From Conexibacter woesei Iso977N (GTDB taxonomy: Bacteria; Actinomycetota; Thermoleophilia; Solirubrobacterales; Solirubrobacteraceae): a stretch of DNA of 64,000 bases. The notes under the pieces are model-generated. The model did not search any database and had not been told where the DNA came from. It worked only from the letters and a program-made list of their open reading frames with translations. The position numbers were made by a program, and so were the translations under genes. Numbering within the stretch: the stretch's first letter is position 1; the number at the start of each line of letters is the position of its first letter. Of this stretch, positions 1 through 64,000 are shown one piece after another. The stretch is from assembly GCF_000424625.1 (NCBI RefSeq), contig NZ_AUKG01000002.1, positions 744,001-808,000 of the forward strand, in the 5' to 3' direction.

Positions 1-843
1 GGGGAGGAGACGTTCGGGATCGTCACGGGGACGGCGTTCGGGCAGCACGACGCGTCCTGGATCCGGCGCCACGCGCCGCGGGACGGGTCGGTCACGGTGA
101 CCGACGTGACGTCGCGGTGGGCGTGCTTCGCGCTGTGGGGACCGCGCGCGTTCGACGTGCTCGAGCCGCTCACGCCGGACGCGCTGGACTTCCCCTACAT
201 GTCGTTCCGGGAGATCGTCGTGGGCGACGTCCCGGTCCGGGCGCTGCGCGTGACGTTCGTCGGCGAGTACGGGTGGGAGCTGTACTGCCCGGCCGAGTAC
301 GGCGCGGCGCTGTGGCGTTCCTTGTGGGCGTCCGGTGAGGAGCACGGGTTGGTCGCCGGCGGCTACCGCGCGATCGACTCGCTGCGGCTGGAGAAGGGGT
401 ACCGCGTCTGGGGCGCGGACATCACGCCCGACGAGACGCCGTACGAGGCGGGCTTGTCCTTCTGCGTCCGGGAGGACGAGGGCGACGACGGCGGCGGGTT
501 CCTGGGCGCGGAGGCGCTGGCCTCGCGCGGCGCGCCGGCGAAGCAGCTCGTCTGCATCGTCCTGGAGGATCCGCGCTCGGTCGCGCTCGGCAACGAGCCG
601 GTGAGCGTCGGCGGCACGGTCGTGGGGCGCGTGACGTCCGGCGGGTTTGGCTACACGGTCGGCTGCTCCATCGCGTACGCCTATGTGCCGGTCGCGTACG
701 CCGATCCGGGCACCGCCGTGGCGATCGACGTGTTCGGGACCTGGGTGGCGGGCGAGATCCGGGCGGAGCCCTTGTACGACCCGGCGTCCGCGCGTGTCAA
801 AGGGGTACAGACAGGCGCAGCCTTGCCTCCTACCATGAGCTGA
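1..843 (+). CDS. GcvT/aminomethyltransferase-family protein (5' end cut by window)
   Basis: The reading frame is open from base 1 to the TGA at 841-843, giving 280 visible residues; the N-terminus lies outside the window. The fragment shows the folate-binding GcvT fold typical of glycine-cleavage T proteins and of the C-terminal halves of dimethylglycine/sarcosine dehydrogenases: GEYGWELYCP near visible residue 90, and RLEKGYRVWGADITPDETPYE around 130, followed by a barrel-like C-terminal domain with GGTVVGRVTSGGFGYTVG. Such proteins transfer a one-carbon unit to tetrahydrofolate. The stop lies two bases before the ATG of the next aminotransferase, so the two are probably cotranscribed. Whether it is a true T protein or part of a longer demethylating oxidase cannot be decided without the upstream sequence. 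Confidence 0.8.
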   Translation, partial: GEETFGIVTGTAFGQHDASWIRRHAPRDGSVTVTDVTSRWACFALWGPRAFDVLEPLTPDALDFPYMSFREIVVGDVPVRALRVTFVGEYGWELYCPAEYGAALWRSLWASGEEHGLVAGGYRAIDSLRLEKGYRVWGADITPDETPYEAGLSFCVREDEGDDGGGFLGAEALASRGAPAKQLVCIVLEDPRSVALGNEPVSVGGTVVGRVTSGGFGYTVGCSIAYAYVPVAYADPGTAVAIDVFGTWVAGEIRAEPLYDPASARVKGVQTGAALPPTMS

Positions 844-845
844 CC

Positions 846-2234
846 ATGGCTGCCAACGCAGATACCGTCACGATCGACCGCGCCCGGATCGCGGAGCTCA
901 CCGAGCGTGAGACCGAGCGCCTCAACGAGGCCACGAAGGGCAGCGGCGACACCTTCGCCCGCGCCAACGTCCACCTCGCGTCTGGAGTCGCCTCCAGCTA
1001 CCAGGTCCGGGAGCCGTGGCCCATCTACCTTGAGCGTGGCGACGGCCCGAAGGTCTGGGACGTCGACGGCAACGAGATGTGGGACTTCCACAACGGCTTC
1101 GGCTCGATGGTCCAGGGCCACGCCCATCCGGCGATCGGCAAGGCGATCACCGAGCGCTACGCGCAGGGCACGCACTTCGCCGCGCCGACCGAGGACGCGA
1201 TCGTCGTCGGCGACGAGCTCGCGCGCCGCTGGGGCCTGCCGAAGTGGCGCTACACGAACTCCGGCAGCGAGTCCACGATGGACGCGATCCGGATCGCGCG
1301 TGCGCACACCGGGCGTGACGACGTCCTGAAGATCTTCGGGTCCTACCACGGGCACCACGACACGGTGATGGTGTCGATCGGCGTCGAGTACGACAAGATC
1401 GGCGACCACGACCACCCGGTGTCGCTGCCGTACGGCGGCGGGATCCCGCAGTCGACCGTCGACCACGTCTTCGCCGTGCACTTCAACGACGCCGAGTCGA
1501 TGGAGCGCCGGATCGTCGAGCTCGAGGCCGACGGCCGCAAGCCGGCCTGCGTGATCATGGAGCCGGCGATGATGAACCTGGGCGTCGTGCTGCCCGAGGA
1601 CGGCTACCTGCAGGCCGTGCGCGACATCACCAAGAAGCACGGGATCGTCCTGATCTTCGACGAGGTCAAGACCGGCCTGACCGTTGCGCCCGGCGGCGCC
1701 ACCGACAAGTACGGCGTGCTGCCGGACATGGTCACGCTCGCCAAGGCGTTGGGCGGCGGGCTGCCGACCGGCGCCATCGGCATGAGCGAGGACCTCGCCA
1801 AGGTCGTCGAGGACGGCACCGTCTACCAGGTCGGCACCTACAACGGGAATCCGCTCGGCATGGCCGCGACGCGCGCCAACTTGTTGGAGGTGTTGACCCC
1901 CGAGGCCTACCAGCACCTCGACCATTTGAATGACCGACTGCTGAGCGGCTGCGAGGGCGTCATCTCGAAGTACAACCTGTCGGGCTACGCCGTCGGGATC
2001 GGGAGCAAGGGCTGCGTCACGTTCGCGACGACCAAGATCATCGACTACGAGACCTTCAAGGCCCAGCAGGACGCCGAGCTCGCCGACCTGGCCTGGTTGT
2101 ACAACATGAACCGCGGCATCTTCATGACGCCGGGCCGCGAAGAGGAATGGACCCTGTCGGTGACCCACACTGACGAGTCGGTCGACGCCTACATCTCGGT
2201 CTTCGACGAGATGGCGAAGGACCTCACGGCGTAG
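846..2234 (+). CDS. Class-III PLP aminotransferase (glutamate-1-semialdehyde aminomutase-like)
   Basis: This 462-residue protein is a fold-type I PLP enzyme of the class-III aminotransferase / HemL group. Visible landmarks are YTNSGSESTMDAIRIAR (phosphate-binding loop, about residues 138-154), the YHGHH motif near 175, FDEVKTGL (the cofactor-contacting Asp, about 274) and the Schiff-base lysine in LAKALGGGLPTGAIG (Lys300). The length is close to HemL (about 430) with a longer N-terminus. The ATG follows the GcvT-family stop by two bases, so translation is probably coupled. The pairing with a folate-dependent demethylase suggests amino-acid or methylated-amine catabolism rather than heme synthesis, but the substrate cannot be read from the sequence. 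Confidence 0.85.
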   Translation: MAANADTVTIDRARIAELTERETERLNEATKGSGDTFARANVHLASGVASSYQVREPWPIYLERGDGPKVWDVDGNEMWDFHNGFGSMVQGHAHPAIGKAITERYAQGTHFAAPTEDAIVVGDELARRWGLPKWRYTNSGSESTMDAIRIARAHTGRDDVLKIFGSYHGHHDTVMVSIGVEYDKIGDHDHPVSLPYGGGIPQSTVDHVFAVHFNDAESMERRIVELEADGRKPACVIMEPAMMNLGVVLPEDGYLQAVRDITKKHGIVLIFDEVKTGLTVAPGGATDKYGVLPDMVTLAKALGGGLPTGAIGMSEDLAKVVEDGTVYQVGTYNGNPLGMAATRANLLEVLTPEAYQHLDHLNDRLLSGCEGVISKYNLSGYAVGIGSKGCVTFATTKIIDYETFKAQQDAELADLAWLYNMNRGIFMTPGREEEWTLSVTHTDESVDAYISVFDEMAKDLTA

Positions 2235-2242
2235 CAATCGCT

Positions 2243-2690
2243 ACACACGGCCCCGGTCGTTGGCGTCGCTTCCGGCGCCTGCGTCCGCGGCCGTCGCTGC
2301 GGGTGCCGCCGGCGCTGTGGCAATCAGTCCCGCTCGCCGTGGGACCGCCACGGCGAGCGGTCTTCGCCGTCACCCGCCGCAGCACCGCGCCTTCGGCACA
2401 CACGGCCCCGATTGCTGGCGTCGCTTCTGGCGCCGGCGTCCGCGGCCGTCGCTGTGGGTGCCGCCATCGGCGTGGCAACCAATTCTGTTGGCCACGGCAG
2501 TGCCGGCGAGCGGTCTTGCCGTCGCCCGCCGCAGCACCGCGCTTCTCGCGACACGCGGCCCCGGTCGTTGGCGTCGCTTCCGGCGCCGGCGTCCGCGGTC
2601 GTCGCTGCGGGTCCCGCCATCGCGGTGGCAACCAATCCCGCTCGCTGTGGCACCGCCACGGCGAGCGGTCTTGCCGCTGACGGTGCGTCG
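2243..2690. repeat. Three degenerate tandem units of about 155 bp in a convergent gap
   Basis: The motif GGCCCCGGTCGTTGGCGTCG, or a close variant, recurs at 2249, 2404 and 2557, a period of 153-155 bp. Units 1 and 3 carry a hairpin (arms 2330-2342/2348-2360 and 2638-2650/2656-2668, 13 bp, the second with one mismatch); in unit 2 the hairpin is decayed. The block fills most of the gap between the aminotransferase (ending 2234) and the opposing gene (ending 2938). Open frames across it are Ala/Pro/Arg-rich and have no domain. The hairpins may act as terminators. Confidence 0.7.
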
Positions 2691-2827
2691 TCGCGTCGTG
2701 GTGCTGCGACGCGGCGGTCTTGGTGTGCCGCGCGGCCGTGGGGTGGTGGTGCGGGGTGTGGTTCGGTGGGCGTCGATGGGATGGCGTTGGCGGTTGCGCG
2801 GGCGGCGCGGTGTGGCTGGGCGTTGGG

Positions 2828-2874
2828 GTCAACGGTGCATTTTGGTTCGTATGGGACCCAAATGCACCGTTGAC
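2828..2874. repeat. 47-nt palindromic element (type 1, copy A)
   Basis: Arms GTCAACGGTGCAT (2828-2840) and ATGCACCGTTGAC (2862-2874) are perfect complements; extended pairing reaches 2825-2842/2860-2877. A second copy with the same arms and the same 47-nt span lies at 44491-44537 in another convergent gap. A bidirectional terminator or a REP-like element is plausible. Confidence 0.75.
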
Positions 2875-2894
2875 CCCGGAGTCGGGAGGGTCGA

Positions 2895-2931
2895 CGGCAG
2901 GTTGGTGTTCTATGCGAACACCGGACTGCCG
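2895..2931. repeat. 37-nt palindromic element (type 2, copy A)
   Basis: Outer arms CGGCAG/CTGCCG (2895-2900, 2926-2931) enclose an inner hairpin GGTGTTC-TATGC-GAACACC. A second copy of identical 37-nt span is at 44446-44482. It lies 20 bp from the type-1 palindrome and just past the 3' end of the minus-strand gene that ends at 2938. Confidence 0.7.
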
Positions 2932-2937
2932 TTGAGG

Positions 2938-4119
2938 TCACCAGCGGAGGGTGGCGAGCATGCCGTCGGCGGCTTGGAGGTCGGGCGAGGCGTCGGTTGA
3001 CAGGGTGGTGATGGTGGCGTCGCCGGCGATCGCCGCTTCGATGGCGCGTTCGGGTGCGCGGGTGAAGCGGTCGCCGCGGAGCAGCGGTTCCGCGATCTCG
3101 GGAAGCGGTGTGGCCGTGGGGCGGTGGTGGGGGTCGAGGACGAGGTGGTCGACTTGGCCTTGGGCCAGCGCCGCCAGGACCGCCGCCGGGCCCCTGGCGA
3201 AGCGCTGCATGTTGTGGAGCGCGGCGAGCGCCTCGCGGGTGTGGAGGTCCTCGATCGCGGGTTCGAGGCGCTGCGCGATCTCGGACTCGTGGGCGTCGAT
3301 GGCGTTCATCGGCAGCTCGGCGACGACGCGATCGGCGACGGCGGCGGGCAGGGCGTTCCGGAAGCGGGAGGCGATCGCGCGCTCGGCGGCGATCACCACG
3401 CGGGTCCAGCCCAGGGACTCCAGGCGCTCGGCGGTGGCAAGCGCGGCAGCGTGGAAGAACCGGTCCCGGTGTTCTTCTACACGTTGCTCGACCTGCTCGA
3501 CGTGCGTCGTCCCGCTGCGCCCGCCGCGCCCCGGCGTGGACGACGACGGCCCGCGGTACGGCCGCCAGCCCTCGCCGTCGACCTCGAAGACCTCCTCGCC
3601 CGCCTCGTCGATCCGCCCGTGCGCCCAGTGCACCAGCCGTACGCGCTCGCCGCTCACCAGCACGATCCCGACGGGCCGGGAGTGGTCCAACAGCTCGATC
3701 ATCGGCGCGAGCACCGGCTGGTCGGCCAGCGTCACCCCGGACTCCCGGACCGGGACCTGCAGGACGTAGCGGACGTCCAGCGCGCCGTCCAGATCCAGGA
3801 ACCACACCAGCGACCGCCCGCGGTCGGCGTGCCCGAGACCCTCCAGCTCGCCCTCGATCGCGCCCCGCCGCTCGCGCCACGCCAGCTTGGCCTCGCGGTC
3901 GTCGCGCGCCTCCAGCGCGGCGCTCACGTCCCGGAGCCCGTTGCGCGCGGTGACCATCCACGCGGGCGTCTGCGCCGCGTTGGCGGCAACCCGCGGGTCG
4001 GTCTGCAAGTACATGCTGATCACCGGCCCGGCCGGCCGCCCATCGGTCTGCGCGAGCGCATGGAGCATCGCGTCGTCCGGAGGATCGGCGCGCCAGTCGG
4101 AGCGGGCAAGGTCGGCCAT
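2938..4119 (-). CDS. eRF1-like (baeRF/VLRF-type) protein
   Basis: This 393-residue protein has the three-part layout of bacterial homologues of archaeo-eukaryotic release factors. There is an N-terminal alpha/beta region (about 1-130), a central domain with a Gly/Ser-rich loop around residues 195-210 where classical factors carry GGQ (no GGQ is present here), and a C-terminal domain ending in the eRF1 domain-3-like pattern ATITTLS...ADGMLATLRW. Family members are proposed to act on ribosomes or peptidyl-tRNA, in rescue or hibernation; the function of this one is inferred. A TAGCGT box (complement of 4127-4132) lies 7 bases before the ATG and no Shine-Dalgarno is visible, so the mRNA is probably leaderless. 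Confidence 0.65.
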   Translation of the reverse strand: MADLARSDWRADPPDDAMLHALAQTDGRPAGPVISMYLQTDPRVAANAAQTPAWMVTARNGLRDVSAALEARDDREAKLAWRERRGAIEGELEGLGHADRGRSLVWFLDLDGALDVRYVLQVPVRESGVTLADQPVLAPMIELLDHSRPVGIVLVSGERVRLVHWAHGRIDEAGEEVFEVDGEGWRPYRGPSSSTPGRGGRSGTTHVEQVEQRVEEHRDRFFHAAALATAERLESLGWTRVVIAAERAIASRFRNALPAAVADRVVAELPMNAIDAHESEIAQRLEPAIEDLHTREALAALHNMQRFARGPAAVLAALAQGQVDHLVLDPHHRPTATPLPEIAEPLLRGDRFTRAPERAIEAAIAGDATITTLSTDASPDLQAADGMLATLRW

Positions 4120-4155
4120 GCGCCCGACGCTACGCCCGCCCCGCGCACCGCGCCA

Positions 4156-4644
4156 TCACCCACGCCGGGTGAAGTCCATCGTCCAGTTGACGTCCCACGT
4201 CGCACCGCCGTCGTAGGAGAACGCCTGCTCCCAGCGCGCGCGGTCGTCGCCGTCGCGGGTCCAGACGAAGCGGACGTCCAGCGGCGTGCCGTCGGCGTCG
4301 GCGGTCGTGGCGTGGAAGAGCCCGTGCTCGCCGTCCCAGCGGCCGACCATCGGGACGAAGTCCGGGTCGGCGTAGTTGCACAGCCAGACGATCGACCACG
4401 TGTCGGCGGTCACGTCGTAGGCCCGGACGGTCACCGCCTTGACGTGGCCGCGCCCCGGGAAGTCCGGCGCGTCGTAGTGGTCGAGCTGGACGAGGTCGTC
4501 CACGCACATCGAGACCGTGCACGTGGCCGGGAACTCGTCCCACAGGCCGGCGCTGAAGCGGCGGCGGTTGGCGACGTCCCAGGTCCCGGCCAGGAACGCG
4601 AAGTCGTTGGCGGCGGTGGGGCGGGCGGTGATGAGGTCGTTCAT
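4156..4644 (-). CDS. Conserved hypothetical protein, DUF1579-like
   Basis: This is a 162-residue soluble protein. The start FAFLAGTWD, the later GRWDGEHGLFHATTAD and the final YDGGATWDVNWTMDFTR resemble the lipocalin-like beta-barrel of DUF1579-type proteins, which have no established activity. There is no signal peptide. It is transcribed divergently from the WYL regulator, with only 56 bp between the two starts, so it is the likeliest regulated neighbour. A TACGGT box (complement of 4653-4658) lies 8 bases before the ATG. I cannot assign a function. Confidence 0.6.
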   Translation of the reverse strand: MNDLITARPTAANDFAFLAGTWDVANRRRFSAGLWDEFPATCTVSMCVDDLVQLDHYDAPDFPGRGHVKAVTVRAYDVTADTWSIVWLCNYADPDFVPMVGRWDGEHGLFHATTADADGTPLDVRFVWTRDGDDRARWEQAFSYDGGATWDVNWTMDFTRRG

Positions 4645-4666
4645 GGCTCCGGACCGTACGGGTGCA

Positions 4667-4687
4667 ATAGGGCGCTTTCGGTCCTAT
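4667..4687. promoter_or_regulatory. Possible operator in divergent promoter
   Basis: A short inverted repeat, ATAGG (4667-4671) and CCTAT (4683-4687), lies between the DUF1579-like gene and the divergent WYL regulator. The right arm touches the TAAGGT box (4687-4692) of the regulator. Its location suits autoregulation, but the arms are only 5 bp. Confidence 0.3.
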
Positions 4688-4700
4688 AAGGTCGTTGGTG

Positions 4701-5651
4701 GTGTCGCGCCCCGCCACACGCCTGCTCGCGTTCCTGGAGCTGCTGGAGTCGCGGCCGGTCGTGACCGGCGCCGAGGCGGCGCGCGTCCTGGAGGTCGACG
4801 CCCGCACGATCCGGCGCTACGTCGAGGCGCTGCACGAGCTCGGGATCCCGGTCGACGGCCAGCGTGGTGCGGGCGGCGGCTACCGGCTGCGGCCCGGCTA
4901 CCGGATGGCGCCGCTGATGCTCGACGACGACGAGGCGACCGCGGTCGTCGCCGGCCTCGTCGCGACCGAGGGGCTCGGGCTGGCGGGCGCCGAGCCGGCG
5001 CTGGCGAAGGTCCGGCGCGTCCTGCCCGCCGCGCTGCGCCGCCGCGCCGAGGCGCTGGAGAGCGCGCTGGCGTTCGGCGACCGCGGGGCGGGCGGGGCCG
5101 GGTCCGTCCCGCCGGTCGGCGACACGCTGCTCGTCCTGGCCGACGCGGCCCGCCGCCACCGCCGCGTCAGCGCCCGCTACGCGCCCGCCCGGGGCGAACC
5201 GCGCCGCCGCGAGCTGGACCCGTTCGGCGTCGTCGTCCACGGCGGGCGCTGGTACGTCAGCGCGCGCGACGCCGACAGCGGCGAGACCCGGACGTTCCGC
5301 GCCGACCGCTTCGCCGGCGCCGTGACGCTGGGCGAGCCGACCGACCCGCCGCCGGACGGCTTCGACCCGGTCGCGGCGGTCGCCCGCTCGCTGGCGCGCG
5401 TGCCCTACGCGTGGGCGGTGGAGGTCCGGCTGGCGGCGCCCGTCGCGCTGATCCGGCCCCGCGTGGCGCCGACGATCGCCGAGCTGACACCGGACGGGGA
5501 GGGCGCCTGCATCCTGACGATGCGCTCCGATTCGCTGCGCTGGACTGCCGAAGTCCTGGCCTCGCTCGGCTGCCCGTTCACCATCAACTTCCCGGACGAG
5601 CTCCGCGCCGAGGTCCGCGCGGTCGCCGAGTTGTTGATGGCCTCGGCCTAG
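4701..5651 (+). CDS. YafY-type HTH/WYL transcriptional regulator
   Basis: The N-terminus is a DeoR-like winged helix (about residues 1-60, with RTIRRYVEALHELGIPV), followed by a helical linker and a WYL domain (about 135-215) with the pattern LDPFGVVVHGGRWYVSARD and FRADRF. WYL proteins bind nucleic-acid or nucleotide ligands and are local regulators. Possible starts are TTG 4695, GTG 4698 and GTG 4701. I chose 4701 (316 residues) because a TAAGGT box ends 8 bases before it, matching the spacing seen at many other starts, and because MSRPATRLL is the usual family N-terminus. The probable target is the divergent gene at 4156-4644. The 3' end overlaps the next, convergent gene by 4 bp. Confidence 0.8.
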   Translation: MSRPATRLLAFLELLESRPVVTGAEAARVLEVDARTIRRYVEALHELGIPVDGQRGAGGGYRLRPGYRMAPLMLDDDEATAVVAGLVATEGLGLAGAEPALAKVRRVLPAALRRRAEALESALAFGDRGAGGAGSVPPVGDTLLVLADAARRHRRVSARYAPARGEPRRRELDPFGVVVHGGRWYVSARDADSGETRTFRADRFAGAVTLGEPTDPPPDGFDPVAAVARSLARVPYAWAVEVRLAAPVALIRPRVAPTIAELTPDGEGACILTMRSDSLRWTAEVLASLGCPFTINFPDELRAEVRAVAELLMASA

Positions 5652-6469
5652 CGGGCGCTACTGATCCTCAGCGCGTTGCTCGTCGCGCTCGCGCGGAACG
5701 CGTCGTTGCTCTCCACGACCTGGCACGCGATCCTGCGGCCCTTGTCACGCGGGCGGGCGCGGAACGTCCTCCCCGCGGCGTCCGGGATCAGCCTGCCGTC
5801 GGCGCGCCAGCGGATCGCGAGGTCCGCGTCCGGGTCGCCCCAGGAGCCCGTCCGGCACGTCAGCGTCCGGCCGACGCGCGGCGTGCCGACGAGCTTCGGG
5901 AAGCCCGCCGGGGCGATGAGGGCCGGGGAGATCTGCGCGCTCGCCACCGGAACCGTCGTCGTGTGCCCGGCGGGGTCGGTGACGCTCGCGGTGACGTCGT
6001 AGTCCCCGCCGTGGACGTAGACGTGCTGGGCGAGCGGCACGGAGACCGGGGTGCCCGCAGCCGTGATCGCGGGCAGCGGGACCGGCGCCTGCGTGCCGTC
6101 GCCCCAAGTGATGGTGATGGTGTACGACCCGGCCGGCCAGGCGACGTCGTCGGCGACGGTGATCGCCGGCGGGACGTAGGGACGCCCGGCGCCGACGGGG
6201 GTGCCAGCCGGCGGCGCCACGGTGACCGTCGGCGGGGCGGTGTCGACCGGCGGCAGCGGCGGCGGTGCCGGGAGCGGCCACGACGGCGGGACCGGCTGTC
6301 TCGGGCCCGCGACGCCGCCGTGGTGCGAGCACGCGCCCTGCCTGCCGCCGGCCTCGCTGGTCGTGCCGTCGGCGCAGGTGACCGTGTAGGCGGAGGCGCC
6401 GGAGGTGAGGAGCGCGAGCGCGGAGGTGGCGAGCGCTGCGGCGAGGCCGATGCGGTGTGCGTGCTTCAC
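5648..6469 (-). CDS. Secreted protein with DUF3761-like motif and PKD domain
   Basis: This 273-residue exported protein begins with a Lys/His-containing n-region and hydrophobic core ending ASA (about residues 1-27). A Cys-rich stretch CADGTTSEAGGRQGACSHHG (about 30-50) resembles DUF3761. A Pro-rich linker, a PKD-like beta-sandwich (WGDGTQ and YDVTASVTDPAGHT, about 95-170) and an Ig-like C-terminal domain common in Solirubrobacterales surface proteins follow. The GTG start at 6469 is preceded by a TATGTT box 6 bases upstream (complement of 6476-6481). The open frame continues further upstream, but only this start places the signal peptide at the N-terminus. The role is unknown, perhaps cell-surface adhesion. 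Confidence 0.65.
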   Translation of the reverse strand: MKHAHRIGLAAALATSALALLTSGASAYTVTCADGTTSEAGGRQGACSHHGGVAGPRQPVPPSWPLPAPPPLPPVDTAPPTVTVAPPAGTPVGAGRPYVPPAITVADDVAWPAGSYTITITWGDGTQAPVPLPAITAAGTPVSVPLAQHVYVHGGDYDVTASVTDPAGHTTTVPVASAQISPALIAPAGFPKLVGTPRVGRTLTCRTGSWGDPDADLAIRWRADGRLIPDAAGRTFRARPRDKGRRIACQVVESNDAFRASATSNALRISSAR

Positions 6470-6489
6470 CGGCGCAACATACCGGCCGT

Positions 6490-7956
6490 TCAGCGGTCGC
6501 GAGCGTCTTCGCGCAGTTGCGCGCGGCGGATCTTGCCGGAGGAGGTCTTTGGGAGGTCGGGGGCGAAGTCGATGATGCGGGGGTACTTGTAGGGCGCGGT
6601 CAGGGACTTCACGTGGTCCTGGAGCTCGGTGCGGAGGGCGTCGGATTCGATCGTGGGGTCGCGGAGGACGATGATCGCTCGGACGATGGAGCCGCGTTCG
6701 TCGTCGGTCGCGGCGACCACGGCGGCCTCGGCGACGGCGGGGTGGGAGATGAGGGCGGATTCGACCTCGAAGGGGCCGATGCGGTAGCCGGAGGAGATGA
6801 TCACGTCGTCGGTGCGGCCCTCGAAGAAGAGGTAGCCGTCGTCGTCCTGGCGGACGCGGTCGCCGGTGCGCCACACCGACTCCGACGCGCCTGTCACGCT
6901 GCCGCCCTCGTCCAAGTACCCCAAGAAGAACGTGGGCACGGTCGACGGATCCGCGACCAGCTCACCGTCGTCGATCCAGAGCTTGACCCCGGGCAGGGGG
7001 CGGCCCATCGAGCCGGCGATCGCCTCAGCGCCGTCGAGGTTGCCGGTCATCTGGCCGGTCTCGGTCTGTCCGTAGCCGTCGCGGATCTCCAGGCCCGTCG
7101 CGTCCTTCCAGACGCTGAGCACTTCCGGGTTCAACGCCTCGCCCGCCGCGACCAGCCCGCGCAGGGCCGGGAACGCGCGTAACGGCACGCGCTTGGCGAT
7201 CACGCGGTACTCGGTCGGCGCCATGCAGAGCACGTTGACGCGCTCGCGTTCAAGGACATCAAGTCGCTCCGCCGGGTCGAAGCGCGCGTCGTGCAGCAGC
7301 GCCGCCGCGCCCCGCAGCCACGGCGCGATGAAGACGTTCCGGGCCGACTTCGACCACCCCGACGCCGCCGTGCACCACACGAGGTCTCCCGGCCGCGCGG
7401 CGAGCCAGTGCTCGGCCTGCAGCCGCTGGCCGTCCAGGTACCGCTGCCCGTGCAGGACCGCCTTCGGCTCGCCCGCCGTCCCGCTCGTGAACGTGATCAG
7501 GCACGGATCGAAGACATCAAGATCGACCGCATCAGGAACGACCGACGCATCCGGCCAGTCCATGACCCCCGGCCCCCAGATCGTCGGCCCGTCCCAGCCC
7601 GCGGCCTCCAGCACCTCCGCGTTGCGCCCGTCGGCCACGACCGCCGCCGGCCGCGTGACCGCCAGCCGCAGCTCCAGGTCCTTCGCGCGCAGCTGCTCGG
7701 TGCACGGCAGGACCACGTAGCCCTGGCGGAAGCACGCGACCATCGCGACGACCCAGTCCGGCTGGTTGCCCGCCAGCGTCAGGACGACGTCGCCGCGCCG
7801 GACGCCCGCCCGCTCCAGGTGCGCCGCCATCGTCCGCGCCGCCCGCGCAACCGCGCCGAACCGGTGCTCGCGCCGCGCACCCTCACGATCGAGCTCGACC
7901 AGCGCCAGCGCGTCCGGGTCGGCGGCCTCGACGACGTCCACTGCGAAGTTCCCCAT
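6490..7956 (-). CDS. AMP-forming acyl-CoA synthetase (acetyl/medium-chain type)
   Basis: This 488-residue adenylate-forming enzyme has the P-loop-like TFTSGTAGEPKAV (about 153-165), DGYGQTETGQ (about 294-303), the YLFFEGRTDDVIISSGYRIG hinge, and the catalytic C-terminal lysine in PKTSSGKIRR (about 472). It should activate a carboxylic acid to acyl-AMP and then to acyl-CoA. The closest pattern is the medium-chain acyl-CoA synthetase / acetyl-CoA synthetase branch; the chain length cannot be told. A TAGGGT box (complement of 7966-7971) lies 9 bases before the ATG and is back to back with the box of the divergent membrane-protein gene. Confidence 0.85.
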   Translation of the reverse strand: MGNFAVDVVEAADPDALALVELDREGARREHRFGAVARAARTMAAHLERAGVRRGDVVLTLAGNQPDWVVAMVACFRQGYVVLPCTEQLRAKDLELRLAVTRPAAVVADGRNAEVLEAAGWDGPTIWGPGVMDWPDASVVPDAVDLDVFDPCLITFTSGTAGEPKAVLHGQRYLDGQRLQAEHWLAARPGDLVWCTAASGWSKSARNVFIAPWLRGAAALLHDARFDPAERLDVLERERVNVLCMAPTEYRVIAKRVPLRAFPALRGLVAAGEALNPEVLSVWKDATGLEIRDGYGQTETGQMTGNLDGAEAIAGSMGRPLPGVKLWIDDGELVADPSTVPTFFLGYLDEGGSVTGASESVWRTGDRVRQDDDGYLFFEGRTDDVIISSGYRIGPFEVESALISHPAVAEAAVVAATDDERGSIVRAIIVLRDPTIESDALRTELQDHVKSLTAPYKYPRIIDFAPDLPKTSSGKIRRAQLREDARDR

Positions 7957-7965
7957 CGCCTGCGA

Positions 7966-7975
7966 ACCCTAGGCT
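7966..7975. promoter_or_regulatory. Overlapping divergent -10-like boxes
   Basis: TAGGCT (plus strand, 7970-7975) and TAGGGT (minus strand, 7966-7971) share the central TA. Each lies 9 bases from the start codon it would serve (7985 plus and 7956 minus). The arrangement recurs at 49956-49965. Both transcripts would be leaderless. Confidence 0.5.
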
Positions 7976-7984
7976 GCAAGCCCG

Positions 7985-8359
7985 ATGCATGACGTGTACC
8001 TCTACCTGCACCTGCTCGCGATGGCCTACTTCGTCGGCGGTCAGCTGTTCCTCGCGGCGTCGGTCGTGCCCGCGCTGCGCGGCAACCCCGACAGGGAGTC
8101 GGTCCGGGCGATCGCGCGGAACTTCGGGCAGGGCAGCCTCGGCGCGCTCGCGGTCCTGGTCGTCACCGGCAGCGCGATGGCGTCCGACCAGCACCTCTGG
8201 AAGAGCGGGACGCTGCACGCCAAGCTCGCGCTGGTCGTCGTCGCGATCCTGCTCGTCGTCGTGCACGCCAGGCAGCCCGGCAGGCACGTCTACGAGGGCC
8301 TGATCTTCTTGGTGTCCTTGGTCATCGTCGGCCTCGGCCTGCACCTGGCGACGATGTAG
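7985..8359 (+). CDS. Small four-helix membrane protein
   Basis: This 124-residue protein has four hydrophobic segments (about 5-25, 50-68, 80-97, 103-122) and a conserved-looking HLLAMAYFVGGQLF first helix. The layout recalls CopD/DUF-type four-helix membrane proteins that bind heme or copper, but no decisive ligand pattern is visible beyond a few histidines (2, 9, 70, 77, 89). It is expressed divergently from the acyl-CoA synthetase from a shared pair of TAnnnT boxes. Function unknown. Confidence 0.6.
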   Translation: MHDVYLYLHLLAMAYFVGGQLFLAASVVPALRGNPDRESVRAIARNFGQGSLGALAVLVVTGSAMASDQHLWKSGTLHAKLALVVVAILLVVVHARQPGRHVYEGLIFLVSLVIVGLGLHLATM

Positions 8360-8435
8360 CGGATGCCCCAGCGCGATCGTCTTCGACGCCAGCGAGGCCG
8401 CACGCGGTGCGGTCTGCGCGCTGCCGGGCGCGGTC

Positions 8436-9326
8436 GTGCTGCTGAGCGTCAACGTCTCCGCCGGGATGCTGTGCGCGCTCGGCGCGCTGCCGGCCGCGAT
8501 GCTCGGCGTCCCGCCGCAGCGCCGCGGCGTGCGCAGGCTGCCCGTCGTCGGCGCGGCGTTCGCGTTGGCCTACATCTTGGGCTCGATCCTCGGGCAGGTC
8601 CCCGCGCTGGCGGTCGCCGCGCTCGCCGCCGCCGCGGTCGGCGCGATCCGCGCCGCGGACGTCAGGCCCGCCGCCCGGATCCTGCCTGCGCTCGTCGTCC
8701 CCGCGTTCGCGCTCGGGATGAACGAGACGCTCCCGGACTCGCTCGGCCTCGCCGCCGCGTTCCTCGCCGGCTCGGTCTGGGCGGCCCTCGTCGCGGCGGC
8801 GTGGCCGCGGCGCCAACCCGTGCGCGCGGCGACCACAGCGACCACCGCACCGCCCGTCCCCGACAAGATGTACGCCTACCGCTTCGCCGCCGCCGGGGCG
8901 ATCGGCCTCGCGCTCGGCTACGTGCTCGACCTCGAGCACGTCGCGTGGGCCGCCGCCGCGGCGCTGTTCATCATGCGCCCGGATCCCGAGGCCGCGCGCA
9001 CCCGCGCGCTCGGCCGCGCGGTGGCGACGACGTGCGGCGTGGTCGCCGCCGGGCTGATCCTGCACCGCGGCCCGGCCGAGATCGCGCTGGCGTTCGTCGT
9101 GGTCGCCGCGATCGCCGCGATGATCGGCACGCGCGCCTCGCGCTGGTACGTGACCTCCGCGGGCTCCGGGCTCGTCGTGCTGCTGGCCTCCGGCGCGGCC
9201 TCGGCGGACGCGTTCCACACCGCCTTCGGCGAGCGCCTGCTGGAGACGCTCATCGGCGCCGCGCTCGCGGTCCTGCTGTCTAGAAGCGCCCGGCCGTCGA
9301 GGCCAGGTCGACCTCGATCGAGCTGA
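8436..9326 (+). CDS. FUSC-family-like membrane protein, start uncertain
   Basis: The 296 residues from GTG 8436 contain a repeated pattern of hydrophobic helices in two halves separated by a soluble linker (about residues 125-145), as in FUSC / aromatic-acid exporter proteins. YRFAAAGAIGLALGYVLDLEHVAWAA and a following VVVAAIAAMIG segment fit that family. In-frame codons with GC-rich third positions continue upstream to about 8365 without ATG, GTG or TTG, while an ATG at 8363 is one base out of frame. The true N-terminus is therefore probably longer, or a single-base indel has separated it. The 3' end overlaps the convergent giant coiled-coil gene by 47 bp. Confidence 0.55.
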   Translation: MLLSVNVSAGMLCALGALPAAMLGVPPQRRGVRRLPVVGAAFALAYILGSILGQVPALAVAALAAAAVGAIRAADVRPAARILPALVVPAFALGMNETLPDSLGLAAAFLAGSVWAALVAAAWPRRQPVRAATTATTAPPVPDKMYAYRFAAAGAIGLALGYVLDLEHVAWAAAAALFIMRPDPEAARTRALGRAVATTCGVVAAGLILHRGPAEIALAFVVVAAIAAMIGTRASRWYVTSAGSGLVVLLASGAASADAFHTAFGERLLETLIGAALAVLLSRSARPSRPGRPRSS

Positions 9327-12300
9327 GCCGCTCGGCCAGCCGGACCGCGACGCCGGTCAGCGTCGCCAGCAGATCGGCGTCGGCCGGGTCGCGCGACTCG
9401 CGCACCAGCTCCATGACGGCGAGCACGCGCCCGTCCGGATGCACGACCGGGACCGTCGCCAGCGTGCCGAGGTCGGCCCACGCGGCGCTGCGCGAGCGCG
9501 GGCAGGCGAGCATCTCCTCGGTGTCGGCCCAGTGGGCCTCGCCGGACCCCGCGGCGGCCGGGACCAGCCCGTCCTCCAGGTGCGCGCGCCAGGCCATGGT
9601 CTCCCACGCCTCCAGGCCCGACATGTAGGCCGTCCACGTCTCAGCGCACGCGAAGGTCCCGACGCCGCCCGCGTCCTGCCAGACCGCGCCGCCCTTCCAG
9701 CCGGTCGCGGTCGCCAGCGCCTGCAGGGCGGCACGGCCCGCGGCGCGCGGGGAAGACGCCTTGGCCAGCGCCCTGTCCAGCTCGTCGAGCGCCTCCGGGG
9801 TGAAGCCCGGCGGCGGGCCCTCGGGCTCGTCGGGCGCGGCGAACGCGAACGCCTTGGCCTGCGCGGCGGCGACCTCCAGCGGCGGCAGCGCCGGCCGGCC
9901 GGACGCCGTGTACGGCGACGTCATGATCGCCGGGACCTGCGCGACGACCTGCGCCGGCGGGACGTCGGCCAGGCGCCGCTCGGCCAGCTCGCGGGCCTCG
10001 CGCTCGGTGTCGAGCTTGGCCTGCAGCTCGTCGCGCGCGGCCAGGGCGAGATCCAGGTCTGCCCGAAGTTGCAGCACTTCGGTGTCGAGCGACTCCTCGG
10101 CCCGCGCCAGCGCCCCGCGGGCCTCCTCGCGCGACAGCTCGGCGAGGTCGGCGCGGCGCTCGGCGTCGTCGGCGCGCAGCTCGGCGACCTCGGCGCGGCG
10201 GTGCGCCTCGCTGGCGCCGGACTCGGCGGCCTCGGCGCGCGCGACCGCCTCGTCCAGGCGTGCGCCCGCGCCCGCGGTCGCCTCCTGGGCCGCCGCGGCG
10301 GCGGCGGTCTCCCGCTCGGCCCGTGCCGCGGCGGCGGCCGCGGTGGCCTCGGCGGCGCTCGCGGTCGCCTCCTCGGCGCGCAGCTCGGCGGCGAACGCGC
10401 GCTGCAGCGCCTCGTCGCGCGCGGCGCTGGCCTGCTCGGCGACGGCCTGCGCGGCGCCGAGATCGGCGACCGCCTGCATCCGCGCGGCCTCCGCGGCCTG
10501 GGCGTTCTCGACCGCGTGCGCGACCTGCGCGCCGGACGACTCGGCGGCGTTCGACGCCTGCGACAGCGCGGCCTCCGCGTCGCGGGCGCGCGCCTCGGCG
10601 TGGGCGACGCGCGTGTCGGCGTCCTCCAGCGCGGCCTCGGCGGCCTCGGCCCGGGCGCGCGTGGCCGCGACCGCCGACTCGGCGTTGAACAGCGCCTCGA
10701 CCTGCGCGTCGGATGAGGTGGCGGCCGCGTCGGCGCGGGCCCGCAGCTCGTCGAGCTCGGCGCCGACGACGTCCAGGCGTGCGACCAGCGCGTCGCGCTC
10801 GGCCGTGAGCGCAGAGAGATCCTCAACGGTCGCGGTCTGCGCGGCCAGCGCGGTCTCGGCGGCGCTCAGCCGGTCCGCGATCGCGTCGCGCTCGGCCTTC
10901 AGCTCCCACAGCGTCGCTTCGGTCTGCGTCGCGCTGACCGCGGCCGCCTCGCGCGCCTCGTCGCGTGCGGACTCCGCGGCGGCGAGCGCCTCGATCGCCT
11001 GCGTGCGCGTCTGCTCGGCCGCCTCGCGGCGGGCGACCGCCTCGTCGCGCTCGCGCGTCGCGGTCTCCAGCTGGGCGCGCAGCGACTCGACCTGCGCCAG
11101 CGCCTCGTCGCGCGCGGCCTCGGCGGCGCGCAGCGCCTCGCCGGCGTCGCCGCCCGCGGCCTCCGCGGCGTGGGCGCGGGCCAGCAGCTCCTCACGGACC
11201 GCCTCGGCGGCAGAGAGACGCGCGTCGGCCTCGGCGCGCGCAGCCTCGAGCTCCACGACCCGGGCCGAGGACTCCTCGGCGACCGTGCGGTGGTGGTCGA
11301 GCGCCTCGCGGGTCCGCGCATGCGCGTCCCGGACGCGGTCGCGCTCCAGCTCGGCGGTGCGCCGCGCCTCGCGCTCGCTCGCCAGCTCCTGCGTGACGGC
11401 CTCGCCGCCCGCGGCGCTGGCCAGCGCCTCCTCCTCCAGCGCGGCGGCGCGCTCGCGCTCGGCGGCGACGCGCGCGTCGGCCTCCTCGGCCAGCGCGGTG
11501 ACGCGCTCGCGCTCGGCGGCCAGCCGCGCGTCGGCGGCGGCGAGCGCCTCCTGGGCGCCGGACAGCTCGCGCGCCAGCGTCTCGGCGCGCTCGCGCGCGT
11601 CGGCCAGCGCGGCCTCGGCGGCGGCGGACTTCTCGCGCTCGGCGGCGAGCGCCTGGTTGATCCGCTCGCCGTCGGCGACGCCGGCCCGCGCGGCCTCCAG
11701 CTCGCCGACCAGCGCCTCGGTGCGCTCGTTGGCGGACTGCAGCGCGCGCTCCAGGTCCTCGCGGCGCGCGTCGGCCGCGGCGGTCGCCTCGGCGGCGGCG
11801 CGGGCGGCGTCCTGGGCGGCGGTCAGCTCGCCGCCGAGCCACTCGGCGCGGCCGCGCTCCTGCTCCAGCTCCTTGGCGGCGTTGTCGTAGCGCTCGCGCA
11901 GCGCGGTCAGCTCGGCGTCGAGCGACTCGCGCGAGGCGATCGTCTCGTCGAGCAGACGCTTGGCGTCGTCGTGCGCGCCGTGCAGCGACGCCAGCTCCTC
12001 GGCGAAGCCGTCGCGCCCGGCGACCGCCTCGTCGCGCGCACGAGCAAGCTCATGCACTTCGACCCGGAGCGCCTCAAGATCTTCGAGCGCTTCGGGATCC
12101 CCAGCGGGACGCGACTCCGCCTCGGCCAGGCGCGCGGTCGCGGCGTCGATCTCGGCCCGGAGCGCCTCGACGGCGGCCTCGGCCTCCTTCGCACGCGCCT
12201 TGACCTCCTTGCGGGAGACCCGGACCTCCTCCAGCTCGGCCTCCAGCTCTGCGCGGCGCGCGGTCGCCTCGGCCAGCTGGACCTCGACGCCGCCGCGGCC

Positions 12301-13317
12301 CTCGCGCAGGCCGGCCAGCTCGGCGTCGAGCTCGTCGCGGCGCGCGGCCGCGGCCTGCAGCTCGCCGCCGAGCGCCTCGCAGCGGCCCGACAGGTCGGCG
12401 ACCTGGCGCTGCAGGTCGGCGTCGCCGGTGCGCGCGTTCTGCAGCTCGCTCGACAGCAGCGCGGCGCGCTCCTCGGCGGCCTGCAGCTCGTGGGCGAGGT
12501 CGTCGTAGCGGGCGTTGGCCTCGGCCAAGCGCTCCTCGGCGGCCGCGGCGCGGGCGCGCGCGTCCTCCAGCTCGGCGTCCAGCGACGACGAGTGGTCGTT
12601 GACCGACGCCAGCTGCGCGGCCAGCTCGTCGACCCGCGCGGCGGCGTCGTCGCGCTCGACCGCGGCGCGCGCGGCCTCCTCGCGCAGCGCCTCCAGCTCG
12701 GCGCTCGCGCGCTCCAGCTGCTCGGTGGCCGAGCGCTGGGCGATCTCGGCCTCCAGGCGCGCCTCGCGCTCGACGGCCAGCGCCTCGCGCGCGGCGAACG
12801 CCTCGGCGTCGGCGGCGTTGCGCGCCTCGCGCTCGGCGATCAGCTCCTCCGCCGGGGCGGCCAGCCCGGCGGTGGCGACCTGGCCGACCGTCGCCTGCAG
12901 CCTCTGGCGCTGCTGCGCGCCCTGCTGGCGGTCGTCGCCGGGCGCCATGACGACGCAGATCGCCCACGGCTCCTCGCCGTCGTAGACCGGGAAGCGGCAG
13001 GCGCGCATCGCGCGGCGGCCGTCGCGGGCCAGGACGGTCTCACGCGCGTCCAGGTGGCCGTGCGCCTCCAGGACGAGCGCGTCCAGCTCGGCGACGCGGT
13101 GGGCCACGTCGGCCGGCTGCAGCGCGTTGTCGGTCTTGCCGACCAGCCGCGAGGCCTCGAGGCCGACGAGGTCGGCGAACGAGGCGTTGACCGCCACGTA
13201 GCGGCCCGCGGCGTCGCGCACGCAGGCGGGCAGCGTCGCTTCGAGCAGCGCGTCGGCAAGGGGCCCGAGGCGCTGCGAGGCGCCGGAGCCAGAGGTGGGG
13301 GCGGGTCCGTCGGTCAT
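9280..13317 (-). CDS. Giant PAS - coiled coil - GAF sensor-like protein
   Basis: This is a 1345-residue soluble protein. A PAS domain (about 20-128: LLEATLPACVRDAAGRYVAV, then LVGLEASRLVGKTD and an FPVYDGEEPWAICVVM strand) is followed by about 970 residues of almost unbroken Ala/Glu/Arg/Leu heptads (about 150-1120), a Pro-rich hinge, and a C-terminal GAF domain (about 1175-1335, with TVPVVHPDGRVLAVMELV). There is no kinase, GGDEF, EAL, phosphatase or methyl-accepting domain and no membrane segment. Known PAS and GAF domains bind small molecules or heme; a coil this long could span over 100 nm. A scaffold, polarity or cytoskeletal role is inference. GTG/ATG alternatives near the start are not resolved, and no TAnnnT box precedes it. 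Confidence 0.8.
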   Translation of the reverse strand: MTDGPAPTSGSGASQRLGPLADALLEATLPACVRDAAGRYVAVNASFADLVGLEASRLVGKTDNALQPADVAHRVAELDALVLEAHGHLDARETVLARDGRRAMRACRFPVYDGEEPWAICVVMAPGDDRQQGAQQRQRLQATVGQVATAGLAAPAEELIAEREARNAADAEAFAAREALAVEREARLEAEIAQRSATEQLERASAELEALREEAARAAVERDDAAARVDELAAQLASVNDHSSSLDAELEDARARAAAAEERLAEANARYDDLAHELQAAEERAALLSSELQNARTGDADLQRQVADLSGRCEALGGELQAAAARRDELDAELAGLREGRGGVEVQLAEATARRAELEAELEEVRVSRKEVKARAKEAEAAVEALRAEIDAATARLAEAESRPAGDPEALEDLEALRVEVHELARARDEAVAGRDGFAEELASLHGAHDDAKRLLDETIASRESLDAELTALRERYDNAAKELEQERGRAEWLGGELTAAQDAARAAAEATAAADARREDLERALQSANERTEALVGELEAARAGVADGERINQALAAEREKSAAAEAALADARERAETLARELSGAQEALAAADARLAAERERVTALAEEADARVAAERERAAALEEEALASAAGGEAVTQELASEREARRTAELERDRVRDAHARTREALDHHRTVAEESSARVVELEAARAEADARLSAAEAVREELLARAHAAEAAGGDAGEALRAAEAARDEALAQVESLRAQLETATRERDEAVARREAAEQTRTQAIEALAAAESARDEAREAAAVSATQTEATLWELKAERDAIADRLSAAETALAAQTATVEDLSALTAERDALVARLDVVGAELDELRARADAAATSSDAQVEALFNAESAVAATRARAEAAEAALEDADTRVAHAEARARDAEAALSQASNAAESSGAQVAHAVENAQAAEAARMQAVADLGAAQAVAEQASAARDEALQRAFAAELRAEEATASAAEATAAAAAARAERETAAAAAAQEATAGAGARLDEAVARAEAAESGASEAHRRAEVAELRADDAERRADLAELSREEARGALARAEESLDTEVLQLRADLDLALAARDELQAKLDTEREARELAERRLADVPPAQVVAQVPAIMTSPYTASGRPALPPLEVAAAQAKAFAFAAPDEPEGPPPGFTPEALDELDRALAKASSPRAAGRAALQALATATGWKGGAVWQDAGGVGTFACAETWTAYMSGLEAWETMAWRAHLEDGLVPAAAGSGEAHWADTEEMLACPRSRSAAWADLGTLATVPVVHPDGRVLAVMELVRESRDPADADLLATLTGVAVRLAERLSSIEVDLASTAGRF

Positions 13318-13444
13318 CCGTCCGGGACCTCATCGGCTCGTCATCGCAGTTCATCGGATTCCGGAGCGGGGGTCACGGACGAACGTTCGGCCCGCCACAG
13401 GTATCCTCGGGGGTCTTCCTGACCCGGATCCCTGGAGCGACCAC

Positions 13445-14659
13445 ATGGCCGTTGAAACCAGCGTCTTCAATGACACGACCGACGAGCAGAAGGCCATCAT
13501 CGAGATGGTCCGGCAGTTCGTCGACGAGCAGATCATCCCGAACGCCGAGCACTACGACGGTGCCGACGAGTACCCGGCGCCGATCGTCGAGCAGCTCAAG
13601 GAGCTCGGCCTGTTCGGCATCACCATCCCCGAGGAGTACGGCGGGCTCGGCCTCGACCTGACGACCTACGTCATGGTCGTCGAGGAGCTGTCCCGCGGCT
13701 GGATCTCGATCTCGGGCGTGATCAACACGCACTTCATCGGCTCGTACCTGCTGCTGAAGTACGGCAGCGACGAGCAGAAGGACAAGTACCTCCCGCGCAT
13801 GGCGACGGGTGAGATCCGCGCCGCGTTCTCGCTGAGCGAGCCTGAGCTGGGCTCCGACGTGCAGGCGATCAAGACCAACGCGCGCAAGATCGACGACGGC
13901 AAGTACGAGATCAACGGCCAGAAGATGTGGGTGACCAACGGCTTGATGTCGTCCTTGGTCTTCCTGCTGGTCAAGACCGATCCCGATGCGAACCCGAAGC
14001 ACAAGGGCTTCACCTGCTTCATCACGGAGAAGGAGGCGGGCGTCAGCGAGAACACGGGCGAGTACGCCGGCCTGACCGTGCCCCCGAAGATCAAGAAGAT
14101 GGGGTACAAGGGCGTCGAGTCCACCGAGTTGGTCTACGACGGCTACAAGTGCCCGGCCGAGAACATCCTCGGCGGCGAGGACGCGGGCCTGAACGCCGGC
14201 TTCGCGCAGATGATGGACGCTTTGGAGGTGGGTCGCGCGAACGTGGCGGCCCGCGGTGTCGGCCTGGCGCAGCGCGCGCTGGAGCTGGCGCTGAAGTACT
14301 CGCAGGAGCGCAAGACGTTCGGCAAGCCGATCGCCCAGCACCAGGCGATCCAGTTCAAGCTCGCCGACATGGCGACCCAGCTGGACGCGGCCCGCCTGCT
14401 GACGCGCCGCGCGGCGATGATGAAGGACGCGGGCATCCGCAGCGACATGGAGGCCGGCATGGCCAAGCTGTTCGCATCGGAGACCGCGCGCTTCTGCGCC
14501 GAGGAGTGCCTGCGCATCCACGGCGGCTACGGCTACTCCAAGGAGTACGAGATCGAGCGGATCTACCGCGACGCGCCGCTGCTGCTGATCGGCGAGGGCA
14601 CGTCGGAGATCCAGAAGATGGTCATCGGCAAGAAGCTCTTGCAGCGCCATAGGATCTAG
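13445..14659 (+). CDS. Acyl-CoA dehydrogenase
   Basis: This 404-residue flavoprotein has the full acyl-CoA dehydrogenase fold: an alpha-helical N-domain (EEYGGLGLDLTTYVMVVEEL), the FAD/substrate strand AFSLSEPELGSDVQAIKT, and a helical C-domain with QERKTFGKPIAQHQAIQFKLAD. The catalytic base is the Glu in IGEGTSEIQ (Glu384). It introduces an alpha-beta double bond into an acyl-CoA and passes electrons to ETF. The ATG at 13445 is preceded by a GGAG-type ribosome site, and a TATCCT box near 13400 suggests a leadered transcript, unlike many neighbours. Substrate is unknown; it is shorter than methylsuccinyl-CoA dehydrogenases (about 550 residues), so that role is less likely. Confidence 0.9.
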   Translation: MAVETSVFNDTTDEQKAIIEMVRQFVDEQIIPNAEHYDGADEYPAPIVEQLKELGLFGITIPEEYGGLGLDLTTYVMVVEELSRGWISISGVINTHFIGSYLLLKYGSDEQKDKYLPRMATGEIRAAFSLSEPELGSDVQAIKTNARKIDDGKYEINGQKMWVTNGLMSSLVFLLVKTDPDANPKHKGFTCFITEKEAGVSENTGEYAGLTVPPKIKKMGYKGVESTELVYDGYKCPAENILGGEDAGLNAGFAQMMDALEVGRANVAARGVGLAQRALELALKYSQERKTFGKPIAQHQAIQFKLADMATQLDAARLLTRRAAMMKDAGIRSDMEAGMAKLFASETARFCAEECLRIHGGYGYSKEYEIERIYRDAPLLLIGEGTSEIQKMVIGKKLLQRHRI

Positions 14660-14720
14660 TCCAACACTCGCCCAGGGGGCGAGGTTGGATTGCGGGTTTC
14701 GCCCAGGGGGCGAAACCCGC
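14660..14720. terminator. Tandem hairpins between convergent genes
   Basis: Hairpin 1 spans 14660-14689 (arms TCCAAC/GTTGGA around CTCGCCC-AGG-GGGCGAG). Hairpin 2 spans 14692-14720 with a perfect 13-bp stem (GCGGGTTTCGCCC) and an AGG loop. Both share the core CGCCC-AGG-GGGCG. No U-tract follows; they sit exactly between the ends of two convergent genes and probably terminate both. Confidence 0.65.
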
Positions 14721-14722
14721 GG

Positions 14723-17700
14723 CTACCACTGGGACACCGGTACCTCTCCGAGGTACCGCGTGTCCCTCGTGAGGATCACCGCGTGCTGGCCGAAGCCGCC
14801 TTCGGCCTTCACCGCGGCGAGCATCTTCTGGAACATCTCGTTCGGCGTCACGCCCGGCGGTGCGACGAACTTCGCGATCCGCTGCAGGAACGGGATCCCG
14901 ACCTCGTCGGGCATGAACGGCACGCCGAACTTCGGCAGCAGGAACCCGGCGTGGGCCGCGTCGGCGTCGTCCATGACGAGCGTCGCGCCGTGCTCGGCGA
15001 GGTCGGTGACGAGCCCGGACGCGCGCGCCTTGACGTTGCGGTCGACGTAGCGGCTCATCGCGAACGAGCGCTCCGACGCGTCGAGCGACGCCAGGATCGG
15101 CTTGCCCGCGCCGTCGCGGCCGACGACCTTCATCACGGCGACCGCGTCGGCGTCGACGCCCTGGGCCAGCGCCTTGGACGAGTTGACCACCGTCTTGGTG
15201 TTGACGACCCTGCCGCCTCGCAGCGTGTCCTTGACGACGATCTCGTACCTCTTGACGCGGATCAGGTAGGCGTCGGCGTACCTGCCGGGCACCTTGACCA
15301 GCTCGAACTCCGCGTTGACGAAGCGCTGCAGCCCGCCCGGCCACGGCCTGTCGTCGAGGGCGACGGTGCCCTCCCTGCCGATGACCCTCTGCAGCTTGGC
15401 GGTCTTGGACCCCAACTTGGGGTCGTTCCACTCGTCCACGGCCTTGACCGCGTTCTCATACTCCTTGATCGCGGCGGCCTGGCGCTCCTTGGACAGGTTC
15501 CTGAAGCCCGGGATCTCCTGCGGCCTGACCTTCGGCTTCCAGTACACGGCCTCGCCGAGCGCGTCGGCGGGCATGCCGGCGTCGACCATCGCGGCCTTGC
15601 CGGTCTTCTGGCCGGTCAGCTCGAGCTTGGCGACCGCGCCGGGCTTGCGCAGCTCGGTCGAGGGCTTGAGCACCTCGGCCAGCTCGATCGGCCTGCCGAA
15701 CGTCCTGGCGTAGTCGTCCTCGACGCCCTTGAGGATCTGGGCCTTGGCGTCGAGGGTCACCTCGGGCACACCGCCGACGTTGGGCAACCTGTACACGTTG
15801 CCGTGGTCGGAGGACTGCACGAGCGTCGCGCCGTCCAGGTCCTTCATCGCGGCCTCGCCGTCCTGCAGCAGCCCCGCGGCCTCCTCGCCCGACAGGCCGA
15901 CGCCGAGCGCGTTCTTGGTGCCCTTGACGGCCCGGACGCCCTTGGCGAGCCTGCCGGACTCGTCGATGACCTCGGTCGCCTTGGCCATGTTGATCAGCGC
16001 GGCGCCCTTCCTGGCGAGCTGGACGACCCTGCCGCCCGAGGTCACCACCTTGGTCGCGGCGCCGCCGATCAGCGTGTCGGCGACCGCCTCGCCTGCGGTG
16101 GTCGTGTCGGCCGCGTCGAGCTTGGCCGACTCGCGCATGAACTTGATCGGCTGGTCGTCGGCCAACTGCGCGACCCTGTCGCGGGCTTCGGCGCGCTTGA
16201 CGAACGGGACGGTCATGTCGTCGACGAGGTCGTCGGCGCCCTTGTCGACCTGGTCGAACGCGGTGATCAGCGAGGCGCCGTCGTTGAGCAGGTTGCTGAC
16301 CTCGTTCCTGGTCCAGTTGGCGTAGGAGGTCGTGTCCTGCACGACGCCGTCGGAGAAGGCCAGGACCATCGCCTCGGCCTCCTCGCGCTGGTCCTGCGAG
16401 GCGCTGTTCATGATGTAGTTGGCCGCGAGCGCGCTCTCGCCCCAGGCCGTCCGGAGCTGCGTCCTGGCGCCGTCGCCGAGGTCGCTCCACCTCTTGACGT
16501 ACCTCGCCACGCCCTTGCCGAGCTCGGCCTTGAAGGCCCTGTTGTACTCGTCGTTGAGCTCCTCGGCGGTGTAGCCGCCGAAGCCCTTGTTGGGCAGCTG
16601 CGCGGCGGTTGCGTTGGGGGAGCGGCCGAGCAGCAGGGCGCGCGCGACGTCGAGCTGGTCGACGACGTTCTTGCTCGCGGTGCCGAACCAGCGCTTGCGC
16701 TCGGCGGGGCTGAGCACCCTGCGCAGCGCCGCCTGGAGCTTGAGGCCGGTCCTGTCCCAGCCCTGGTAGAGCTTGCGCGCCATGCCGAGCATCATCGAGT
16801 CGACGCCGTGCAGGCGGGCGTACTGGGCCAGCGCGGCGTTGAGGCGGCCGGCCTGCGTGACGGTGATCTTCAGCGAGCCCTTGGCCTCCTGCGGCGTGCC
16901 GCCGGCGGTCCTGCCGGTGACCTTGACGATCGCCGCGGCGACGCCGTCGGTGCCCGCGGTCAGGCGGTAGTCGAAGGTCCTGGTCTCGCCCGGCGCGAGG
17001 CTGGTGGGCGGGGCGCCGCCGGGGGCGGAGAGGGTCCCGATGCGGGCGATCGAGCGCGCGTCGATCGTCAGCGGCGCGCCGCCGCCCGCGTAGTTGAGGT
17101 CCTTGATCGTCTCGGTCGAGCTGGTGTTCTTGAGCGTGACGTGGACGTCGAAGGCCTCCTGCTCGGTCAGGCCGCCGCTGTCGAGCGCGCGGCCGTCGGG
17201 CGTGGCGGCGGCGATGTCGACGTCGAGCGTGTCGCTGCCCGCGCCGAGCCGGTAGACGGGCGCGTCGGTCTGCCCGCCGCCCGCGGTCACGCGGCCGATG
17301 ATGTAGGCGCCGTCGGGCGAGATGTCGGTGGCCGAGACCAGCGGGCCGGTGGGGTTCTGCGCGAGCGTGTTGAGGTCGATCGCGGTGCCGTCGGGGTGCC
17401 AGAGCGTGGCGCGGAAGCCGCTCGGGCCGCTCGACTCGCCGACGACCGTGCCGTCGTCGGCGATCGCCTCGCCGGTGGCGCCGGTGGAGCCCGCCAGCGG
17501 CTGCAGGACTGTGACCGCGCCGGCGCCGTCGACCTTGGCCGGCAGGTTGTTGACGGCCGGCGTCGACATCCGGCCCAGGACCGTGCCCGACGGGGTGATC
17601 GCGTGCATGACGGGGTAGAAGCCCTGCGGCAGGTCGGTCACGACGCCGGACGAGGAGATCGTCCGGGCGTTGGCGGCGCACCCGAGCACGACCGTGCCGG

Positions 17701-18307
17701 CGTCGCTGATCGCCATCGGCCCGGTCGCGCCCGACTGCGACCCGGACGGGCAGCCGGCGGGCAACGGGGTCACGGTCGGCGACCCGGCCGCGGCGGTGAC
17801 GGCCCTGCCCTCGGAGGTGCCGAGGATGGTGCCGGCGTTGTTGAGCGTCAGCGGCACCGTGCCCTCGGTCCACGTGCAGTTGTCGGTCTCGCCCGAGTGC
17901 GGCAGGCCGCCGAGCTGGGTCATGACCCCGCTGCCCGACCAGACCAGCCCGCGGAAGATCGTCGGCTGGACGTACGCGCAGTCCCTGACGGAGTCGTAGA
18001 CGCTGCCGCCGACGACCCGGCCCTGGTCGTTGATGTCGTAGGCGACCGACGTGATGGCGTCGTCCGGCGAGCCGGGCAACTGCGTGTCGTCGGACCCGTT
18101 CCAGGTGAACGGCACGATCGTGTTGTTGGGGTTGTTGATGTCCGTGGAGCCCCGCGCCACGACGATCCCGGCGCTGTTGACCCCTTGGACGTCGACGTAG
18201 CTGTAGGGGCGGCCGAACTCGCGGTAGTCGGCCTGGGCCGCCGCCGGGAGGGACGCGGCGAGCGTGGCGAGCAGCAGGGCCAGGGCGAGGAGGGCGGCGC
18301 GCGGCAT
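14723..18307 (-). CDS. Giant secreted multidomain protein with HAF-like repeats
   Basis: The protein has 1194 residues with a signal peptide (1-26, ending AQA). Residues about 40-340 hold at least seven repeats of the form I-N-x-x-G-x-V-V-G (for example INDQGRVVGGS, LNNAGTILGTS, IADDGTVVGES), like HAF-type beta-propeller repeats. A beta-sandwich (about 355-485) follows, then a long Lys/Asp/Ala-rich helical region (about 490-830) and a mixed C-terminal domain (about 890-1194, ending in ILTRDTRYLGEVPVSQW) that I do not recognise. The N-terminal display repeats and variable C-terminal domain recall polymorphic secreted effectors, but no toxin motif is visible. Arginine is often encoded by AGG here. 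A TACGCT box lies 7 bases before the ATG (complement of 18315-18320). Confidence 0.7.
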   Translation of the reverse strand: MPRAALLALALLLATLAASLPAAAQADYREFGRPYSYVDVQGVNSAGIVVARGSTDINNPNNTIVPFTWNGSDDTQLPGSPDDAITSVAYDINDQGRVVGGSVYDSVRDCAYVQPTIFRGLVWSGSGVMTQLGGLPHSGETDNCTWTEGTVPLTLNNAGTILGTSEGRAVTAAAGSPTVTPLPAGCPSGSQSGATGPMAISDAGTVVLGCAANARTISSSGVVTDLPQGFYPVMHAITPSGTVLGRMSTPAVNNLPAKVDGAGAVTVLQPLAGSTGATGEAIADDGTVVGESSGPSGFRATLWHPDGTAIDLNTLAQNPTGPLVSATDISPDGAYIIGRVTAGGGQTDAPVYRLGAGSDTLDVDIAAATPDGRALDSGGLTEQEAFDVHVTLKNTSSTETIKDLNYAGGGAPLTIDARSIARIGTLSAPGGAPPTSLAPGETRTFDYRLTAGTDGVAAAIVKVTGRTAGGTPQEAKGSLKITVTQAGRLNAALAQYARLHGVDSMMLGMARKLYQGWDRTGLKLQAALRRVLSPAERKRWFGTASKNVVDQLDVARALLLGRSPNATAAQLPNKGFGGYTAEELNDEYNRAFKAELGKGVARYVKRWSDLGDGARTQLRTAWGESALAANYIMNSASQDQREEAEAMVLAFSDGVVQDTTSYANWTRNEVSNLLNDGASLITAFDQVDKGADDLVDDMTVPFVKRAEARDRVAQLADDQPIKFMRESAKLDAADTTTAGEAVADTLIGGAATKVVTSGGRVVQLARKGAALINMAKATEVIDESGRLAKGVRAVKGTKNALGVGLSGEEAAGLLQDGEAAMKDLDGATLVQSSDHGNVYRLPNVGGVPEVTLDAKAQILKGVEDDYARTFGRPIELAEVLKPSTELRKPGAVAKLELTGQKTGKAAMVDAGMPADALGEAVYWKPKVRPQEIPGFRNLSKERQAAAIKEYENAVKAVDEWNDPKLGSKTAKLQRVIGREGTVALDDRPWPGGLQRFVNAEFELVKVPGRYADAYLIRVKRYEIVVKDTLRGGRVVNTKTVVNSSKALAQGVDADAVAVMKVVGRDGAGKPILASLDASERSFAMSRYVDRNVKARASGLVTDLAEHGATLVMDDADAAHAGFLLPKFGVPFMPDEVGIPFLQRIAKFVAPPGVTPNEMFQKMLAAVKAEGGFGQHAVILTRDTRYLGEVPVSQW

Positions 18308-18473
18308 GCGCGCGAGCGTATGCCGGTGGGTTCTCGCGGCGGGTGGGCTTCTTCACCCCGCTACGCAAGCTTCCGTACCCCGGCGGCGAGGAGTCCGGCG
18401 GAGCGTGCAGCGGCGGCGCGCCGATCGCGCGACGCACGTGCGCCATCGCGCCGGGCGATAACGTCAGGGCTAC

Positions 18474-18845
18474 ATGAGCAGCGATGCACCGATGTTGATC
18501 CAGGCCGCCGCGAAGGGCGTGCTCGAAGAGGTCCCGGCGCTGAAGCCGATGACGCTCGTCGTCGGGATCGACCTCCACGGCCGGGGTGACACCCAGCAGT
18601 TCCGGCTGGAGCTGCCGGAGGTGAAGGTCACCAAGGACATCGGCGCCGACGCCAAGATCCGGGTCGAGCTGCGCCGCGACTTCTTCAACCTGATGGTCGA
18701 GCACGGCGCGAAGGTCGACGACTGGGAGCAGGCCTTCCGCGAAGGCCGCGCCAGGGCGACCGGCGTCCAGCAGTACCTGCAGCTGATCGCCAAGGTGGTC
18801 GGCAAGCAGCAGGAGCGCGACCGCCTGCGCCGCGCACACAAGTAG
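18474..18845 (+). CDS. SCP2-like small protein
   Basis: This is a 123-residue soluble protein. The C-terminal pattern VELRRDFFNLMV..., then DDWEQAFREGRARATGVQQY, matches the strand-helix signature of SCP2-type sterol/lipid carrier domains (a buried sheet with an Ala-Phe-x-x-Gly turn). The N-terminal MLIQAAAKGVLEEVPALKP would form the first helix. A TAACGT box (18459-18464) ends 9 bases before the ATG. It is divergent from the giant secreted protein and convergent with agmatine deiminase. Ligand unknown; the family call is tentative. Confidence 0.5.
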   Translation: MSSDAPMLIQAAAKGVLEEVPALKPMTLVVGIDLHGRGDTQQFRLELPEVKVTKDIGADAKIRVELRRDFFNLMVEHGAKVDDWEQAFREGRARATGVQQYLQLIAKVVGKQQERDRLRRAHK

Positions 18846-18852
18846 GCGTTGC

Positions 18853-19872
18853 TCAGTCGGCGAGCGCCGGGACCTGCTGGGTGATGCAGTGGGGGCCGCC
18901 GCCGCCGAAGGCATGGATGACGCCGGGGACGCCGATGACCTCCTTCGAGGGGCCGTAGGCGCGGCCGATCGCGTCGAGGGCCTCGGCGTCGAGGTCGGGC
19001 TGGCCCGCGACGGGGACGATCACGAACTTCTCGCCGATGTAGAAGTTCATGTAGGAGGCGACGATCTCCTCGCCCTCGACCTCCGCGTAGGCGAGCGGGT
19101 CGAAATCGATGACCTCCAGCCCCGCGGCCACGGCGATCTCGCGGTTGCGGGCCATGTTGTCGTGGTTGGGGTTGTCGGCGGCCGCGCGCTGCAGCAGGAC
19201 GGTCCCGGGCTTGGTGAACGCGGCGATCAGGTCGACGTGGCCGTCGGTGTCCTTGTCCTCGACCAGGCCCTTCTCCAACCACACCACCTTGGTCACGCCG
19301 AGGTAGTCCTTGAGGTGCTGCTCGATCTCGCCGCGGTCCATCGACGGGTTGCGGTTCGGGTTCAGCAGGCACTCCTCGGTGGTGATCAGGAAACCGGTCC
19401 CGTCGACCCCGATCGACCCGCCCTCCAGGATCAGCGGCGCGCGCACGACGTCGCTGCCGACGTGCTCGCTCAGGAATCGCCCGATCGCCTGGTCGTTCTC
19501 ATAGCCCTCGAACTTGTCGCCCCACGAGTTGAACCCGAAGTGCACGCCGACGCGGCGCGACGGCTCCTCGATGTGGTCGACGACGAAGATCGGCCCGGAG
19601 TCGCGCAGCCACGAGTCGTCGACCGGCCGCAGGACGACCTCGACGTTGCCGTCCAGCGCGGCGCGCGCCTCGGCGTGGTCGGCGGCGTCGCGGACGACCA
19701 TCGTGACCGGCTCGAACGCGGCGATCGCGTTCGCCACGCCCGCGGACTCCGCCTTCGCGGCGCCGAGCTGGCCGCCCCACAGCTCGCGGCGGCAGGGCCA
19801 CGCCATCAGCGTGCGCTCGTGGCGCGTCCACTCGGGCGGCATCGTCAGACCTTCGGCGGCGGGCGTCGTCAT
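18853..19872 (-). CDS. aguA: Agmatine deiminase (peptidyl-arginine-deiminase family)
   Basis: The 339-residue enzyme begins MTTPAAEGLTMPPEW and continues with RHERTLMAWPCRRELWGG, typical of the agmatine deiminase family. Family residues are visible: RPVDDSWLRDSGPIFVVD (acidic pair and guanidine site), LEGGSIGVDG, DTDGHVDLIAAF (catalytic His) and GGGGPHCITQQ with the nucleophile Cys329. It converts agmatine to N-carbamoylputrescine and ammonia. The frame is open upstream, but ATG 19872 gives the conserved N-terminus. It diverges from the B12-binding sensor with 34 bp between starts. No N-carbamoylputrescine amidase is seen nearby. Confidence 0.85.
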   Translation of the reverse strand: MTTPAAEGLTMPPEWTRHERTLMAWPCRRELWGGQLGAAKAESAGVANAIAAFEPVTMVVRDAADHAEARAALDGNVEVVLRPVDDSWLRDSGPIFVVDHIEEPSRRVGVHFGFNSWGDKFEGYENDQAIGRFLSEHVGSDVVRAPLILEGGSIGVDGTGFLITTEECLLNPNRNPSMDRGEIEQHLKDYLGVTKVVWLEKGLVEDKDTDGHVDLIAAFTKPGTVLLQRAAADNPNHDNMARNREIAVAAGLEVIDFDPLAYAEVEGEEIVASYMNFYIGEKFVIVPVAGQPDLDAEALDAIGRAYGPSKEVIGVPGVIHAFGGGGPHCITQQVPALAD

Positions 19873-19906
19873 GGAGTTTCGGAGGATGCCAGCTAGGGTT
19901 CCGACC

Positions 19907-20734
19907 ATGGGGACAGAAGTCCGCCCGGTCAGGTTCCAAAGCGGCTTGTTGGAGGCCTTGGAGACGCGGCTGGCCCGCGAGGGCGGCGAGCTGTCGGACT
20001 TCGTGAACATGGCGGTCGATCGCGCGCTGCACGGCGATGCGGGCGAGCGGCGGCTGCGCGCGGTCCCCGAGCCGATCGCGCAGGAGGAGCTGCACGGCGC
20101 GTGCGTCGCCTACCGCCGCGCGCTGTTGGACCGCGACCCGGTGCGGGCGCGGGCGGTCGTCGACGACCTCGTCGCGCGCGGCGTCAGGATGATCGACCTG
20201 TATGAGTCGGTCCTGGCCCCGGCGATGGGCGAGATCGGCGAGCTCTGGGCGCTGGAGCAGGTGACGGTCGCCGACGAGCACTACGCGACCGAGGAGACCG
20301 CGCAGATCCTCAACACGCTGGCGCCGGAGCGGCGCGTCGCGCCGACGCGCGGGCGCCTGGCGGTCGTCGGCGGGTCGCCGGACGAGCTGCACTCCATCGG
20401 CCCGCGGATGGTCGCCGACCTGCTGGAGCGCGCGGGGTGGGAGGTGATCGCTCTGGGCGCCGGCGCGCCCGCCGGCGACCTCGCGAGGCTCGTGAGCGCC
20501 GAGTGCCCGGACGTCGTCGCGCTCTCGACCGCGACCGTCGGGCGGCTGCCGGGCGCCGAGGAGGCGATCGGCCTCCTGCGCCAGGTGCGGCCGCGCCCGC
20601 TGCTGGCCGTCGGCGGCGGCCTCTACCGCGGGCCGGCGGTCGACCTCGCACGCGCCTGGGGCGCGGACGTCGTCACGTCCGACCTGAAGGACTTCCTGGC
20701 GCAGCTGCACGAGCGCTTCCCGCCTGTGGGGTGA
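19907..20734 (+). CDS. CarH-like cobalamin-binding sensor without MerR domain
   Basis: This 275-residue protein has a short N-terminal helical segment resembling a ribbon-helix-helix (RPVRFQSGLLEALETRL...SDFVNMAVDRAL, about 5-42). A four-helix cap domain (about 55-140) carries the W-x9-EH photosensor motif (Trp114, Glu124-His125), and a Rossmann-like B12-binding domain spans about 145-270. The cobalamin motif is E160-L-H162-S-I-G165, a variant of DxHxxG, followed by STATVG and GGGLY. Light-sensing CarH proteins use these modules behind a MerR DNA-binding domain, which is absent here. A TAGGGT box (19894-19899) ends 7 bases before the ATG. It probably regulates a neighbour in response to B12 or light (inference). 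Confidence 0.75.
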   Translation: MGTEVRPVRFQSGLLEALETRLAREGGELSDFVNMAVDRALHGDAGERRLRAVPEPIAQEELHGACVAYRRALLDRDPVRARAVVDDLVARGVRMIDLYESVLAPAMGEIGELWALEQVTVADEHYATEETAQILNTLAPERRVAPTRGRLAVVGGSPDELHSIGPRMVADLLERAGWEVIALGAGAPAGDLARLVSAECPDVVALSTATVGRLPGAEEAIGLLRQVRPRPLLAVGGGLYRGPAVDLARAWGADVVTSDLKDFLAQLHERFPPVG

Positions 20735-20806
20735 TCCGCGGCGGCGCGCCGCGCGCGGGCGGGTGTGCCTTCGCGGCGGGGCGTGGTCGGCGTAGGGTTC
20801 TGCGGG

Positions 20807-21472
20807 ATGCGTTTGTTGCCTCAGGAGCAGGACCGGCTGCTGCTGTTCCTCGCCGCGGAGCTGGCGCGCAAGCGGCAGGCGCGGGGGTTGCGGCTCAACC
20901 AGGCGGAGGCCACGGCGGTCATCGCCGACGGCATCTGCGAGCTGGCCCGGGACGGCCTGCGCTACGCGGACGTCGTCGAGAAGGCCTACAGCTTGCTCGG
21001 CGAGGACGACGTGCTCGACGGCGTCCGGCCGCTGGTCCCGCGGATCGAGGTCGAGGCGGTGTTCCGGGACGGGCGTCATCTCATCGTGGTCGAGGACCCG
21101 CTGGGCCCGCCGCCGGGGGACGAGCCCGAGGGCGAGCCGGACGCGCCGTGGCTCGACACGGCGACCGCGCGCGTTGCGGTGACCAACGAGAGCGCCGTCC
21201 TGATCGGCGTCACCAGCCACATGCACTTCTTCGAGACCAACCCCATGTTGAACTTCGACCGCGCCGCGGCGTGGGGGCTGCGCCTGGCGGTCCCGGCGCG
21301 GACCAAGATCTTCTTCGCCCCCGGCGAGACGCGCGAGGTCGCGCTGGTCCCGATCGGCGGCGCGCGCGTCGTGCGCGGGCACGGCGAGCTGGTCGACGGG
21401 GCGCTGGACGATGCTGACGTGCGCGAGGCCGCGTTGAGCGCCGCGCGCGAGAAGGGGTACCGCGGTGTCTGA
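20807..21472 (+). CDS. Fused urease gamma-beta subunit homologue
   Basis: Residues about 1-100 match urease gamma (LPQEQDRLLLFLAAELARKR, LNQAEATAVIADGI, GEDDVLDGVRPLVP). Residues about 125-221 match urease beta (VTNESAVLIGVTSHMHFFETN, FDRAAAWGLRLAVPA, FFAPGETREVALVPIGG). Gamma-beta fusions occur in some bacteria. The ATG at 20807 is preceded by a TAGGGT box at 20793-20798, 8 bases upstream. The stop overlaps the GTG of the alpha-subunit homologue by 8 bp, so the two are translationally coupled. No nickel-insertion genes (ureDEFG) occur in the window. Confidence 0.85.
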   Translation: MRLLPQEQDRLLLFLAAELARKRQARGLRLNQAEATAVIADGICELARDGLRYADVVEKAYSLLGEDDVLDGVRPLVPRIEVEAVFRDGRHLIVVEDPLGPPPGDEPEGEPDAPWLDTATARVAVTNESAVLIGVTSHMHFFETNPMLNFDRAAAWGLRLAVPARTKIFFAPGETREVALVPIGGARVVRGHGELVDGALDDADVREAALSAAREKGYRGV

Positions 21473-23099
21473 CGCACAGCCCGTCCGGCTCGGCGACACG
21501 TCGCTGGAGCTCGTCGCCGAGCGCGACGACGTCCACGGCCCGGACCAGCTGGTCCCGGGGTTCGGCAACACGATGCGCGACGGGCTCGGGGTCCGGGCGG
21601 AACGCGGCGGCGTGGAGATCGCGATCACCGGCGGGCTGATCGTCGACCCGATCCTGGGCGTGCGCTACGCGTCGCTGGGCATCACCGACGGGCGGATCGT
21701 CTCGATCGGCCGCGCCGGCAACCCGGACACGATGGACGGGATCGACGTGGTCCTGGACGTCGGCACCGCCGTCCTCGACGCGACCGGCATGATCGTCACG
21801 CCGGGCGGGATCGACACGCACGTGCACTGGCTGTCGCCGCAGGTGACCGACGCGCTGCTGGCCGGCGGGATCACGACGATGGTCTCGCAGGACTACGGGC
21901 CGATCTGGAACCTGGGCACGAACCCGGAGGCCGGGCTGCAGGCGACGTGGGCCGCGCTCGAGGACGCGCCGATCAACGCAGGGCTGTTCGTGCGCGGGTC
22001 GTCGTCGCGGATGGAGCGGGTGGAGGACGGGCTGCGCGCGGGCGGCGCGGCGCTGAAGATCCACGAGGACGTCAGCGCCGGGCCGCGGCAGATCGACACG
22101 GCGCTGCGGGTGTGCGACGCGCACGACGTCCAGCTGGCGATCCACACCGACGGGCTCAACGAGGTGCTCGACGTCGAGGGCACGTTCCGGGCGTTCGCCG
22201 GGCGGTCGGTGCACTGCTTCCACATCGAGGGCGCCGGCGGCGGGCACGCGCCGGACCTGCTGAAGCTCGCGGGCCGCGAGCGGATCCTGACCTCTTCGAC
22301 GTCCCCAACGGTCCCGTTCGGCGTCGACACGGCGGCCGAGCACGAGGCGATGGTCGCCGCCGTGCATGTCCTACAACCTGGTGTCGTGCACGGCGACCGC
22401 GCCGCGGCGCGCGCCCGTGTGCGGCCGGCGACGATGGCCGCCGAGGGCGTCCTGCACGACCTCGGGATCGTGCACATGCTGTCGAGCGACTCCCAGGGCA
22501 TGGGGCGCGCGGGCGAGGTGTTCCGGCGCGCGATCCAGAACGCGGACGTGATGAAGCGGGCGCGGGGCTCTGCCGGCTACGGCGGTCTGGGGGACAACGA
22601 GCGCGTGCTGCGCCACGTCGCGAAGGTGACGATCAACCCGGCGATCACGCATGGGCTGTCGCACGACGTCGGCGCGCTGACCGAGGGCCGCGTGGCCGAC
22701 TGCGTGTTCTGGCTGCCGCAGAACTTCGGGATCCGGCCGGAGCTGGTCGTGAAGATGGGGATCGCGGCGTGGGGCGCGTCCGGCGACGCCGACGCGACGA
22801 CCGCGCTCTGCGAGCCGGTGGTCGTCCAGCGCCAGGTCGGCGCGCACGGGCGTGCCGCGGCGCGGCTGTCGCTGGCGTTCACGAGCGCCGCGGCGCAGGA
22901 CACCGAGCTGCCGACCGAGCGGCGCCGCTCGATCGTCCGCGGCTGCCGCGACGTCACCGCGGCCGACATGGTGCGCAACGACGTCCGGGCCGACGTGGAC
23001 GTCGCACCGGACGGGTCGTGGGTGTCGGTCGACGGCGAGCGGATCGGCATCGAGCCGATCGAAGAGGTCTCGCTGAGCTGGCGCTACCTCCTCGGGTAG
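21465..23099 (+). CDS. Urease alpha-subunit homologue with altered active-site flap
   Basis: This 544-residue amidohydrolase is about 25 residues shorter than ordinary UreC. The metal ligands are kept: His119/His121 (HVHW), the carbamylatable Lys198 with His200 (LKIHED), the His of HTDGLNE, the His of FHIEGAGGGHAPD, and Asp342 (SSDSQGMGR). The flap that normally reads MVCHHL is MVAAVHVL, so the catalytic-flap Cys is Val300 while the neighbouring His301 remains. HEDWG is HEDVS, and HTDTLNE is HTDGLNE. The binuclear metal site is therefore likely functional, but substrate closure and specificity may differ from urea. GTG start, coupled to the gamma-beta gene. Neighbouring agmatine deiminase makes a ureido compound, so a ureido-amine substrate is a possible alternative (inference). 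Confidence 0.8.
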   Translation: MSDAQPVRLGDTSLELVAERDDVHGPDQLVPGFGNTMRDGLGVRAERGGVEIAITGGLIVDPILGVRYASLGITDGRIVSIGRAGNPDTMDGIDVVLDVGTAVLDATGMIVTPGGIDTHVHWLSPQVTDALLAGGITTMVSQDYGPIWNLGTNPEAGLQATWAALEDAPINAGLFVRGSSSRMERVEDGLRAGGAALKIHEDVSAGPRQIDTALRVCDAHDVQLAIHTDGLNEVLDVEGTFRAFAGRSVHCFHIEGAGGGHAPDLLKLAGRERILTSSTSPTVPFGVDTAAEHEAMVAAVHVLQPGVVHGDRAAARARVRPATMAAEGVLHDLGIVHMLSSDSQGMGRAGEVFRRAIQNADVMKRARGSAGYGGLGDNERVLRHVAKVTINPAITHGLSHDVGALTEGRVADCVFWLPQNFGIRPELVVKMGIAAWGASGDADATTALCEPVVVQRQVGAHGRAAARLSLAFTSAAAQDTELPTERRRSIVRGCRDVTAADMVRNDVRADVDVAPDGSWVSVDGERIGIEPIEEVSLSWRYLLG

Positions 23100-23126
23100 G
23101 CGCAGCGCTCCGTAGACTCGCGCCGC

Positions 23127-23693
23127 ATGGCCGTTGCCATGCCGCCGATCGTCCATGACCCGATCCCGTTCGGGCCGCAGCGGGTTGCTGAGACGCGGGC
23201 GTATGCCGTCCGGCATTACGGGTTGCAGCGGGCGCGGTTGGTCGCGCCGAGGGTGATCGTGGAGCACATGACGGAGAACTCGTCGTTCCGGGCGACGTTC
23301 AACACGTTCGCGCCGGATGTCGCGGATCCGGAGCTGCACGAGCTGCCGGCGACGTGCTCGCACTTCGTGATCGATCAGAGCGGGACGATCCACCAGCTGG
23401 TGTCGCTGAAGTGGATCTGCCGGCACACGGTGGGCCTCAACTACACGGCGATCGGGATCGAGCACGTGGGCTTCTCCGAGGACGGCGTGCTCGGCAACCG
23501 GAGGATGCTGCGCGCGTCGCTGCGGCTGACGCGGTGGCTGCAGAGCAGGTTCCACATCGCCACCAGGAACGTGATCGGGCACAACGAGTCGCTCAACAGT
23601 CCGTATCACCACGAGGACGTCGCGCGGCTGCGCACCCAGACGCACGGCGACTGGCCGCATCGCTTCATGGTGCGCTACCGCGCGGACCTGTAG
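23127..23693 (+). CDS. N-acetylmuramoyl-L-alanine amidase (amidase_2 fold)
   Basis: The 188-residue protein shows the PGRP/amidase_2 zinc-hydrolase pattern: VIVEHMTENSSF (first ligand His), SHFVIDQSGTIHQLVSLKW, HTVGLNYTAIGIEHVG, and NVIGHNESLNSPYHHED (second His and Asp region). It should cleave the lactyl-L-alanine amide of peptidoglycan. No clear signal peptide is present, so it may act in muropeptide recycling or use another export route. A TAGACT box (23113-23118) ends 8 bases before the ATG. The TAG stop is also the first half of the TAGCGT box of the next gene. Confidence 0.8.
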   Translation: MAVAMPPIVHDPIPFGPQRVAETRAYAVRHYGLQRARLVAPRVIVEHMTENSSFRATFNTFAPDVADPELHELPATCSHFVIDQSGTIHQLVSLKWICRHTVGLNYTAIGIEHVGFSEDGVLGNRRMLRASLRLTRWLQSRFHIATRNVIGHNESLNSPYHHEDVARLRTQTHGDWPHRFMVRYRADL

Positions 23694-23704
23694 CGTCGCG
23701 CGGC

Positions 23705-24511
23705 ATGAGCGCCACGCTGCCGCAGCCCACCGACAACACCGTCGCCCTGGTCACCGGCGCCTCGTCGGGGATCGGCGCCGACCTCGCGCGGGAGCTGGCG
23801 TCGAGGGGCCACGGCGTCGTGCTCGTCGCCCGCCGCGCCGACCGCCTGGAGGCGCTGGCCGCCGAGCTGCGCGAGGCCCACGGGGTCCGGGCCGAAGCGC
23901 TCGCCGCCGACCTCGTCGACCCGGACGCGGTCCGCGCGCTGCCGGAGCGGATCGACGCGCTCGGCGTCGAGGTGAGCATCCTCATCAACAACGCCGGCTA
24001 CGGCTCGGCGGGGCAGTTCGTCGACCTCGATACGCGCGCGGAGACCGACATGGTGCGGTTGAACTGCGAGACCGTCGTCGCGCTCTCGGGCGCCTACGCG
24101 CCGAGGTTCGCGCAGAAGCGCGCGGGCGCGATCCTGGTCGTCGCCTCCTCGGCGGCGATGCAGCCGATCCCGGGCCAGGCGACCTACGGCGCCTCGAAGG
24201 CCTTCGCGCTCAGCTTCGCCGAGGCGCTGCACACCGAGCTCTCGCACCTCGGCGTCGCGGTCACCGCGCTGTGCCCCGGCCCGGTCGAGACCGAGTTCGC
24301 GCAGCGCGCTGGCCTCGAGGACGCGTTCGACGCGGTCCCGTCGTTCGCGCGCGTCTCCAGCGCCGAGTGCGCCAGGCAGGCGATCGAGGGCCTGGAGCGC
24401 AACAAGCGCGTCGTCGCGCCGGGGCTGGCGATCCGGGCGGTCGGGGTCGCCGGGCGCCACACGCCGCGCGCGATCCTGCTGCCGCTGATGAAGCGCTTCT
24501 ACCCGGCCTGA
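23705..24511 (+). CDS. Short-chain dehydrogenase/reductase
   Basis: This 268-residue classical SDR has the nucleotide loop TGASSGIG (about 17-24), NNAGYG (about 97-102), a catalytic Ser in VVASSAAMQ, and Tyr-x3-Lys in TYGASKAF. An Arg after the first strand (VLVARRADRLE) suggests NADP(H) preference. The substrate is unknown. A TAGCGT box (23691-23696) ends 8 bases before the ATG and overlaps the stop of the upstream amidase, so it probably has its own leaderless promoter. The helix-rich C-terminus ends LPLMKRFYPA. Confidence 0.85.
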   Translation: MSATLPQPTDNTVALVTGASSGIGADLARELASRGHGVVLVARRADRLEALAAELREAHGVRAEALAADLVDPDAVRALPERIDALGVEVSILINNAGYGSAGQFVDLDTRAETDMVRLNCETVVALSGAYAPRFAQKRAGAILVVASSAAMQPIPGQATYGASKAFALSFAEALHTELSHLGVAVTALCPGPVETEFAQRAGLEDAFDAVPSFARVSSAECARQAIEGLERNKRVVAPGLAIRAVGVAGRHTPRAILLPLMKRFYPA

Positions 24512-24549
24512 TCGCGCGGGCGGTCCGGCGCGGGCGCGGGCCGCCACGC

Positions 24550-24614
24550 GGCCCCTCCGGATCAGCAAGACGGGGGTTCCCACGGCCCGCCGCCACACGT
24601 CCTCCGGAGGGGCC
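24550..24614. terminator. Long-loop inverted repeat downstream of SDR gene
   Basis: Perfect 12-bp arms GGCCCCTCCGGA (24550-24561) and TCCGGAGGGGCC (24603-24614) are separated by 41 nt. The repeat lies in the 226-bp gap between convergent SDR and Fpg genes, which holds no ORF I can support. A terminator or structured RNA end is likely. Confidence 0.45.
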
Positions 24615-24635
24615 ACGTCGCGGCCCGCCCAAGAC

Positions 24636-24671
24636 AGGTGGCGGGAAGCATCGATTTTGTGACCGCCACCT
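24636..24671. terminator. Hairpin between convergent SDR and fpg
   Basis: Arms AGGTGGCGG (24636-24644) and CCGCCACCT (24663-24671) pair perfectly around an 18-nt, AT-richer loop (GATTTTG). With the adjacent inverted repeat this is a probable bidirectional terminator. Confidence 0.5.
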
Positions 24672-24737
24672 CCGGCTAGAACGACGCAGGCGGCGAAAAG
24701 TCACGCAGACCCGCTGCCAGTGCGGCTAGCGCACCGC

Positions 24738-25556
24738 TCAGCGCAGCGCGATCGGTGCGGCGTGCTCGCCGAGCTGGTCCTGCTCGTTGGAGCACCAGTA
24801 GGTGGTCCGGCCGCCGATCGTCGCGCGCGACATCGGGGCGCCGCAGCGCGGGCAGTGGCCGTCGCGGGTGCGGTGGGGGATGACGTCACCGGTGTGGACG
24901 CCGCCGAGCCTGATCGCCCGGCGGGTGGCCGCGCGGATGTCGCGCCGCAGGCGGTCCAGTTCGTCGTCGGACAGCCCGCCGGCCGCGCGCCGCGGGTCCA
25001 GCTCGGCGCGCCAGAGCGCCTCGTCGGCGAGCAGGTTCCCGACGCCGGCGATCACCGACTGGTCCATGATCCGCGCCTTCAGCGGCGCCTCGCCGTGGCC
25101 GACGCGGTCCCGGAACTCCTGCTTGCCGATCTCCGCCGCGTCCGGGCCGAGCCTCGAGAGGTCCGGGTCCAGGACGGCGCGGCCGAGGCGGCGCTTGTCG
25201 CGCAGGGTCAGGAAGCCGCCGTCGGTGAAGTGCACGGTGAAGCGGTCCCAGACCGGGAGGTGCTTGGCGCCGCCGTCGCGCCAGTAGTCGCCGGCGGCGC
25301 TGTCGTCGATGACGATCCGGCCGGCCATGCCGAGGTGCAGGCCCAGCGTCGGGCCGTCGTCGGTCGTCAGCCACATCGACTTGCCGCGGCGGTGAGCCTC
25401 GGTGAACGTGTGGCCACGCAGCGCGACGTCGATGTCGCCCGGGGCGTGGGGGCGCGACACGTAGGTGTCGTGGTCGTCGACCTCGGCGATCTTGCGGTTC
25501 AGGCCGTGGGCTGCGATCAGCGCGCGGGCGGACTCGACCTCGGGAAGCTCCGGCAT
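24738..25556 (-). CDS. mutM: Formamidopyrimidine-DNA glycosylase family protein
   Basis: The 272-residue protein starts MPELPEVE, giving the catalytic Pro and Glu of Fpg/Nei enzymes, and has the conserved Lys in RRGKSMW, the H2TH region VIAGVGNLLADEALW and a C-terminal zinc finger. The finger reads C-x2-C-x16-C-x2-E: the fourth cysteine is replaced by Glu (YWCSNEQ). It excises oxidised purines and nicks abasic sites. ATG 25556 is fixed by the N-terminal Pro requirement, and a TACTCT box lies 8 bases before it (complement of 25565-25570). Nei-like specificity is possible. Confidence 0.88.
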   Translation of the reverse strand: MPELPEVESARALIAAHGLNRKIAEVDDHDTYVSRPHAPGDIDVALRGHTFTEAHRRGKSMWLTTDDGPTLGLHLGMAGRIVIDDSAAGDYWRDGGAKHLPVWDRFTVHFTDGGFLTLRDKRRLGRAVLDPDLSRLGPDAAEIGKQEFRDRVGHGEAPLKARIMDQSVIAGVGNLLADEALWRAELDPRRAAGGLSDDELDRLRRDIRAATRRAIRLGGVHTGDVIPHRTRDGHCPRCGAPMSRATIGGRTTYWCSNEQDQLGEHAAPIALR

Positions 25557-25589
25557 CGGGTCGCAGAGTAGGAGATGATCCCGTGTGGC

Positions 25590-26333
25590 ATGACCCCGAC
25601 CCTCGTGACGATCCCGATCAGCCACTACTGCGAGAAGGCGCGCTGGGGGCTGGACCGGGCGGGCGTCGAGTACGTCGAGAAGCGCCACCTGCCCGGGCTG
25701 CATCGCGCGGCGGTCCGGCACGCGGGCGGCGGGCTGACCGCGCCGGTGATGGTGCTGGACGACGGCAGCGTGATCCCGGAGTCGTCGGAGATCGTGGCGT
25801 GGGCCACGGCGCACGGGGCGGACGTGCGGTTCTGCGAGGAGTCGTGCGCGCTCGCCGCGGACTTCGACACGCGCCTCGGTCCCGCGACGCGGCTGTGGGT
25901 CTACTACATGATGTTCGACCACCCGCAGCTGACCGAGCAGCCGATGACCGACGGCGTCCCCGGCTGGCAGCGCTTCGGGTTCCACTACGCCAACAGGGCG
26001 CTGGCCTTCGCGATCGCGCAGATCCTGACGATCAACGACGACACGGCGGGAGACGCAGAACGAACGTTCCGCTCCGTCTACGCGGACGTCGACGCGCTGC
26101 TCGCCGATGGCCGCCCGTACCTCGCCGGCAACGCCTTCTCGATCGCCGACCTGACGTTCGCGTCGCTGTCAGCGCCGCTGATCGCGCCGCCCGAGTACGG
26201 CGTTCGCCTCCCCTCGATCGCCTCGCTCCCACCCGGGATGATCCCGGTCGTCGAGGAGCACCGCGAGTCGCCCGCCGGCCGCCACGCCCTGCGCATGTTC
26301 GCGCAGGAGCGCTTCGCGGTCGCGCGCGACTAG
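25590..26333 (+). CDS. Glutathione S-transferase-like protein
   Basis: The 247-residue protein has a thioredoxin-like N-domain (TLVTIPISHYCEKARWGLDRAG, with ISHYCEKARW as the glutathione-site region; then SVIPESSEIVAWA) and an all-helical C-domain with YLAGNAFSIADLTFASLSAP. Actinobacteria usually lack glutathione, so the thiol partner may be mycothiol or none. An in-frame ATG at 25575 exists; I prefer 25590 because it starts the conserved first strand and an AGGAG stands upstream. It is divergent from fpg with 33 bp between starts. Confidence 0.75.
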   Translation: MTPTLVTIPISHYCEKARWGLDRAGVEYVEKRHLPGLHRAAVRHAGGGLTAPVMVLDDGSVIPESSEIVAWATAHGADVRFCEESCALAADFDTRLGPATRLWVYYMMFDHPQLTEQPMTDGVPGWQRFGFHYANRALAFAIAQILTINDDTAGDAERTFRSVYADVDALLADGRPYLAGNAFSIADLTFASLSAPLIAPPEYGVRLPSIASLPPGMIPVVEEHRESPAGRHALRMFAQERFAVARD

Positions 26334-26339
26334 CCGGGC

Positions 26340-26714
26340 TCAGTCGGGCTTGATCACCGACAGGACGTTGCCGCCCGGGTCCTTGAACCAGGCGATGTCG
26401 GGGCCGTGGCCGCGCATGACGCCGTCGTCGTCCTGGGGCATGCCGTCGTAGCGCTCGAAGGTCACGCCGCGCTGCGTGAGTTCCCTCACGGCCGCGCCGA
26501 CGTCGTCGACCGGGAAGTTGAGGATCGTGAAGTCCGCCGGGACGTGGCCGGGCTTCGGGTACGCGATCGTCGGTCGCCTGCCACCCTCGAGCAGGAGCGT
26601 CAGGATCCCGTTGTCGACCCTCGTCTCGATCCCGAGCTGGTCGCCGTAGAACCTCTGGGCCGCCTCGACATCGGGAACGGAGAAGCCGCTGAACGCCTTG
26701 GTGTCCTTGAACAT
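26340..26714 (-). CDS. VOC-family (glyoxalase/bleomycin-resistance fold) protein
   Basis: This is a 124-residue single-domain protein with two beta-alpha-beta-beta-beta modules: FSGFSVPDVEAAQRFYGDQL at the start and DIAWFKDPGGNVLSVIKPD at the end, the classic vicinal-oxygen-chelate end motif. Metal ligands typical of active members are only partly obvious (a His is not seen in the first strand), so it may be a binding protein. The frame is open upstream, but ATG 26714 gives the family N-terminus. It is convergent with the GST gene, 6 bp apart. Confidence 0.8.
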   Translation of the reverse strand: MFKDTKAFSGFSVPDVEAAQRFYGDQLGIETRVDNGILTLLLEGGRRPTIAYPKPGHVPADFTILNFPVDDVGAAVRELTQRGVTFERYDGMPQDDDGVMRGHGPDIAWFKDPGGNVLSVIKPD

Positions 26715-26792
26715 GCACCTAGGACTCTGCACGCCGCCCGGACTCATCGGTGGACTGTTAGGGCCACGCCGTCCGCGGGCAGACCCCGGACC

Positions 26793-27158
26793 GTGAGCAG
26801 CTACGGCGAACCCTCCTCGTTCCTGCAGGCCGCGTCCGGCATCGACGTCATCAGCGCCGACGGCGAGCGCGTCGGCGCGCTCAAGCACGTCCTCGCCGAC
26901 GAGCAGACCGCGATCTTCGACGGCATCGTCATCGACGTCAGGACCGGCCCCGGCGGCCACCGCTTCGTGGACGCGCCCCAGGTCGCGGAGTTCTTCGAGC
27001 AGGCGGTCGTGCTCACGATCCCGGCCGCCGACGTCGCCACGCTGCCCGAACCCTCGGCCAACCCCGGCACGATCACCAGCCACGGCGCCGAGGACTCCGA
27101 CTCACCGCTGACCGCCAAGCTGCGCCGCGCCTGGGACAGGATCGCCGGCAACTACTGA
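26793..27158 (+). CDS. PRC-barrel domain protein
   Basis: This 121-residue protein has a PRC-barrel (about 14-80: GIDVISADGERVGALKHVLAD, then IFDGIVIDVRTGPGGHRFVDA) and a short charged C-terminal tail. PRC barrels occur in photosynthetic reaction centre H subunits and in RNA-processing or stress proteins; this one has no other domain. GTG start at 26793. The last 113 bp (27044-27156) are duplicated at 28979-29098 beyond a small island. The downstream copy has a 7-bp insertion that breaks the frame, so only this copy can be translated. Confidence 0.75.
   Translation: MSSYGEPSSFLQAASGIDVISADGERVGALKHVLADEQTAIFDGIVIDVRTGPGGHRFVDAPQVAEFFEQAVVLTIPAADVATLPEPSANPGTITSHGAEDSDSPLTAKLRRAWDRIAGNY
27044..27156 (+). 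repeat. Direct repeat, left copy (PRC gene 3' end)
   Basis: This 113-bp segment forms the end of the PRC-barrel gene, up to the first base of its stop codon. It recurs at 28979-29098 in the same orientation, differing only by a 7-bp tandem insertion (CTGACCG) and one substitution. The pair brackets the HTH-ImmA/DUF4411 island. Confidence 0.9.
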
Positions 27159-27256
27159 CATCGAGCGCCGTGGCGCGCGGGGTGCCGCGCCGAACCGAAT
27201 CGGAGGCGCAGGGAGGAGACTTCTGATCGGTCCCGTACTCTGACGGACTCTCACGT

Positions 27257-28420
27257 ATGGCCCGCACTCCACCCGCAACCGTCGCGCCCGCCTTACTCAC
27301 TTGGGCCCGCGAGAGCATCGGACTTTCGATCGATGAAGCCGCGCACAGGGCTGCGGTGACTCTTGAGCGCGTGCAGTCGTGGGAAGACGGGGAGGCGTCG
27401 CCGACGGTCGCTCAACTCCGTACGCTCGCCAAGATATACAAGCGGCCGCTTGCGGTCTTCTTCTTGTCGGAGCCGCCTCACGGGTTTCTACCGCTGCACG
27501 ACTATCGGCGCGTGCCGGGTGCGGGTCCGAAGGGATGGTCTCCGAACCTACGACTGGCTCTGCGCCGCGCAGAACGCCAGCAGCAGGCTGTGTCGGAATT
27601 GCGGGTGCTCCTCGGTGAGCCCGCGCCCAGACTTCCGGTTGTGCACGCTGACATGACGGACGCCGAGCGCTTCGCGAAAGAGGCTCGCGCGATTCTCGGC
27701 GTGCCGATCGGAGAACAATTCTCCTGGCGCGATCAGTACAGGGCACTCGCCGGTTGGACAGCTGCGCTCGAAGCGGTGGGCGTCCTGGTTCTCCAGACGA
27801 GCGGGATCGAGACCGACGAGATGCGCGGGTTCTCGATTTCCGATCCCGTGATCCCAGTCGTGGTGCTGAACGGTGCCGATGCGCCGCGTGGACGCATTTT
27901 CACCGCACTTCACGAGTGGGCACATCTTCTTCTCAACGCGGCAGGAGTGTGTGACCTCCATGATCACGGCGACGGCACGGACGATCATGTCGAGCGTTTC
28001 TGCAACGAAGTGGCCGCGGCGATCCTCATGCCATCCGATGTCTTCGTTGTCGACTCGGCGGTCAGGTCTGTGCTCGGAGCCCCCGAGGTCCCGGAGCACG
28101 TCATCGCTCACCTCGCGGCGGAGTACTCCGTGAGTCGAGAGGCGGTCGTCCGGCGGCTCCTCACGCTCGGGGCTGGATCATGGGACTTCTACATGCACAA
28201 GCGCGTCGAATATCGCGAGGCCTACATGAAGAAGCGCGCAGAGGACGACGGATATGCACCGTTCCACCGTGTGCGTGTGCGGGACCTCGGCAAGGCGTAC
28301 GTGAGGCTTGTCCTAGAGGCATACCACGGCGATCGCATCAACGTGTCGGACGTGTCCGACTACCTCGGCGTTCGCCTCAAGCACCTCCCGAACATCGAGC
28401 GCGAAGCCCTGACCAATTAG
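27257..28420 (+). CDS. XRE HTH - ImmA/IrrE metallopeptidase fusion protein
   Basis: The 387-residue protein has an N-terminal XRE-type helix-turn-helix (about 10-65: LSIDEAAHRAAVTLERVQSW) and an ImmA/IrrE zinc-peptidase domain with HEWAH (His219-Glu220, His223). The usual downstream helix ERFCNEVAAAILMPSDVF carries the third ligand, and a C-terminal extension (about 300-387) follows. Fusions of this type often repress or activate a linked operon and cleave a regulator, as in ImmA/ImmR-controlled elements. A TACTCT box lies in the leader. The stop is followed 6 bp later by the DUF4411 start, so the two form an operon. Lower GC than the surroundings indicates acquisition. Confidence 0.85.
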   Translation: MARTPPATVAPALLTWARESIGLSIDEAAHRAAVTLERVQSWEDGEASPTVAQLRTLAKIYKRPLAVFFLSEPPHGFLPLHDYRRVPGAGPKGWSPNLRLALRRAERQQQAVSELRVLLGEPAPRLPVVHADMTDAERFAKEARAILGVPIGEQFSWRDQYRALAGWTAALEAVGVLVLQTSGIETDEMRGFSISDPVIPVVVLNGADAPRGRIFTALHEWAHLLLNAAGVCDLHDHGDGTDDHVERFCNEVAAAILMPSDVFVVDSAVRSVLGAPEVPEHVIAHLAAEYSVSREAVVRRLLTLGAGSWDFYMHKRVEYREAYMKKRAEDDGYAPFHRVRVRDLGKAYVRLVLEAYHGDRINVSDVSDYLGVRLKHLPNIEREALTN

Positions 28421-28426
28421 GTCTCC

Positions 28427-28885
28427 GTGCCGTTCTGTCTTGACACGAGCTTCCTCGTCGGCGCGTGGGTGCGGAACTATCCGCCCGACGTGTTCCCTGG
28501 GCTGTGGGACGCGCTCGACGAACTGATCGAGGCAGAAGAGATCATTTGCCCCGACGAGGTGCTCGTGGAGCTTGGCGCCAAGGAAGACGAGCTGCACGCT
28601 TGGGCGGAAGCGCGGCCGAAGTTGTTCGTGCCCCTCGACCACGCGCAGATGGAAGCGACCACCGCGATCTTGAAGGACTTTCCTCGTCTCGTCGGCGAGC
28701 TTGCGGACCGAAACCGGGCGGACCCCTTCGTCATCGCACTTGCCGTGGTTCGCGGGCACACGGTGGTGACCGAAGAGCGCGGTGGGTCTGAGAGGCGTCC
28801 AAAGATCCCGTTCGTGTGTGCCGAGATGGAGATCAAGTGCATGAACACCTTGGAGTTCATCCGGTCCCAGAGGCTGTCGTTCTAG
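28427..28885 (+). CDS. DUF4411 / PIN-like protein, probable toxin partner
   Basis: This 152-residue protein starts CLDTSFLVGAWVRNYPPDVF, and acidic positions are arranged as in PIN-fold nucleases (Asp6, Glu48, Asp99 within ADPFVIALA, and Glu116 after VVTEE). DUF4411 proteins are usually found directly after HTH-ImmA genes, as here, and are thought to be the effector of a toxin-antitoxin-like pair; nuclease activity is inferred from the fold. GTG start at 28427, 6 bp behind the upstream stop. Composition is lower in GC than the chromosome around it. Confidence 0.75.
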   Translation: MPFCLDTSFLVGAWVRNYPPDVFPGLWDALDELIEAEEIICPDEVLVELGAKEDELHAWAEARPKLFVPLDHAQMEATTAILKDFPRLVGELADRNRADPFVIALAVVRGHTVVTEERGGSERRPKIPFVCAEMEIKCMNTLEFIRSQRLSF

Positions 28886-28978
28886 CCAGCTGAGCTGCAT
28901 CAGCCGGTGTTCGGGAGGAGGATCGTGAGCGATACCTCTGCGACCACCCGCTTCTGCAGAGAGAAGCCGGGCGTAGGC

Positions 28979-29098
28979 GCCCGAACCCTCGGCCAACCCC
29001 GGCACGATCACCAGCCACGGCGCCGAGGACTCCGACTCACCGCTGACCGCTGACCGCCAAGCTCCGCCGCGCCTGGGACAGGATCGCCGGCAACTACT
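28979..29098 (+). repeat. Direct repeat, right copy (decayed PRC gene end)
   Basis: This is a 120-bp copy of 27044-27156. A tandem CTGACCG duplication near 29046 and one G-to-C change disrupt the reading frame. It is followed directly by a strong hairpin, probably the original terminator of the PRC gene. Confidence 0.9.
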
Positions 29099-29110
29099 AG
29101 CGGAACGAGA

Positions 29111-29134
29111 AGGGGCGGCCCGGAGGCCGCCCCT
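29111..29134. terminator. Hairpin terminator, bidirectional
   Basis: A perfect 10-bp stem AGGGGCGGCC/GGCCGCCCCT has a CGGA tetraloop. It sits between the displaced PRC gene end and the convergent ferredoxin gene ending at 29145. No T-run follows. Confidence 0.65.
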
Positions 29135-29144
29135 GTCACACCAA

Positions 29145-29387
29145 CTAGGCCAGCGAGGCCTCGTTGTCGTACAACTTCAGCACCCTCACCTGTTCCGGCG
29201 AGGTCGCGTCGATGCAGAGCCTGCAGAGGACGCACTCGTCGACGTTGCCCTCGACGATCTGGACGGTGCCGTCGGCGTCGCCGTAGATGTCGACGGGGCA
29301 GACCTCGCGGAGCTTGGCGGCGACCGCCGCGTCCCCGACGATCGCGTCGTCGACCTCGATCCCGATGAACGTTCCGTCGACTCTCAT
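29145..29387 (-). CDS. FixX-like 4Fe-4S ferredoxin
   Basis: The 80-residue protein has Cys30 in VCPVDIYG and a C-x2-C-x2-C set (Cys52, 55, 58) in DECVLCRLCID. This is the arrangement of FixX and of the ferredoxin domain of ETF:quinone oxidoreductase, which bind one 4Fe-4S cluster. Its ATG overlaps the sucD stop by 4 bp, so it is the last gene of the lyase-sucC-sucD operon and is translationally coupled. A partner for ETF or a 2-oxoacid:ferredoxin enzyme is possible, but neither gene is in the window. Confidence 0.75.
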   Translation of the reverse strand: MRVDGTFIGIEVDDAIVGDAAVAAKLREVCPVDIYGDADGTVQIVEGNVDECVLCRLCIDATSPEQVRVLKLYDNEASLA

Positions 29388-30307
29388 GCTGCGCTCCTCT
29401 CGGCCAGCTTGCGCTTCATGATCTCCGGGATCTCGGAGATCTCCTCTGCGACCGTGATCCCGGCCTCGGCGAGACGGGCGATCTTCTCGGTCGCCGTGTC
29501 CTCCTTGCCCTCCACGATCGTGCCCGCGTGCCCGAAGGACATGCCCGGCATCTCGTCCATGAACCGGCCGGCCATGAACGCCACGATCGGCAGGCGCGAG
29601 TTGTTCTCGGTCACCCACCGCGCCAGCTCGGCCTCCATGCGGCCGCCCGGCTCGGTGTAGATGACGATGCCCTCGGTCTCCTCGTCGGCCTCGAACAGCG
29701 GCATCAGCTCCGCGTACGTGGAGCCGATGATCGCGTCGCCGCCGATCGAGACGGCGGTGGAGATCCCGAGGCCCGCGGCGGACAGCGTCGACGACATCTC
29801 GGTCGTCATGCCGCCGGAGCGCGAGATCACGCCGATCGAGCCCTTCTTGTAGGACTTGGCCGCGTCCTTGGCGGGACCGCCGATGCCGCCCATCTTGATG
29901 ACGTCGGGGACGATGATCCCGAGGCAGTTCGGGCCGATGATCCGCGCGCCGCGCAGGTTGGCCAGCTCGACCATCTGCGCGACGTCACGGCGCGGGATCC
30001 GCTCCGTGACGATCACGATGATCTTGATGCCGTTCTCGATCGCCTCGAAGACGGCGTCCTTGGTGAACGCCGGCGGGACCGTGACGACCGAGCCGTCGAT
30101 CGGCGACCCGTGGTGGGCGACCGCCTGGGCGACCGTGTCGAACACCGGGACCCCGTGGACCTCGCGGCCCAGGCGGCCCGGCGTCACGCCGCCGACGACC
30201 TTGGCGCCCGTGCCGTAGTCGAGGCACTCGCGCGTCAGGTTCACGGCCTCGCGGCCCGTGATGCCCTGGACGATGAACGTCGTGTCCGCATCAACCAAGA
30301 TCGACAT
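29384..30307 (-). CDS. sucD: Succinyl-CoA synthetase (or malate-CoA ligase) alpha subunit
   Basis: This 307-residue subunit has an N-terminal CoA-binding Rossmann domain (FIVQGITGREAVNLTRECL, GGVTPGRLG) and a ligase domain with the phosphohistidine loop MSFGHAGTIVEGKEDTA. It works with SucC to interconvert succinate, CoA and NTP with succinyl-CoA. It is adjacent to sucC (stop and start touching) and coupled to a ferredoxin. Because the operon begins with a malyl/citramalyl-CoA lyase, activation of another dicarboxylate such as malate, itaconate or citramalate is a real alternative (inference). Confidence 0.88.
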   Translation of the reverse strand: MSILVDADTTFIVQGITGREAVNLTRECLDYGTGAKVVGGVTPGRLGREVHGVPVFDTVAQAVAHHGSPIDGSVVTVPPAFTKDAVFEAIENGIKIIVIVTERIPRRDVAQMVELANLRGARIIGPNCLGIIVPDVIKMGGIGGPAKDAAKSYKKGSIGVISRSGGMTTEMSSTLSAAGLGISTAVSIGGDAIIGSTYAELMPLFEADEETEGIVIYTEPGGRMEAELARWVTENNSRLPIVAFMAGRFMDEMPGMSFGHAGTIVEGKEDTATEKIARLAEAGITVAEEISEIPEIMKRKLAERSAA

Positions 30308-31519
30308 CTACGCAGTAGCTCCCTGGATCTTGGCGACGGCACGCGACGCGGCCTCGTGCAGCGAGACCGAGCGGTCCGCGTACTCGACGCCGTACTTCTC
30401 GAGGATCTTGAAGCCCTCTTCCTCCCACGCGCCCGGGATCCGGAAGATCGCGATCTTCTCGCTCGGGTCCATCCCGAGCTCCAGGCACGCGGCGATCACG
30501 CCGCGGGCGACGATGTCCACGCGCGTGTTGGACACGATCGACATCATCACGGCGATCTTGTCGACGCCCGGCTTCGTCAACACCAACTTGGCGAGGCCCT
30601 TGGCCTTGGCGACCGACGGGTTGCCGCCGATCTCGCAGTAGTTGGCGGGGTCGCCGCCGTACTTGCGGACCGCGTCGAACAGCGTCAGCGATCCGCCACC
30701 GGCACCGATCACCAACCCCAAGTTCCCGTCGAACTCGGTGACGTTGCCCGCCACGCCGCGGTGGTCCTGGGAGTCGACGGCCTCGCCGGCCAGCTCGAAC
30801 TCCGTGGGCTCGCGCGCCTCACGCGTCTCGTCGTCGCCGACGCCCAGGTCCTTCAACAGGGCCTTGTGGCGCCCGCGGGCCTCGTTCTCCATGTCCATGT
30901 GGGCATCGAGAGCGACGAACGACCCGTCGGCCATGCGCGCCAGCGGGTTGATCTCCGCCAGCGTCATGTCGTTCTCGACGAACAGCTTCGCGAGCTTCGT
31001 CAGGATCGGGACGAGCTTGTTCAGGGCGGAGCCGGTCACGCCGGTGGAGGCGATGACCTCCTTCGCCTCGAAGTCGCCGAAGGGCAGGATGTTCGAGAAG
31101 TGACGACGCCCGACCTTGTCGGGCTGCTCCTCGGCGACCTGCTCGATGTCGATGCCGCCGACGGGCGAGAAGATCATCACCGGCTGCTTGCGCGTGCCGT
31201 CCCAGACGACGCCGGCGTAGTACTCCTGCTCGAACTCGGCCTTCGGATCGACGAGGATGCCTCGCGGCATGTGCCCGTTGATCTCCAGCTGGAGGATGTC
31301 CCGGGCGTGGGCCTCGGCCTCCTCCGGGGTGTCGGCGAACTTCACGCCGCCGGCCTTCATGCGGCCGCCGGACAGCACCTGCGACTTGATCACGGTGCTG
31401 CCGCCGATGCGCGCGGCGATCTCCTTCGCCTCCTGCGCGTCGGTCGTGAAGCCGTAGTCGGTGACGGGGATCCCGGCGCGCTTCACGATCGCGCGGGCCT
31501 CATATTCGAAGAATCTCAA
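30308..31519 (-). CDS. sucC: Succinyl-CoA synthetase (or malate-CoA ligase) beta subunit
   Basis: The 403-residue subunit combines an ATP-grasp domain (MRFFEYEARAIVKRAGIPV at the start, KSQVLSGGRMKAGGV, AEINPLARMADGSFVALDAH near the nucleotide and metal site) with a C-terminal ligase domain (NPSVAKAKGLAKLVL). The start is TTG, preceded by GGAGG about 9 bases upstream. It lies 57 bp downstream of the CoA-ester lyase on the same strand and directly before sucD. The specificity for succinate versus malate cannot be read by eye. Confidence 0.87.
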   Translation of the reverse strand: MRFFEYEARAIVKRAGIPVTDYGFTTDAQEAKEIAARIGGSTVIKSQVLSGGRMKAGGVKFADTPEEAEAHARDILQLEINGHMPRGILVDPKAEFEQEYYAGVVWDGTRKQPVMIFSPVGGIDIEQVAEEQPDKVGRRHFSNILPFGDFEAKEVIASTGVTGSALNKLVPILTKLAKLFVENDMTLAEINPLARMADGSFVALDAHMDMENEARGRHKALLKDLGVGDDETREAREPTEFELAGEAVDSQDHRGVAGNVTEFDGNLGLVIGAGGGSLTLFDAVRKYGGDPANYCEIGGNPSVAKAKGLAKLVLTKPGVDKIAVMMSIVSNTRVDIVARGVIAACLELGMDPSEKIAIFRIPGAWEEEGFKILEKYGVEYADRSVSLHEAASRAVAKIQGATA

Positions 31520-31576
31520 GGGTTGGTGCCTCCGGTCAGGGGGAGGGTGAGAAAACGGCGCGGGAGCCTATACGGC

Positions 31577-32626
31577 TTAGAAGCCGTAGGCCTCGGCCAG
31601 TTCGGGGTCCTTGGAAGCGAGCTGCTCCGCGAGGTCGACCATGACCTTGCACTGCTTCCAAGTCGCGTCGTCCTGCATCTTGCCGTCGATCATGTGCACG
31701 CCACGACCGTCCGGGATGGCCTCGATCACCTTCCTGGCGAACTTGACCTCGTCCGGATCCGGCGAGAAGACCTTCTTGGCGATGTCGATCTGCACCGGGT
31801 GCAGCGACCACGCGCCGACACAGCCGAGCAGGAACGCCGAGCGGAACTGCGCCTCGCAGGCGACCGTGTCCTTGATGTCGCCGAACGGGCCATAGAACGG
31901 CAGGATCCCGTTCGAGGTGCAGGCGTCGACCATGCGCGCGATCGAGTAGTGCCACGGGTCCTGCTGCGCGGTCACGCGCGGCGCGTCGGGGTTGGCCTGG
32001 TCGATGTCGGAGATCGACACGTAGCCGGGGTGCCCGCCGCCGACGCGCGTCGTCTTCATGCGGCGCGACGCGGCGAGGTCGGCGGGGCCGAAGGACATGC
32101 CCTGCATGCGCGGCGAGGCCTGCGCGATCTCCTCGAGGTGCGCGACGCCCTGCGCGGTCTCCAGGATCGCGTGCACGAGGATCGGCCGCGAGATCTTCGC
32201 GCGCGCCTCGAGCTGGGCCAGCAGGCGGTCGACGTAGTGGATGTCCCACGGGCCCTCGACCTTCGGGACCATGATCACGTCGAGCTTGTCGCCGATCTCG
32301 GTGACGAGCGTCGTCAGGTCGTCGAGGACCCACGGCGACTCCAGCGAGTTGACGCGCGTCCACAGCTGCGTCTCGCCCATGTCGATGGTCTTGCCGACCT
32401 TGACGAGGCCGTCGCGCGCAGCCTCCTTGCGGTCGACCGGGACCGCGTCCTCGAGGTTGCCGAGCACGATGTCCGCCTTGGCGATCGTGTCGGGCAGCTT
32501 GGCCACCATCTTCTCGTTGCTCGCGTCGAAGAAGTGGATCATCCGCGACGGCGGGAACGGGACCTCGCGGAGCGGCTCCGGAGCGCCGACGGCGAGGGGC
32601 TGGAAGAAGTCACGTGGACTGCGCAT
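31577..32626 (-). CDS. Malyl/citramalyl-CoA lyase (HpcH/HpaI, CitE-like)
   Basis: The 349-residue TIM-barrel enzyme starts with [19 protein letters not shown] and GNLEDAVP (metal-contacting Glu/Asp). It also has [39 protein letters not shown] (catalytic Glu) and [14 protein letters not shown], all typical of L-malyl-CoA / beta-methylmalyl-CoA / citramalyl-CoA lyases. These cleave a C4-C5 hydroxyacyl-CoA to acetyl-CoA or propionyl-CoA plus glyoxylate or pyruvate. A TATCTT box (complement of 32633-32638) lies 6 bases before the ATG. It abuts a perfect 16-bp palindrome that also occurs by the MaoC gene. It is first gene of the sucCD operon. Confidence 0.85.
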
Positions 32627-32638
32627 GGGCGAAAGATA

Positions 32639-32654
32639 TTGACTCGCGAGTCAA
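32639..32654. promoter_or_regulatory. Palindromic operator upstream of lyase operon
   Basis: TTGACTCGCGAGTCAA is a perfect 16-bp palindrome directly abutting the TATCTT box of the lyase gene; a bound protein would occlude RNA polymerase. It also contains the TGA stop (32651-32653) of the protease gene behind it. A near-identical site, TTGACTCGTGAGTCAA, lies within 35918-35945. Confidence 0.7.
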
Positions 32655-34306
32655 CGAAGCGTCACGCGCCGCCGCGTGGTCGCCCGCGCGGCGCCGTCGC
32701 GGGCGGTCAGGGCGACTGTCGCCGCGACGCGGTGCCCGCCGGCCAGCGCCCTGCGGCCGGCGCGGGTGAGCGTCAAGCTGATGGTCTTGGTCCCGGCGGT
32801 CCGGAAGCGCGCCGTGGCGCGGGCGAGCGTCCGCCCACCGCGCTGGATCGTGACCGTGACCGTCCCCGCGCCGGAGGAGCGCAGCGTCAGGCGGTGGTGA
32901 GCCAGGGCGGTGAGCCGGAGAGTGGGGGCGACGGCCCGCGGCGCGCGGGTGGACGACGTCTGGCCGCTGACCGGCGGCGCCGGGGCGGGCGGGAGGACCG
33001 CGAGGAGCGTGGTCGGCGGGGGCGCCGCAGTCGCCGCGGGCTCGGTGGTGGTGGGAGGGACGTCCGTCGTCGGCGGCACGTCGGTGGTCGGCGGGACCTC
33101 GGTGGTGGGCGGCACGCTGGTGGTCGGCGGCACGCTCGTGGTCGGCGGATCCGGCGGCGGCTCGATCGTCAACGCCACCATCTTGGTCCCCGCCGCGCCG
33201 TCGCCGTCCAGCGCGAGCGTCGCGGTCGACGCGGTGCCGGACCTCGCGGTGACGTCGACCGAGCAGGACTGGCCGGCCAGCAGGACGACCTGGGAGCAGC
33301 CGTCGCGGGTGAGCGCGAAGGCGCTCCTGCCCGTGCCCGTCAGCCGTGCCGCGCCGACCGACAGCGGCGCGCTGCCGGTGCTCGTCAGCGTCGTCGTGTG
33401 CGACGCGCCGGCGCCCTCGAACGACACCGCGCTCGCGTCGAGCGACGCGGCCGTCGTCCAGCCGATCGTGCGGTCGACGAACGCCCGCTCGCCCGCGATC
33501 TCGCTGAAGACGCCGGGGTAGCCGGACGACGCGCAGCCGGTGATGTAGCTGACGCTGCCCGCCTCGACCGGATGCCCCGCGGCATCGGCGACGACCAGCG
33601 GCCCGCCGCTGTCGTTCTGGCAGAACGAGTGGTCCACGTTCCCGGCGCAGAGGTTCACCGGCGCGCTGAACGACCCGTAGGCCCTCGCGCACGTGGCGTC
33701 GTCGAGGATCGGGAGCGTCGCCTCCTGGAGGTCGACCGGGAAGCTCGACGCGGGCGGCGTCGCGTTCGAGTCGCTCCTGGCCGTCGTGCCCCAGCCGGCG
33801 ACCTGCCCGGTGCGCCCGCCGGCCCACAGCCCGCCCAGCGCCGGCGAGGCGACCGCCAGCACCGGCCGCGCCTGGGGCGCGGCCAGCTTGACCAAGGTGT
33901 TGTCGTTGACGAACGTCGACCAGCTGAAGTCCGGGTTGCGGTCGATCTCGGTCACGGCGACGCGCGTGCCGCTGCCGTCCAGCCGGTGGCTGCCGACGAC
34001 GACCTTCAGGTCACCGGGCGTGACGCCCGGCACGCAGTGCTCGGCGGTCAGGACCCACTGCGGCGCGATCAGCGCGCCGCCGCAGACCTGCTGCTTGCGG
34101 TCCGGCGCGTCCTCGCCCGCGATGCGAGTGTCCTCGATCGCCACGACCCACGGCCAGCTGCCGTCGGCCGCGGTCCTGCCGCCGGCGACGCGCGGCTGCG
34201 CGCCTGCCGCGCCCGCCGCCCCGGGCAGGGCGAGAGCGATCAGCGCAAGCGCCGCACCGATGAAGGAAGTCGCGCGACGCACGCGCGCCGGACTGTGGCG
34301 GCTCAT
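32651..34306 (-). CDS. Secreted trypsin-like serine protease (copy 1)
   Basis: The 551-residue protein has a signal peptide (to about residue 33, GAAGA) and a short propeptide with VAGGRTAADGSWPWVVAI as the usual activation junction. An S1 domain follows with the catalytic His in TAEHC (about 90), Asp in NDNTLVKL (about 135) and Ser in NDSGGPL (about 231). Then come an ASPM/choice-of-anchor-like beta-sandwich, a low-complexity (VPPTTx)n linker and a C-terminal beta-domain rich in Arg. TAEHC in place of TAAHC is a mild variation. It lies 15 bp behind a paralogue on the same strand, an evident tandem duplication. Confidence 0.85.
   Translation of the reverse strand: MSRHSPARVRRATSFIGAALALIALALPGAAGAAGAQPRVAGGRTAADGSWPWVVAIEDTRIAGEDAPDRKQQVCGGALIAPQWVLTAEHCVPGVTPGDLKVVVGSHRLDGSGTRVAVTEIDRNPDFSWSTFVNDNTLVKLAAPQARPVLAVASPALGGLWAGGRTGQVAGWGTTARSDSNATPPASSFPVDLQEATLPILDDATCARAYGSFSAPVNLCAGNVDHSFCQNDSGGPLVVADAAGHPVEAGSVSYITGCASSGYPGVFSEIAGERAFVDRTIGWTTAASLDASAVSFEGAGASHTTTLTSTGSAPLSVGAARLTGTGRSAFALTRDGCSQVVLLAGQSCSVDVTARSGTASTATLALDGDGAAGTKMVALTIEPPPDPPTTSVPPTTSVPPTTEVPPTTDVPPTTDVPPTTTEPAATAAPPPTTLLAVLPPAPAPPVSGQTSSTRAPRAVAPTLRLTALAHHRLTLRSSGAGTVTVTIQRGGRTLARATARFRTAGTKTISLTLTRAGRRALAGGHRVAATVALTARDGAARATTRRRVTLR
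33054..33143 (-). repeat. Five 18-bp tandem repeats encoding a VPPTT linker
   Basis: Five near-identical 18-bp units (33054, 33072, 33090, 33108, 33126) encode six-residue VPPTT[S/E/D] repeats between the sandwich and C-terminal domains of protease copy 1. This is a Pro/Thr spacer, probably through the cell wall; copy 2 lacks it. Confidence 0.85.
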
Positions 34307-34321
34307 GCCCGCCGCGTCAAC

Positions 34322-35899
34322 TCATCGAAGGGTCAGGGAACCGGTCCTGCCGCTGCCCGCTCCGGCGACCTTGACCTCGATCACCGTCGCGGCCCTGACG
34401 TGCCTCCCGTGCGCCAACGCGGCGCGACCGGCGGCGGTCAGCTTCAAGGTGATGGTCTTGCTGCCCTTGTTGGTGAACTTGACGGTGGCGGTGGCGAGCG
34501 TCTGCCTGACCGTCCTCCTGCCGTGCCGGACCTCGCGCGTGAACGTCAGCCTGACCGTGCCCGCGCTCGTGGCGGTGACCTTCACGCGGTGCCCGGAGAG
34601 CGCGTCGAGCCTGACCTTCGGGAGGGCCGCGACGGGCCTCCTCGGGCTCGGTTGCTGCTGTGGCGTCTCGGTCGCGACGGTCGGCGTTGTCGCCGGGATG
34701 GTCGGCGCCGCCGGCTGCGGCGGCACGATGCTCAGCGGCACCGACGTGCCCCCCGGCGCATGGTCGTCGGAGAACACCAGGGACGCGGGCCCGGCGCTGG
34801 GCCCGGTGGTCTGCACGTCGATCGAGCACGACTGCCCCTGCGTCAGCACGACGTTGGTGCAGGTCGTGTTCGTCGTGACGTAGACCCTCCCGCCCTCCGG
34901 CCCGACGCTGCCCACCCCGGCGCCGGAGACCGACAGCGGCGCGGTCCCGGTGCTCGTCAGCGTCACCGTCCTCGGCGCGTCGGCCGGGCCGCTGAGCGTC
35001 AGCGACGGCACGTTCGTCGTCGCGCTCTCGGTCCAGCCGATCGTCGCGTCGATGAAGTCCCGCATGCCCGCGATCTCCCCATAGACGCCCGGGACTCCCG
35101 GCCACGCGCAGCCGCCGCCGAAGCTCGTGTCGCCCGCCAGGACCTGGTGGCCCTGGCCGTCGATCACGGTCAGCGGCCCGCCGCTGTCGCCCTGGCACGT
35201 GTCGACGCCGCCCGTGTCCAGCTTGCCCGCGCACAGCATCGCCTGTGCGTTGAACGGGTCGTAGACGTCGGCGCAGTCGGTGTCGGAGACCAGCGGGACC
35301 GTCGTCTCCTGCAGGTCGTACGGGTAGTTCGGCGACGGGTCGTCGTGGTCGGGGTCGACCTGGTGGGTGTTGCCCCAGCCCGCGATCTGCGCGGTCGCGC
35401 CGGCCATGTTCCACAGGCTTTGGGCCTCATGGCCCGCGACCGGCAGGACGGTGGCGTTCGGGACCGGCGTCGCCAGCTTCAGCAGTGCGACGTCGAAGTA
35501 CTTCGTGTTCGAGTTGTAGAACGGCTCGCGATCGATCTCGGTCACGTCGACCCGCGTGCCACCGGACTGCAGCGACTGCGTCCCGTACAGGACCGCGTAG
35601 TTCGCGGCCGGCTCCTTCGCGCCGGTGCTCTCGTCGGTGATGCAGTGCGCGGCGGTGAGCACCCACTGCGGCGTGACCAGCGTGCCACCGCAGATCTGCT
35701 GGTCCCAGTTGGGGTAGTCCGGCGGCGTGCCCGGATACGTCGGTCGCGTCTTGTCCTCGAGCGCGACCAGCGCCGGCCAGGATGCAGGCGCGGCGGTGTG
35801 GCCCCCGACGATCCGCGGCTGCGGCGTTCCGGAGGCGAGGGCGGACGCGGGCGCGAGCAGCGCGCAGGCGGCCAGGACGGCGGGCAGGAGACGGCGCAT
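34322..35899 (-). CDS. Secreted trypsin-like serine protease (copy 2)
   Basis: The 525-residue paralogue of the downstream protease has a signal peptide (1-22, ALASG), an activation-like RIVGGHTAAPASWPALVAL, and an S1 triad His in TAAHC (about 83), Asp in FDVALLKL (about 138) and Ser in QGDSGGPL (about 237). A beta-sandwich and a Lys/Arg-rich C-terminal domain (KVRLDALSGHRVKVTATSAG) follow, with a short Pro/Thr linker instead of the VPPTT repeat. It probably heads a two-gene operon. Its ATG is 18 bp from the 28-bp palindrome at 35918-35945, so the same regulator may control it. Confidence 0.85.
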   Translation of the reverse strand: MRRLLPAVLAACALLAPASALASGTPQPRIVGGHTAAPASWPALVALEDKTRPTYPGTPPDYPNWDQQICGGTLVTPQWVLTAAHCITDESTGAKEPAANYAVLYGTQSLQSGGTRVDVTEIDREPFYNSNTKYFDVALLKLATPVPNATVLPVAGHEAQSLWNMAGATAQIAGWGNTHQVDPDHDDPSPNYPYDLQETTVPLVSDTDCADVYDPFNAQAMLCAGKLDTGGVDTCQGDSGGPLTVIDGQGHQVLAGDTSFGGGCAWPGVPGVYGEIAGMRDFIDATIGWTESATTNVPSLTLSGPADAPRTVTLTSTGTAPLSVSGAGVGSVGPEGGRVYVTTNTTCTNVVLTQGQSCSIDVQTTGPSAGPASLVFSDDHAPGGTSVPLSIVPPQPAAPTIPATTPTVATETPQQQPSPRRPVAALPKVRLDALSGHRVKVTATSAGTVRLTFTREVRHGRRTVRQTLATATVKFTNKGSKTITLKLTAAGRAALAHGRHVRAATVIEVKVAGAGSGRTGSLTLR

Positions 35900-35917
35900 G
35901 GACCACCGCGAGTCTGC

Positions 35918-35945
35918 CGTTCGTTGACTCGTGAGTCAACGAACG
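35918..35945. promoter_or_regulatory. 28-bp palindromic operator between protease and MaoC genes
   Basis: Arms CGTTCGTTGACTC (35918-35930) and GAGTCAACGAACG (35933-35945) are perfect complements around GT. The core TTGACTCGTGAGTCAA matches 32639-32654 at 15 of 16 bases. It lies between divergent starts 35899 (minus) and 36008 (plus). Confidence 0.7.
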
Positions 35946-36007
35946 TTCGTCCCTGCCATCCTTCCCGGTCCTGACGTCGTACCTGAACCCTCTCGAGGAG
36001 ACATCTA

Positions 36008-36532
36008 ATGGCAGCTGAGACCAGCGAGTTCACCACCGATCAGCGCGAGCGCGAGTCCACGGGCGGTCACCCGTACGGCCGCTACCTCGAGGAGTTCGAG
36101 GTCGGCGACGTCTACAAGCACTGGCCCGCGAAGACGGTCACCGAGAGCGATGACCACCTCTTCTGCCTGATCACGATGAACCACCACCCGCTGCACCTCA
36201 ACGACGTGTACGCCGCCGCGTCGCAGCAGGGCCGCAACGTCGTCGTCGGGCCGCTCGTCTACTCGCTGGCGCTCGGCATGAGCGTCTCCGACGTCTCCGG
36301 CAAGGCGATCGCCAACCTCGCCACCGAGGAGCTCTCGCACCCGGCGCCGGTCTTCCACGGCGACACGCTGTTCGTCGAGTCCGAGGTGCTGGAGAAGCGC
36401 GAGTCCAAGACCAAGCTGGACCGCGGCACGGTCAAGGTCCACACCCGCGTCTTCAACCAGGACGGCGTCCTCGTCGCCGAGTTCAAGCGCCTCGTGCTCG
36501 TCCCGCGCAAGACGCCGGGCGACGCCGCTTAG
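36008..36532 (+). CDS. MaoC-family enoyl/mesaconyl-CoA hydratase
   Basis: This 174-residue single hot-dog protein has the MaoC hydratase region ITMNHHPLHLNDVYAAAS (catalytic Asp/His pair) and GRNVVVGPLVYSLALGMSV. Related single-domain enzymes hydrate mesaconyl-CoA, itaconyl-CoA or crotonyl-type esters. A GAGGAG ribosome site sits 8 bases before the ATG, so this transcript has a leader. A copy of the palindromic operator lies 62 bp upstream, linking it to the lyase-sucCD operon. Hydratase plus lyase matches the end of the ethylmalonyl-CoA pathway or of itaconate breakdown. Confidence 0.8.
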   Translation: MAAETSEFTTDQRERESTGGHPYGRYLEEFEVGDVYKHWPAKTVTESDDHLFCLITMNHHPLHLNDVYAAASQQGRNVVVGPLVYSLALGMSVSDVSGKAIANLATEELSHPAPVFHGDTLFVESEVLEKRESKTKLDRGTVKVHTRVFNQDGVLVAEFKRLVLVPRKTPGDAA

Positions 36533-36566
36533 CGCACCGCTCGAGAGGTCAGCAGCCGGACCAGAA

Positions 36567-36593
36567 GGTCGGGGGGCTTCGAACCCCCCGGCC
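36567..36593 (+). terminator. Hairpin terminator after MaoC gene
   Basis: Arms GGTCGGGGGG (36567-36576) and CCCCCCGGCC (36584-36593) pair over 10 bp (one G-U) with loop CTTCGAA. It resembles a tRNA T-arm, but the remaining tRNA arms are missing. There is no T-run. Confidence 0.5.
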
Positions 36594-36741
36594 GTATGGG
36601 CCGCGCTACAGCCTCATCGAACGTTCAGCAAGCCCTGGAGTCTTCCGGTAGCCCGACCGGGTAGGTTTCACGAATGCGCACCGAGGTGGGCCGTCGTCCC
36701 CATTCCGCCCGCCTCCTTGAATTCGATACCGAGGAAGTGAC

Positions 36742-38541
36742 GTGAGCATCACGGTTCCGACCAAGAACGCCAGGTTGACGGCGTGGGTGGAGGAGATCGC
36801 CGCCCTCACCCAGCCTGACGAGATCCACTGGTGTGACGGCTCGGCGGAGGAGTACGACAGCCTCTGCCAGCAGCTCGTCGACGCAGGGACGTTCAAGCGC
36901 CTGTCCGACGCCAAGCGCCCGAACTCCTATCTCGCGTGGTCCGACCCGAGCGACGTCGCTCGCGTCGAGGACCGCACGTTCATCTGCTCCGAGGAGCAGG
37001 AGGACGCCGGCCCGACCAACAACTGGCGTGCGCCGGACGAGATGCGCGGGACGATGAACGAGCTGTTCAACGGCTCGATGCGTGGTCGCACCATGTACGT
37101 CGTGCCGTTCTCGATGGGCCCGCTCGGCTCCGACAAGTCGCACGTCGGCGTGGAGATCACCGACTCGCCCTACGTCGTCGTCTCGATGCGGATCATGACC
37201 CGCATGGGCACCGGCGCCCTCGACGTCCTCGGGGAGGACGGCGAGTTCGTCCCTTGCGTGCACTCGATCGGCGCGCCGCTGGCCGAGGGCCAGGAGGACG
37301 TGCCGTGGCCGACCAACGCCGAGGTCAAGTACATCGTCCACTACCCCGAGACCCGTGAGATCTGGTCCTACGGCTCGGGCTACGGCGGCAACGCGCTGCT
37401 CGGCAAGAAGTGCTTCGCGCTCCGGATCGCGTCGATCATGGCGCGCGACGAGGGCTGGATGGCCGAGCACATGCTCATCCTCAAGCTCACGTCGCCCGAG
37501 GGCGAGGTCAAGTTCGTCACCGGCGCGTTCCCGTCCGCCTGCGGCAAGACCAACCTCGCGCTGATGGTCCCGACCATCGAGGGCTGGAAGGTCGAGACGA
37601 TCGGCGACGACATCGCCTGGATGAGGTACGACTCCGAGGGCCGCCTGCGCGCGATCAACCCGGAGAACGGCTTCTTCGGCGTGGCGCCCGGCACCGGCTA
37701 CGCCAACACGCCCAACGCGATGGCCGCGCTCGAGAAGGGCGCGATCTACACCAACACGGCGCTGACCGACGACGGCGACACGTGGTGGGAGGGGATGACC
37801 AAGGACGTCCCCGAGCACCTGATCGACTGGCACGGCAACGACTGGACGCCCGAGGCCGATCACCCGGCCGCGCACCCGAACTCGCGCTTCACGGTCCCGG
37901 CGGAGCAGGTCCCGTCGATGGCTAGCGAGTGGGAGGACCCGGCGGGCGTGCCGATCGACGCGTTCCTGTTCGGCGGCCGCCGCGCGTCGGTGGTCCCGCT
38001 CGTGCGCGAGGCGTTCGACTGGGAGCACGGCGTGTTCCTCGGCGCGACGATGAGCTCCGAGATGACCGCCGCCGCGTTCGGCACGGTCGGCCAGCTGCGC
38101 TTCGACCCGTTCGCGATGCTGCCATTCTGTGGCTACAACATGGCGTCCTACTTCGAGCACTGGCTCGCGATGGGGCAGAAGGCCGGGGCGCAGCCGCCGC
38201 GGATCTTCTACGTCAACTGGTTCCGCAAGGGCGAGGACGGCAAGTTCCTCTGGCCCGGCTTCGGCGACAACTCGCGCGTGCTGGAGTGGGTCTTCCGCCG
38301 CATCGAGGGCAAGGTCGACGCCGACGAGACCGCGGTCGGCCTGGTGCCGAAGGCGGGCGACATCGACGTCGAGGGCCTGGACATCAGCGACGCCGCGCTG
38401 GCCGAGGTGCTCTCGGTCGACGAGGACGCACTGCGCGACGAGCTGCCCCAGGTCAAGGAGCACCTGGCGAAGTTCGGCGACGACCTCCCGCAGGCGATCC
38501 GCTCGCAGTTCCAGGCGCTGGAGCAGCGGCTCGGCGCGTAG
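36742..38541 (+). CDS. pckG: Phosphoenolpyruvate carboxykinase (GTP)
   Basis: The 599-residue enzyme shows GTP-type PEPCK landmarks: [30 protein letters not shown], and the kinase loop [13 protein letters not shown] (about 262-274, with the reactive Cys). It also has [19 protein letters not shown], and the guanine-binding [13 protein letters not shown] and FEWPGF-like [13 protein letters not shown]. It converts oxaloacetate and GTP to PEP, the gluconeogenic step after C4 assimilation. GTG start with GAGGAAG upstream. A TAGGTT box near 36665 would give a leader of about 65 nt. A strong terminator follows at 38581. Confidence 0.95.
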
Positions 38542-38580
38542 AGCCGGGACGGGCTCGCCCCGTCTTGTAGGAGTTGGACC

Positions 38581-38616
38581 GAAGGGCGCCCGTGCAGGGC
38601 GCCCTTCGGACTTTTT
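38581..38616 (+). terminator. Rho-independent terminator of pckG
   Basis: A perfect 11-bp stem GAAGGGCGCCC/GGGCGCCCTTC with loop GTGCA (38592-38596) is followed by GGAC and a TTTTT run (38612-38616). It is the only hairpin in the window with a clear U-tract. The GDH promoter box begins 18 bp later. Confidence 0.9.
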
Positions 38617-38645
38617 GGGGCCGGTCGGCCGGGTAGGTTCTGCCT

Positions 38646-41600
38646 GTGTCCATCCAAGAGGAGTCGTCGGCGGGGGTCGCCGACGCTGTGGTCGCGCTCG
38701 CCAAGGAGCACGACGGGGAGACGCTCGCGCGGTTCGCCGCCGCCTACCTGCGCCGCGCGCCGGGCTCGGCGTCGCCGCTGGACGACCCGGGCGAGGACGC
38801 CGGCGCGCTGCTGGCCGAGGTCCGGGGCGCGTTCGCGCTGGCCGACCGCCGCGACGGCGCGGTCGCGGGCGTCCGGGCGTTCACGCCGGTGGCCGAGGAG
38901 CACGGCTACGACGCGCTCGGCAGCGTCCTGGAGACCAACACCGACGACCTGCCGTTCCTGGTGGACTCGATCACCGGCGAGCTGGTCGCGCGCGGGCTGC
39001 GGGTGGTCCGGGTCACGCACCCGATCGTCGGCGTGCGGCGGTCGCCCGACGACGGCCGGATCCTCTCGATCGAGCACCCGCGCGACGCGCCGCGCGAGTC
39101 GGTCATGCACTTCGAGCTCGACCGGCGCCTGACGCCGGAGGAGCTGGCCGACCTCGAGGATGCCGCGCGCCACGTGCTGGCGACGGTCCGGGCGGTCGTC
39201 GACGACTGGGAGCCGCTGCGCGGCAAGCTCGACCGGCTGGCGGACATCGTCGCGGCCGGCGCCGAGCGCGTGCGCGACGAGGAGGACGGCGAGCCCGAGG
39301 AGCTGCTCGCGTTCCTGCGCTGGACCGGCGACCACCACTTCGTCTTCCTCGGCTACCACGAGGACGCGGCGGACTCCGAGGGACGGCTGCGCGGCGTGGA
39401 CGGCTCCGGCCTCGGCCTGCTGCGCGACTCGCGCGAGGCCGGCGAGCTGCGCGTCCCCGCCCACGACCCGCCGGTCGCGGGCGCCGAGGGCGCGACGGTG
39501 CTGGAGATCACCAAGACGCACACGCTGTCGCCCGTGCACCGGCGCGAGCCGATGAACGTGCTGATCGCGCGGCGCTTCGACGACGCCGGAGTTGTTGTAG
39601 AAGAAGCGCGGTTGCTCGGGCTGTTCACCACGCGTGCGTACGCGGAGCCCGCGTCGATCACGCCGCTGCTGCGCGACAAGCTGCGCCGGATCCTCGAGGC
39701 CGAGGACCTGATCGAGGGCTCGCACGACTCGAAGGCCGCGATCACGCTGTTCGACGGCTTCCCGAAGGGCGAGCTGTTCGGCGCGCCGACCGAGGACCTG
39801 CGGGCCCAGATCGCGGCGCTGCTGTCGCTGCGCGCCGACGAGGTCCGGCTGCTCGGGCGCCGGTCGCGCGACGGGCGCGGCGCCGCGCTGGTCGCCGCGC
39901 TGCCGCGCGAGCGCTACAGCGCGACGCTGCGCGAGCGGCTGCGCGGGATGGTCGCGTCGGCCTATGGGACCGACGTCGTCGAGCAACATGAGGTCTTCGG
40001 CGAGGACGATCGCGTCTACCTGCACCTGACCGTCCGCTCCGGCGGCGGCCTGCCCGAGGCCGACGTCTCCGAGTTGGAGCGCCGTCTGATCCTGGAGGCG
40101 CGCACGTGGCGCGACCGGGTCGGCGCCGCGCTGATCCACTCGCACGGGCCCGAGCGCGGGCGGATGCTCGCCGCGCGCTGGCTCAAGCGCCTGCCGGAGT
40201 CCTACCGCGCCGCGGTCGATCCGCTGATCGCCGCCCACGACGTCGAGCGCTTCGAGGCGCTGGCCACCGGCCGCGCCGACTTCCTGGTGGGGTTGCAGGA
40301 CGAGCGCGGGCCGGACGGCCGGCGGCGCACGCGCGTCGCGTTCTACCGGCGCGGGCCGAAGATCGAGCTGTCGCAGGCCACGCCCATGTTGGAGCACTTG
40401 GGCCTGCGTGTGATCGAGGAGGTCCCGGCGCGCCTGACCGGCGACGACGAGCTGTGGCTGCAGGCCTTCGGCGTCCTCGGCGGCGACGACGAGCCGCTGT
40501 CGCTGCGCGCGCTCGGCGACCGCGTCGCCGAGTCGCTGGAGGCCGTCTGGCGTGGCGAGACCGAGACCGACTCGCTCAACCGCCTGATCGTCGGCGCCGG
40601 GCTGCGGTGGCCGCAGGTCCAGGTCCTGCGCGCCTACCGCCGCTACCGCCAGCGGATCGGCTCGCGCTACACCGAGGGTTTCCAGAACGACGTGATCGCC
40701 GCCAACCCGGAGATCACGGCCAAGCTGATCCGGCTCTTCGAGCTGCGCTTCTCCACCGGCGACGGTGGCGGTGACGACGCCGCGCAGGAGGCCCTGCGCG
40801 AGGAGATCAGGGGCGACCTCGACGGCGTCGAGCTGCTCGACCACGACCGGATCCTTCGCAACCAACTTGGGTTGATCGACGCGACGGTCCGGACCAACGT
40901 GTACAAGAACGGCCGCGACGCGATGGCCTTCAAGCTGCGCTCCGCCGAGGTCCCGGCGATCCCGCAGCCCGCGCCGCTGTTCGAGATCTACGTCTACGCG
41001 CCCGACATGGAGGGCATCCACCTGCGCGGCGGGCGGATCGCGCGCGGCGGCATCCGCTGGAGCGACCGCATGGACTACCGGACCGAGGTGTTCGGGTTGA
41101 TGCGAGCGCAGATGACCAAGAACGCGGTCATCGTGCCGGCGGGCGCCAAGGGCGGGTTCTTCCTGAAGGCGCGGCCCGACGATCCGGCGTTGTTGCGCGA
41201 CGAGGTCAAGCGCCAGTACGTGCGCTACATCGAGGCGATGCTCGACGTCACCGACAACCTCGCCGACGACGGCTCGACGGTGGCGCCCGAAGGCGTCCGG
41301 GTCCACGACGAGAACGACTCGTACTTCGTCGTCGCCGCCGACAAGGGCACCGCGACGTTCAGCGACACCGCCAACGCGGTCGCGGTCCGGCGCGGGTTCT
41401 GGCTCGGCGACGCGTTCGCGTCGGGCGGCAGTGCGGGCTACGACCACAAGGGCCTGGGCATCACCGCCAAGGGCGCGTGGGAGTCGGTCAAGCGCCACTT
41501 CCGCGAAGTCGGTGTGGATCCCGAGCGCGACGAGATCCGGGTCGTCGGCATCGGCGACATGAGCGGCGACGTGTTCGGCAACGGCATGTTGTTGTCCAGG

Positions 41601-43445
41601 TCGCTGAAGCTGATCGCCGCCTACGACCACCGCCACATCTTCCTGGACCCCGACCCGCAGGATCCTGAGGCGTCGTTCGCCGAGCGCGAGCGGCTGTTCG
41701 CGATGAGCGGCTCGTCGTGGGATGACTACGCGCGCGAGCTGATCTCCGAGGGCGGCGGCGTGTTCTCGCGCAACGCCAAGCGGATCGCGCTGACGCCGGA
41801 GATCCAGCGGGCGCTGGGCGTGGAGGCGAGCGAGCTGGCGCCGACCGACGTGATCCGGGCGATCCTGCGCGCGCCGGTCGACCTGCTGTGGAACGGCGGG
41901 ATCGGGACGGTCGTCAAGGCGTCGGACGAGTCCGACGCCGACGCGCGCGATCGGTCGAGCGACGCGATCCGCGTCGATGGACACGAGGTCCGGGCGCGCG
42001 TGGTGGGGGAGGGCGGCAACCTCGGCTTCACCCAGCGCGCGCGGATCGAGTACGCGTCGGTCGGCGGGCACGAGGGCGGCGGCGGGTTGATCAACGCCGA
42101 CTTCATCGACAACTCGGCGGGCGTCGACTGCTCCGACCACGAGGTCAACCTGAAGATCCTGCTCGACCTCGCCGTGCGCAAGGGCGAGCTGGGCCACGAG
42201 GATCGCGACGACCTGCTCGCCGAGGTCACCGAGGATGTCGTACAACACGTGTTGTACGACTCGTTCCTGCAGGCGCAGATCCTGTCGCAGGAGGTACGGT
42301 CCAGCGCGGCGCGCGTGTTCGCCTACGAGGACCTGATGGGCGCGCTGGAGGGCGCGAGGATCCTGCGCCGCCGCGACGAGGCGCTACCGACGTCCGACGA
42401 CATGAACGAGCGCCGGCGCGCGGGGCGCGGGCTGGTCCGGCCGGAGCTGTCGGTGCTCGTCGCCTACGCGAAGCGGCTGCTGACCGACGCGCTGCTGGAC
42501 TCCGACCTGCCGGACGAGAGCGCCTTCGACCACGACGTGCGCACGTACTTCCCGCAGCCGGTCGTCGCGCGCTTCGGGCACCTGATCGCCGACCACCCGC
42601 TGCGGCGCGAGCTGATCGCGACGCTGGCGGCCAACGACGTCGTCGACGCCCTCGGCCCGACGTTCGTGAGCGGCATGAGCGACGAGCTGGGCGCCGAGCC
42701 GGCGGAGGTGGTCCGGGCGTTCCGGATCGCGCGCGAGGTGACCGGCGCGACGCAGCGCTGGCTGGAGATCGAGGGCGTCGTGCAGACGCTCGACGCGGAC
42801 ACGGCGTGGACGCTTCTTGATGGTGTCGACGACCTTGTTGCAGGGGTTGCCCGCTGGTACCTGCTGCACGCGCCGGGCGCCGACGTCGAGGCGGCGGTCG
42901 CGGAGGCCGGCGACGCGTTCGTGACGCTCGCCGAGGTGATGCCGCGGCTGCGGTCCGATTCGTGGAGGGAGGAGCACGAGACGGTCGCGGTGCAGCTGAT
43001 CGACGCGGGCGTTCCCGATGCGGTCGCCCGCCGTCACGCGTTCCAGCGCGCGCTGCGCCACGGGCCGGACATCGTGGCGGTCGCCGCGGCGACGGGCCGC
43101 GACGTGGTGGAGGTCGCCGCGACGTTCTACGACCTCGGCGAGATCCTCGGGCTGGAGTGGCTGGAGCAGGAGGTCCTGAACCTCCCTGCCGGGACGCGCG
43201 TGCGCCGCTGGGCACAGAACGCGCTGCTCGATGACGTGCTCGACGCGCGGCGGGTGCTGGCCGAGAAGGCGCTGGAGGAGTCGCCGGGCGCCGATCCGGC
43301 CGCGGCGGTCGAGGCGTTCCTGGCCGCGCGCGAGGCGCCGCGGCGGCGGCTGACCTCGGTTGCCAGGGCGCTGCGCTCCGACGGCGACGGCGACCTTGCC
43401 GGCCTGACGCTCGCGATCCGCCACCTGCGAGGCTTGGCGGGGTGA
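38646..43445 (+). CDS. gdhB: Large NAD-specific glutamate dehydrogenase (180-kDa type)
   Basis: The 1599-residue protein is full length for the giant GDH family (about 1550-1650). The N-terminal half contains ACT-like regulatory regions (HEDAADSEGRLRGV, LEITKTHTLSPVHRREPM). The catalytic core begins near 780 with RIARGGIRWSDRMDYRTEVF and MTKNAVIVPAGAKGGFF (active-site Lys, about 830-842), and continues with the NAD domain (GDMSGDVFGNGML) and GEGGNLGFTQRAR. It oxidises glutamate to 2-oxoglutarate. GTG start; a TAGGTT box (38634-38639) ends 6 bases before it, so it is probably leaderless. Its stop overlaps the NUDIX start by 4 bp. Confidence 0.95.
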   Translation: MSIQEESSAGVADAVVALAKEHDGETLARFAAAYLRRAPGSASPLDDPGEDAGALLAEVRGAFALADRRDGAVAGVRAFTPVAEEHGYDALGSVLETNTDDLPFLVDSITGELVARGLRVVRVTHPIVGVRRSPDDGRILSIEHPRDAPRESVMHFELDRRLTPEELADLEDAARHVLATVRAVVDDWEPLRGKLDRLADIVAAGAERVRDEEDGEPEELLAFLRWTGDHHFVFLGYHEDAADSEGRLRGVDGSGLGLLRDSREAGELRVPAHDPPVAGAEGATVLEITKTHTLSPVHRREPMNVLIARRFDDAGVVVEEARLLGLFTTRAYAEPASITPLLRDKLRRILEAEDLIEGSHDSKAAITLFDGFPKGELFGAPTEDLRAQIAALLSLRADEVRLLGRRSRDGRGAALVAALPRERYSATLRERLRGMVASAYGTDVVEQHEVFGEDDRVYLHLTVRSGGGLPEADVSELERRLILEARTWRDRVGAALIHSHGPERGRMLAARWLKRLPESYRAAVDPLIAAHDVERFEALATGRADFLVGLQDERGPDGRRRTRVAFYRRGPKIELSQATPMLEHLGLRVIEEVPARLTGDDELWLQAFGVLGGDDEPLSLRALGDRVAESLEAVWRGETETDSLNRLIVGAGLRWPQVQVLRAYRRYRQRIGSRYTEGFQNDVIAANPEITAKLIRLFELRFSTGDGGGDDAAQEALREEIRGDLDGVELLDHDRILRNQLGLIDATVRTNVYKNGRDAMAFKLRSAEVPAIPQPAPLFEIYVYAPDMEGIHLRGGRIARGGIRWSDRMDYRTEVFGLMRAQMTKNAVIVPAGAKGGFFLKARPDDPALLRDEVKRQYVRYIEAMLDVTDNLADDGSTVAPEGVRVHDENDSYFVVAADKGTATFSDTANAVAVRRGFWLGDAFASGGSAGYDHKGLGITAKGAWESVKRHFREVGVDPERDEIRVVGIGDMSGDVFGNGMLLSRSLKLIAAYDHRHIFLDPDPQDPEASFAERERLFAMSGSSWDDYARELISEGGGVFSRNAKRIALTPEIQRALGVEASELAPTDVIRAILRAPVDLLWNGGIGTVVKASDESDADARDRSSDAIRVDGHEVRARVVGEGGNLGFTQRARIEYASVGGHEGGGGLINADFIDNSAGVDCSDHEVNLKILLDLAVRKGELGHEDRDDLLAEVTEDVVQHVLYDSFLQAQILSQEVRSSAARVFAYEDLMGALEGARILRRRDEALPTSDDMNERRRAGRGLVRPELSVLVAYAKRLLTDALLDSDLPDESAFDHDVRTYFPQPVVARFGHLIADHPLRRELIATLAANDVVDALGPTFVSGMSDELGAEPAEVVRAFRIAREVTGATQRWLEIEGVVQTLDADTAWTLLDGVDDLVAGVARWYLLHAPGADVEAAVAEAGDAFVTLAEVMPRLRSDSWREEHETVAVQLIDAGVPDAVARRHAFQRALRHGPDIVAVAAATGRDVVEVAATFYDLGEILGLEWLEQEVLNLPAGTRVRRWAQNALLDDVLDARRVLAEKALEESPGADPAAAVEAFLAAREAPRRRLTSVARALRSDGDGDLAGLTLAIRHLRGLAG

Positions 43446-43993
43446 GCGAGGGAGGGCGGGATCCGGGTCGGTTGCGCGTGACCTCGTCCCGGACGGTCTA
43501 CGAGAACCACTGGATGCGCGTCCGCGAGGACGAGACGCTCCTGCCCGACGGCAGGCCCGGGCTCTACGCGGTGATCGAGAAGCCGCCGGGCGCGGCGATC
43601 GTGCCGATCGACGGCGACCACGTGTGGATGGTCCAGCAGTGGCGCCACACCGTCGAACGCCGCTTCTGGGAGATCCCGCAGGGCGCCTGGCACGACGGCC
43701 AGGACGCGACGCCCGAGGACGTGGCGCGCGGCGAGCTGGCCGAGGAGACCGGCCTCCGCGCCGGGTCGATGGAACGCATCGCCGAGCTGTACTTCGCCTA
43801 CGGGATGTCCAACCAGCCCTGCACCGTCTGGGTGGCGAGCGACTTCACGCAAGGCGAGCAGGCACTGGAGGAGACCGAGCAGGGTCTCATCGTCGGCCGC
43901 CAACTCATCGGCTCGCTACGAGCGATGATCGCCTCCGGCGAGATCGCGGACTCGACGACAGTCGCGGCACTCGGCCTCGCCAGGTTGTTGTAG
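43442..43993 (+). CDS. NUDIX hydrolase (ADP-ribose pyrophosphatase-like)
   Basis: The 183-residue enzyme has the MVQQWRHTVERRFWEIPQG strand of ADP-ribose pyrophosphatases and a Nudix box ARGELAEETGL preceded by a Gly five residues before the acidic stretch. The usual Arg of REL is shifted by one (RGEL). It would hydrolyse ADP-ribose or a related nucleoside diphosphate. Its GTG start overlaps the GDH stop (GTGA), so it is co-translated with an NAD-dependent dehydrogenase, which fits turnover of NAD-derived metabolites (inference). It ends at the repeat-rich convergent gap. Confidence 0.85.
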   Translation: MSEGGRDPGRLRVTSSRTVYENHWMRVREDETLLPDGRPGLYAVIEKPPGAAIVPIDGDHVWMVQQWRHTVERRFWEIPQGAWHDGQDATPEDVARGELAEETGLRAGSMERIAELYFAYGMSNQPCTVWVASDFTQGEQALEETEQGLIVGRQLIGSLRAMIASGEIADSTTVAALGLARLL

Positions 43994-44011
43994 GCCTCGC
44001 ATCACGCGTCC

Positions 44012-44160
44012 CCCGCCCCGCGGCACCGCAGCCGCTCGCTCCGCGGCATCACTCCGCGGCACCGCGACCGTCCGGATGAAGGCGCTTCGCTTGATCGTCG
44101 TCGCCGGCTGCCACGCGACCGATCGCGGTCTTCGCCGCCGTCCGTCCGGCATGCGGGCCG
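44012..44160. repeat. Tandem-family unit (GGATGAAGGCGCTTCGCTT block), copy B
   Basis: A block with ATCACTCCGCGGCACCGC followed by GGATGAAGGCGCTTCGCTT (from 44074) recurs twice at 61681-61960 near the third convergent gap. It contains no supportable ORF. Confidence 0.65.
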
Positions 44161-44445
44161 CCGCCGCTCGGCGACATGCCGCCCTTGCGCCTCGGTCCAT
44201 GGCACTGCTCCAGCGCGGGTGTCGTCACGGCGGGGGTAGGTGCTTCGTCTTCTGCTCGGCGCGTTGGGGGTGCTGCGGCGCGGCGGTGGGGTGGTGTTCA
44301 GCGCGGCCGTGTTGCTGGCGGCTTGGAGCGTTGGTTGGGAGGGCATCGATGGCGAGCTGCGCTGGAGGCGGCGCCAGCGTTGGTGGTGTGGCTGGGCTGC
44401 TCGCCGGGACGGGGGGCGGGGTTCGGGGCCGAACGGGTTGGTCGG

Positions 44446-44482
44446 CGGCAGTTTGGTGTTCGTATGGGACGCCGGACTGCCG
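44446..44482. repeat. 37-nt palindromic element (type 2, copy B)
   Basis: Arms CGGCAG/CTGCCG (44446-44451, 44477-44482) have the same span as 2895-2931 and a related interior (TTTGGTGTTCGTATGGGAC). Confidence 0.7.
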
Positions 44483-44490
44483 TTGAGGGG

Positions 44491-44537
44491 GTCAACGGTG
44501 CATTTGGGCTCTATGCGAACCACTATGCACCGTTGAC
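44491..44537. repeat. 47-nt palindromic element (type 1, copy B)
   Basis: Arms GTCAACGGTGCAT (44491-44503) and ATGCACCGTTGAC (44525-44537) are identical to those at 2828-2874, with the same 47-nt span. Here it follows the type-2 element; at copy A it precedes it. Confidence 0.75.
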
Positions 44538-44881
44538 GCTTGGGTTCGGGCCCGAACGGCGCCCGGAGCCCTACGCGAGGCCCAAGGAGACCCGCCCGCA
44601 CCGCCACCACGCCGAGCCACACCGCCAGCGGCGGCGCGACCGCCAACGCCTTCTCTCGTCGATGCCCTCCAAGCTACGCCCCGCATTCCCACCGACACGG
44701 CCGCGCTGAACGCCACCACCGTCGCGTCGCAGCGCCGCTCACGCCGGAGTCGGCCCTCGGCCGCGTCGCAGCACCGCCACCGCCGAGGCGTGTCCGCAGC
44801 CGTCCGGGGCGCCGAGATCGTCGCCGGCAACGCCCCAGCGCGGAGCCGTCTCGGTCGCTAGGCGCGGCGCGGGCCGCTGCG

Positions 44882-45391
44882 CTACGCCGCCTGCGGGTGA
44901 CGGCTGCGAGCTGCCGCGACGAGGTAGAGCACCGCGCCGACCGCCATGTAGCCGCCGAGCATCGCGAGGTGGGCGTCGTCCATGCCTGCGGCTGAGAGGA
45001 AGCTGATGCCGGCCAGCGTCGACAGGCCGCCGCTGGTCAGCATCGCGACCTGGCCGCCGCCGGTGGTGCGGCGGTGGTGGAGGGCGGTGGCGAACTGGAT
45101 CGCGCCAGAGACGACGGCCCAGGCGCCGAAGGCGATGAGCGTCGCGCCCGCGTCGGCGCCGAAGCCCGTCACGGCGATCGCGATCGCTGCGGTGGCGCTG
45201 ATCGCGGCGTTGACGCGGCGGCCGGAGAAGACGGAGGCGATGACGTCGATCAGGGGGTAGGTGGCGAGCAGCGCGGCGGCCGCGGCGGGCAGGTCGGCGT
45301 CGGTGGTCGGGACCTTGTGGCCGACGGCCAGGACGAGCGCCCCTGCCCAGACAAGGGCGAGGGCGGCGCGGGCGATGAGCAGCTTGGGCAT
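44882..45391 (-). CDS. Six-helix membrane protein, HdeD/DUF308-like
   Basis: This 169-residue protein has about six hydrophobic segments of 18-20 residues with short polar loops, in two sets of three. This is the layout of HdeD/DUF308-type integral membrane proteins, which have no assigned biochemical activity. It starts at ATG 45391 (MPKLLIARAAL). It is divergent from a TetR regulator. A 20-bp near-palindromic site (45423-45442) lies 31 bp upstream, so it is the likely regulated target. Substrate unknown. Confidence 0.7.
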   Translation of the reverse strand: MPKLLIARAALALVWAGALVLAVGHKVPTTDADLPAAAAALLATYPLIDVIASVFSGRRVNAAISATAAIAIAVTGFGADAGATLIAFGAWAVVSGAIQFATALHHRRTTGGGQVAMLTSGGLSTLAGISFLSAAGMDDAHLAMLGGYMAVGAVLYLVAAARSRHPQAA

Positions 45392-45422
45392 GGCGGAGGG
45401 TCTTCCTTCTCGGAGGTGGGAA

Positions 45423-45442
45423 GAGAGAACGATCGCTCTCTC
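45423..45442. promoter_or_regulatory. TetR operator, distal site
   Basis: GAGAGAACGATCGCTCTCTC is a near-perfect 20-bp palindrome (two transition mismatches) upstream of the minus-strand membrane protein. It is related to the second site at 45486-45502. Confidence 0.65.
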
Positions 45443-45485
45443 ATGTGGTGCCGAGCAGGAAAGCACGTGTGCCACGCTGCTGTCA

Positions 45486-45502
45486 AGAGCGATCGTTCTC
45501 TC
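45486..45502. promoter_or_regulatory. TetR operator, promoter-proximal site
   Basis: AGAGCGATCGTTCTCTC is the reverse-strand version of the distal site core (ACGATCG). It ends 3 bases before the TAGACT box (45506-45511) of the TetR gene, as expected for autorepression. Confidence 0.65.
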
Positions 45503-45518
45503 TACTAGACTGCGCACC

Positions 45519-46106
45519 ATGCCTGCCGCCAAGCGATCCGAGGCGCGCGACCGGGTCCTCGCCGCCGCCTCCGAGCTCTTCTACGCCGAGGGGATCACGA
45601 GCGTCGGGATCGATCGCATCGTCAAGGCCGCGCCCGTCACGCTCGCAACGCTCTACCGCCACTTCCCGACCAAGCAGGACCTCGTGGTCGCCTACCTGCG
45701 GCGCGTCCACGACCTGATCGCCGAGCAGGCCGCGGCGACGACCGCGCGGGCGAGCGGGCGTGCGCTGGTCCGGGCGCTGGGCGACGACGTCACCGCCGAG
45801 ATCGCGCGGCCGGGCTTCCGTGGCTGCGCGTTCATCAACGCCGCGTCGGAGGCCGAGGACGCCGGGAGCCCGGTGCGCCAGGTCGTCGCCGAGCACCGGC
45901 AGTGGTACTACGAGCTGGTCCGCAGGGCCTTCGACGACGCCGGCCACGCCCGCCCGGCGAGCGCCGCGCGCCACTTCGTGATGCTGCGCGACGGCGCGAT
46001 GAGCGCCGCCTACCTCGACACGCCGACGGTCGCGACGCGCACGTTCCGGCGCGGCGTCGCCGGCCTGGTCGCGTCGATCGACCTGGAGCCGATCGTCGAG
46101 GACTAA
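45519..46106 (+). CDS. TetR-family transcriptional regulator
   Basis: This 195-residue protein has an N-terminal HTH (SEARDRVLAAASELFYAEGI, then TLATLYRHFPTKQDLVVAYL, residues about 5-50) and an all-helical ligand domain with a GCAFINAASE motif common in the TetR_C group. ATG 45519 is preceded by a TAGACT box with 7 bases between, so the mRNA is leaderless. Two operator-like sites occupy the divergent intergenic region, implying autoregulation and control of the membrane-protein gene. Its end overlaps the GGDEF gene end by 4 bp. Confidence 0.85.
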   Translation: MPAAKRSEARDRVLAAASELFYAEGITSVGIDRIVKAAPVTLATLYRHFPTKQDLVVAYLRRVHDLIAEQAAATTARASGRALVRALGDDVTAEIARPGFRGCAFINAASEAEDAGSPVRQVVAEHRQWYYELVRRAFDDAGHARPASAARHFVMLRDGAMSAAYLDTPTVATRTFRRGVAGLVASIDLEPIVED

Positions 46107-47035
46107 GCCGCGCGCAGCGCGGAGGCCGTGGCGACGACCACGCGGTCGCGGCCGGCGGCCTTGGCCGCGTAGAGCGCGGCGTCGGCGCGGCCGATCAGCG
46201 CCTCGCCGGTCTCGTCGCCGGTCCACGGCGCCCAGCCGAACGACGCCGTCACCGGCAGCTCCAGCAGCCCGTGGACGTTCATCGGGCGCCCGGCGACGCC
46301 CGCGCGCAGGCGCTCGCAGACGACGCCAGCGTCGGGCGAGTCGGGCAACAGCAACAGGAACTCCTCGCCGCCCCAGCGCGCGGCGGTGTCCTCCTCGCGG
46401 AGCCCGGCCGTGAGGCGCACGGCGATCTCGCGCAGGACGGCGTCCCCGGCGGCGTGGCCGTGGAGGTCGTTGACCGACTTGAAGTTGTCGACGTCGATGA
46501 GCACCGCGCTCAGCGTCCGGCGGTGACGGCGGGCGGCGGCGATCGTCGCCCGCAGCACGTCGTCGGCGTGGCGGCGGTTGGCCAGCCCGGTGAGCGTGTC
46601 GGTCCGGGCGAGCTGCTCCAGCTCCGCGTTGCGCCTGGCCAGCTCGTCGTGCAGCGCGCGCAGGCGCAGCGCGGTCCCGATCCGGGCGACGAGCTCGACC
46701 GGGTCGACCGGCTTGCGCACGTAGTCGTGCGCGCCGCGCTGCAGCCCGAGCGCGAGGTCGGCCGCGTCGGTGTGGCCGGTCACGAAGACGACCGGCATGT
46801 CCTCGGTGTGCGGGTCGGAGCGCAGCGCGTCGAGGACCGCGAGGCCGTCGAGACCCTGCATCTCGCGCGCCATCAGCAGCACCGCCGGGTCCTCGGTCTG
46901 CGCCATGTGCAGCGCCGACGCGCCGTCGGTCGCCTCCAGCACGGTCCAGCCCTGCTCGCGCAGGACGTCGCCGATCACCCGCCGCAGGAGGGCGGAGTCC
47001 TCGGCCACCAGGATGCGGGCGGTCGGCTGCTCCAT
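46103..47035 (-). CDS. Receiver-GGDEF diguanylate cyclase with degenerate receiver
   Basis: This 310-residue protein has an N-terminal CheY-like domain (about 5-125) and a GGDEF domain (about 150-305) with the intact RWGGEEF motif, predicted to make c-di-GMP from GTP. In the receiver the acidic pair (VAED), Thr (VFVTGH) and Lys (VRKPVD) are kept. The phospho-acceptor Asp is Ala56 (LLMAREMQGLDG against LLDxxMP), so it cannot be phosphorylated at the usual site. I chose ATG 47035; an in-frame ATG at 47068 would add 11 residues. A PilZ c-di-GMP receptor lies 1.2 kb away. Confidence 0.85.
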   Translation of the reverse strand: MEQPTARILVAEDSALLRRVIGDVLREQGWTVLEATDGASALHMAQTEDPAVLLMAREMQGLDGLAVLDALRSDPHTEDMPVVFVTGHTDAADLALGLQRGAHDYVRKPVDPVELVARIGTALRLRALHDELARRNAELEQLARTDTLTGLANRRHADDVLRATIAAARRHRRTLSAVLIDVDNFKSVNDLHGHAAGDAVLREIAVRLTAGLREEDTAARWGGEEFLLLLPDSPDAGVVCERLRAGVAGRPMNVHGLLELPVTASFGWAPWTGDETGEALIGRADAALYAAKAAGRDRVVVATASALRAA

Positions 47036-47117
47036 TCGCCCAACTTCTTCGGCACGAAAGGCCTGCATCTGGAGCTTTGCACTCCCCCGATCGAGGGAGG
47101 GTCCACTCCAGCCCCGC

Positions 47118-47681
47118 TCAGTGGCGGTCTTCGGCCGCCGCGGGCGGGCGCGACTCCTCGGCCAGCGAGGTGATCGTGAGGTGGCCGCGGGCCGCCTCTT
47201 CCAGCACCTCCGTCGCCTCCTCGATCGAGCGCGCGTACAGCTCGACGAGCAGGTGCACGACGATCCGGCCGCCCTCCTCGTGCTTGTGGAAGCGGACGTG
47301 GGTGAAGAACTCGCGCGTGCCGTGGTCGCCGAACGCGGCGTAGGAGAGCGCGTCGCCGGCCTCCGGGCCCGAGCACGTCTCGACGTCGTCGGCGTCGACG
47401 GTGACCGTGCACGACGCGACCCACGGGGTCCCGGCGATCATCCGCTCCCAGCGGTCCTCGACCGCCTCGACGCGCCCGTTGGCGAACGTCAGGTGCGGCT
47501 GGTCGTGCATGCACTCCAGGCACTGCACGACGGCCTCCTGCAACTCGTCGACCACCTCGGCGCGCTCGCCGGTCTGCGGGTCGATGCGGTGGATGCCCTC
47601 GTAGTGCACCTGCACCTCGAGGTCCTGCGACCAGCACCGGTAGCAGCGCAGCCAGGGGTGTGCGCCCATCAGGTCTCCCAT
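47118..47681 (-). CDS. Hypothetical protein with zinc-ribbon-like cysteines
   Basis: The 187-residue soluble protein has two Cys pairs, LRCYRC and VQCLEC, near residues 13-16 and 54-57, suggesting a metal-binding ribbon. The rest is an alpha/beta region with acidic strands (TREFFTHVRFHKHEEGG) and no family I recognise. A second in-frame ATG at 47669 would drop four residues. A TATCCT box (complement of 47690-47695) lies 8 bases before the start and faces the mobA box across five bases. Confidence 0.55.
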   Translation of the reverse strand: MGDLMGAHPWLRCYRCWSQDLEVQVHYEGIHRIDPQTGERAEVVDELQEAVVQCLECMHDQPHLTFANGRVEAVEDRWERMIAGTPWVASCTVTVDADDVETCSGPEAGDALSYAAFGDHGTREFFTHVRFHKHEEGGRIVVHLLVELYARSIEEATEVLEEAARGHLTITSLAEESRPPAAAEDRH

Positions 47682-47715
47682 GGGGTCTCAGGATACGAGG
47701 TAGTGTCGCGCGACC

Positions 47716-48306
47716 ATGGGGGCTGAGGCGATCGGGGTGGTGCTCGCCGGCGGGCGGGGCAGGCGGATCGGCGGCGACAAGGCGATCGTCGAGCTGGAGG
47801 GGCGCGCGCTGATCCACTACGTCCTGGAGGCGCTGCACGAGGTCTGCGAGGACGTCGTCGTGACCGCCAAGCGCGGGACGATCCTGCCGTCGCTGGCCGG
47901 CGCGGCCGACCTCTGGATCGAGCCCGACGAGCCCCAGCACCCGCTGTGCGGGGTCGAGCACGCGCTGGGGCTGGCGGCCGGACGGCCGATCCTGGCGGTC
48001 GCCGTCGACCTGCCGCTGATCGACGCGGCGACGCTGGGCGCGATCGCTGGCGCGGATCCGGGCGGCGCCGCGGTGGTCGCGCCGTTGGTCCACGGGCGGC
48101 TGCAGGTGCTGTGCGCGCTGTGGCTGCCGCGCGCGCTCCCAGGGCTGCGCTCGGCGGTGACCGGCGGCGCGCGGGCGACCGCGGTGGCCGAGGAGCTCGG
48201 CGTCCGGGCGGTCGACGGGCTGGACCCGACGGCGTTCTACAACGTCAACGCGCCGGAGGACCTGCTCGGCGCGGCGGCGCTGCTCACTGGCGAGAGCCGG
48301 CGATGA
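47716..48306 (+). CDS. mobA: Molybdenum cofactor guanylyltransferase-like protein MobA
   Basis: The 196-residue nucleotidyltransferase has the start VVLAGGRGRRIGGDKAIVEL, which matches LAGGxSxRMGxDK of MobA. It is followed by PLCGVEHALG and VAVDLPLIDAATL (the Asp that binds Mg-GTP). It joins GMP to molybdopterin to make the guanine dinucleotide cofactor. A TAGTGT box (47701-47706) ends 9 bases before the ATG. Its 3' end overlaps the PilZ gene by 23 bp. moaA is 0.6 kb further on, so molybdenum cofactor genes cluster here. Confidence 0.85.
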   Translation: MGAEAIGVVLAGGRGRRIGGDKAIVELEGRALIHYVLEALHEVCEDVVVTAKRGTILPSLAGAADLWIEPDEPQHPLCGVEHALGLAAGRPILAVAVDLPLIDAATLGAIAGADPGGAAVVAPLVHGRLQVLCALWLPRALPGLRSAVTGGARATAVAEELGVRAVDGLDPTAFYNVNAPEDLLGAAALLTGESRR

Positions 48307-48877
48307 GCTGGCGCTGGCGCTCGGCCACGTAGCGCGAGAGCTGGCGCTCGGCGCGGCCCTGGAGGTTGTCGAAGAGGATGCCGCGGGCGCCCTCGGAGGT
48401 GCCGCGGACGACCTTGCCGTCGCCGGAGATCGTGATCGCGCCGAGGTCGAGCGCGAAGCGCACGGTGTCGTCGAGCACGAGCGTGTCGGCGGGCGCGACG
48501 AGCATGCCGCCGACCGAGACGTCGAGCGTCCGGGTCGTCAGGCGCTTGTCCGGCGCGATCACCGCGGTCGACAGCTCGGCGGGGACGCGGACGAACCTGC
48601 GGCGCTGGACCTTCATCGGCTCGCCGACCGGGTGCATGCGCAGCTGGCCGGGCTCCGGGCCCTGGGTGAGGATGCCGTTGCGGTGGGCGGCGCCGATCCG
48701 GGTCTTCCAGGCGATCGTGGCACCGCACCAGCGCAGCTGGGCGGGGAGCGCGAGGGGCTCGCTGAGCGGGCCGAGGTCCACGTGGTCCGGGCCGACCGAG
48801 GTGACCTGCGCGGTCAGGTGCCAACCGCCATCGAGGGTGATGTCGATCGGGACGCGCGGTTCGAGCAGCAGCTCCAC
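48284..48877 (-). CDS. PilZ-domain c-di-GMP receptor (YcgR-like)
   Basis: This 197-residue protein has an N-terminal beta-rich region (about 1-85) and a C-terminal PilZ domain with the c-di-GMP switch QRRRFVRVPAEL (RxxxR) and DVSVGGML (D/NxSxxG). Such proteins couple c-di-GMP to motility or exopolysaccharide. GTG start. It sits behind moaA on the same strand (75-bp gap) and overlaps mobA convergently. The GGDEF enzyme at 46103-47035 is a plausible source of its ligand. Confidence 0.85.
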   Translation of the reverse strand: MELLLEPRVPIDITLDGGWHLTAQVTSVGPDHVDLGPLSEPLALPAQLRWCGATIAWKTRIGAAHRNGILTQGPEPGQLRMHPVGEPMKVQRRRFVRVPAELSTAVIAPDKRLTTRTLDVSVGGMLVAPADTLVLDDTVRFALDLGAITISGDGKVVRGTSEGARGILFDNLQGRAERQLSRYVAERQRQLIAGSRQ

Positions 48878-48952
48878 AACAGGGGCATCGACCGCGCGTG
48901 GGCGTTCTTGAGCGCCGGTGGTCCGGGCGCGGACGGCGGTGGCGCTGGCCGC

Positions 48953-49948
48953 TCAGCCGCCGATGGCGGACATCGTGCGCTGCGGCTGGATGAAGCCGGG
49001 CTCGTTGACGCGGTGCTTGAGCTCCTTGCGCCAGATCGCGTCGCGGATGAGCTGCTCGAGGTCGTCGTCGGTCGCGCCCGTGCGCAGCGGGGTCCGGAGG
49101 TCGGTCTCGTTGAGGCTGAAGAGGCAGGTGCGCAGGCGGCCGTCGGCGGTGAGGCGGATGCGGTCGCAGTCGCCGCAGAAGGGCTCCGAGACGGGGTTGA
49201 TCAGGCCGATCTTGCCGATGCCGTCGGCGAACCGGTGCGTGCGGGCGGTGGCGTGCGGCGCGCGCTCGGCGGGTTCGAGCGGGAAGTGCTTGTTGATGGC
49301 GTCGAAGATCTCGGCGCCGGTCAGGACCTGCGTCATGTCCCACGAGCGGTCGCCGTCGAGCGGCATGTACTCGATGAAGCGGACCTCGTAGGGGTGCTCG
49401 CGGGCGAAGCGGGCGAAGGGGAGGAGCTCGTGCTCGGTGAAGCCGCGGATCGCGACCGCGTTGACCTTGATCGGGTGGGCTTCCGGGAAGGTGGCGAGGT
49501 GCGCGAGGCCGCGCAGGACGCGGGGCAGAGCGTCGCGGCGGGTCTGGGCGAAGAAGCGGTCGCGCTGGAGCGAGTCGACCGAGACGTTGAAGCGGGCGAT
49601 CCCGGCCTGCACCAGTGCTTGCGCGTCGCGTTCGAGCAGGAAGCCGTTGGTCGTGACGGAGACCTCGTCGAGCTTCTCGATCCTCGTGAGGAGGGCGGCG
49701 AGCGCCGGGAAGTCCTTGCGCACGAGCGGCTCGCCGCCGGTCAGCCGGACGGTCCGGATGCCCATCTGGGCGAGCAGCGCCGCGAGCCGCTCGATCTCCT
49801 CGAAGCGCAGGATGCCGTCGCGTTCCAGCCACTTCAGGCCCTCGGCGGGCATGCAGTACTGGCAGCGGAAGTTGCAGCGATCGGTGACCGAGATCCGGAG
49901 GTCCGAGATCCGGCGGCCGTGGCCGTCGATGAGCGGCTCGCGCTGCAC
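48953..49948 (-). CDS. moaA: GTP 3',8-cyclase MoaA (radical SAM)
   Basis: The 331-residue radical-SAM enzyme has the N-terminal C-x3-C-x2-C cluster motif (DRCNFRCQYCMP) and SAM-site GGEPLVRKD. The C-terminal cluster reads CGDCDRIRLTADGRLRTCLF, and the tail ends IGG as in functional MoaA. It starts molybdopterin synthesis by rearranging GTP. The GTG start has a TATCTT box 7 bases upstream (complement of 49956-49961), back to back with the box of the divergent lipoprotein gene. Confidence 0.93.
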   Translation of the reverse strand: MQREPLIDGHGRRISDLRISVTDRCNFRCQYCMPAEGLKWLERDGILRFEEIERLAALLAQMGIRTVRLTGGEPLVRKDFPALAALLTRIEKLDEVSVTTNGFLLERDAQALVQAGIARFNVSVDSLQRDRFFAQTRRDALPRVLRGLAHLATFPEAHPIKVNAVAIRGFTEHELLPFARFAREHPYEVRFIEYMPLDGDRSWDMTQVLTGAEIFDAINKHFPLEPAERAPHATARTHRFADGIGKIGLINPVSEPFCGDCDRIRLTADGRLRTCLFSLNETDLRTPLRTGATDDDLEQLIRDAIWRKELKHRVNEPGFIQPQRTMSAIGG

Positions 49949-49955
49949 GACTCGG

Positions 49956-49965
49956 AAGATACCCT
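49956..49965. promoter_or_regulatory. Overlapping divergent -10-like boxes (moaA / lipoprotein)
   Basis: TATCTT (minus, 49956-49961) and TACCCT (plus, 49960-49965) share the TA at 49960-49961. They lie 7 and 6 bases from GTG 49948 and GTG 49972. The geometry is the same as at 7966-7975. Confidence 0.5.
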
Positions 49966-49971
49966 GCCCGC

Positions 49972-50469
49972 GTGGCCCGCCCGTCCCGGATGACCCTCGC
50001 CGCCTCGCTCGCCGTTCTTGTAGGAGTTGCTGGCGGCGGCTGCGGCGCCGACACCGAGCCGACGACCACCGCCCCCAGCCAGGACACCCTCGTCCGGGCG
50101 GTCGTTGCGAAGTTCGGGATCGCGACGCAGAAGAGGGACTACAAGCAGATCTGCAACGACCTGCTGTCCTCCGCGCTGGTGGCCAGGATCGAAGACGTCG
50201 GCCTGCCCTGTGAAGGCGCTCTCCAACGCGGCCTCGGCGACGTCAAGTCCCCAACCCTCGAGATCACCGACGTCTCCATCAACGGCGACAAGGCCCTCGT
50301 CTCCGTCCACACCACCGCCTCCGGCCAACAGGCCTCCAACGACGCGCTGCAGCTGGTGAAGGAGAACAACTCCTGGCGCATCTCCTCGCTCGACGAGCCG
50401 GCGGGCAGCACGTCGACCGCGCCGCCATCGACTTCGACCTCGAAGGCCTATCCCAACGGCACCGACTAG
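49972..50469 (+). CDS. Predicted lipoprotein, NTF2-like
   Basis: The 165-residue protein has a signal sequence (RMTLAASLAVLVGVAGGGC) with a lipobox ending in Cys24, so it is probably lipid-anchored outside the membrane. The mature part (about 40-145) alternates a helical segment with strands (LEITDVSINGDKALVSVHTT, then SWRISSL), typical of small NTF2-like export proteins. The C-terminus is Ser/Thr/Pro-rich. GTG start with a TACCCT box 6 bases upstream. Function unknown. Confidence 0.65.
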   Translation: MARPSRMTLAASLAVLVGVAGGGCGADTEPTTTAPSQDTLVRAVVAKFGIATQKRDYKQICNDLLSSALVARIEDVGLPCEGALQRGLGDVKSPTLEITDVSINGDKALVSVHTTASGQQASNDALQLVKENNSWRISSLDEPAGSTSTAPPSTSTSKAYPNGTD

Positions 50470-50488
50470 ACGGAGCAGCACCGTCTAG
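50466..50488 (+). terminator. Hairpin at lipoprotein gene end
   Basis: Arms CTAGACGG (50466-50473) and CCGTCTAG (50481-50488) pair perfectly around AGCAGCA. The gene's TAG stop lies inside the left arm. No T-run follows. Confidence 0.5.
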
Positions 50489-50548
50489 CCGAAACGGCAG
50501 GGGACTCGACAGGTGTCGTAGGTCGTGTAGCCAGCCGATCCAATTGGG

Positions 50549-50578
50549 TTGACGCGTGTTGAGCGATCTGTGTAGATG
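50549..50578 (+). promoter_or_regulatory. Possible vegetative promoter
   Basis: TTGACG (50549-50554) and TAGATG (50573-50578) are 18 bp apart and precede the small membrane-protein gene. The -10 match is weak. Confidence 0.3.
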
Positions 50579-50654
50579 CGCGCCGTGCCCGTCCGGTCCA
50601 AGCCACTCACCATGTTGTTCGCGCTGCTCGCGCTCGGCATTGTCCGGTGACCGC

Positions 50655-50936
50655 GTGCGTGCTCGCCAGGAGCGGTCGCTGGAGCAGCGAGACGACGAAG
50701 GTGGTGCCCGCGGCTTGATCCGCTACGCGCCGATTTTCGTCGCCGTCGTCGGTTTCGGCCTGATCCTCTACGGCGCCGCCAAACGCCTGGGCGCTGGTCT
50801 GTGTGACCAGTGCTCCGGCGACCAGGGCCCGGGGAACCGACTGATCGCGTTTGGGCTCGGGCTGCTGATCCTGGCGGTGGTGATCACCATCGTCAGGTGG
50901 GTCAACTCACGGCCGGGCGATGGCGGCGGCGACTAG
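50655..50936 (+). CDS. Small two-helix membrane protein
   Basis: From GTG 50655 this is a 93-residue protein with two transmembrane helices (YAPIFVAVVGFGLILYGAA and LIAFGLGLLILAVVITIV) joined by a short loop with two cysteines (CDQC). Upstream in another frame, an ATG at 50576 opens a 24-codon frame that also looks like a hydrophobic leader, so a longer original protein split by a frameshift cannot be excluded. It is convergent with the alcohol dehydrogenase (4-bp overlap). Function unknown. Confidence 0.45.
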   Translation: MRARQERSLEQRDDEGGARGLIRYAPIFVAVVGFGLILYGAAKRLGAGLCDQCSGDQGPGNRLIAFGLGLLILAVVITIVRWVNSRPGDGGGD

Positions 50937-51979
50937 CCGAGCGTCTTGGTGTCGATGACGAAGCGGTAGCGGACGTCGGACTTCAGGACGCGGTCGAAGG
51001 CGGTGTCGACGGTGTCGGCGCCGATCAGCTCGATCGCGGGTGCGATCTCGTGCTCGGCGCAGAAGTCGATCATCTCCTGCGTCAGCGGCAGGCCGCCGGT
51101 GTTGGAGCCCGAGAGGATGCGGTCGCGGCCGATCAGGGAGCCGCCGTGGACGGTGTCCGGATCGGTCGGCAGGCCGACCGACACCATCGCGCCGCGGGGC
51201 TTGAGCAACCCAAGGTACTTGTCAACGGGCAGGTTGGCCGAGACCGTGTTGACGATCAGGTCATAGCGGTTGCGGAGCGTCTTGAACGTCTCCTTGTCCG
51301 CAGTCGCGTAGTAGTGGGAGGCGCCGAACCTACGGCCATCGGCCTCCTTGGACAGCGACTGCGACAGCACCGTCACCTCGGCGCCGAGCTTCGCGGCGAT
51401 CTGCACGCCGACGTGCCCGAGGCCGCCCATCCCGACGATCGCCACCTGCTTGCCCGGCCCCGCGCCCCAGCGCTTGAGCGGGTTGTACATGGTGATGCCG
51501 GCGCACAGCAGCGGCGCCGCGACGTCGAGGCCGAGCGCGTCCGGGATCCGGATCACGAAGCGCTCGTCGACCACGACGTGCTGCGAGTAGCCGCCGTACG
51601 TGCGCTCGCCGTCGTAGCCGGTGCTGTTGTAGGTCGCGACCGCGCCCTTGGCGCAGAAGTGCTCGTCGCCCTCGACGCACGGCTCGCACTCGCCGCAGGA
51701 GTCGACGAAGCAGCCAACGCCGACGCGGTCGCCGACCTGATGGCGCGTGACCGCGTCGCCCACGGCGCTCACCGTCCCGGTGATCTCGTGGCCCGGGACG
51801 ATCGGGAACGTCGAGCGCCCCCAGTCGTTGTCGCGCTGGTGGATGTCGCTGTGGCAGATCCCGCAGTAGGCGATGTCGATCGCGATGTCGGTGGGCTTCA
51901 GGTCCCGCCGCTCGATCGTCGTCGCCTCGAAGGGGGCCTTGGCAGCGGTGGCGTGCAGCGCGCGCGTCGTGGTGCTCAT
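50933..51979 (-). CDS. Zinc alcohol dehydrogenase, cinnamyl/YahK type
   Basis: The 348-residue MDR-family enzyme has catalytic zinc ligands in YCGICHSDIH and PGHEITG, a structural-zinc loop (CGECEPCVEGDEHFC), and the Rossmann site VGMGGLGHVGVQ. It reduces aldehydes or oxidises alcohols with NAD(P)H; the pattern fits the NADPH-dependent cinnamyl-alcohol/YahK group. It starts at ATG 51979 (MSTTTRALHATA); a longer frame continues upstream but has no family sequence. The start is 10 bp past the stop of the uracil-DNA glycosylase gene, on the same strand. Confidence 0.9.
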   Translation of the reverse strand: MSTTTRALHATAAKAPFEATTIERRDLKPTDIAIDIAYCGICHSDIHQRDNDWGRSTFPIVPGHEITGTVSAVGDAVTRHQVGDRVGVGCFVDSCGECEPCVEGDEHFCAKGAVATYNSTGYDGERTYGGYSQHVVVDERFVIRIPDALGLDVAAPLLCAGITMYNPLKRWGAGPGKQVAIVGMGGLGHVGVQIAAKLGAEVTVLSQSLSKEADGRRFGASHYYATADKETFKTLRNRYDLIVNTVSANLPVDKYLGLLKPRGAMVSVGLPTDPDTVHGGSLIGRDRILSGSNTGGLPLTQEMIDFCAEHEIAPAIELIGADTVDTAFDRVLKSDVRYRFVIDTKTLG

Positions 51980-51989
51980 GCCCCTAGTT

Positions 51990-52556
51990 CTACGACAACG
52001 CGGCGCGCAGCGCCTGTGCGTCCTCGAACAGGGTGGCGCGCAGGCCGCCGTTGTAGAGCGCCGCGGCGGGGTGGTAGAGCGGGAACAGCTGACGCCCGCC
52101 CTCGCCCTCCAGCCGCGCGCCGTGGACCTCGGCGATCTTCGCGTCCGGGGCGAAGCGCGCCAGCGCGTGGCGCCCGAGCGGGACCAGCAGCTGGGGCCTG
52201 ATGATGTCCAGCTGGCGCTCCAGCCACGGCCAGTGGTGGGCGACCTCGTCCCTCCTCGGGTCCCGGTTCCTCGGCGGCCGTGCCTTGACCACGTTGGTGA
52301 TGAACACGGCCTCGCGCGGGATGCCGGCCTCGGCGAGCAAGGTGTCCAACAACCTCCCGGCCGCGCCGACGAACGGGACGCCCGCCGCGTCCTCCCTGGC
52401 GCCCGGCGCCTCACCGACGATCACGATCTCCGCGCTCGCGGGCCCGACGCCCGGGACGAGCTGCGTGCACGTCTCGCAGACCTCGAAGCCGCACCCCGCG
52501 CCCTTGTGCGCGCGGATCTCCTCGGCCAGCTCGTCCAGGTCGCGCTGCGCGCTCAC
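51990..52556 (-). CDS. Family-4-like uracil-DNA glycosylase with missing cluster cysteines
   Basis: The 188-residue protein has the family-4 motifs GEAPGAREDAAGVPFVGAAG and FPLYHPAA. The N-terminal cysteine region is FEVCETCTQLV. However, the two later [4Fe-4S] ligands are gone: the usual KCRPP is KARPP, and the Cys before the next helix is replaced (AHHWPWL). The enzyme may therefore lack a standard cluster. It removes uracil from DNA in the normal family. Its GTG start overlaps the DUF72 stop (GTGA), so they are coupled. Candidate substitute ligands include nearby His residues (inference). Confidence 0.8.
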   Translation of the reverse strand: MSAQRDLDELAEEIRAHKGAGCGFEVCETCTQLVPGVGPASAEIVIVGEAPGAREDAAGVPFVGAAGRLLDTLLAEAGIPREAVFITNVVKARPPRNRDPRRDEVAHHWPWLERQLDIIRPQLLVPLGRHALARFAPDAKIAEVHGARLEGEGGRQLFPLYHPAAALYNGGLRATLFEDAQALRAALS

Positions 52557-53425
52557 TTCAGCAAGTCCTTCATCTGCGACGCGCCGGCCGGCGCGTCGTC
52601 GCCGCGGTTGTTGTTGAACATCACGCGCACCTCGTCGGCCTCCTCGGCCAGCGCCTCGGCGCGCTGGGCCAGCTCCTCGAGCTCCTGCGCGTCGTAGCGG
52701 TACCCGAACCGCTCGGCGACCGTCCGGCCCCTGACCCACCCGCGCGCGTTGCGGCCGTGCAGGCGCAGGTAGGCGAGCGCGGGGTTGGTGACCGCGTCGA
52801 CCGGCGGCAGCATCGTCGGCGGCTTGCCCTGCGGCGCGTCGACCCCGACGAAGACGGCGCCGCGGTCGCGCAGCCAGCCGAACGTCGCGTCGCGGCGCTC
52901 GTCGTGCAGCCAGGCGCGGTGGCGGAACTCGACGGCGACGGGCGTCGGCGCAAGGCCCTCGACGATCACGTCCAGCTCCTCCAGCCGCTTCGACGGCGGC
53001 ATGAAGGCGGGGGAGAGCTGGAGCAGGTAGGACGACAACTTGCCCGCGTCGGCCAGCGGCCTCATCGCCTTCCTGTAGGCCTTGCAGAGCGCGCGGTCCA
53101 GGTCGGCGTTCGGCCGGACCCGCCCGCGCGGCGTCGTGGCGACGTCGTCGCGCAGCGCCCTGGGGAGCGACCCCACCTCCGCGCTGTGGCGCGAGAGCGA
53201 CTGATGCAACTTGACGTCGAAGGTGAAGGCCTTGGGCGTGACCTCGGCCCAGCGCCTCACGGTCGCCGCGCCCGGAACCGCGTAGTACGTCGCGTTCACC
53301 TCGACGCCCTCGAAGTGCTCGGCGTACCACGGCAGCCGGTCCCGGTCCGCGAGCCCCTCCGGGTACCACTCCGCGACGAACCCCGGATCGGCCCAGGAGG
53401 AGGTTCCGACGACGATCGTGCCCAC
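52553..53425 (-). CDS. DUF72 (YecE-like) protein
   Basis: This 290-residue TIM-barrel-like protein of the DUF72 family starts IVVGTSSWADPGF and has the usual EWYPEGLA, VEVNATYYAVP, and FRHRAWL, with MFNNNRGDDAP near the end. The family has no firmly established activity. GTG start at 53425. It is translationally coupled to the uracil-DNA glycosylase, which is a common neighbour pairing and hints at a DNA or nucleotide role (inference). Confidence 0.85.
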   Translation of the reverse strand: MGTIVVGTSSWADPGFVAEWYPEGLADRDRLPWYAEHFEGVEVNATYYAVPGAATVRRWAEVTPKAFTFDVKLHQSLSRHSAEVGSLPRALRDDVATTPRGRVRPNADLDRALCKAYRKAMRPLADAGKLSSYLLQLSPAFMPPSKRLEELDVIVEGLAPTPVAVEFRHRAWLHDERRDATFGWLRDRGAVFVGVDAPQGKPPTMLPPVDAVTNPALAYLRLHGRNARGWVRGRTVAERFGYRYDAQELEELAQRAEALAEEADEVRVMFNNNRGDDAPAGASQMKDLLK

Positions 53426-53435
53426 GCCGTGGGCG

Positions 53436-54203
53436 CTACCCGTTCGGGCCCGCCGCGATCACCGCGCGGACCTCGTCCAGCGACGGCGCCTTGCCGAACC
53501 CGCGCAGCGTCCAGGTCGCGCCGGCGGCCTCCCACGGCGCGGGATCGTAGTCATGGTCGTTGGTCACGATCAGGTCATAGGCGCCGGTCACGCCCTCCTC
53601 GGCACGCTGCGAGGCGATCTCGCCGGCGAGCGTCGCCAGGGCCTCCGGGTCGGGCAGCTCGATCGGGAACAGCCCGTCCAGCCGCGCCGCGCGCCGGACC
53701 GGCTTGCGCGCCGGCCAGCGCGCCGCCGCCCAGACCGGGATCCGCGGCCGCTGCACCGGCAGCGGCGTGAACTCGCCGCTCCAGTAGGTCATCAACTGCG
53801 CCAGGCCCTCGTCGAGCAGTCGCCCGAGCTCCCTCGGGTCCGAGGGATCGCCGAACGGCGACAGCTCCCCGAAGGTGTCGGAGCCGATCCCGACGCCGAG
53901 TACCGTCCGGCCGCCGCTGAGCAGGTCCAGCGTGACGGTCTCGCGCGCCAGCTTCTGCGGCCGGCGGCGCGGGATCGGCGTGACCAGCGGGCCGATCCGG
54001 ATCCGCTCGGTCGCGCCCGCGATCGCGGCCAGCACGATCCACGGGTCGAGCACATCGCGCACCGGCGCGCCGTAGACGATGTGGTCCCAGAGGAAGAAGC
54101 CGTCCCAGCCGCCGGCCTCGGCGTCGGCGGCCAGCTGCGCGAGCAGCCGCGGGTCGGCCAGCTCGTTGAACGGCGCGACGAAGATCCCACGGCGTGACGA
54201 CAT
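53436..54203 (-). CDS. LLM-class flavin-dependent oxidoreductase
   Basis: The 255-residue protein belongs to the bacterial luciferase / F420-dependent reductase fold. Signatures include AEAGGWDGFFLWDHI, ATERIRIGPLVTP, RRPQKLARETVTLDLLSGGR and GVGIGSD. It is shorter than full-length members (about 300-340) but has both ends of the TIM barrel. The cofactor could be F420 or FMN; substrate unknown. A TAGGTT box (complement of 54210-54215) lies 6 bases before the ATG, giving a leaderless start between the hydrolase and DUF72 genes. Confidence 0.85.
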   Translation of the reverse strand: MSSRRGIFVAPFNELADPRLLAQLAADAEAGGWDGFFLWDHIVYGAPVRDVLDPWIVLAAIAGATERIRIGPLVTPIPRRRPQKLARETVTLDLLSGGRTVLGVGIGSDTFGELSPFGDPSDPRELGRLLDEGLAQLMTYWSGEFTPLPVQRPRIPVWAAARWPARKPVRRAARLDGLFPIELPDPEALATLAGEIASQRAEEGVTGAYDLIVTNDHDYDPAPWEAAGATWTLRGFGKAPSLDEVRAVIAAGPNG

Positions 54204-54212
54204 GCGCCGAAC

Positions 54213-55619
54213 CTACCCGAGCCGCCGGGCGAGGAACGAGCGCAGCGCGTCGCGCCCGGTGCTCCCGGGCTCGCGCGAGAGGATCGAGTGGCCGGCGCCG
54301 TGGACGGTGACCAGCCGCGCGTCGCCCATCGCGCGGGCCTGGGCCCGCGCCCACTCCAGCGGCGTCGAGAGGTCGCGGTCGCCCGCGAGCAGCAGCGCGG
54401 GCGTCGTGATCCGGGCGGCGCGCGACGGCGCGGGCGGGGCGGTCGTCGGCGGCCAAGCGCGGCAGGTCGCCAGCAGGCCCTGGCCGAACGCGGTCGACAC
54501 CGGCCACGGCGCGGTCGCGCTCGCCGGGACGCGGCGGCGCAGCGCGGCGAGCGCCGCTTCGCGCACCCGGAGCGGCGCGGCCGGCCCGCCGGGCCAGGCC
54601 GCGGGCGCGTCGGCGCACAGCGTCGCGGCGTGCAGGCCGGAGGAGAAGAAGCGGGCGGGCACGCCGCGCTCTTCGCCGCGCGTGAGCAGCAGGAGCGTCC
54701 GGATCGGCCGCAGGTTCCCGGCCGCCCCGGCGCGCAGCGCGCGCGTCACCGCGCCGAGGTGCGGCACGCCGATCGAGCGCTCGGTGATCGCGTCGAACAG
54801 GCCCGGCCCGAGGTCCGGGTGGTCCCGTAGGACGCGGCGCAGGTCGGCGGTCGCGGCGGGGCCGAGGACGCGCGCGGTCGCGCGCAGCGGGACGCGCTCC
54901 AGCAGCTCGGCGCCCTCCTGGGGCACGACGCTGTCGAGGATCAGCGCACGGGTCTGCCTGGGGTGGGCGAGCGCGTAGCGCTCGGCGACGAACGTCCCGT
55001 ACGAGATCCCGCCGACGACCCACTCGGGGTCGCGCAGCGCGCGGCGCAGCGCGTCGAGGTCGGCGACGGTGTCGGCGGTTGTGTACGCGGCGCGGGCGCT
55101 GGCGAGCCTGCGGCCGCAGGCGGTCACCGCGGCGCGCGGCGGGACCGCGAGGTCCGACGTCCCGGCGGTCCGCTGCAGCGCCGGGCAGGAGAGCGCGCCG
55201 TCGCCCGTCCCGCGCTGGTCGACGACGACCAGCCGCATCCCGCTCGTCACGCTCCTCAGCCGCGCCGCGAGCCGCGCGGCGAACGGCAGCCCCGGCTGAC
55301 CCGGGCCGCCGGTCAACATGATGTAGTCGCCCCGCGGATGCGACGCGCCGTCCTGCAGCGCGACGCGGAGCGTCAGCGTCCGCCCGTCCGCGGCGCGCGG
55401 CCCGCGACGGTGGAGGGGAACGGTGAGCGTCGCACAGCGGAAGCCGCCGCCGACGCGCGGCCCGCACGTCGCGCTCCGCAGCCTCGCCGCCGGCGCCGCG
55501 GCGACCACCCTCGGCGCGCTGGTCCTCGCCGTCCTTGTCGGCTCCGGCGCACCGCCGCCACCGCAGCCGGCGACGGCCACGGCGCAGAGCAACGCGATCC
55601 CGACGGCCCCGACCCGCAC
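54213..55619 (-). CDS. Secreted alpha/beta hydrolase, tripeptidyl-aminopeptidase-like
   Basis: The 468-residue exported lipoprotein-like hydrolase has a signal sequence and lipobox (VAVAGC, Cys19) and an N-terminal GGPGQPG oxyanion loop. The nucleophile Ser sits in GGISYGTFVAERYA, with Asp in LLLAGDRDLSTP and His in VHGAGHS. This is the SlpD/E type of actinobacterial tripeptidyl aminopeptidase. GTG start with a TACGCT box 6 bases upstream (complement of 55626-55631). The product is probably anchored outside the membrane. Confidence 0.85.
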   Translation of the reverse strand: MRVGAVGIALLCAVAVAGCGGGGAPEPTRTARTSAPRVVAAAPAARLRSATCGPRVGGGFRCATLTVPLHRRGPRAADGRTLTLRVALQDGASHPRGDYIMLTGGPGQPGLPFAARLAARLRSVTSGMRLVVVDQRGTGDGALSCPALQRTAGTSDLAVPPRAAVTACGRRLASARAAYTTADTVADLDALRRALRDPEWVVGGISYGTFVAERYALAHPRQTRALILDSVVPQEGAELLERVPLRATARVLGPAATADLRRVLRDHPDLGPGLFDAITERSIGVPHLGAVTRALRAGAAGNLRPIRTLLLLTRGEERGVPARFFSSGLHAATLCADAPAAWPGGPAAPLRVREAALAALRRRVPASATAPWPVSTAFGQGLLATCRAWPPTTAPPAPSRAARITTPALLLAGDRDLSTPLEWARAQARAMGDARLVTVHGAGHSILSREPGSTGRDALRSFLARRLG

Positions 55620-55635
55620 CGGGCGAGCGTACGCC

Positions 55636-55788
55636 CTAGGGGCGCTTCAGGAGGATCCAGACCAGCGCCGCCGCGAAGGCGATCTGGCCGAAGGTGAGCG
55701 CGGTGCCGAAGTTGGCGGCGCCCAGCGCTGCGGCGATCGCGGTGACGATCGCGAAGACGAGCAGGAGGACGAGGAGGTCGCGCTTCAC
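55636..55788 (-). CDS. 50-residue membrane protein coupled to meaB
   Basis: A 51-codon frame on the minus strand starts at GTG 55788 (VKRDLLVLLLVFAIVTAIAA) and ends at TAG 55636. It has two hydrophobic stretches, an AANFGT linker and a basic C-terminus (ILLKRP). The GTG overlaps the meaB stop by 4 bp (GTGA), so it is read by coupled translation. It is too short for most gene callers. No known family; a small membrane protein associated with the mutase chaperone is inference. Confidence 0.6.
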   Translation of the reverse strand: MKRDLLVLLLVFAIVTAIAAALGAANFGTALTFGQIAFAAALVWILLKRP

Positions 55789-56738
55789 AGGTGGGACTCC
55801 AGGGTCGCGACGAGCGTCGGCTCGTCGGTCGCGGGGTCGGCGGAGTCAAGCAGCTTCGCCGCCGCGCGGCGCCCACCCAGCGCGCGCAGGCCGCGCTCGC
55901 CGTGCTCGACCAGGAAGTCCTGGAGCGCCCCGGACCGGCGCGCCGCGACCCGGCGCGCGTGGACGTCGAGGGCCGCGCGGTGCTCGTCCAACGCGTCGAC
56001 CAGCGTGTCGACCCCGACCACCGGCGACACGCTCGACACCGCGACGACCTTCGTGTCGCGCGAGCCCGCGCTGCGCAGCGCGGCGTTGAGGTCGCGGCGG
56101 GCGCGCATCGCGATGTCGCCGAGGTCGGCCTTGGTGACGACGAGCACGTCCGGGATCTCCATGATCCCGGACTTCAGGAACTGCAGGACGTCGCCGGAGC
56201 CGGGCTGCACGATCACCGCGACGGTGTCGGCGACCTCGCCGACCTCGGTCTCGGACTGCCCGACGCCGACGGTCTCGATGACCACCACGTCGAACGCGAC
56301 GGCCAGCGCCTGCGCGGCCGCGCGCGTCGCGGGAGCAAGGCCACCAAGTCGGTCGCCGGCCGCCGTCGAGCGGATGAACAGGCCGCGGTCGTCGGGGTCG
56401 AAGGCGATCCGCGCGCGGTCGCCGAGCAGCGAGCCGCCGGACCGGCGCGACGACGGATCGACCGCGAGCACCGCGACCGAGCGATCCCGCGCGCGCCACT
56501 CCCGGCACAGCTCGCTCAACAGCGATGACTTGCCCGCGCCCGGCGGGCCGGTGACGCCGACGACGTGCCCGGCCGCCTCGCCACCGAGCGCCGCGGGAGA
56601 CAACGACGACAACAACGCCCGGACCGCCTCGCGGTCGCGCGGGGCGCGCGACTCGACGAGGTTCAGGACCGCGGGCGCAGCGGAGAGGTCGCCGTCGCGC
56701 AGGCGCGCGGCGAGATGTTGGGGTTCAGCGGCCGCCAA
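55785..56738 (-). CDS. meaB: MeaB-type GTPase, mutase chaperone
   Basis: The 317-residue G3E GTPase has Walker A GPPGAGKSSLL (about residues 64-74), VDPSSRRSGGSLLGDR, ETVGVGQSE (switch/Walker B region) and VTKAD (guanine specificity). MeaB proteins load or protect the B12 cofactor of methylmalonyl- or ethylmalonyl-CoA mutases. The start is TTG 56738, 14 bp after the mutase stop; no ATG or GTG fits. It is followed by an overlapping small membrane-protein gene. The gene order mutase-meaB supports the assignment. Confidence 0.9.
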   Translation of the reverse strand: MAAAEPQHLAARLRDGDLSAAPAVLNLVESRAPRDREAVRALLSSLSPAALGGEAAGHVVGVTGPPGAGKSSLLSELCREWRARDRSVAVLAVDPSSRRSGGSLLGDRARIAFDPDDRGLFIRSTAAGDRLGGLAPATRAAAQALAVAFDVVVIETVGVGQSETEVGEVADTVAVIVQPGSGDVLQFLKSGIMEIPDVLVVTKADLGDIAMRARRDLNAALRSAGSRDTKVVAVSSVSPVVGVDTLVDALDEHRAALDVHARRVAARRSGALQDFLVEHGERGLRALGGRRAAAKLLDSADPATDEPTLVATLESHL

Positions 56739-56752
56739 GGTCGCGGCGGAGC

Positions 56753-58735
56753 CTACGCCTCGGCGCCGACGCCGTTGCGCTCGGCGACCAGGGCCACGAT
56801 GTCGCGCATGATCTGCCCGAGGTCGAAGTCCTTGGGCGTGTAGACCGCGGCGACGCCCGCGTCCTTCAGCGGCTGCACGTCGGCGCTCGGGATGATCCCG
56901 CCGACCACGACCGGCGCGTCGACGCCGCGCGCCCGCAGCGCATCCACGACGTCCGGGATCAGCTCCTTGTGCGAGCCGCTCAGGATCGACAGCCCGATCA
57001 CGTGGACGCCCTCCTGCTCGGCGCTCGCCGCGATCTGCGACGGCGTCAGCCGGATGCCCTCGTAGACGACGTCGAAGCCGATGTCGCGGGCGCGCACGGC
57101 GATCTGCTCGGCGCCGTTGGAGTGCCCGTCCAGCCCCGGCTTGCCGACCAGGATCTTCGGGCGCCGGCCCATCGCCTCGGCGAGGCGCTCGACCTCCTCG
57201 CGGATCTCGGCCAGGTCGGACTCGTCGCGGTCGCCCGCGGCGGCCTCGCCGACGCCGGTCGGCGCGCGGAACTCGCCGAAGGACTCGCGCAGCGCGGTCG
57301 ACCACTCGCCGGTCGTCACGCCCGCCTTCGCGGCGGCGATCGTGGCGGGCATGATGTTCTCGTCGCTGCCCGCGACGCGGCGCAGCTCGGCCAGCGCGGC
57401 CTCGACGGCGTCGTTGTCGCGCGCGGCGCGCCAGGCGACGACCGCCTCGCGCTGCTGGGCCTCGACGGCCGCATCGACGGTCATGATCCCGCCCTCCTCG
57501 TCGACCAGCGGCGAGGGGCTCGACTCGGTGTACTTGTTGAGGCCGACGACGATCTGCTCGCCGTGCTCGATGCGCCGGATCCGCTCGCGGTGCGAGTCGA
57601 CCAGCGCGGCCTTCATGTAGTCCACCGCCTTGACGGCGCCGCCGTGCTCCTCGACGACCGCCATCTCGGCGCGCGCGCCCTCCAGCAGCTCCGCTACGAG
57701 GCCCTCCATGACGACCGAGCCCTCGAAGATGTCGGGGTACTCCAACATGTCGGTCTCGTAGGCCATGACCTGCTGGATGCGCAGCGACCACTGCTGATCC
57801 CACGGGCGGGGGAGGCCGAGGGCCTCGTTCCACGCCGGCAGCTGCAGCGCGCGGGCGCGGGCGTTGCGGCCCATCGTCACCGCAAGTGCTTCAAGGACGA
57901 TGCGCTGGACGTTGTTCTCCGGCTGCGACTCGGTCAGCCCGAGCGAGTTGACCTGCACGCCGTAGCGGAAGCGCAGCTGCTTCTCGTCGGTCACGCCGTA
58001 GCGCGTCCGGCCGAGCTCCTCCCAGAGCACGCTCATCGCCCGCAGCTTCGCGTGCTCCTCGATGAACCGCACGCCGGCGTTGACGAAGAACGAGATGCGC
58101 GCGAAGACCTTGCCCATCAGGTCCTCCGGCACGCGCTCGCGGACCGCGTCGAGCACCGCGATCGCGTTGGACATCGAGTACGCGATCTCCTGGACCGGCG
58201 TCGCGCCCGCCTCCTGGAGGTGGTACGAGCAGATGTTGATGGGGTTCCACTTCGGGACCTCGGTGACCGTGTAGGCCACCATGTCGGCGATCAGGCGCAT
58301 CGACGGCCCGGGCGGGAACGCGTAGGTCCCGCGCGCCAGGAACTCCTTGATGATGTCGTTCTGGGTCGTGCCCTGGAGCTGGTCCTGCCCGACGCCGTTC
58401 TCCTCCGCCGTGCCGATGTACAGCGCCAGCAGCCAGGCCGCCGTAGCGTTGATCGTCATCGACGTGTTCATCTCGCCGAGCGGGATGCCGTCGAGCAGCG
58501 TGTGCATGTCGCCCTTGTGCGCGACCGGGACCCCGACCTTGCCGACCTCGCCCTTGGCCAGCTCGTGGTCGGCGTCGTAGCCGGTCTGCGTCGGCAGGTC
58601 GAAGGCGATCGACAGGCCCGTCTGGCCCTTGGCGAGGTTGGAGCGGTACAGCTCGTTGGAGGCCTTCGCGGTCGAGTGACCGGCGTAGGTCCGCATCATC
58701 CAGGGGCGGTCGCGCTCCGGCAGGCGATGATCCAT
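56753..58735 (-). CDS. ecm: B12-dependent ethylmalonyl-CoA mutase (Ecm/MeaA type)
   Basis: The 660-residue single-chain mutase has an N-terminal substrate-binding TIM barrel starting RPWMMRTYAGHSTAKASNEL and TGLSIAFDLPTQTGYDADHE. NPINICSYHLQEAGATPVQE and the B12 domain with LVGKPGLDGHSNGAEQIAVR (DxHxxG) follow. The wording TYAGHSTA...YRSNLAKGQTGLSIAFDL is that of ethylmalonyl-CoA mutase / actinobacterial MeaA, rather than the canonical two-subunit methylmalonyl-CoA mutase. It should interconvert ethylmalonyl-CoA and methylsuccinyl-CoA. I chose ATG 58735, since a TACGAT box lies 7 bases upstream (complement of 58743-58748); 58744 would add three residues. Confidence 0.85.
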   Translation of the reverse strand: MDHRLPERDRPWMMRTYAGHSTAKASNELYRSNLAKGQTGLSIAFDLPTQTGYDADHELAKGEVGKVGVPVAHKGDMHTLLDGIPLGEMNTSMTINATAAWLLALYIGTAEENGVGQDQLQGTTQNDIIKEFLARGTYAFPPGPSMRLIADMVAYTVTEVPKWNPINICSYHLQEAGATPVQEIAYSMSNAIAVLDAVRERVPEDLMGKVFARISFFVNAGVRFIEEHAKLRAMSVLWEELGRTRYGVTDEKQLRFRYGVQVNSLGLTESQPENNVQRIVLEALAVTMGRNARARALQLPAWNEALGLPRPWDQQWSLRIQQVMAYETDMLEYPDIFEGSVVMEGLVAELLEGARAEMAVVEEHGGAVKAVDYMKAALVDSHRERIRRIEHGEQIVVGLNKYTESSPSPLVDEEGGIMTVDAAVEAQQREAVVAWRAARDNDAVEAALAELRRVAGSDENIMPATIAAAKAGVTTGEWSTALRESFGEFRAPTGVGEAAAGDRDESDLAEIREEVERLAEAMGRRPKILVGKPGLDGHSNGAEQIAVRARDIGFDVVYEGIRLTPSQIAASAEQEGVHVIGLSILSGSHKELIPDVVDALRARGVDAPVVVGGIIPSADVQPLKDAGVAAVYTPKDFDLGQIMRDIVALVAERNGVGAEA

Positions 58736-58824
58736 GCACGGCATCGTACTTGTGCGATAGCCCACTTGGGCTACTCGTCGGGCGGGGTGCTGCCGTCGTC
58801 TCGCTGCCACTAGGCTCAGGCGCC

Positions 58825-59667
58825 GTGCCCGCGCCCCTGCTCGAACGCGCCGCGACGTCGCTGCGGCTGCGCGCCCTGGACCTGCGCGACCGCGTGGCCG
58901 GGCGCGGCGACCCGCTGGTCCCGCCGCGGCGGTTGCACTTCGTCGGCCACGCCGACTCGGACTTCGCGGGGACCGGCGACGAGTTCCTGGGGCACTTCAT
59001 CACGCTCGGCGGGCTGTCGCCGCGGGATCGTGTCCTGGACATCGGCTGCGGGATCGGGCGGATGGCCCGGCCGCTGGCCGGGTTCCTGGATGCCGCGGGC
59101 GGCGGCGCCTACGACGGGTTCGACATCAACGCCGACGGGATCGCCTGGTGCCGCGCGCACTACGAGACCGCCGGGCATCCGGAGTTCGCGTTCGTCGTCG
59201 CCGACATCTTCAACACGCGCTACAACCCGGCCGGGACGCAGGCCGCCGCGGAGTTCACGTTCCCCTACGACGACGGGACGTTCGGCTTCGCGCTGGCGAC
59301 GTCGGTGTTCACGCACCTCGTGGCGGACGCCGCGGAGCGGTACGTGAGCGAGGCCGCGCGGGTCCTGCGCGAGGGCGGGACGCTGTTCGCGACGTGGCTG
59401 TTGTTGGATGACAACTCGCGCGACGCGGTCCGGGCGGGGCGCGCCGCGCTGCCGTTCCGGATCAACAGCGACAACAACGAGACGTCCGCGGTGATCGACC
59501 CGGCCGTGCCCGAGGACGCGATCGCGTTCGACCGCGCGTGGCTGCAGGGGTTGTACGGGCGTCACGGCCTGACCATCACCGCGATCCACGACGGGACCTG
59601 GCGGGGCGGGGCCGGACCGACCTACCAGGACGTCGTCATCGCCACGAAGGGGACACCTACACCATGA
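58825..59667 (+). CDS. Class I SAM-dependent methyltransferase
   Basis: The 280-residue protein has the Rossmann motif I VLDIGCGIGRMARPLAGFLD, then FDINADGIAWCRAHYE, and FGFALATSVFTHL (motif IV region), typical of small-molecule or lipid methyltransferases. The N-terminal helix is Arg-rich (ERAATSLRLRALDLRDR). GTG 58825 is chosen because a TAGGCT box (58811-58816) ends 8 bases before it; an open frame extends upstream. The stop overlaps the next start (ATGA). Confidence 0.8.
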   Translation: MPAPLLERAATSLRLRALDLRDRVAGRGDPLVPPRRLHFVGHADSDFAGTGDEFLGHFITLGGLSPRDRVLDIGCGIGRMARPLAGFLDAAGGGAYDGFDINADGIAWCRAHYETAGHPEFAFVVADIFNTRYNPAGTQAAAEFTFPYDDGTFGFALATSVFTHLVADAAERYVSEAARVLREGGTLFATWLLLDDNSRDAVRAGRAALPFRINSDNNETSAVIDPAVPEDAIAFDRAWLQGLYGRHGLTITAIHDGTWRGGAGPTYQDVVIATKGTPTP

Positions 59668-60509
59668 CCTCGGACCTCCACCGCGAGATCGAGACCCACT
59701 TCCAGGGCGCCGAGAAGGCGGTCTGCACGCACTGGATCGACGGCTACGTCATCGATCCGGGGCCGGACTCGTCGGTCGGCAACGTCCTGGCGGCGCTCGG
59801 CGACGAGCGGCCGAAGGCCGTCCTGCTGACCCACATCCACCTCGACCACGCGGGCGGCGCGGGCGCGCTGGTGGAGAAGTGGCCGGACCTGGAGGTCTGG
59901 GTCCACGAGCGCGGCGCCAAGCACGTGATCGACCCGTCGCGGCTGGTCGCGAGCGCCGAGCGGATCTACGGCGACGCGATGGAGCGCCTGTGGGGCCGGA
60001 TCGTCCCGGTGCCGGAGGGCAACGTTCGTGTGTTGAGCGGCGACGGCGGGCGCGCGGGCGGGCTGGAGTGGGCGTACACGCCCGGGCACGCGGTCCACCA
60101 CGTCGCCTACCGCCACGAGGACACCAACATCGTCTTCGCGGGAGACGTGGCCGGCGTGCGCATCGGCGACGGGCCGATCCTGCCGCCGACGCCGCCGCCG
60201 GACATCGACGTGGAGCGGTGGCACCGGTCGATCGACCTGGTCGCGGCGTGGAGGCCGAGCGCGCTGGCGCTGACGCACTTCGGGACGTTCACCGACGTCG
60301 AGCGTCACCTCGCAGACCTGCACGTCGAGCTCGATCGCTGGGCCCAGGTCGCGCGCGGGGCCGATGCGGCCGAGTTCGAACGCGCCATCCGGGCGGAGTT
60401 CGACGGGGTCACCGACGAGGACGGGTACCTCAAGGCCATGCCGCCGGACACGCTGTACGGCGGGCTGGCGCGTTACTGGCAGAAGCGCGATACTTCCGAG
60501 CCGCAATGA
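59664..60509 (+). CDS. Metallo-beta-lactamase-fold hydrolase
   Basis: The 281-residue protein has the binuclear-metal motif LTHIHLDHAGGAGAL, the later His in TPGHAVHHVAY, FAGDVAG (bridging Asp) and TLHFG-like LTHFGTF. It is glyoxalase-II/MBL-like with an extended C-terminal helical tail (about 230-281). The substrate is unknown. It overlaps the methyltransferase upstream and clpS downstream by 4 bp each (ATGA), so all three are translated together. Confidence 0.85.
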   Translation: MTSDLHREIETHFQGAEKAVCTHWIDGYVIDPGPDSSVGNVLAALGDERPKAVLLTHIHLDHAGGAGALVEKWPDLEVWVHERGAKHVIDPSRLVASAERIYGDAMERLWGRIVPVPEGNVRVLSGDGGRAGGLEWAYTPGHAVHHVAYRHEDTNIVFAGDVAGVRIGDGPILPPTPPPDIDVERWHRSIDLVAAWRPSALALTHFGTFTDVERHLADLHVELDRWAQVARGADAAEFERAIRAEFDGVTDEDGYLKAMPPDTLYGGLARYWQKRDTSEPQ

Positions 60510-60793
60510 GCCAGACCATCGAGCTACCGAGAACCGCAGGACCCGACGGCGCCCTTGGGGGCGCCTGGCGCGTGATCGTCCGCAACGACGACCACAACAC
60601 CTTCGACCACGTGGCCGGCACGTTGGCCCGGCACATCCCGGGCATCGACATGAGCAAGGGCTACGCGATCGCCGACCGGATCCACGCCGCGGGGCTGGCG
60701 ATCGTCTGGTCCGGTCACAAGGAGCTGGCCGAGCATTACTGGGCGCAGCTGCGGGACGCGGGCCTGACGATGGCCCCGCTCGAGCAGAGCTAG
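60506..60793 (+). CDS. clpS: ClpS adaptor protein
   Basis: The 95-residue protein has the ClpS core VIVRNDDHNTFDHVAGTLAR with the substrate-binding NDD pair, followed by helix GYAIADRIHAAGLAIVWSGH. It recruits N-degron substrates to ClpAP/ClpCP for degradation. Its ATG overlaps the MBL gene stop (ATGA). The operon with a methyltransferase and an MBL protein is unusual for clpS, which is commonly next to clpA. A sigma-factor gene with its own box follows after 65 bp. Confidence 0.88.
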   Translation: MSQTIELPRTAGPDGALGGAWRVIVRNDDHNTFDHVAGTLARHIPGIDMSKGYAIADRIHAAGLAIVWSGHKELAEHYWAQLRDAGLTMAPLEQS

Positions 60794-60858
60794 CGCGACC
60801 GGTCCCGATCCTGGGACCGTCTGCCTCCTGACCCGCGGGCCGTTACCCTCCCGTGAGG

Positions 60859-61635
60859 ATGGCCGATTCAGGGGGGCACATCGTCGAGACCGCCGCCCGC
60901 GCTGCGCGGGAGCAGGAACTGCTGCGCCGCTACCACCACGGGGGCGACGTGCGGGCGCGGGACCAGCTGGCCGAGGAGATGCTCCCGCTGGCACGGGCGC
61001 TGGCTGGCCGCTACGCGGGGCGCGGCGAGCCGATGGACGACCTCGTGCAGGTCGCCTGCGTCGGGATCATGAAGGCGATCGAGGGCTTCGACCTGACGCG
61101 CGAGGTGCGGTTCTCGTCGTACGCGACGCCGACGGTGCTGGGGGAGATCAAGCGCCACTTCCGCGATCGCACCTGGGCGATGCGCGTGCCGCGCGGGCTG
61201 CAGGAGCTGCAGCTCGAGGTCGCGAAGAAGCGCGACGAGCTGACCGGGGCTTTGGGCCGCTCGCCGACGGTCCAGGAGCTGGCCGACGCGATCGACGCGC
61301 CGTTCGAGGAGGTGCTGGCGACGATCCAGTCCGTGGGCGCGCGCCGCACACGGTCGCTGGACGAGCCGACCGGCGAGGACATGACGCTCGCCGATTCCAT
61401 CGGCGGTCGCGACATCGAGCTGGAACGCGCGGAGATGCGCGTGCTGTTGGACGAAGCCATGGACGTGTTGAGCGAACGCGACCGCGAGGTCCTCCGGTTG
61501 CGCTTCGCCGAAGACCTCACCCAAACCGAGATCTCGACCCGCATCGGCGTCTCCCAGATGCAGGTCTCCCGCATCATCCGCCAGTCGATCGCCAAGCTCC
61601 GGCTGGACATCGACAAGTCGCCTGCCGCCGGCTAA
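60859..61635 (+). CDS. SigB/SigF-type RNA polymerase sigma factor
   Basis: This 258-residue sigma-70 group 3 factor has region 2 (DQLAEEMLPLARALAGRYAGRG, DLVQVACVGIMKAIEGFDL, RFSSYATPTVLGEIKRHFRD), region 3 (RSPTVQELADAI) and region 4 (LSERDREVLRLRFAEDLTQT and ISTRIGVSQMQVSRIIRQSI). Members drive general stress or sporulation-like programmes and are usually held by an anti-sigma factor, none of which is adjacent. ATG 60859 lies 9 bases after a TACCCT box (60844-60849); an in-frame GTG at 60853 is only 3 bases after the box. A repeat-filled gap follows. Confidence 0.9.
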   Translation: MADSGGHIVETAARAAREQELLRRYHHGGDVRARDQLAEEMLPLARALAGRYAGRGEPMDDLVQVACVGIMKAIEGFDLTREVRFSSYATPTVLGEIKRHFRDRTWAMRVPRGLQELQLEVAKKRDELTGALGRSPTVQELADAIDAPFEEVLATIQSVGARRTRSLDEPTGEDMTLADSIGGRDIELERAEMRVLLDEAMDVLSERDREVLRLRFAEDLTQTEISTRIGVSQMQVSRIIRQSIAKLRLDIDKSPAAG

Positions 61636-61652
61636 CCGCTCCACGCGCCGGC

Positions 61653-62000
61653 CCGCTGCGGCGGTGCAACCGCTCCTTCCGCGACATCACTCCGCGGCAC
61701 CGCAGTCGGCTCGGATGAAGGCGCTTCGCTTGGTCGTCGTCGCTCGCCGCAACGCGCGGCGGTCGCGGTCTTTGCCGCCGGCCGTCCGGCATCGCACCAC
61801 GCGTTCGACTCGCCATGGCAACGCCGCCGCTGGTTCCGCGACGTCGCTCCACGGCGCTGCGAGTCTCTCGGATGAAGGCGCTTCGCTTGATCGTCGGCGC
61901 CCGCTGCAACGCGCAGCCGTCGCGGTCTTCGCTGTCATCCGTCCGGCCCGGCGCTTGGCCGGCGGCGGCGGGCAGAGCCCGCCGCCGGCAACCCGTACAA
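61653..62000. repeat. Two 157-bp tandem units in third convergent gap
   Basis: CCGCGACATCACTCC and GGATGAAGGCGCTTCGCTT recur with a period of exactly 157 bp: the first anchor at 61679 and 61836, and TCGGATGAAG at 61711 and 61868. The same block appears once near 44041-44100. The 384-bp gap between the sigma factor and the opposing chemoreceptor holds no other feature I can support. Confidence 0.75.
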
Positions 62001-62019
62001 CTACGCGCTTCGCGCTGCG

Positions 62020-63846
62020 CTACGCCGGCAGGCGGAACTCGCCGACCATGCGGGCCAGCTCGACCGCGGTCGAGGCCAGCGTGTCCGCCGATGCCGCGAT
62101 CTCCTGCGACGCGGCCGACGTCTGCTGCGTCGAGGCCGAGACCTGCTCGGTCGCGGCGCTCGTCTGCTCGCTGATCGCGGCGACGTCGGCGATCTCGGCG
62201 TCCATGCGGGCGCTCGTCTCCGACAGCTGCGCCACCGCGGCGGCGATCTCGCCGACGCGGCCGCCGACGGCCTCGACCTCGGTCGTGATCCGCTCGAACG
62301 CGTCACGGGCGGAGGCGACGGTCGCGGTGCCCTGGTCGGTCCGGGTCGCGCCGAGCTCGACGACCTCGACCGCGCGGGTCGTCTCGGCCTGGATCTCGGT
62401 GATCAGCGACGCGATCGACGCCGCGGCGCTCTGGGACTCCTCGGCGAGCTTGCGGACCTCCTCCGCAACGACGGCGAAGCCGCGGCCCTGCTCGCCCGCG
62501 CGCGCCGCCTCGATGGCGGCGTTCAAGGCCAACAGGTTGGTCTGCTCGGCGATGCCGGTGATGGCATCGACGATGCCGCCGATCTGCTCCGACTTCGCGC
62601 CGAGCTCGCGGATCGCCTCGGTCGCCTGCGTGCTCGCCTCGCGGACCGACGCCATCGCGTCGGTCGCCTCGCGCACGGCCTCGGCGCCGTCGACCGCGAC
62701 CTGGCGGGCCGCGTCGGCCGCGCCGGCGGTCTCCTGCGCCACGCCCGCGGACGAGCGCGCGGCCGCGACCATGTCGCCCGTCAGCACCCGCGCGCCGTCG
62801 ATCGCCTTGACCTGGCGCTCGGCGCCGGTCGCGACGTCCTCGACCGCGCTGGCGATCTCGCCGACCGCACGGCCGCTGTCGCGCGACGTCGCGGCCATCT
62901 GGCCGGACGCGGCCGACAGCGTCGACACGGACTCGGAGACCGCGCCGATCATCGTGCCGAGGCCGTCGAGCGACTTGTTGTAGGACGTGATCGACGCCGC
63001 CGTGTCGGTACGGATCGCATCGACCATCTCCGCGATCTCGCCGATCTCGTCGCGGCTGCGCGCGACGATCGGCTCGGTGACCGGCTCCGCGTGCAGCGTC
63101 AGGTCGCCATGGGCGATGCCGTCCAGGCCCTCGCGCAGCGCGGCGGTGTCGCGGTCGCGCAGCGAGGTCAGCGTGCGCAGGATGTCGCGGACGCCGCGGC
63201 GGATGACCGCCGACAGGCGCAGCGCCGAGGCCAACCCCACCAACAACGTGACAACCAGCGAGATGACGACCCAGTTGCGGCCCGTGTCGTGCGCGCTCTT
63301 GATGTCGCTCTTGGCCTGCTCGGCGTAGACGGCGCTGTCGGCGGCGAACTTCGCCGAGTCGCCGCGCAGCGCCGCGATCACACGGTTCAGCGCGTCGAGC
63401 GTCGACTTGACCGCGACGGGGCCCTTGGCGACGCGCGCGGCGTCCAGCGCCTTGCCGAAGGCGACGACCTCGCGCTGGATCCGGTGCGCGAGGGCGCGCT
63501 GCTCCGGCGGCGCGGCGTCGAGCTGCTTGGAGAGGCCGGCGAGCGCCTTGAGGTCCTGACCGGTCGCGGCGTCCAACACCTTGAACTCGGGCCGCCTGTC
63601 GGCCTCGATCGGGCCGTACTGCGCGACCAGCAGCGAGAACGTGGTGCTCTGGAGCGCGAGGTCGGTCGTGCGCTGCTGGACCTGCAGCGCGGCGGACGTC
63701 GGGAGGTAGGCGTGGTCGTGCATCGCGACGCCGGACGTCTCGACCGAGCCGAGGCGCGAGAGCGCGATGAGGGAGCCGATCGTCGCGAGGGCGATCAGCA
63801 GCAGCGAGCTGCCGAGCAGCTTGCCGCGCAGGGACAATGCGGGCAC
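62020..63846 (-). CDS. Methyl-accepting chemotaxis protein
   Basis: The 608-residue transducer has TM1 (about 8-30), a helical periplasmic-type sensor (about 35-190), TM2 (about 194-215), HAMP (about 220-290) and a cytoplasmic signalling hairpin with [20 protein letters not shown] and [18 protein letters not shown] at the tip (about 445-475). Adaptation heptads flank the tip. GTG start; no TAnnnT box is obvious. It is convergent with the sigma-factor gene. The sensor resembles four-helix-bundle types, so the ligand is unknown. Confidence 0.93.
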
Positions 63847-63931
63847 AGAGGATCCTTCGAAGGTCGTGGGGGGAGTACTGCGGGTACTTCTCCCACGTCC
63901 GTCGCCCGCCCGGCCGCGCGCTGGACGGCGA

Positions 63932-63960
63932 CCGGACGAACGGCTGAGCCGCTCGTCCGG
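63932..63960. terminator. Hairpin near window end
   Basis: CCGGACGA-A-CGGCT-G-AGCCG-C-TCGTCCGG is a 29-nt near-perfect palindrome. At 63982-63984 a minus-strand TAG follows the visible codons RFTVA, so a further minus-strand gene probably ends just inside the window and is terminated here; six codons are too few to call it. Confidence 0.5.
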
Positions 63961-64000
63961 CCGGTGTCCGAAGGGGAACGACTAGGCGACGGTGAAGCGC

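Follow-up and report, generated by a model that had tools for sequence, protein, structure and literature searches.

Paired palindromes in two convergent gaps of Conexibacter woesei Iso977N: probable gene-less copies of the ends of an AbiEi-DUF559 nuclease gene unit

In the stretch of Conexibacter woesei Iso977N analysed here ("the window", 64,000 nucleotides; contig NZ_AUKG01000002.1, positions 744,001 to 808,000), two distant convergent gaps each hold a pair of palindromes. What are these palindromes, and why does the same pair occur twice? A first-pass annotation described a 47-nt and a 37-nt palindrome at 2828-2931 that recur at 44446-44537 in reverse order, and pointed to selection on structure or to a mobile REP/MITE-like element.

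Two palindrome pairs, one family

The features of the two loci are as follows.

2235..2937: convergent gap of locus 1 (703 bp), containing a truncated composite
2698..2824: long-inverted-repeat arm of a ~500-bp element (truncated copy), the single arm kept at locus 1
2828..2874, plus strand: type 1 palindrome, 47 bp, sense loop GTATG, one of two palindromes at locus 1
2890..2936, minus strand: type 2 palindrome, 47 bp, stopping 1 nt short of the stop codon of the 2938-4119 gene
43994..44881: convergent gap of locus 2, between a NUDIX gene (plus strand) and a DUF308-like gene (minus strand), containing a complete composite
44255..44732: imperfect long inverted repeat (~500 bp) in complete form, centred on the palindrome pair
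44441..44487, plus strand: type 2 palindrome, 47 bp, locus 2
44491..44537, minus strand: type 1 palindrome, 47 bp, locus 2

The palindrome sequences were as first described; the 37-nt span was not, being the inner part of a 47-nt palindrome (2890-2936 and 44441-44487). Every well-matched copy of either type is 47 nt long without indels. The two types had also been taken as distinct, and their arms do differ: these are GTCAACGGTGCAT in type 1 and GTCAACGGCAG in type 2, with TGCAT distinguishing the former and CAG the latter. Type 1 and type 2 are nevertheless a single family, sharing the foot GTCAACGG and a similar centre (TTC-N5-GA). When the types are aligned gap-free, 89% of stem pairs are kept, with compensatory change between types, and both-sided stem changes fill 75 cells versus 37 in shuffles and 3-18 with the partner slid.

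Judged on self-complementarity alone, the window copies range from unremarkable to marginal, with 19/23 and 17/23 pairs where the best of 20 dinucleotide shuffles reaches 16-18. Self-complementarity is thus insufficient by itself, and it is the genome-wide repetition described below that decides that the palindromes are not due to chance. Another palindrome in the window (63923-63969), equal in strength to the copy at 2828, resembles an ordinary terminator-type hairpin and was set aside.

With the loop as orientation reference, type 1 and type 2 sit on opposite strands within each pair, and the strand of both is switched at the second locus relative to the first. The recurrence holds, and the "reverse order" therefore amounts to one whole composite, inverted. 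We also considered kissing loops between the paired hairpins and dropped the idea, because their loops are complementary simply as a consequence of the two hairpins pointing opposite ways.

The composites, of which further copies are present elsewhere in the genome, are long inverted repeats of ~500 bp that carry palindrome pairs. In another genome of the genus (G001), the same two genes that flank locus 1 are spaced by about 34 bp, versus 703 bp in the window. Most of the remaining locus 1 gap is occupied by about three 155-nt tandem repeats (2238-2676, 81% alike), which contain internal CCGCTCGCCGTGG...CCACGGCGAGCGG palindromes. The adjoining gene at 2938-4119 has a weak match, below the curated cut-off, to an MSMEG_1130-type ribosome hibernation factor. 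G001 also has a diverged palindrome pair (L211 1812-1909; G001:C1:3362311-3362408) with flanks similar to those of the composite, and the composite may therefore be common to the genus.

Copies in the genome and in relatives

In the whole genome, exact copies of the 13-nt type 1 arms are found at 11 places, versus 0 for a reversed-pattern control. A covariance model found 45 distinct places in 5.7 Mb, with E values from 4e-14 (best) to 2.5e-4 (weakest); by our count these comprise 12 close pairs, two places flanking a gene and 19 further places. Lone copies resemble each other across about the 47 bp only, and part of the family is embedded in the ~500-bp long inverted repeats. The same-genus genome G001 has about 8 family places and G043, of the same family, two weaker ones; the covariance-type search gave none in the other 58 genomes of relatives. 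The exact-arm pattern had no match among public genome contigs, a set that does not include the genome under study, and a protein scan of those contigs had no hits either. Thus the expectation of copies beyond the two in the window, also in relatives, was borne out.

The orientation of flanking genes was recorded for all 45 places: 24 lie in tandem, 18 in convergent and 3 in divergent gaps, and none lies within a coding sequence, as judged with a simple codon-usage gene caller. The convergent setting first remarked on is therefore true of both window gaps and does not extend to the family as a whole.

Several copies have further elements nearby. In L011 (1618-2097), 136-nt tandem repeats lie close to a type 1 palindrome, and a stretch similar to them adjoins a further solo palindrome (L002 1372-1466). 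L096 (1914-2632; G000:C4:161413-162131) has two type 1-like palindromes that form a direct repeat, CTCGTCTCGTGG coming after both, and genes for a PhdYefM antitoxin and a ParE-like toxin lie between them. In L102 (G000:C1:1509551-1510024), the palindromes on the two sides of an antibiotic-biosynthesis-monooxygenase-like (ABM) gene are a type 1 copy and a degenerate type 2 copy.

One possibility for such a distribution is that the palindromes are a classical REP/MITE mobilised by a transposase, whether Y1 (RAYT) or another. Short, dispersed intergenic palindromes, mixed-subtype pairs and ~500-bp inverted-repeat composites would all suit it, and the genome has one Y1_Tnp gene, in single copy:

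303556..303885 of G000:C2: L058, the sole Y1_Tnp gene of the genome

However, no palindrome of the family could be credibly identified up to 1.5 kb from this gene. REPs are defined by a GTAG or CGTC tetranucleotide at the foot (PMC3733652), and neither these nor any other common tag was found in the tabulated flanks of 38 palindromes. The palindromes are also near-perfect over 47 bp, versus 20-40 bp for REPs, and are directly linked to DUF559 genes instead (see below). We therefore regard a classical REP/MITE as very improbable. As a description of kind, "REP/MITE-like" stands, in that this is a dispersed intergenic family with a site that varies between relatives; the proposed RAYT association found no support, the linked gene being an AbiEi-DUF559 nuclease.

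The linked nuclease gene and its homologues

A gene for a 304-aa protein (L065; C1:996367-997278) is bracketed by type 2 palindromes 923 bp apart. The left palindrome has the ATG of the gene in its loop, and the right one contains the stop codon. The protein has an AbiEi_4 domain (E 1.3e-9) and a DUF559 domain (E 1.3e-9), and its N-terminal domain matches the PADLOC AbiEi model at E 8e-28. Nuclease-like residues E208, D235, E246, D248, H253 and D262 are invariant in 25 homologues. The only other DUF559 gene of the genome is likewise bracketed by a matching pair, of a different palindrome sequence. Type 1 is the commonest palindrome family of the genome, yet no gene bearing type 1 arms was found there.

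The flanks of the 304-aa unit were located in five same-genus genomes. Where Iso977N has the full palindrome-gene-palindrome unit, G001 lacks the gene and carries a solo palindrome, GTCAACGGACCTGGGTGTCTGTATGAGACACCAGATCACCGTTGAC, at the point that corresponds to the left one, and G002 has a different AbiEi-DUF559 gene with GGTCACCTTGACGTGC palindromes. The Iso977N and G002 genes belong to separate supported clades of a quick tree (SH-aLRT 98 and 99); thus, either the site was occupied by different units, or it has been replaced. This alternation of solo and occupied alleles comes from one site. Elsewhere, G002 has a solo of its own palindrome type between two host genes, and the solos of G043 are similar to the 3' palindrome of a nuclease gene of G043, so cognate gene and solos coexist in one genome there as well.

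AbiEi-DUF559 homologues are present in 107 of 151 genomes of the order, with up to 13 per genome. For each of 87 homologue loci, we scored hairpins over a 170-nt zone at the start of the gene and took the best, a score of at least 12 counting as strong. Strong hairpins were found at 44% of starts, versus 0-3% in four control zones (MWU p 1e-21), and in 17% of gene-end zones (p 0.002); by this score about half of the sampled homologues have no strong start palindrome, and 3' palindromes are rarer still. Half of the 44 start hairpins (22) have an ATG no more than 6 nt away from the dyad, versus 19% of control positions, and in all 22 it is in frame with no intervening stop. For the 20 loci with palindromes at both ends, the mean end-to-end match was 19.4, versus 6.6 for a swap null whose best permuted mean was 12.2; at 11 of the 20 the match exceeded the entire null, and arms vary between genes. 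When 29 loci were aligned on the ATG, the arms differed and the strongest further conserved columns were T-11 T-10 and A+10 A+11, placed symmetrically on either side of the A of the ATG. Units that combine such a nuclease gene with a palindrome sequence of their own are thus widespread in this bacterial order; outside it, near-identical palindromes flank the gene at both ends in at least L253 and L269. Arm similarity showed no overall correlation with wHTH identity (Mantel rho 0.025; 553 of 2000 permutations as high), and for the nuclease domain rho was 0.076 (66 of 2000 as high). Plasmid and phage records held no homologues at E 1e-15 or 1e-10.

These results bear on a reading in which the palindromes are RNA hairpins or bidirectional terminators under structural selection. 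Stem pairs kept by both-sided changes between types, and the many copies at gene ends, are what it would predict. It does not explain why tandem gaps outnumber convergent ones, why palindromes span start codons or why TT/AA is conserved at positions +-10-11 in the manner of a protein site; the copies are near-identical repeats and not independent hairpins, and no Rfam family matched. This reading is extremely improbable.

A proposed selfish-looking unit and its alternatives

The explanation we favour, and as a whole consider probable with some reserve, is a selfish-looking unit of the form palindrome, AbiEi-like wHTH/DUF559 (Vsr-like PD-(D/E)XK) fusion gene, palindrome, of which the window palindromes would be solo, gene-less copies of the ends. 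What is observed is the unit architecture, the matching of the ends, the placement of the start codon at the dyad and, at one site, solo and occupied alleles. The target of AbiEi at its promoter is a palindrome of 23-N3-23 bp, through which the protein represses its operon (PMC3985639). By analogy with AbiEi on its 49-bp inverted-repeat operator, the AbiEi-like domain would bind the 47-bp palindrome and, once bound, may repress its own gene. The nuclease domain would cut at or near cognate palindromes, and break repair or recombination may then add the gene plus one palindrome to a solo palindrome, or remove them from it. Solos and ~500-bp composites would be footprints and non-autonomous derivatives. 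In this scheme mobility would be conferred by the nuclease; it need not be the mover, because the PhdYefM/ParE and ABM genes also lie between family palindromes.

There are two further possibilities for the palindrome-gene linkage. In the first, the palindromes are AbiEi-type autorepressor operators only: the 3' copy is a local duplication, solos regulate other genes, nothing is mobile and the nuclease is inactive on palindromes. The geometry fits an AbiEi operator, and the start palindrome covers the start codon and outnumbers the 3' one. However, the 5' and 3' copies match, 18 of the 45 places lie between convergent genes, which is unexpected for operators, solo and gene-bearing alleles occur at one site, and the ~500-bp composites carry the palindromes in pairs. 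Operators alone are therefore unlikely to be the whole explanation.

In the second, the palindromes are sites of a putative recombinase, and the genes between them (for the nuclease, the ParE toxin-antitoxin pair and others) are swappable, integron-like cargo. The genes found between palindromes in L096 and L102 are in keeping with such exchange, as is the fact that an occupied allele differs from the solo allele by a gene plus one palindrome. Yet the arms are locus-specific and common to one unit only, which argues for self-specificity, and the position of the start codon, at the dyad, links the palindrome with the nuclease gene family. We consider cassette-like exchange doubtful, and quite unlikely overall.

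The favoured unit shares features with several known systems without coinciding with any. As in a REP/RAYT system ("REPtron"), short intergenic palindromes are dispersed and copies flank a nuclease-like gene of the same genome; here, however, the enzyme is an AbiEi-DUF559 (PD-(D/E)XK-like) protein and not an HUH Y1 transposase, and the palindrome has 47 bp, TT/AA one helical turn off, a start codon at the dyad and unit-specific arms. Type IV AbiE toxin-antitoxin systems share the N-terminal AbiEi domain and, at the gene start, a 47-49-bp palindrome whose halves are separated by a short spacer, here a putative operator; they differ from the present case, where the nuclease fusion is seen as a single gene with a second 3' copy and dispersed solos. 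With homing endonuclease genes, too, a single site can carry or lack the gene, and the nuclease gene is without other apparent function, but here an intact target-like palindrome stands at both gene ends, not split by insertion, and the nuclease family is another. In integron cassettes (attC), too, alleles differ by a gene plus one imperfect palindrome, whereas here the start codon is inside the palindrome and units are single and dispersed, not in arrays. Finally, DUF559 groups with Vsr-like PD-(D/E)XK nucleases (PMC12907096); Caulobacter VsrA has a DUF559 nuclease domain but is discussed there with a cytosine methyltransferase, and that paper makes no mention of hairpins or inverted repeats.

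Our literature search, with preprints and most subscription literature outside its scope, found no description of DUF559 with hairpins, of AbiEi with DUF559 or of actinobacterial REPs with RAYT, a provisional result. The chances seem to us evenly balanced that these units are an undescribed, widespread selfish class in this phylum, in which one 47-bp palindrome serves as operator, ends and target, is lineage-specific and is left behind as solos. To our knowledge, the function of DUF559 proteins is not settled. If the explanation is true, the genes of this common family would be selfish and their palindromic ends self-specific, a large class of intergenic palindromes in these genomes would have found its identity, and there would be a second, enzymatically unrelated route to REP-like repeats. 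This would bear on the open question, posed for CGTC REPs, of palindromic repeats without a dedicated transposase (PMC3733652). Each homologue may have a distinct long-palindrome specificity beside its own gene, which would make cognate substrates directly testable.

What the first reader, a model, noticed from the sequence alone, without database searches (positions are those of the whole stretch)
20807..23099. Urease-like enzyme with intact metal site but changed flap
All metal ligands and the carbamylatable Lys198 are present, yet the flap Cys is Val300 (MVAAVHVL) and HEDWG is HEDVS. There are no accessory genes in the window, and agmatine deiminase, which makes a ureido amine, is adjacent. 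It may be a urease relative with another substrate such as a ureido or guanidine-derived compound.
Basis: partly seen in the sequence, partly recalled or inferred. Interest (0 to 1): 0.6.

Follow-up and report, generated by a model that had tools for sequence, protein, structure and literature searches.

The report
Chaperone-free urease cousin beside agmatine deiminase
This bacterium carries a urease look-alike that keeps urease's metal site but has a remodelled substrate pocket, lacks the helper genes normal ureases need, and belongs to a family that often sits next to genes for breaking down the amine agmatine, so it may act on a larger urea-like compound rather than on urea.

Summary
A fused UreAB (20807-21472) and a UreC-like subunit (21465-23099) keep every metal ligand, Lys198 and flap His301; flap Cys is Val300, the next flap His is Val302, HEDW is HEDV. 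The genome has no UreD, UreF or UreG-like gene.
The protein belongs to a set split from accessory-linked ureases (branch 100/100), found in Solirubrobacterales, Streptomyces, Kribbella and Thermomicrobia. In 33 of 33 sampled members Thr252 is Gly and the second flap His is lost; metal ligands are intact in 60 of 60 sampled UreC.
In 396 Actinomycetota genomes an agmatine-deiminase-family gene lies within 5 kb of 13 of 23 such loci and 0 of 60 other UreC loci; UreF near 0 of 23 and 54 of 60. Pot-type polyamine transporters flank some members.
Best reading: an accessory-independent urease-fold hydrolase of a substituted urea, most likely N-carbamoylputrescine. Substrate and metal are inferred. 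Against it: 13 of 20 member genomes have no detected agmatine deiminase. The accessory-free Streptomyces cluster is in print as urea-utilising; the papers seen do not mention the changed pocket or the deiminase link.

The parts
20807..21472 (+). Fused urease gamma-beta subunit (UreAB), ATG start; ORF opens at 20765
   Evidence: PF00547 114.2 bits, PF00699 89.9 bits; NF009671 bifunctional gamma/beta 255.6 bits, cut-off 243; start
21465..23099 (+). UreC-like catalytic subunit, noncanonical (DGLNE) type
   Evidence: PF00449, PF01979; TIGR01792 518.6 bits, below its cut-off of 680; AlphaFold model TM 0.95 to 1ie7_C
21819..21827 (+). Metal ligands H119 and H121
   Evidence: alignment to S. pasteurii urease; 60 of 60 sampled sequences
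21888..21917 (+). Recast loop QDYGPIWNLG (residues 142-151)
22056..22076 (+). K198-I-H200-E-D202-V203-S204: carbamylatable Lys and catalytic His/Asp kept, W225 changed to V203
22152..22154 (+). G230 in place of T252 (HTDGLNE); G in 33 of 33 sampled noncanonical rows, T in 27 of 27 canonical
22362..22370 (+). Flap V300-H301-V302 in place of C322-H323-H324
18853..19872 (-). Agmatine-deiminase-family protein (PAD_porph); motifs DDSWLRDSGP, EGGS, GHVD and HC present; ORF opens at 20010
   Evidence: PF04371 326.7 bits; TIGR03380 268.2 bits, below its cut-off of 381.8; motifs; start
19907..20734 (+). B12-binding protein, possible regulator, between the deiminase and UreAB; diverges from the deiminase across 34 bp
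   Evidence: PF02607, PF02310; coordinates
23127..23693 (+). Amidase_2 (N-acetylmuramoyl-alanine amidase family) gene directly after UreC; link to the function unknown
   Evidence: PF01510 65.2 bits

Best explanation
UreAB-UreC here is an accessory-independent hydrolase of the urease fold that cleaves an N-substituted urea. The likeliest substrate is N-carbamoylputrescine, made from agmatine by the neighbouring deiminase; the products would be putrescine, CO2 and ammonia. It would work as urease does: two metals bridged by carbamylated Lys198 activate water, H200 and D202 hold and polarise the ureido group, and flap H301 protonates the leaving amine. Room for the alkylamine arm would come from the recast loop, Thr252 to Gly, Ala366 to Gly and the loss of flap Cys and His324. 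With no UreD/UreF/UreG the metal is probably loaded without GTP-driven nickel delivery, possibly Zn, Fe or Mn. Shown: genes, residues, absence of UreD/UreF and of a UreG-like gene, tree position, gene linkage. Inferred: substrate, metal, role of each residue change.
For: Metal ligands and H222, D224, H323 kept in 60 of 60 sampled UreC while T252, H324 and the Pro before SST are changed in 33 of 33 noncanonical rows and C322 in 32 of 33: constraint on the metal site with a changed pocket. Separated by a 100/100 branch from all 27 sampled canonical ureases. AguA-family gene within 5 kb: 13 of 23 noncanonical versus 0 of 60 other UreC loci, Fisher 2e-9; UreF 0 of 23 versus 54 of 60. Linkage survives in different gene orders: downstream on the same strand in Streptomyces/Kitasatospora and G015, upstream on the same strand in L136, divergent in Kribbella L043 and in L143, divergent with the B12 gene between in the window. 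Kribbella L043: Pot-like transporter genes overlapping AguA, divergent UreAB-UreC, then an aminotransferase fragment. PotA-type genes near 8 of 35 noncanonical versus 0 of 67 canonical loci. No genome of 20 has AguB over its curated cut-off. Precedent: AguY, another nonhomologous N-carbamoylputrescine amidohydrolase, was found by adjacency to aguA (PMC12283126, abstract and passages).
Against: 13 of 20 noncanonical genomes have no TIGR03380 match, so agmatine deiminase is not an obligate partner. The neighbouring deiminases score below the agmatine-deiminase cut-off (window 268.2, L043 263.1, L136 301.9, L146 353.9; cut-off 381.8), so their own substrate may differ. AguB-like CN hydrolases score up to 265.6 bits in Kitasatospora and 115.6 here and could do the job. 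Residue 302 is V/L, D/G, E/G or R across subgroups, so no single residue reads as an amine-binding site. Agmatinase, AguY and putrescine transcarbamylase were not searched in this genome.
Confidence: 0.45

Rival explanations
1. It is a true urease that matures without accessory proteins, as the iron urease UreA2B2 of Helicobacter mustelae does; the linkage to agmatine deiminase reflects general nitrogen scavenging.
For: Fold nearly that of urease including UreA2B2 (3qga Z 52.0); all metal ligands kept. PMC6737895 (passages) states that UreA2B2 contains iron and needs no accessory proteins. Published work treats SCO5525-5526 as urea-utilising (PMC3293853) and ure(AB)C as a functional cluster type (PMC5489568).
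Against: Fixed substitutions around the presumed substrate pocket in 33 of 33 rows; 9 of 22 carrier genomes in the 396-genome sample also hold another UreC, 8 of them with UreF, so urea hydrolysis is already covered there; agmatine deiminase does not make urea.
Confidence: 0.22
2. It hydrolyses another ureido compound made by a deiminase with a different guanidino substrate (for example a ureido acid from a guanidino acid, or a natural-product guanidine).
For: Neighbouring deiminases fall below the agmatine-deiminase cut-off and show two motif types, EGGS...LLNPNRN and NEGGGIHVDGEG; G483 carries five such matches, four of them on one contig near one UreC copy; carriers without any detected deiminase exist.
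Against: Polyamine-type transporters near 8 of 35 loci point to a cationic amine.
Confidence: 0.25
3. It is a decaying or non-catalytic urease relic.
For: Accessory genes are absent; the window's UreC starts about 13 residues later than canonical UreC.
Against: Open frame, all metal ligands and H222/D224/H323 invariant across 33 diverse rows; confident urease-fold model, mean pLDDT 86.8.
Confidence: 0.06

Closest known systems
Nickel urease (UreABC with UreDEFG)
   Same: Subunit make-up, fold (TM 0.95 to 1ie7_C), metal ligands, carbamylatable Lys, flap His
   Different: UreF near 0 of 23 loci and in 0 of 13 genomes with only this type; W225/T252/C322/H324/A366 changed; outside the canonical branch
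Iron urease UreA2B2 of Helicobacter mustelae
   Same: Works without accessory proteins (PMC6737895, passages); same fold (Z 52.0)
   Different: Its pocket residues were not compared here; no agmatine link is known to me; metal of the present protein unknown
Streptomyces coelicolor SCO5525-5526 (ure(AB)C cluster)
   Same: Fused UreAB plus UreC without accessory genes (PMC2492869, passages); SCO5527 is listed among arginine-decarboxylase-route homologues (PMC3293853); Streptomyces L040 here shows the order UreAB-UreC-deiminase
   Different: Treated in print as urea-utilising; SCO5526 itself was not fetched, so its membership is inferred from L040 and the phylum sample
AguB and AguY N-carbamoylputrescine amidohydrolases
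   Same: Position next to aguA; proposed reaction
   Different: Unrelated proteins (nitrilase-type AguB, recalled; amidase AguY, PMC12283126)

Membership tests
Urease (EC 3.5.1.5) | Gamma, beta and alpha subunit domains | tested here: met
   PF00547, PF00699, PF00449 all over cut-off
Urease (EC 3.5.1.5) | Dinuclear metal ligands, carbamylatable Lys and flap His | tested here: met
Urease (EC 3.5.1.5) | Canonical pocket W225, T252, C322, H324 | tested here: not met
   V, G, V, V in the window
Urease (EC 3.5.1.5) | Curated equivalog score TIGR01792 (680 bits) | tested here: not met
   518.6 bits; the looser subfamily model NF009686 is met (586.6, cut-off 354)
Urease (EC 3.5.1.5) | Accessory proteins UreD, UreF, UreG | tested here: not met
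Urease (EC 3.5.1.5) | Hydrolysis of urea | not testable with these tools
   needs assay
Accessory-independent iron urease (UreA2B2) | Iron at the active site, activity without accessory proteins | not testable with these tools
   only the absence of accessory genes was tested
N-carbamoylputrescine amidohydrolase (by function) | Recurrent linkage to agmatine deiminase | tested here: met
   13 of 23 versus 0 of 60, in several gene orders; but no deiminase in 13 of 20 carrier genomes
N-carbamoylputrescine amidohydrolase (by function) | Turnover of N-carbamoylputrescine | not testable with these tools
   needs assay
Agmatine deiminase (neighbour 18853-19872) | PAD_porph domain and Cys/His/Asp motifs | tested here: met
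Agmatine deiminase (neighbour 18853-19872) | Curated equivalog score TIGR03380 (381.8 bits) | tested here: not met
   268.2 bits

The most novel reading that the evidence does not exclude
A widespread branch of the urease family is not a urease: it is a nickel-chaperone-free hydrolase of substituted ureas, and its agmatine-deiminase-linked members (window, Streptomyces, Kribbella) are a further nonhomologous N-carbamoylputrescine amidohydrolase, that is, urease chemistry turned to polyamine metabolism.
Probability: 0.45. Interest if true: 0.85.

Novelty: new variant of a known kind. Interest (0 to 1): 0.68.

Why it matters
Urease is treated as strictly urea-specific and, apart from the Helicobacter iron enzyme, strictly dependent on nickel chaperones (general knowledge). 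A common actinobacterial branch that breaks both rules would mean that many genomes, Streptomyces among them, are wrongly credited with a second urease; it would add another independent invention of the agmatine-to-putrescine step; and it gives a natural set of pocket variants with which to test what makes urease specific for urea.

Tried and rejected
Flap Cys change alone as proof of a new substrate: rejected, since Klebsiella C319 variants exist as solved proteins and, as I recall, are partly active. UreG candidates in the genome: three cobW-family hits rejected on P-loop sequence and weak similarity. AguB search as a presence/absence test: no genome of 20 passes the cut-off, but only 2 of 14 control genomes do either, so it is weak. 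Hypothesis that agmatine deiminase is always present: rejected, 7 of 20 genomes. Hypothesis that loss of the W in HEDW defines the group: rejected, subgroup C keeps W (6) or has Y (1) of 7 rows. Pattern hits L109, L118, L119, L135 rejected as not UreC. UreF and UreD of one Streptomyces as blast queries are too diverged to serve as controls (1 of 67 and 9 of 67 canonical loci); UreG (59 of 67) and the UreF profile were used instead. Pfam gives no DNA-binding domain in the B12-binding protein. Paper searches listed no paper whose title or abstract start describes the changed pocket or the deiminase link; beyond listings I read only the passages cited. In the structure comparisons, after the ureases, the rows shown are other amidohydrolase-type entries (dihydroorotase, hydantoinase, allantoinase, a deacylase).

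Full report
What is there. The window lies in a 5.70 Mb genome, 96.55% complete; its nearest named relative in the scan is a Conexibacter MAG (84% identity in UreC). At 20807-21472 is a fused urease gamma-beta subunit and at 21465-23099 a UreC-like subunit, overlapping by 8 bp. Upstream on the same strand lies a B12-binding protein (19907-20734) that diverges across 34 bp from an agmatine-deiminase-family gene (19872-18853); downstream is an Amidase_2 gene.

Residues. Against S. pasteurii urease every metal ligand, the carbamylatable Lys and His200, Asp202, His301 and Arg320 are present. Changed are W225 (V203), T252 (G230), the Pro before SST (T276), C322 (V300), H324 (V302), A366 (G345) and the loop after the first metal-binding strand (QDYGPIWNLG; the compared segment has 38 residues versus 42 in two canonical rows and 39 in two others). 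The AlphaFold model (mean pLDDT 86.8) matches urease alpha chains at TM 0.95 and Z about 54, far above the next group at Z about 25. Catalytic roles of the residues are recalled from the urease literature.

Relatives. Of 149 genomes of the class, 11 have a UreC at E 1e-40 or better; five belong to the same type (own, G035, G015, G120, G129), and G035 holds both types. A scan of named genomes returned 80 loci, capped. By motif L029-L044 and L046 plus Thermomicrobia L053, L084, L102 are of the noncanonical type and the rest, including L045, canonical. A motif pattern in 396 Actinomycetota genomes gave 27 matches, of which 23 are UreC and reveal a third subgroup, C, mostly in one family, that keeps HEDW but has DGLNE, a VHE/VHG flap and, in 4 of 7 sampled rows, His for Arg339. 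A tree of 60 rows that I chose from these loci (33 noncanonical, 27 canonical; more were at hand) puts all canonical rows on one side of a 100/100 branch; subgroups A, B, C and D are each supported. The tree is unrooted, so I claim a split, not a direction.

Fixed differences. In those 60 rows the metal ligands and H222, D224, H323 are invariant. T252 is G in 33 of 33 noncanonical and T in 27 of 27 canonical; H324 is lost in 33 of 33 (H in 25, N in 2 of 27 canonical); C322 is lost in 32 of 33; the Pro before SST is lost in 33 of 33; A366 is G in 33 of 33 but also in 3 of 27 canonical.

Accessory genes. The window's genome has no UreD or UreF and no UreG-like protein. Of 20 genomes carrying the noncanonical type, UreF is in 4 (G035, Kitasatospora, Streptomyces, Kribbella), on other contigs than the noncanonical locus. 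In 396 genomes, using PF00449 rows of 50 bits or more (83 loci; weaker rows dropped) and UreF rows of 25 bits or more (5 dropped), UreF lies within 5 kb of 0 of 23 noncanonical and 54 of 60 other loci; it is in 0 of 13 genomes with only the noncanonical type and 45 of 48 with only the other type. In the phylum UreF search at most 9 candidates per genome were scored, but for the window's genome all 42 were scored.

Linkage. TIGR03380-type deiminase genes lie within 5 kb of 13 of 23 noncanonical and 0 of 60 other UreC loci (Fisher 2.2e-9); within the single family f28 the split is 9 of 9 loci versus 0 of 12, so the contrast is not merely one of taxonomy. Loci are not independent, since 9 of the 13 are from that family; but gene order differs between families: UreAB-UreC-deiminase in Streptomyces, Kitasatospora and G015; deiminase-UreAB-UreC in L136; divergent in Kribbella and L143; divergent with the B12 gene between in the window. 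In the Conexibacter genome UreC and the deiminase sit on two contigs that end at them (L029, L148), and L148 carries two of the window's neighbours, consistent with the same order. Deiminases of two motif types are involved. In locus sets, the deiminase is near 9 of 35 noncanonical and 0 of 67 canonical loci, PotA-type transporter genes near 8 of 35 and 0 of 67, UreG near 0 of 35 and 59 of 67 (the 35 include near-duplicates and short contigs). In Kribbella L043 Pot-like transporter genes (PotA 356, PotD 113, PotC 196 bits, all under their curated cut-offs) overlap the deiminase gene and each other, and an aminotransferase fragment follows UreC. In L044 the PotA-type protein passes the TIGR01187 cut-off (368.3 versus 355.6).

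Against. A deiminase is detected in only 7 of 20 noncanonical genomes. Relatives L019, L020, L032, L033 share unrelated neighbours; in L020 two of them are CoaE and a transglycosylase. The linked deiminases miss the curated cut-off for agmatine deiminase. No AguB passes its cut-off in 20 genomes, but that cut-off is strict and CN hydrolases with up to 265.6 bits occur.

Literature seen. PMC2492869 (passages) reports that the S. coelicolor and S. avermitilis clusters consist of ure(AB)C only. PMC3293853 (passages) calls SCO5525-5526 urea-utilising and names SCO5527 among homologues of the arginine decarboxylase route. PMC5489568 (passages) counts ure(AB)C among functional cluster types. [quoted passage not shown] PMC6737895 (passages) describes accessory-free iron UreA2B2. 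PMC5403932 and PMC9397018 (passages) do not mention this locus. The locus tags SCO5525-5527 were recalled, then found in three papers; one of these uses SCO5526 for a different gene.

Verdict. I file the protein as a noncanonical urease-family member, not as a urease. Its most likely work is hydrolysis of a substituted urea, N-carbamoylputrescine first, at confidence 0.45.

Noticed in passing
window 19907-20734 (+): B12-binding protein with both B12 domains but no recognised DNA-binding domain, sharing a 34 bp divergent gap with the deiminase gene; its first 45 residues look to me like a ribbon-helix-helix segment, which Pfam does not confirm. It may be a B12- or light-responsive regulator of this locus.
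   Followed up: partly
L044 3232-9198, 11633-18008 (also L042, L046): Subgroup B MAGs carry the urease-like genes between a B12-dependent diol-dehydratase set, an Amidohydro_3 protein, an AAT-family acyltransferase, a DAO oxidoreductase and a Pot-type transporter: a catabolic island of unknown substrate.
   Followed up: partly
L146 (G483:C19:610000-629999) and L147 (G483:C9:180000-198999): A genome of family f28 with two noncanonical UreC copies, each with its own deiminase of a different motif type, plus three more deiminase-family genes near one copy.
   Followed up: partly
subgroup C loci L120, L124, L125, L126, L128, L129, L131 region: Arg339, otherwise invariant in the sampled rows, is His in several subgroup C proteins.
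   Followed up: no
L043 11571-12251: Aminotransferase reading frame stops after about 200 of 460 profile residues; frameshift, assembly error or pseudogene.
   Followed up: no
G320:C1:448576: A canonical-type UreC in a genome where no UreF was found.
   Followed up: no
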